DNA of 11,653 bases from the NCBI GenBank assembly GCA_003242525.1, contig QGUU01000038.1:1-11653 (forward strand). The letters run 5' to 3'. Positions 1 to 11,653 of this stretch are shown piece after piece. Made by a program: the position numbers and the translations under genes. The number at the start of each line of letters is the position of its first letter. The first letter of the stretch is position 1. The notes below the pieces were generated by a model. It saw only the letters and a list, made by a program, of their open reading frames with translations. It did not search any database and was not told the DNA's origin. The DNA is from Pseudomonadota bacterium. GTDB lineage: Bacteria; Pseudomonadota; Alphaproteobacteria; Rhizobiales; Rhizobiaceae.

Positions 1-113
1 GGCTGGGTCGTGCGCCCCCCAGTCTGCATATAGATCGGCTCGGCCCGCGCACAGGCCAGGCTGAACCCGATCGTCGCCAGTGCCAGCAGGAACTTTCCCC
101 TCATCCCCATCAT
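1..113 (-). CDS. Transglutaminase-like cysteine peptidase (BTLCP, Peptidase C93), N-terminal fragment
   Basis: Only the first 37 codons are in the window; the gene runs off the left edge. The start reads MMGMRGKFLLALATIGFSLA, a signal peptide with a basic n-region and a hydrophobic core, with likely cleavage after the CARA segment. The mature part starts EPIYMQTGGRTTQ, which resembles the beginning of the periplasmic bacterial transglutaminase-like cysteine peptidases common in Rhizobiales (family C93, related to LapG), where a conserved 'QPIGH..FC' stretch usually follows. The catalytic Cys/His/Asp lie outside the window, so the call rests on the leader and the first mature residues. GGGGAGA lies 7 nt before the ATG at 113; ATGs at 110 and 104 are alternatives. 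Its promoter must lie in the AT-rich gap to the right, because an intrinsic terminator at 289-313 separates it from the PilZ gene. Confidence 0.6.
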   Translation of the reverse strand, partial: MMGMRGKFLLALATIGFSLACARAEPIYMQTGGRTTQ

Positions 114-288
114 TGTTCTGTCTCCCCGTTTGAGACGACAATGACATGGGCGGATTTATTTGACGCAAAAGAGCGAAGTCGTTATTGAGTAAAATACAGA
201 TGGATTTCTAACGTATTTTGAATGTATAAAGAATAAAACAAGAATAGTATTTATCTAAAATACAATCTATCTCTGGGGCGCACCCAAC
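114..288. other. AT-rich intergenic region with repeated AAAATAC elements
   Basis: This gap lies between the peptidase start and the PilZ terminator. From about 150 to 275 the base composition drops sharply towards A/T, in contrast to the GC-rich surroundings. The motif AAAATAC or its complement occurs at 191-197, 213-219, 247-252 (six-base version) and 257-263. The copies form two inverted pairs (191-197 with 213-219, and 247-252 with 258-263). No credible ORF was seen. It most likely holds the minus-strand promoter and operator of the peptidase gene; several TATA-like hexamers are present, so I do not name one -10 box. Confidence 0.45.
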
Positions 289-313
289 AAAAAAGCCGGC
301 CAGGGCGGCCGGC
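289..313 (-). terminator. Rho-independent terminator of the PilZ gene
   Basis: A perfect 7-bp GC stem (295-301 with 307-313, GCCGGCC/GGCCGGC) has a 5-nt loop. In the minus direction it is followed by six U residues (A-run at 289-294 on the plus strand). It lies 33 bp past the PilZ stop codon, so it ends that transcript and insulates the peptidase gene. Confidence 0.8.
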
Positions 314-345
314 GTTGCAATCCGAAGGCAGGGCCCAGTTTGAGT

Positions 346-963
346 TCAGGACCGAGGCCGGTTGAATTCCGAATCCAGGGTTTCAGGTCGCTGGACGACG
401 GCGAATTCCAACGCCACGCCGTCTTCGAAATGGCGCACGATCTGGCCGCGCATCGTTCCGAGGATGACCTGCACGCCGATGGCCGGCTTGACGTCGATTT
501 CGATGGCGGCGCCGGACAGCGAAAGGTCGATGATGCGGCACTGGTACTGCCGCCCGTCCATGAGTTGCAACACGCTCATGGGATTGCGCGGAGCCATGCG
601 CTCGTGGCGGCGGTCTTCCGGCAGATCGAGTTCATGCTTGTTGGCCAGCCAGGTGAGCTGGGCGGCAAGCTTTTCCTTCTTGCGCTCGGAGGCAATGACG
701 GTCATGGCGAAACCGTCCTGCAGGCGCCGGGTGATGACGCCCTCGATGCGGCCTATATGGTCCAGATAGGCGATCACCTTCTCGCCGGGCTGGCCGATGC
801 GGTCGGTTCGCAGAGCCACGTTGCCGGGCGACATGTCAACCACCTGGCAGGCGTGCTCCGTTCGGTCTTCCAGCATGAATCGTCCGTAGACCTTGACACG
901 AACCCGCTGGAAGCTGCGTCTTTCGACCCTTGACGGCGCCAATTCGACCGCCGCTGACCTCAT
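346..963 (-). CDS. Tandem PilZ-domain protein (probable c-di-GMP receptor)
   Basis: A 205-aa soluble protein with two PilZ-like domains. Domain 1 (about residues 14-95) has the RxxxR motif at R16-R20, but the second motif reads D43-M-S-P-G-N48, with Asn where the DxSxxG consensus has the last Gly. Domain 2 (about 117-190) has R118-R122 and an intact D146-L-S-L-S-G151. PilZ domains bind cyclic di-GMP through these two motifs; by family knowledge the protein should relay c-di-GMP levels to motility, polysaccharide or adhesion functions. Domain 2 looks competent, domain 1 less certain. I chose the ATG at 963; an in-frame GTG at 1005 would add 14 residues, and neither has a strong ribosome site. 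A CtrA-like box lies upstream at 1032-1046, and the PAS_5 gene is 140 bp upstream on the same strand. Confidence 0.85.
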   Translation of the reverse strand: MRSAAVELAPSRVERRSFQRVRVKVYGRFMLEDRTEHACQVVDMSPGNVALRTDRIGQPGEKVIAYLDHIGRIEGVITRRLQDGFAMTVIASERKKEKLAAQLTWLANKHELDLPEDRRHERMAPRNPMSVLQLMDGRQYQCRIIDLSLSGAAIEIDVKPAIGVQVILGTMRGQIVRHFEDGVALEFAVVQRPETLDSEFNRPRS

Positions 964-1031
964 TGCCTGCACCCCATTGGCCGCTCGCGCCGCTTGGCGG
1001 AGCACTTTGGCTTAAACTAGGGCAATGGAGG

Positions 1032-1046
1032 TTAACAAAGCAGTAA
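1032..1046 (-). promoter_or_regulatory. CtrA-like box upstream of the PilZ gene
   Basis: The plus strand reads TTAA-CAAAGCA-GTAA, one mismatch from the CtrA consensus TTAA-N7-TTAA. It is about 70 bp before the PilZ start. Its first ten bases, TTAACAAAGC, are identical to those of the exact CtrA box at 10794-10808. Assignment is by motif only. Confidence 0.35.
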
Positions 1047-1103
1047 ACCGTTGCGTGCAAAGCGGCGAAATTAACCTTCCCGCTGCGGTCGTCTCGGTGT
1101 TCC

Positions 1104-1742
1104 TTATTTTTCCCGTCCACCCTCCAGCACGACGAGATGGCGGATGCGGCGAATGCGACCATATTCGCTGAGCGTTTCCGGTGGCTCCAGCTCTGTAGGA
1201 GCCAGCGAAGGAACGCTTATCGCAGGCCGGTTGGCCAGGTAAACCGGCTCGCGGTCGGGGTCGATGACGCGAATGGTATTGATCAGCGCGTCCACAATCG
1301 GCTCGGCGCCGAGCCAGAACGGCTTTTCCGCCGCCGCGATCAGGCCAAGACAGCGCGGGTGGTGGGAGCCGCCGTCCAGCGGCAAGGCCAGCATTTCGAA
1401 GCGGTTCGAGCGGCCGCGAGCGCTGAAGCCCTCATATCCAAGAAGCAGGACGGAATTCTGCCGGAAAACGCCGTGGGCCAGCCGCCCTACGAGGCGCTGA
1501 TCTTTTTCGCGCCACAGGGAGGGGAAGGAAAAGCCTTTCAACTCGCGGCCATAGATGGCGCACAACCGCGTTCCGGCCAGCCGGAAGACGGCTTCGCCGC
1601 GCGTGTCCTTTTCGAGAATGAACGTATCCGCCAGCAGGGTCTTGATGTCGGCTGGCTCGACTTCGGTCCGTTTGGGCGCAGGACGACCGTCGCGCAATCG
1701 GTTCCAATATTGGAACAGTGCGATCGTCTCCTTGAGGTTCAT
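1104..1742 (-). CDS. PAS_5 (PF07310-type) PAS-domain protein
   Basis: A 212-aa protein that I recognise as a member of the alphaproteobacterial PAS_5 family. It opens MNLKETIALFQYWNRLRDGR and continues with family segments: ADIKTLLADTFILEKD (31-46), FRLAGTRLCAIYGRELKG (53-70), FPSLWREKD (73-81) and NRFEMLALPLDGG (113-125). It has no signal peptide, membrane segment or output domain, so it is probably a cytosolic sensor or protein-interaction module; its ligand and partner are unknown. The ATG at 1742 is preferred because the family starts there and a purine-rich GGGAGCAGG precedes it; reading back to 1862 would add 40 residues with no family character. It is separated from the PilZ gene by 140 bp. 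A sigma-54-like site (1824-1840) and a CtrA-like box (1881-1895) lie upstream. Confidence 0.82.
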   Translation of the reverse strand: MNLKETIALFQYWNRLRDGRPAPKRTEVEPADIKTLLADTFILEKDTRGEAVFRLAGTRLCAIYGRELKGFSFPSLWREKDQRLVGRLAHGVFRQNSVLLLGYEGFSARGRSNRFEMLALPLDGGSHHPRCLGLIAAAEKPFWLGAEPIVDALINTIRVIDPDREPVYLANRPAISVPSLAPTELEPPETLSEYGRIRRIRHLVVLEGGREK

Positions 1743-1823
1743 TCTGGCCTGCTCCCGGAATCTGCCGTCGCTTGTCCCATTGATGGACAGAGGTGCGGTT
1801 TCCCGGCACCTACATGCGTTGCC

Positions 1824-1840
1824 AAGCAGGAGCCGTGCCA
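1824..1840 (-). promoter_or_regulatory. Possible sigma-54 promoter for the PAS_5 gene
   Basis: Read on the minus strand: TGGCACG-GCTC-CTGCT, against the consensus TGGCACG-N4-TTGCW. The key GG and GC dinucleotides have the required 10-nt spacing, with one mismatch in the -12 element. It would start transcription about 70 nt before the ATG at 1742. No enhancer-binding site was identified, so this is motif evidence only. Confidence 0.3.
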
Positions 1841-1880
1841 GCTTCGTTAATTTCTTGTTCACTGATCGGGGCCGTTAAGG

Positions 1881-1895
1881 TTAACGAATGGTTGA
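1881..1895 (-). promoter_or_regulatory. CtrA-like box upstream of the PAS_5 gene
   Basis: The plus strand reads TTAA-CGAATGG-TTGA. On the minus strand this is TCAACCATTCGTTAAC, one base from TTAACCAT-N4-TTAAC, the extended form of the CtrA site. It lies about 140 bp before the PAS_5 start and about 195 bp before the rhomboid start, so it could act on either divergent gene. Confidence 0.35.
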
Positions 1896-1922
1896 CGTTG
1901 CACCTTTAAGGGACGTGTGAGA

Positions 1923-2029
1923 GGCTGAAATCACTCCAGTGGCCGCAATGCCGGCCTTCAGTCGAGAGTTTTCAGGGGGAGTCAGGGGGCTCGGCGGCCG
2001 TTCAGGGGAAACCTTGGACGGCCTCTTTT
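1923..2029 (+). ncRNA. Candidate structured RNA or leader ending in a terminator-like hairpin
   Basis: The gap between the divergent PAS_5 and rhomboid genes has ordered inverted repeats on the plus strand. A closing helix pairs 1923-1929 with 1957-1963 (7 bp, one G-U). It encloses a small hairpin (1932-1934 with 1939-1941) and a GGCC/GGCC hairpin (1941-1944 with 1953-1956, sharing one base with the first). Then 1996-2001 pairs with 2018-2023 (GGCCGT/ACGGCC), with an inner AGG/CCT, followed by TCTTTT. The last part looks like an intrinsic terminator 60 bp before the rhomboid ATG although no plus-strand gene precedes it. It could be an attenuated 5' leader or a short independent RNA. I do not recognise a known riboswitch and see no convincing -10 box. 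Confidence 0.3.
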
Positions 2030-2088
2030 CGTGATTTGCCGTTGCCGGACGGTTTGTGATTCGTCTCGACCTCCTCTACATCCAGCCT

Positions 2089-2847
2089 ATGTCACAGCCC
2101 GATGATCGACCTGCAGGAGTAACAGGCGCCCCGGAGTCGGGGCCGGACCCGGCTGTGACGCAGCCGCGCCGCGAGCCGGTGTTCAACCTGCCCGCCTCGG
2201 TGAGCGGCCTCATCGCGGTTTGCGTCGGGGTACACCTGCTTCGCTTTTATGTGCTCAGCATCGGGCAGGACATGGAGCTTCTGGTCCGCGCCGCCTTCAT
2301 CCCGATTCGCTATTCCGGCCAGTTCGATCTTGAAGTGTGGGCTTTTACCAGCCCCTTCACCTATACCTTCCTGCATGGCGGTTTTGCGCATCTGGCGGTC
2401 AACGCGATCTGGCTCGCCGCTTTCGGCGCGCCGCTCGCCAACCGGCTGGGGACTTTGCGTTTCCTGGCCTTTTTTGCCTTCACGGGCCTGGCGGCCGCAT
2501 TCTGTTTCTGGGCGGTTCACCCCCTGGGCCAGGCGCCGCTGGTCGGCGCATCGGGTGCAATCTCCGGCATGATGGGCGCTGCCGCGCGCTTTGCCTTCCG
2601 CATCGACCGTTCCTCGGGCCGTGCGGCTTTCGGTGGCAGTCGCCTGCCTTTCGGGGCGGTCCTCCGGTCCCCCGCTTCCATGGCGTTCCTTTCTGTGTGG
2701 CTGGTCATCAATCTTGTCACCGGCTTTATAAACATCGTGCCCGGCAATGAGGACCAGATCGCCTGGGAAGCGCATATAGGCGGCCTGCTGGCGGGATTTT
2801 TCGGGCTGCGCTTCTTCGATATTCGCCTGTCTGGCCGTCGGCCTTGA
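2089..2847 (+). CDS. Rhomboid-family intramembrane serine protease
   Basis: A 252-aa integral membrane protein. Residues 1-32 are a Pro-rich, polar cytosolic tail; about six hydrophobic segments follow (near 36-56, 84-97, 100-118, 122-143, 151-170, 197-217, and a last one at 226-243). Family hallmarks are present: H101-xxx-N105 in GFAHLAVNAIWL, the catalytic serine S155 in the GASG motif (153-156), and the catalytic histidine H229 in AHIGG. It should therefore be an active rhomboid that cuts transmembrane substrates inside the inner membrane; the substrate is unknown. I chose the ATG at 2089; a GTG at 2056 is in frame and would add 11 residues, and neither has a clear Shine-Dalgarno sequence. 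The CBS gene follows 84 bp later on the same strand. Confidence 0.9.
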   Translation: MSQPDDRPAGVTGAPESGPDPAVTQPRREPVFNLPASVSGLIAVCVGVHLLRFYVLSIGQDMELLVRAAFIPIRYSGQFDLEVWAFTSPFTYTFLHGGFAHLAVNAIWLAAFGAPLANRLGTLRFLAFFAFTGLAAAFCFWAVHPLGQAPLVGASGAISGMMGAAARFAFRIDRSSGRAAFGGSRLPFGAVLRSPASMAFLSVWLVINLVTGFINIVPGNEDQIAWEAHIGGLLAGFFGLRFFDIRLSGRRP

Positions 2848-2889
2848 AAAGGAACCGATCGCGGCGCACTCTGTTCACCGGAACGTGAA

Positions 2890-2913
2890 GGCCGGCCACG
2901 GCTGACGCCGGCC
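2890..2913 (+). other. GC hairpin between the rhomboid and CBS genes
   Basis: A 7-bp perfect inverted repeat (2890-2896 GGCCGGC with 2907-2913 GCCGGCC) has a 10-nt loop. It ends 8 nt before the CBS gene's GGAGG. No U-tract follows, so it is not a classic terminator; it could be a leader hairpin, an mRNA-stabilising stem or a Rho-type pause site. Confidence 0.35.
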
Positions 2914-2931
2914 GCATCGGTGGAGGAACCC

Positions 2932-3363
2932 ATGACGGTTAGGGCGATTCTTGAGCAGAAAGGCCATGACGTTTTTACGCTCGGGCCGAACGAAAAGCTC
3001 TCCGAAGCCATACGTATTCTCGCTGAGCGCCGCGTTGGCGCGCTCGTCATCACCAACGACGACCGCAAGATCATCGGTATCCTGTCCGAGCGCGATATCG
3101 TTCGGGTCCTGGCCAAGGACGGTGTGGCCGCACTGGACCTTGCGGTGCGCGCGGCCATGACGCCCAAGGTCAAGATCTGCAACGAGAAGCATACGGTCAA
3201 CGAACTGATGGAGATCATGACCACCGGCCGCTTCCGCCACCTGCCCGTGGAGAGGGACGGCCTGCTCGTCGGCATCGTCTCCATAGGTGATGTGGTCAAG
3301 AAACGCATCGAGGAAATCGAGCGCGAGGCGGAGGAAATCAGGGCCTATATCGCCACGGCCTGA
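2932..3363 (+). CDS. Tandem CBS-domain protein
   Basis: A 143-aa soluble protein made of one pair of CBS domains: CBS1 about residues 8-62 (ends in [10 protein letters not shown]) and CBS2 about 76-128 (ends in [13 protein letters not shown]). A charged helix follows ([15 protein letters not shown]). Such CBS pairs bind adenine nucleotides and usually regulate a partner; no enzymatic domain is attached, so the partner is unknown. Length and tail match the common stand-alone family of Rhizobiales. The start is fixed by an excellent GGAGG (2922-2926) five bases before the ATG; a GTG at 2920 would place that site inside the gene and is rejected. It lies between the rhomboid gene and gatB on the same strand. 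The Shine-Dalgarno stretch GGAGGAAC is exactly complementary to a loop of the small RNA at 10021-10130. Confidence 0.88.
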
Positions 3364-3364
3364 G

Positions 3365-3380
3365 GGCTGCGGCAGCAGCC
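3365..3380 (+). terminator. Weak terminator-like hairpin after the CBS gene
   Basis: A 6-bp stem GGCTGC/GCAGCC (3365-3370 with 3375-3380) with a 4-nt loop starts 2 bp after the CBS stop. It is followed only by TTCCCT, so the U-tract is poor. The remaining 137 bp before gatB hold no ORF and no clear promoter. Confidence 0.35.
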
Positions 3381-3517
3381 TTCCCTGGGCACGGAAGCAC
3401 CGTCTCCCGGACGGATGTGATGCCGCACGCTTGCGCCGCTCGCCGCTTTGGACTAGCGAGAGCCAACATCCGAAATCACCCTTAAAAAGTGGCTTTCAAC
3501 TTTCCGGCAGGCTCCTG

Positions 3518-5017
3518 ATGAGTATCGTTGACACCCGCACGCCTGATCCCAAACGCCTGATACCCGGTGCTACCGGCGACTGGGAGGTCATTATCGGCAT
3601 GGAGGTTCATGCGCAGGTCACCTCGCAGGCAAAACTCTTTTCGGGAGCCTCGACAGCCTTCGGCGCTGCGCCCAATGCCAATGTGTCCCTGGTCGACGCG
3701 GCCATGCCGGGCATGCTGCCGGTCATCAACGAGGAGTGCGTCCGCCAGGCGATCCGCACCGGGCTGGGGCTCAAGGCCAGGATCAATCTGAAATCCGTAT
3801 TCGACCGGAAGAACTATTTCTATCCGGACCTGCCCCAAGGCTACCAGATTTCGCAGTTCAAGCAGCCCATCGTCGGCGAAGGCACGGTCATCGTCTCGGT
3901 CGGGCCGGACAGCAAGGGCCAGTACGAGGACATCGAGGTCGGCATAGAACGCCTGCATCTGGAGCAGGATGCGGGCAAGTCCATGCATGACCAGCATCCG
4001 ACCATGTCCTATGTGGACCTCAACCGGTCCGGCGTGGCGCTGATGGAGATAGTTTCCAAGCCCGACATGCGCTCTGCCGATGAGGCCAAGGCCTACCTGA
4101 CCAAGCTGCGCACCATCCTGCGCTATCTCGGCACTTGTGACGGGAACATGGACGAGGGTTCCCTGCGGGCGGACGTCAACGTCTCGGTTCGCAGGCCCGG
4201 CGAGCCCTTCGGCACCCGCTGCGAGATCAAGAACGTCAATTCCATACGCTTCGTCGGCCAGGCCATCGAGGCCGAGGCACGCCGGCAGATCGCCATATTG
4301 GAGGACGGCGGCGTGATCGAACAGGAGACGCGCCTGTTCGATCCCGGCAAGGGCGAGACGCGTTCTATGCGTTCCAAGGAAGAGGCGCACGACTACCGCT
4401 ACTTCCCCGATCCGGACCTTCTGCCCCTGGAATTTGACCAGGCTTATGTGGATGCGCTCGCCAGGGATCTGCCTGAACTGCCTGATGAAAAGCGTGCACG
4501 ACTTATCGAGAAGCTTGGCCTGTCCGCATATGATGCCTCGGTGCTGGTTTCGGAAAAGGCGATTGCGGATTATTTCGAGCAGGTAGCCGAGGGGCGGGAC
4601 GGAAAACTCGCGGCCAATTGGGTCATCAACGACCTGCTGGGCGCGCTGAACAAGTCCGGCAAGACCATCGAGGAAACGCCGGTTACGCCCGCCCAGCTCG
4701 GCGCGATCATTGACCTCATCAAGGAAGGGACCATTTCCGGCAAGATCGCCAAGGATCTGTTCGAGATCGTCTGGAACGAGGGCGGCGACCCGAAGGCCAT
4801 TGTTGAGCAGCGCGGCATGAAGCAGGTCACCGATACCGCGGCGATCGAAAAGGCGGTGGACGAAGTGATTGCCGCCAATCCCGACAAGGTGGAACAGGCC
4901 AAGGCGAAGCCGACCCTGGCGGGCTGGTTCGTCGGACAGGTCATGAAGGCGACCGGAGGCAAGGCCAACCCCCAGGCCGTCAACGAACTGGTGAAGGCCC
5001 GGCTGGGCCTCGATTAG
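3518..5017 (+). CDS. gatB: Aspartyl/glutamyl-tRNA(Asn/Gln) amidotransferase subunit B
   Basis: A 499-aa protein, full length for GatB. With GatA and GatC it converts misacylated Glu-tRNA(Gln) or Asp-tRNA(Asn) to the amidated form; GatB holds the kinase/tRNA-binding part that activates the acyl group. Visible family segments: [13 protein letters not shown] near the N-terminus (cradle domain), [60 protein letters not shown] and [14 protein letters not shown] helical tail and a YqeY-like C-terminal domain (about residues 350-499) follow. I chose the ATG at 3518 ([10 protein letters not shown]), with GGCAGG about 8 nt upstream; reading further upstream gives unconserved sequence. gatA and gatC are not in the window. 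The GNAT gene follows after 15 bp and is probably co-transcribed. Confidence 0.98.
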
Positions 5018-5032
5018 GAGACACCGCCGTAA

Positions 5033-5527
5033 ATGTACATTCGTACGGCGTGCGAACGCGACCTTGCCGAAATAGGCGCCTTGCTCGCCGAAACCTGGCA
5101 CGCGACATATGACGAACTCTATGGGGCGGAAGGCGTCGCGGCCATCTCGCGGCGTTGGCACTCCTTGGAATGGCTCAGGCAGATGCTGCGCAGGCCTGGC
5201 TCGGAGTTTATCGTCGCAGATAGCGGTTCCGGATTGGCCGGCATGGCTTATGCGGCCGTCGCCGGCGCTGGGTCGAGCGTCGTCGAGCTTCAGGAAATGA
5301 ACGTGCTTCCGTCGCTTCAGGGCAGGGGCATTGGCGGCCTGCTGCTGGAGGAAATGCAGAGTTCGTTCGCGGATGCTTCCGTGATGCGCCTGGAGGTCGA
5401 GGAAAGGAACCGGCGAGCGCTCGCCTTCTACGAATCATATGGTTTCGTTCGGCTTTCCCGCAAGAAGGCGACACAGTGGGTCGATGCGACCGTGATAACC
5501 ATGGAAAAGCGGCTCGATGGACAGTGA
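5033..5527 (+). CDS. GNAT-family N-acetyltransferase
   Basis: A 164-aa cytosolic protein with the GNAT fold. The acetyl-CoA pyrophosphate loop is Q96-G-R-G-I-G-G102, preceded by the strand LQEMNVLPSL (86-95). It is followed by the typical VEERNRRALAFYESYGFVRL stretch (motif B, about 122-141). It transfers an acetyl group from acetyl-CoA to an amine; the acceptor cannot be read from the sequence. The start ATG at 5033 has a GGAG about 12 nt upstream (slightly long spacing), only 15 bp after the gatB stop, so it is likely translated from the gatB mRNA. A hairpin at 5532-5556 lies just after the stop. Confidence 0.9.
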   Translation: MYIRTACERDLAEIGALLAETWHATYDELYGAEGVAAISRRWHSLEWLRQMLRRPGSEFIVADSGSGLAGMAYAAVAGAGSSVVELQEMNVLPSLQGRGIGGLLLEEMQSSFADASVMRLEVEERNRRALAFYESYGFVRLSRKKATQWVDATVITMEKRLDGQ

Positions 5528-5531
5528 CGGA

Positions 5532-5556
5532 CTGCCCCTGCCATTTGCCGGGGCAG
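5532..5556 (+). terminator. Possible terminator of the gatB-GNAT unit
   Basis: A 7-bp GC stem CTGCCCC/GGGGCAG (5532-5538 with 5550-5556) and an 11-nt loop lie 5 bp after the GNAT stop codon. The following bases CAAGCTTCTGTT contain only scattered T, so intrinsic termination would be weak. Confidence 0.45.
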
Positions 5557-5652
5557 CAAGCTTCTGTTAACCCCCCGGCCGCTGGCGCGCCGCCTCTAAG
5601 GTCCGATTAACCGCGATGGTGTTTCGTACGCGAACGCAAGGAGCCGTGTACC

Positions 5653-6093
5653 ATGCAAGCCATCGTCGCAGCCAGTATCGACACCGTTGCCATGAAGCCC
5701 GCGCCGATCAACCCGGCCTGGGTGCTGGACGGAACACCCGCCGCCCGCGCGGGCGAGATCGCACGATCCTCCGACGGCACGACCATCAGTGCCGTATGGG
5801 ACTGCACGGCTGGAACCTTCAACTGGCATTTCGGAGTCGATGAGACGGTCCACATCGTGGAAGGCGAGGTGGAAGTCACCGCCGACGGATTCGGCCCTCG
5901 CATCTTGCGGCCCGGCGACGTGACGCTCTTTCGTGCAGGAACCACGGCCCGCTGGCACGTGCCCCGCTATGTCCGCAAGATTGCCTTTTGCCGTCACCCG
6001 GTGCCGCGTCCGCTCGGCTTATCCCTGCGAGTTCTGGCGCGGATACGCGCGCTACTGTCGGGCGCGCCGGCTGCTTCGCCGATTGTCGGTTGA
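5653..6093 (+). CDS. Cupin_3 (DUF861/EutQ-like) cupin protein
   Basis: A 146-aa protein with a single small cupin barrel of the Cupin_3/DUF861 type. Cupin motif 1 region: GTFNWHFGVDETVHIVEGEVEV (54-75), with W58-H59, E64, H67 and E70 as possible metal or ligand positions. Motif 2: LRPGDVTLFRAGTTARWHV (85-103), with H102. The start of the protein (KPAPINPAWVLDG, then RSSDGTTISAVWDCTAG) and YVRKIAFCR fit a family common in Rhizobiales, whose substrate is unknown to me. A short Arg/Leu-rich tail (125-135) is not clearly membrane-spanning. The start is set by AAGGAG (5638-5643) 9 nt before the ATG. It stands alone: the GNAT hairpin lies upstream and a minus-strand terminator at 6125-6159 lies downstream. 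Confidence 0.85.
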   Translation: MQAIVAASIDTVAMKPAPINPAWVLDGTPAARAGEIARSSDGTTISAVWDCTAGTFNWHFGVDETVHIVEGEVEVTADGFGPRILRPGDVTLFRAGTTARWHVPRYVRKIAFCRHPVPRPLGLSLRVLARIRALLSGAPAASPIVG

Positions 6094-6124
6094 CGCATCG
6101 GCCGGCATCTCGCCGCGATAGTCT

Positions 6125-6159
6125 AAAAAAATGCCCGATCCCCGTGCGGGGACCGGGCA
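6125..6159 (-). terminator. Rho-independent terminator of the DUF1127 transcript
   Basis: The stem has 6 bp (6132-6137 with 6154-6159), one mismatch and 5 more bp (6139-6143 with 6148-6152), with a GTGC/GCAC tetraloop. In the minus direction seven U follow (A-run 6125-6131). It lies 120 bp past the DUF1127 stop, so that mRNA has a long 3' UTR. It may also stop cupin transcription from the other side, although there is no U-tract that way. Confidence 0.85.
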
Positions 6160-6279
6160 GTCTTGCAGGCGGGCCGGCGGGGAGATCCGGCAGGGAGGGG
6201 ACGGGGCCTGCATTCATTGGTCGCGCCAGCGAACTGAAAGGTTCACAAGCGCGTCATCCGGGATCACTGGGCCTGAGGC

Positions 6280-6540
6280 CTACTGCGCGGCCGGGCCGGC
6301 GCGTTCCTCAGCCAGCACGCGAAGGTGTTTGGTCGGGTCGCCGCCGAATGACGAGGCAAGGTAAAGATCGAGCCGGGTCAATCCGATATCCGCAAGTTCG
6401 GCATCCGAAAACTCTTCGAGTTGGCGGAAGGCCGCACGGTTCCTCCATCCGTGCCAGTAGGTTGCAACGGCGTCTCCGAGACGCGTCATCAGGCCGGCTA
6501 AGCCCGCGGCGCGGGTGATTGCAAAAACATGGCTGGACAT
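6280..6540 (-). CDS. DUF1127 small protein
   Basis: An 86-aa basic small protein. Residues 29-60 carry the DUF1127 core: YWHGWRNRAAFRQLEEFSDAELADIGL (28-54), with the hallmark W-R-N-R and 'LSD.ELADIGLTR' pattern. It has extensions on both sides, so it belongs to the longer type rather than the ~45-aa type. DUF1127 proteins are small, probably RNA-related regulators; CcaF1 of Rhodobacter, a DUF1127 protein, affects RNA turnover. I chose the ATG at 6540, because ATGGAG gives a GGAG 9 nt upstream; the ATG at 6555 is in frame but has no ribosome site. It is divergent from the LysR gene, which by analogy with VtlR probably controls it. Confidence 0.85.
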   Translation of the reverse strand: MSSHVFAITRAAGLAGLMTRLGDAVATYWHGWRNRAAFRQLEEFSDAELADIGLTRLDLYLASSFGGDPTKHLRVLAEERAGPAAQ

Positions 6541-6646
6541 GGTCGTGTTCTCCATCGTCGTGCGCAGTGGTTCACTGCCACGGGGAGGTCGCGGCAGGTC
6601 GGTTCGCACGAATTCATCGGAACGATGCCAATATGATGCGGGGCAA

Positions 6647-6675
6647 TTGATTAATCCAACGAATGTTTTTAATGT
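6647..6675. promoter_or_regulatory. LysR-type box and possible LysR gene promoter
   Basis: In the DUF1127/LysR intergenic region, TTGATTAATCCAA (6647-6659) is a near-perfect inverted repeat of the LysR T-N11-A form around GATTAATC. The same bases start a possible plus-strand -35 TTGATT (6647-6652), 17 bp before a poor -10 TAATGT (6670-6675); this fits autorepression. In the minus direction the box lies upstream of the DUF1127 gene, where a LysR activator would sit. The -10 match is weak. Confidence 0.4.
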
Positions 6676-6697
6676 TTAGGATCAATCGCGATGATGT

Positions 6698-7663
6698 ATG
6701 GCCAAGATGAACGCTCCCCTCGACCTCGACCAGCTTCAGACCTTCGTTGCCATCGCCGATACAGGCTCCTTCACGCGCGCGGCTGAAGAGGTGCATCGCA
6801 CCCAGTCCGCGGTGTCGATGCAGATGCGTCGGCTGGAGGAGCGCATCGGCAAGCCGCTCTTCGAGAAAGACGGCCGCACCAACCGGCTGACGGAAGACGG
6901 CGAAAGGCTGCTCGCCTATGCCCGTCGCCTGCTCTATCTCAACCGCGAGACGCTGGCGGCTTTCGACGACCGGAGGCTGGAAGGTACGATCCGCATCGGC
7001 ACGCCGGACGACTATGCCGATCGTTTCCTGCCGGAGATCATGGCGCGCTTTGCCCGATCGAATCCCCGCGTGGAGCTGACGGTCATCTGCGAGCCGACGC
7101 AGGGCCTGGTCGAACATATCAAGCGCGGCAATCTCGATCTTGCGCTGGTTACCCACAATGATGCACGCGGACAGTCGGAGGTGGTGCGGCGCGAGCCGCT
7201 GCTATGGGTCAGTTCGGCCAACCACGCCACCCATGAGCAGGAAGTGCTGCCCATGGCTTTCGGTCGGCCGAACTGTGTCTGGCGGCGCGCGGCATGCGAT
7301 GTTTTGAGCGAAATGGGCCGGGACTACCGCGTGCTGTTCACATCCTTCTCGGCCACCGTCATTGCGGCTGCTGTCCTTTCGGGCCTGGCCATATCGGTGC
7401 TGCCGGAATGTGCCCTCCGGCCAGGCATGCGCGTACTCGGGGAGGCGGACGGCTTCGGCGCGCTGCCCGACTGCAGCATCGGCATCATGCGTGGGCAAAC
7501 CAGCCGGCCCGAAATTGTCGAAGCGCTTGCGCGCCACATTATCGAAAGCCTCGACAATATCTCCGTGCCCGTCGCGGAAGAGACCGGAAGCGTTGATTTC
7601 GCTGCCCTTACTTTTTCTCGCATGAAGAAGGTTCGTACCAGCCAGATGGCGCCTGGATGGTGA
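6698..7663 (+). CDS. LysR-family transcriptional regulator, LsrB/VtlR-like
   Basis: A 321-aa DNA-binding regulator. The N-terminal winged helix-turn-helix (about 8-67) reads [17 protein letters not shown], then [20 protein letters not shown] and [14 protein letters not shown]. The effector-binding region starts near 95 ([20 protein letters not shown]) and includes [20 protein letters not shown] (131-150). This pattern resembles rhizobial LsrB and Brucella/Agrobacterium VtlR, which control redox or envelope genes, small RNAs and DUF1127 genes. Five cysteines (131, 193, 200, 238, 259) all lie in the effector domain, relevant because LsrB is reported to be redox-active. The last ~30 residues are an unconserved-looking tail. 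The ATG at 6698 is used; ATG 6707 is an alternative and neither has a good ribosome site. xseA follows after 52 bp on the same strand. Confidence 0.9.
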
Positions 7664-7715
7664 AGGGTTTGAGCCGGGTCTTGACGCGGGCGGCATCCGG
7701 CGCACCAATCCGCCC

Positions 7716-9284
7716 ATGAGCGATGGCTTGACCGAATCACGTCACAATGTCGCCGAATATACGGTGAGTGAGATTTCCGGCGCGTTGAAGCGTGCCGTGG
7801 AAGACCAGTTCGGCCATGTGCGCGTGCGCGGCGAGATTTCCGGGTATCGCGGCCCGCACTCTTCCGGCCATGCCTATTTCTGCCTGAAGGACGATCGCGC
7901 GCGGCTGGACGCGGTGGTCTGGAAAGGCACCTTCTCGCGTCTGCGTTTTCGGCCCGAGGAAGGCATGGAGGTTATCGCGACCGGCCGCCTCACCACCTAT
8001 CCCGGCAAGTCGAACTACCAGATCGTGATCGAAAATCTGGAGCCTGCCGGCGCGGGCGCGCTGATGGCCCTTCTGGAAGAACGCAAGCGGCGGCTGGCGG
8101 CTGAAGGGATTTTCGATGCGGCGCGCAAGCGGCGCCTGCCTTATATGCCAATGGTCATTGGCGTCGTGACGTCGCCGACCGGCGCGGTGATCCGCGACAT
8201 CCTGCACCGGATCCGCGACCGTTTCCCGCTGCATGTGATCGTCTGGCCGGTGCGCGTGCAGGGCGAGACGTCGGGTGCGGAGGCAGCCGCTGCGGTGGAA
8301 GGCTTCAACGCCTTGCCCGGGGATGGGCCGATCACCCGCCCTGACCTTCTGATCGTGGCGCGCGGCGGCGGCAGCCTGGAAGACCTGTGGGGTTTCAACG
8401 ACGAGGCGCTGGCGCGGGCGGTGGCTGCGTCCGCCATTCCGGTCATTTCGGCGGTGGGGCATGAAACCGACTGGACGCTGATAGATCTGGCGGCGGATGT
8501 TCGCGCACCGACTCCGACCGGCGCGGCTGAGATGGCTGTGCCGGTAAAGGCGGAGCTCGAGGCGGCGCTTGCCGGTCTTGCCGCACGTCTGCGCACATGC
8601 ACCAGCCGCGCCATCGACCGCAAGCGGCAGGCGGTGCGCGCGGCAGCACGCGCCCTGCCTTTGCCCGACCAACTCCTTGCCGTGCCGAGAAGGCGGTTTG
8701 ACGAGGCGACAGGCAGGCTCGGACGGGCATTGATTGCCGGCGTGCAGCACAAGCGGGCCCGGCTTGCGGGCCTGCGCCTGAGCCCTGCCACGCTCAAGCG
8801 TCGCCTGGAGGACACCCGGACGCTTACAGGCCGGGATCTCGGCCGCGCACGGGCCGCCTTCTTCGCGATTGTACGGGAGCGGCGGGCGCGGTTTTCCCGC
8901 ACAGCCGCACGCCTGACGACTGGGCCGCTGGAAAGGCGGCACAGGCAGCATGGGGAGTTGCTGGGCACGCTTCAGCGCCGCGCCGACCAGGCTACCGCGT
9001 CCAGGCTCGATCGCCTGCGCGCCAGGCTGACGCAGGCCGAGCGGCTGTTGGCGACCTTGCGCATGTCGGAAGAGGCCATTCTGGAACGCGGCTACGCCAT
9101 GGTATTCGATTCGCAAGGCCAACTGCTCAGGCGGGCTGCGGAGGTGCGGCCTGGCGAGGCGCTAAGCCTGCGCTTTGCCGACGGGGCTGCTTCGGCCCTG
9201 GCAGGCGGCTCTTCCGGGCCAGGCGGCCAGAAGGCCAAATCGGCAAGAACCAGGGAGCCCGGCCCACAAGGGTCCCTGTTCTGA
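7716..9284 (+). CDS. xseA: Exodeoxyribonuclease VII large subunit
   Basis: A 522-aa protein. ExoVII degrades single-stranded DNA from both ends into oligonucleotides and acts in repair with the small subunit XseB (not in this window). N-terminal OB-fold: about 13-108 ([30 protein letters not shown]). Catalytic domain: about 128-320, with [13 protein letters not shown] (150-162, D161), [17 protein letters not shown] (214-230, R216) and [25 protein letters not shown] (244-268, H249 and D252). An Arg-rich coiled-coil segment follows (about 280-450), then the conserved C-terminal [12 protein letters not shown] (452-463) and a short variable tail. All key residues are present and the length is normal for the group. 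The ATG at 7716 has no good Shine-Dalgarno sequence, perhaps reflecting coupling to the LysR transcript. No clear terminator was seen in the 89 bp before the convergent DUF768 gene. Confidence 0.97.
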
Positions 9285-9373
9285 AACGGTCTCCTCAACG
9301 CCTCAGGCTTAAGCGTCAACCAGCCCTTCCGGGATAGGCGACAACGATCCGAAAGCGAAACACGGCCTCGGTT

Positions 9374-9619
9374 TCAACCGTGCTTGCGGATATTCTCCTT
9401 GTCGGCCTCGACAGCCTCTTCGAGGCGAGCGGCAATCAGTTCCCGAATGTCGCCGACTTCTTCTTCAAGATCCTCGATCGGAATTCCCGCCTCGGCGGCC
9501 TTTGCAGCGCATTCTTCAGCCAGTGCTCTTGCCTGTTCGTCGATCCTGATCGAGCTGGCAGGGGCCTGGCACCTTTCGTCGATCCATTCCCGAAGGAACT
9601 CGATTGCGCTTTCGCTCAT
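9374..9619 (-). CDS. DUF768-like small acidic protein
   Basis: An 81-aa, acidic, mostly helical protein. The opening (SESAIEFLREWIDE) and the segment GIPIEDLEEEVGDIRELIAARLEEA (45-69) match the DUF768 small proteins abundant in Mesorhizobium and relatives; function unknown. It has no signal peptide or membrane segment. The start ATG at 9619 has only a weak ribosome site. A 7-bp hairpin (9627-9633 with 9653-9659, loop containing TTCGGT twice) stands directly before the start in the 5' leader. tRNA-His lies about 160 bp upstream on the same strand. It converges with xseA. Confidence 0.75.
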   Translation of the reverse strand: MSESAIEFLREWIDERCQAPASSIRIDEQARALAEECAAKAAEAGIPIEDLEEEVGDIRELIAARLEEAVEADKENIRKHG

Positions 9620-9781
9620 CGTTTGCGACCCGGTTCGGTACTGTCTTTCGGTCCGGGTTCATGAAACGTCAGGCATGCCAAAAGGGTACCCATGGCCCGT
9701 CAGGCCCAAATCGTCGCAATGCCCGAGATCGGAGGCCGGCAGGAGCACGTTCATTTCCGGCAATCAGCAATATTGGACGGA

Positions 9782-9858
9782 TGGTACCGTTGCCTGGGAT
9801 CGAACCAGGGACCTCCGGATCCACAATCCGGCGCTCTAACCAGCTGAGCTACAACGGC
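9782..9858 (-). tRNA. tRNA-His (GTG anticodon)
   Basis: A complete 77-nt cloverleaf with encoded CCA. Acceptor stem GCCGTTG/CAACGGT (G1-U72 wobble), D arm GCTC...GAGC, anticodon stem CCGGA/TCCGG with loop TTGTGGA (anticodon GTG), T arm CCTGG-TTCGATC-CCAGG. The discriminator base is A73 followed by CCA. The base before G1 is T, so the usual bacterial G-1:C73 pair is absent, as known for a clade of Alphaproteobacteria. Reading frames through this region on either strand are artefacts. The 162 bp between its 5' end and the next terminator hold no gene that I can support and no strong promoter match. Confidence 0.97.
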
Positions 9859-10020
9859 ACTTACGCCTGAGCCTTGGAGACGAAAATTCTTCGTTGGTCC
9901 ACGCTCCTTCGTTCGGCGAAGCGTCCTTACGAACAATCGGACTCTAATTCAAGACTTTTGGCAAAGCAAAGCAGGTCCCATTTAGGGCGGTCTGCTGTCC
10001 CCCGGAAACTGGCGGATAAG

Positions 10021-10050
10021 AAAAAGGCCGGCGGGAGCGGCCGGCCTTTT
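10021..10050 (-). terminator. Rho-independent terminator of the phasin/sRNA transcript
   Basis: A perfect 10-bp stem AAAGGCCGGC/GCCGGCCTTT (10023-10032 with 10040-10049) has a 7-nt loop and ends in a U-run in the minus direction (A-run 10021-10025). It also has a T-rich tract on the plus strand, so it could work both ways, although no plus-strand gene leads into it. Confidence 0.9.
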
Positions 10051-10130
10051 CCTTTTATCGGGCCAGTGGGAGGAGGAACTGGCCACTACCGGCAAACACA
10101 GGGAGGAGGAGCTGCCTGCCGGTAAACATA
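10021..10130 (-). ncRNA. Candidate trans-acting small RNA of the alpha-r14 / CcsR ('cuckoo') type, in the phasin 3' region
   Basis: Read on the minus strand, three hairpins follow the phasin stop codon. SL1: TACCGGCA (10124-10117) pairs perfectly with TGCCGGTA (10094-10087) around a 22-nt loop containing CUCCUCCUCCC. SL2: GGCCAGT (10084-10078) pairs perfectly with ACTGGCC (10067-10061), with the 10-nt loop UCCUCCUCCC. SL3 is the intrinsic terminator at 10021-10050. Two stem-loops showing anti-Shine-Dalgarno loops plus a terminator, in about 110 nt, is the architecture of alpha-r14/NfeR1 RNAs in rhizobia and CcsR RNAs in Rhodobacter, which pair with ribosome-binding sites of many mRNAs. I see no good -35/-10 pair directly upstream, so it may be processed from phasin mRNA or start inside the phasin gene. 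The 5' end is approximate and the family call is by structure, not by alignment. Confidence 0.75.
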
Positions 10131-10142
10131 TGATCGCGATCA
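10131..10142. repeat. 12-bp perfect palindrome over the phasin stop codon
   Basis: TGATCGCGATCA is identical on both strands. On the minus strand its first three bases are the phasin TGA stop codon, and it ends just before SL1 of the candidate small RNA. It may be a protein-binding site or an RNA hairpin or cleavage landmark; it may also be chance. Confidence 0.4.
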
Positions 10143-10598
10143 GGCGACCTTGAGTTCCTTGACAGCCTTCTCGAACGCACCCTTCAGCGGCCTGGAAAGG
10201 TCTTCGGCAGCCTTGGAGGCGACGACCTGAAAGTCCTTGGCCTGCTCGACAGCGGTCTCTACGCCCTTGCGCAGAAACGCGGTCTGAAGCTCGATGACTT
10301 CGGAGAAAGACTTGGCGCCGACCAGCGCTTCCCAATGGGCGAAGTTCGCCTCGGTGTTGGAACGCAGCGTCGCGATGGTCTTGAGCGAAAGGTCGCTCGA
10401 CACTGAACGGGCGGTTTCGAACGTCGCCTCGAGAGCCTTTTGGGCCTCCTCTGCGCCATCCTTCAGCTTGGCATAGGCTTCCTTGGATTGTTCCAGGCCC
10501 TTTTCGGTGAAAGCGCGGAACTGTTCGGCGGCCTTGGAGGCGTCGAAGCTCGGGAATTCAACCGTATCGGAGAACTCGCCAGTCTTTGTCTTGGACAT
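10140..10598 (-). CDS. Phasin (Phasin_2 family, PHB granule-associated)
   Basis: A 152-aa, mostly alpha-helical protein without membrane segments or signal peptide. Phasins coat polyhydroxybutyrate granules and set their number and size. Family signs: an N-terminal polar stretch followed by FRAFTEKGLEQSKEAYAKLK (27-46), an Ala-rich amphipathic region (49-70), the segment NTEANFAHWEALVGAKSFSEVIELQ (81-105), and a Lys-rich C-terminus (AFEKAVKELKVA). The start ATG at 10598 has AAAGGA 7 nt upstream; reading back to 10703 would add unconserved residues from the promoter region. It has a PhaR-like promoter upstream and the candidate anti-SD small RNA downstream in the same orientation. Phasin next to a CbrA-type kinase gene agrees with what I recall of the Sinorhizobium meliloti order. 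Confidence 0.92.
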   Translation of the reverse strand: MSKTKTGEFSDTVEFPSFDASKAAEQFRAFTEKGLEQSKEAYAKLKDGAEEAQKALEATFETARSVSSDLSLKTIATLRSNTEANFAHWEALVGAKSFSEVIELQTAFLRKGVETAVEQAKDFQVVASKAAEDLSRPLKGAFEKAVKELKVA

Positions 10599-10655
10599 GT
10601 CACATCCTTTCAGCTTGCGGCTGCGACGAAGAGCCGCCTCGTGACTTCTGGGGCC

Positions 10656-10702
10656 CATATAACGATGATTTTTGTGCAATGCAACATTTTTATTGCGCTG
10701 CA
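10656..10702 (-). promoter_or_regulatory. Phasin promoter with two TGC-N3-GCA repeats (PhaR-type operator)
   Basis: On the minus strand a -35 TTGCAT (10684-10679) and a -10 TATATG (10661-10656) are 17 bp apart, giving a 5' UTR of roughly 50 nt. Two TGC-N3-GCA repeats occur: TGCAATGCA at 10675-10683, overlapping the -35, and TGCGCTGCA at 10694-10702, with centres 19 bp apart (about two helical turns). The PHB regulator PhaR represses phasin genes through TGC-rich inverted repeats and is released by PHB, so this layout fits. Promoter strength is inferred from motif match only. Confidence 0.5.
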
Positions 10703-10759
10703 CCCAAAATGTCTTGATTTCCCGTTAACCAACGCCCGGGAAATAAGGGGCGGCCGGCG

Positions 10760-10774
10760 GGTCCACTGTGGACC
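10760..10774. repeat. 15-bp palindrome GGTCCAC-T-GTGGACC
   Basis: A perfect 7-bp inverted repeat with one central base lies between the divergent phasin and kinase-like genes, 20 bp from the exact CtrA box. It could be a dimeric regulator's operator. No U-tract follows, so it is not a terminator. Confidence 0.45.
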
Positions 10775-10793
10775 TTGGGAGCGAGTCCTTTTA

Positions 10794-10808
10794 TTAACAA
10801 AGCGTTAA
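10794..10808 (+). promoter_or_regulatory. CtrA box (TTAA-N7-TTAA)
   Basis: TTAA-CAAAGCG-TTAA matches the consensus of the cell-cycle master regulator CtrA exactly. It stands 32 bp before the ATG of the kinase-like gene and about 195 bp from the phasin start, so it most likely acts on the kinase-like gene. Confidence 0.6.
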
Positions 10809-10839
10809 TTGCAAAGCTCGCGAGGTTCCGGGCAAGCGC

Positions 10840-11653
10840 ATGTCGTCTGACTATTCCTACCTCGATGTAGCCGTGCTCGACCCGGTGAGGGAGCGCTTTG
10901 CCGCGGGCGATGCGCTGGTGATTCTTTCGTCGGACCTGGCGAATGCCCTGTGGGTGAACGGGCCGGGGGCGGCGCTGCTCGGCTATTCCGCCATAGAGGA
11001 AGCGCTTGGGACGGAGGATGTGCTTGCGCCGGTAGCCCGCCGGCAGATCATGGCGACGCCGGGCTTCCCGGAAATTGGCAGCGAACGTTCCCTCATGCTG
11101 CGGCTCACGGCGGGCCTTACAAGCCAGGCCGTTCTGGTGACAGCGAGCACACTTTCAATGCCCGATGGCGAGAGGGCGATCCTGCTGGTCGCGCCAGCCC
11201 ATGCCGAAACGCCGTCCGATGGCACGCGCGCACTGGCGGGCTTCACCGAAGATGGGGGGTACGTTGCCTTCGTCGATGGCCAGGGAAGGCTGGAGGCAGC
11301 GTCCGAGGGCTTCGAGTCGCTCGACATTTCAACCGAAACGCTGGCGAAGCTGGTGGCGGAAGTGGCTGGCGAGCGCGATCGCCTGGTCAAGCGCCGCATC
11401 CAGGCTGGCGCACGATCCTTTCCTGCCGGCCTTGCCCGATTGGTAGACGACCCGCCGCGGCACCTGCTGGTGGTTGTCGACGATGGAGAGATTCGGCAAG
11501 CAGAATCGCCACCCGCGCCCAGCGTGACTCCGGCGGAAGAGAACGCCGCTGCCGTGGATATCGTAACGGATGAGAGGCAGGCGGAACCGCTGCCGGAAGA
11601 CGAACCGGTCAGGAAGATCGAGGAGCGTGCCGGGGCTGCCGAGAGGCAGGAGA
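10840..11653 (+). CDS. PAS-like N-terminal part of a probable CbrA/PdhS-type sensor histidine kinase (partial)
   Basis: The first 271 codons are present; the frame is open to the window edge. The start (DYSYLDVAVLDPVRERFAAG, then GDALVILSSDLANALWVNGPGAALLGY at 23-49) looks like the N-terminal PAS-like region of the CbrA/PdhS sensor kinases of Rhizobiales, which act on the DivK-CtrA cell-cycle pathway. A second sensory-like segment is at 139-215 (GYVAFVDGQGRLEAASEGF). From about 218 an acidic, Pro/Ala/Glu-rich linker begins. The kinase domain (His box and ATPase) would lie beyond the window, so kinase activity is inferred from the N-terminus and from the phasin neighbour. There is no signal peptide or membrane segment, so it is probably cytosolic. 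The ATG at 10840 has a weak ribosome site. Confidence 0.7.
   Translation, partial: MSSDYSYLDVAVLDPVRERFAAGDALVILSSDLANALWVNGPGAALLGYSAIEEALGTEDVLAPVARRQIMATPGFPEIGSERSLMLRLTAGLTSQAVLVTASTLSMPDGERAILLVAPAHAETPSDGTRALAGFTEDGGYVAFVDGQGRLEAASEGFESLDISTETLAKLVAEVAGERDRLVKRRIQAGARSFPAGLARLVDDPPRHLLVVVDDGEIRQAESPPAPSVTPAEENAAAVDIVTDERQAEPLPEDEPVRKIEERAGAAERQE

Follow-up and report, generated by a model that had tools for sequence, protein, structure and literature searches.

What kind of RNA lies directly behind the phasin gene of this bacterium, and what could tie it to that gene? The window analysed here is the whole stretch of 11,653 nucleotides, and the following features of its minus strand define the locus.

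10140 to 10598, minus strand: phasin (PHB granule protein), the putative host mRNA of the RNA; open reading frame, Pfam Phasin_2 PF09361, E 5e-16.
10126 to 10139, minus strand: 14-nt spacer UCGCGAUCAUAUGU from the phasin stop to hairpin 1.
10086 to 10125, minus strand: hairpin 1 with an anti-Shine-Dalgarno (aSD) loop; fold, and covariation on alignment A1.
10061 to 10084, minus strand: hairpin 2 with an aSD loop, 7 bp; fold, and covariation on alignment A1.
10020 to 10052, minus strand: hairpin 3, an intrinsic terminator with a T-run; fold, terminator scan and loop comparison in A1.
10021 to 10134, minus strand: the whole RNA element; model R1 (built here from phasin-linked RNAs), 96.7 bits, with the window in the training set.
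9782 to 9858, minus strand: downstream tRNA-His; a tRNA at such a position serves as an orthology mark for the locus across the family.

Folding of the minus strand behind the phasin stop codon (TGA, 10142-10140) gives three successive hairpins, with CCUCCUCCC in loops 1 and 2. The outer stem of hairpin 1 is a perfect 8-bp helix, and its MFE stem has 13 pairs including wobbles. CCTCCTCCC occupies 10101-10109 in the loop of hairpin 1 and 10068-10076 in that of hairpin 2, and the loop of hairpin 3, CGCTCCC (CGCUCCC in the RNA), is an eroded third aSD motif in the window. The MFE is −51.4 kcal/mol compared with −35.5 ± 3.2 kcal/mol for shuffled sequences (z = −4.97), and none of 200 shuffles equalled it. 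A sequence-only reading of this DNA had proposed two stem-loops of 8 and 7 bp with aSD loops and a terminator behind the phasin gene, which the fold bears out. The start that it gave, 16 nt past the stop codon, holds for the perfect 8-bp stem, but the MFE stem begins after 14 nt. The strong terminator that it described is present, and is itself the third hairpin of the family.

CCTCCTCCC occurs twice in the window, both times behind the phasin gene, compared with an expectation of 0.17; 5 of 200 shuffles reach two. The paired pattern CCTCCTCCC-N12-42-CCTCCTCC has a single occurrence in the source assembly (G000; 3.29 Mb, 689 contigs, 90.7% complete), which is at the phasin locus, and a control pattern has none. 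Matches to the Rfam models ar35, ylbH, Thr_leader and ctRNA were far under their gathering scores and overlapped the terminator stem; they were rejected, as was a plus-strand R1 match at 9968-10051 (19.3 bits).

The sequence-only reading had further assigned the element to an architecture shared by ar14/NfeR1 and CcsR. In the model search, the Rfam ar14 model (NfeR1, RF02344) matched 10019-10129 of the minus strand with 56.6 bits (E 2.3e-8), which supports the ar14 assignment but stays under the gathering score of 58.8, and the CcsR1 model gave only 18.5 bits against a cut-off of 65.3. The ar14 gathering score is exceeded by 9 of the 13 phasin-linked relatives tested. Like ar14/NfeR1 (cuckoo RNA family), the window RNA has three adjacent hairpins with CCUCCUCCC-type loops, two full and the third eroded, and its terminator is the third hairpin. 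It differs in its score, in the eroded loop 3, in the near absence of a gap to the host gene and in the lack of a recognisable promoter of its own. Neither the NfeR1-like sigma70 promoter CTTAGAC-N17-CTATAT nor its conserved upstream stretch was found in the end of the coding sequence, by eye or by a generic sigma70 scan, and the 14-nt gap leaves no room for them. An ar14 search of the incomplete genome G000 returned the phasin locus as its single location, compared with six copies in S. meliloti (PMC7143759; this and the other papers cited by PMC number are represented here by excerpts). In S. meliloti, NfeR1 ranks with the sRNAs of highest coverage (PMC7143759), and its motifs silence target mRNAs (PMC7143759, PMC10746234).

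CcsR1-4 of Rhodobacter sphaeroides are hairpin RNAs with aSD motifs that derive, via RNase E, from the 3′ UTR of the protein gene ccaF1 and share one terminator at the end (PMC8625941, PMC10253847). The window RNA has a similar place, immediately following a protein gene and preceding the first terminator, in the order 14-nt spacer, hairpins 1 and 2, and terminator. The host of CcsR1-4 is a DUF1127 RNA-binding protein with an RpoH-type promoter, whereas the host in the window is a phasin with PhaR-type boxes. A likeness also exists to MmgR of S. meliloti, a trans-acting sRNA connected with phasins and PHB (PMC7143759), but MmgR is a separate gene that acts on phasin levels, whereas the window RNA lies within the phasin transcript region itself. 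The window element is a predicted aSD RNA of the ar14/cuckoo kind located directly behind a phasin gene.

Of the 30 loci with the strongest ar14 copies in Mesorhizobium relatives (L002-L031), 29 have copies that start approximately 20-40 nt behind a DUF1127-like gene, many of them in tandem, which is the ccaF1-CcsR arrangement; the DUF1127-like call is a regular-expression test on the 30 strongest-scoring ar14 loci fetched, with one protein confirmed by Pfam. The window has a DUF1127 ORF of its own (6283-6609, minus strand; PF06568, E 6.2e-8), with no CCTCCTCCC nearby. R1 scores range from 75 to 124 bits for the named phasin-linked RNAs (the lowest being a truncated copy) and from 46 to 66 bits for the DUF1127-linked arrays, and divergent phasin-linked copies also score low (e.g. 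66.9, 50.2 and 41.5 bits). There is no clean split between the two groups by sequence alone; it is the host gene that separates them. The DUF1127 association is already published (PMC10253847). According to the same excerpt, Reinkensmeier and Giegerich (2015) labelled it ‘CIN1’, and that study may therefore list further neighbourhoods, perhaps phasin among them. No phasin-linked aSD RNA was recognised in listings and excerpts of open-licence literature, and the link may already be in print. No entry in the excerpted M. huakuii sRNA list (PMC5596092) could be tied to the phasin locus.

Conservation of the loops in related genomes had been set beforehand as a test of the proposal, and they are conserved. 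The same-genus (Mesorhizobium) set consists of the best phasins of 73 relatives, and 142 of 146 genomes (its own included) matched at E ≤ 1e-55. CTCCTCC follows the phasin gene in all 73 fetched loci, with three copies in 64, two in 7 and one in 2; one of the nine loci with fewer than three is cut by a contig end. The phasin of the window shares at most 78% identity with other phasins and has no close relative in the comparison set.

For the other genera, one and at times two phasins per genus were taken (95 loci, 81 genera); 27 of 109 sampled genera gave no phasin match at E ≤ 1e-8, and two regions chosen around xseA (L213 and L215) contain no phasin. At least one CTCCTCC lies within 200 nt of the phasin stop in 33 of the 81 genera, and 43 have none; the remaining 5 have only a shorter, CCTCCC-type match and are counted as partial, of which L170, L202 and L209 are probably chance matches. 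At the level of loci, 41 of 95 are positive (three motifs in 20, two in 12 and one in 9). A tRNA lies within 700 nt downstream in 90 of the 95 loci, which therefore look orthologous. Five loci (L139, L142, L146, L153 and L178) have shortened loop motifs at the orthologous place; these partial states are useful for studying gain or decay. In the window itself, a small ORF (9374-9619, minus strand) lies between xseA and tRNA-His; its DUF768 match stays below threshold (24.6 bits, cut-off 27.8).

The phasin link, which the synteny check was to examine, holds equally among named strains. From 240 named loci picked by phasin alone, the best 80 were kept; in 79 of these an R1 match lies directly behind the phasin gene, and the eightieth (L232) is cut nearby by a contig end. 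The positive loci include M. loti, M. huakuii, M. ciceri, M. amorphae, Chelativorans sp. ZYF759 and two Pseudaminobacter, and the motif occurs three times in 77 of the 79 RNAs and twice in 2. A match as such is expected because R1 was trained on relatives of these loci; the finding is the position, together with the choice of loci by phasin only.

The stems vary in sequence and keep their pairs. Alignment A1 holds 45 chosen RNAs (the window, 13 same-genus and 31 others), for which CTCCTCC was required and 10 positive loci were left out. Both sides have changed in 18 of 25 pairs, and 95.0% of the cells pair compared with 82.7% in shuffles, none of 500 of which reaches any of the five measures. 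When the partner strand is slid along, pairing falls to 36-59%. The tested structure came from A1 itself, which favours it. Because the rows needed CTCCTCC, part of the loop 1 invariance in A1 comes from how they were selected; the same-genus and named sets were chosen by phasin and thus show loop conservation free of this bias. Judging from these substitutions, the RNA structure is under selection. The fragmented assembly (689 contigs, 90.7% complete) might invite an explanation by chance hairpins or an assembly artefact, but this is hardly credible, being refuted by the same arrangement in 73/73 same-genus and 79/80 named loci together with the covariation. We regard the conserved element as almost certainly real.

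A single branch divides the tree of 109 phasins: one part holds all 55 motif-bearing rows, 5 partial rows and 7 motif-less rows, and the motif is absent from each of the 42 rows in the other part. The branch has a support of 93/86 and is not among the best-supported ones; the tree is midpoint-rooted for drawing, and the partial rows were labelled by hand (the five loci named above). The minimum number of changes on this tree is seven, which can be read as one gain followed by six losses or, alternatively, as several gains. A terminator-like hairpin lies downstream of the phasin gene in 33 of the 42 loci outside the RNA-bearing group, none of which has CTCCTCC within 200 nt, indicating that the terminator function is older.

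These plain terminators, and the single motif kept in 9 of 41 positive relatives, would also suit an element that only stabilises the 3′ end of the phasin mRNA and terminates it, with a loop motif that has no role in trans or that holds a protein or the 30S subunit in cis. However, a stabiliser needs no motif, and three CTCCTCC copies are present in 64 of the 73 phasin-chosen same-genus loci, with stems that vary yet keep their pairs. The same motif silences mRNAs in NfeR1 (PMC7143759), and the Shine-Dalgarno (SD) sequence of the phasin is poorly suited as a target in cis. We consider such a purely local role very unlikely.

The gap between stop codon and hairpins bears on how the RNA is made. 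In the 41 positive loci from other genera, the first motif lies 23-98 nt past the phasin stop (median 36), and 36 of them have it at no more than 38 nt. Since hairpin 1 starts almost at the stop codon, both in the window with its 14-nt spacer and in these loci, there is no room for an intergenic promoter, and the short distance in 36/41 makes it probable that cleavage of the phasin mRNA yields the RNA. The AU-rich half of the spacer UCGCGAUCAUAUGU is a possible RNase cleavage stretch. A strict consensus promoter scan of 9900-10850 reported no promoter, and inspection by eye of the final 72 nt of the coding sequence in 34 chosen positives showed no shared promoter motif. One bin of codons near the phasin 3′ end varies less than the others (0.24, n = 5), but its codons are mostly lysine. 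We hold a 3′-UTR origin of the RNA in the window with good confidence.

The alternative is an independent ar14 gene that, like nfeR1, has its own promoter, here in the 3′ end of the phasin coding sequence or, in core Mesorhizobium, in the long gap; the phasin gene would then be a mere neighbour. NfeR1 does have its own promoter and regulators (PMC10746234), and a long gap, which could hold a separate promoter, is found in 65 of the 73 same-genus loci. Among the 79 named loci, 69 have a gap of 64-74 nt, and 68 of these contain a TGC-N11-GCA dyad (e.g. L255 and L268), compared with 0.8 expected from shuffles; the dyad occurs in 58 of the 73 same-genus loci. Its spacing equals that of the putative NtrC motif at nfeR1 (PMC10746234). 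The core Mesorhizobium block allows three readings, namely an NtrC-like site, a promoter part and a weak hairpin of the terminator type. One Mesorhizobium subgroup (L098, L099, L100, L104 and L105) has a different gap with a sigma70-like CTTGTA-N17-CTAGCT, recognised by eye, which is perhaps a separately gained promoter. The window lacks the TGC-N11-GCA block, and its gap is short, as in L078, L087 and L091. We rejected the idea that it lost a promoter kept by its relatives; a short gap is common outside the genus, and the 64-74-nt block is a mark of core Mesorhizobium. The independent gene is made unlikely by the 14-nt gap of the window and the ≤38 nt in 36/41 positives, by the 34 coding-sequence ends that share no promoter motif by eye, and by the single host gene over dozens of genera, which is unexpected for a free neighbour.

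If the RNA comes from the phasin mRNA, the phasin promoter region becomes relevant. It contains the following features.

10672 to 10683, minus strand: PhaR-type box TGCATTGCACAA; perfect 12-mer match to the consensus TGCRNYGCASMA.
10694 to 10702, minus strand: second PhaR-type core TGCAGCGCA of 9 bases, short of the full 12-mer; its start lies 19 nt upstream of the first box.
10656 to 10684, minus strand: promoter-like TTGCAT-N17-TATATG, by eye; it overlaps the PhaR-type box, and the strict scan reports none.
10603 to 10610, minus strand: weak phasin SD AAAGGAUG; only AGGA can pair with CCUCCUCCC.

The consensus TGCRNYGCASMA is that of PhaR from Bradyrhizobium (PMC6201568), and the 12-mer TGCATTGCACAA in the window covers the −35-like hexamer. 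The consensus 12-mer occurs 61 times in the genome compared with 13 times for a reversed control, and is thus enriched rather than rare. In the 260 nt upstream of the phasin gene, at least one TGC-N3-GCA was found in all 34 chosen shorter-gap positives (two in 27), in all 68 other same-genus loci (two in 67) and in 42 of the 46 loci of a mostly RNA-less list (two in 34; L167-L212, in which L211 and L192 carry the motif). The shuffle expectation is 0.06 per region, and the paired boxes are spaced approximately 19 nt apart; L155 has a single box at −14, which is out of place. Because lineages without the RNA have the boxes as well, these speak for control of the phasin, which would extend to the RNA only through co-transcription.

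G000 has a gene for PhaR (PF07879, E 1.8e-29). A profile search did not find the PhaC_N domain in this 90.7% complete assembly; it was found in 35 of 36 relatives tested, the exception (G114) being also approximately 90% complete. The absence in G000 may reflect either an assembly gap or a true loss. The PhaR-type boxes offer a specific path for the proposed connection with PHB storage, while the undetected PhaC_N and the roughly equal frequency of boxes without the RNA count against a simple PHB story. We lean only slightly towards PhaR/PHB control of the RNA.

The weak SD of the phasin may have a bearing on the action of the RNA. Complementarity of at least 5 nt to the loop motif is present in the SD region of 10 of the 55 RNA-bearing rows and 35 of the 49 RNA-less rows (Fisher 4.5e-8, ignoring phylogeny). 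Within the RNA-bearing group, for which the sets were cleaned of mislisted loci, the stronger SD is found in 5 of 7 rows that lack the RNA, 6 of 43 that have it and 1 of 5 that are partial. The 5-nt comparison and a test of independent pairs were made with the five partial rows dropped; of six independent pairs, none changes in the same direction and 2.5 on average change in the opposite one (p 0.25), so that the pattern is confounded by descent. It is suggestive only that a weak SD might let the phasin escape its own RNA.

We regard as probable that the element is a cuckoo/ar14-type aSD RNA formed by the 3′ UTR of a PHB-controlled phasin mRNA, which would act by blocking SD sequences. Transcription would start at the phasin promoter with its two PhaR-type boxes. 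In other bacteria, PhaR leaves the DNA when PHB accumulates. A rise in PHB would accordingly release PhaR here and raise the level of phasin mRNA, with transcription ending at hairpin 3. An endonuclease, possibly RNase E by analogy with CcsR, would cut in or near the AU-rich spacer to give an RNA of approximately 110 nt. Its loops would pair with the purine-rich SD sequences of many mRNAs and lower their translation, and the phasin, with its AGGA-only SD, would escape. By analogy with CcsR1-4 and NfeR1, an RNA derived from the phasin mRNA that blocks ribosome-binding sites appears to be the most likely form of action.

A joint reading is offered more tentatively, and we would not yet give it even chances. 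The locus would be a translation brake coupled to carbon storage, in which PHB-sensing PhaR controls one transcript that yields both a granule coat protein and a multi-target aSD RNA, and in which the host mRNA gave up a strong SD. The RNA would have originated from an ordinary terminator between the phasin gene and tRNA-His, and core Mesorhizobium would later have gained the NtrC-like dyad block as a nitrogen input.

We know of no account of what sets the level of most ar14-type copies. Rhizobia commonly carry RNAs of this type, and the constant position of one copy behind the phasin gene in dozens of genera makes a link between carbon storage and broad post-transcriptional control directly testable. 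It adds phasin, besides DUF1127, as a second host gene for aSD RNAs. Plain terminators, partial loops and full loops at one orthologous spot offer a case of a terminator becoming a regulatory RNA. The arrangement points to a possible coupling, through a single transcript, of carbon storage with a broad brake on protein synthesis in these bacteria.
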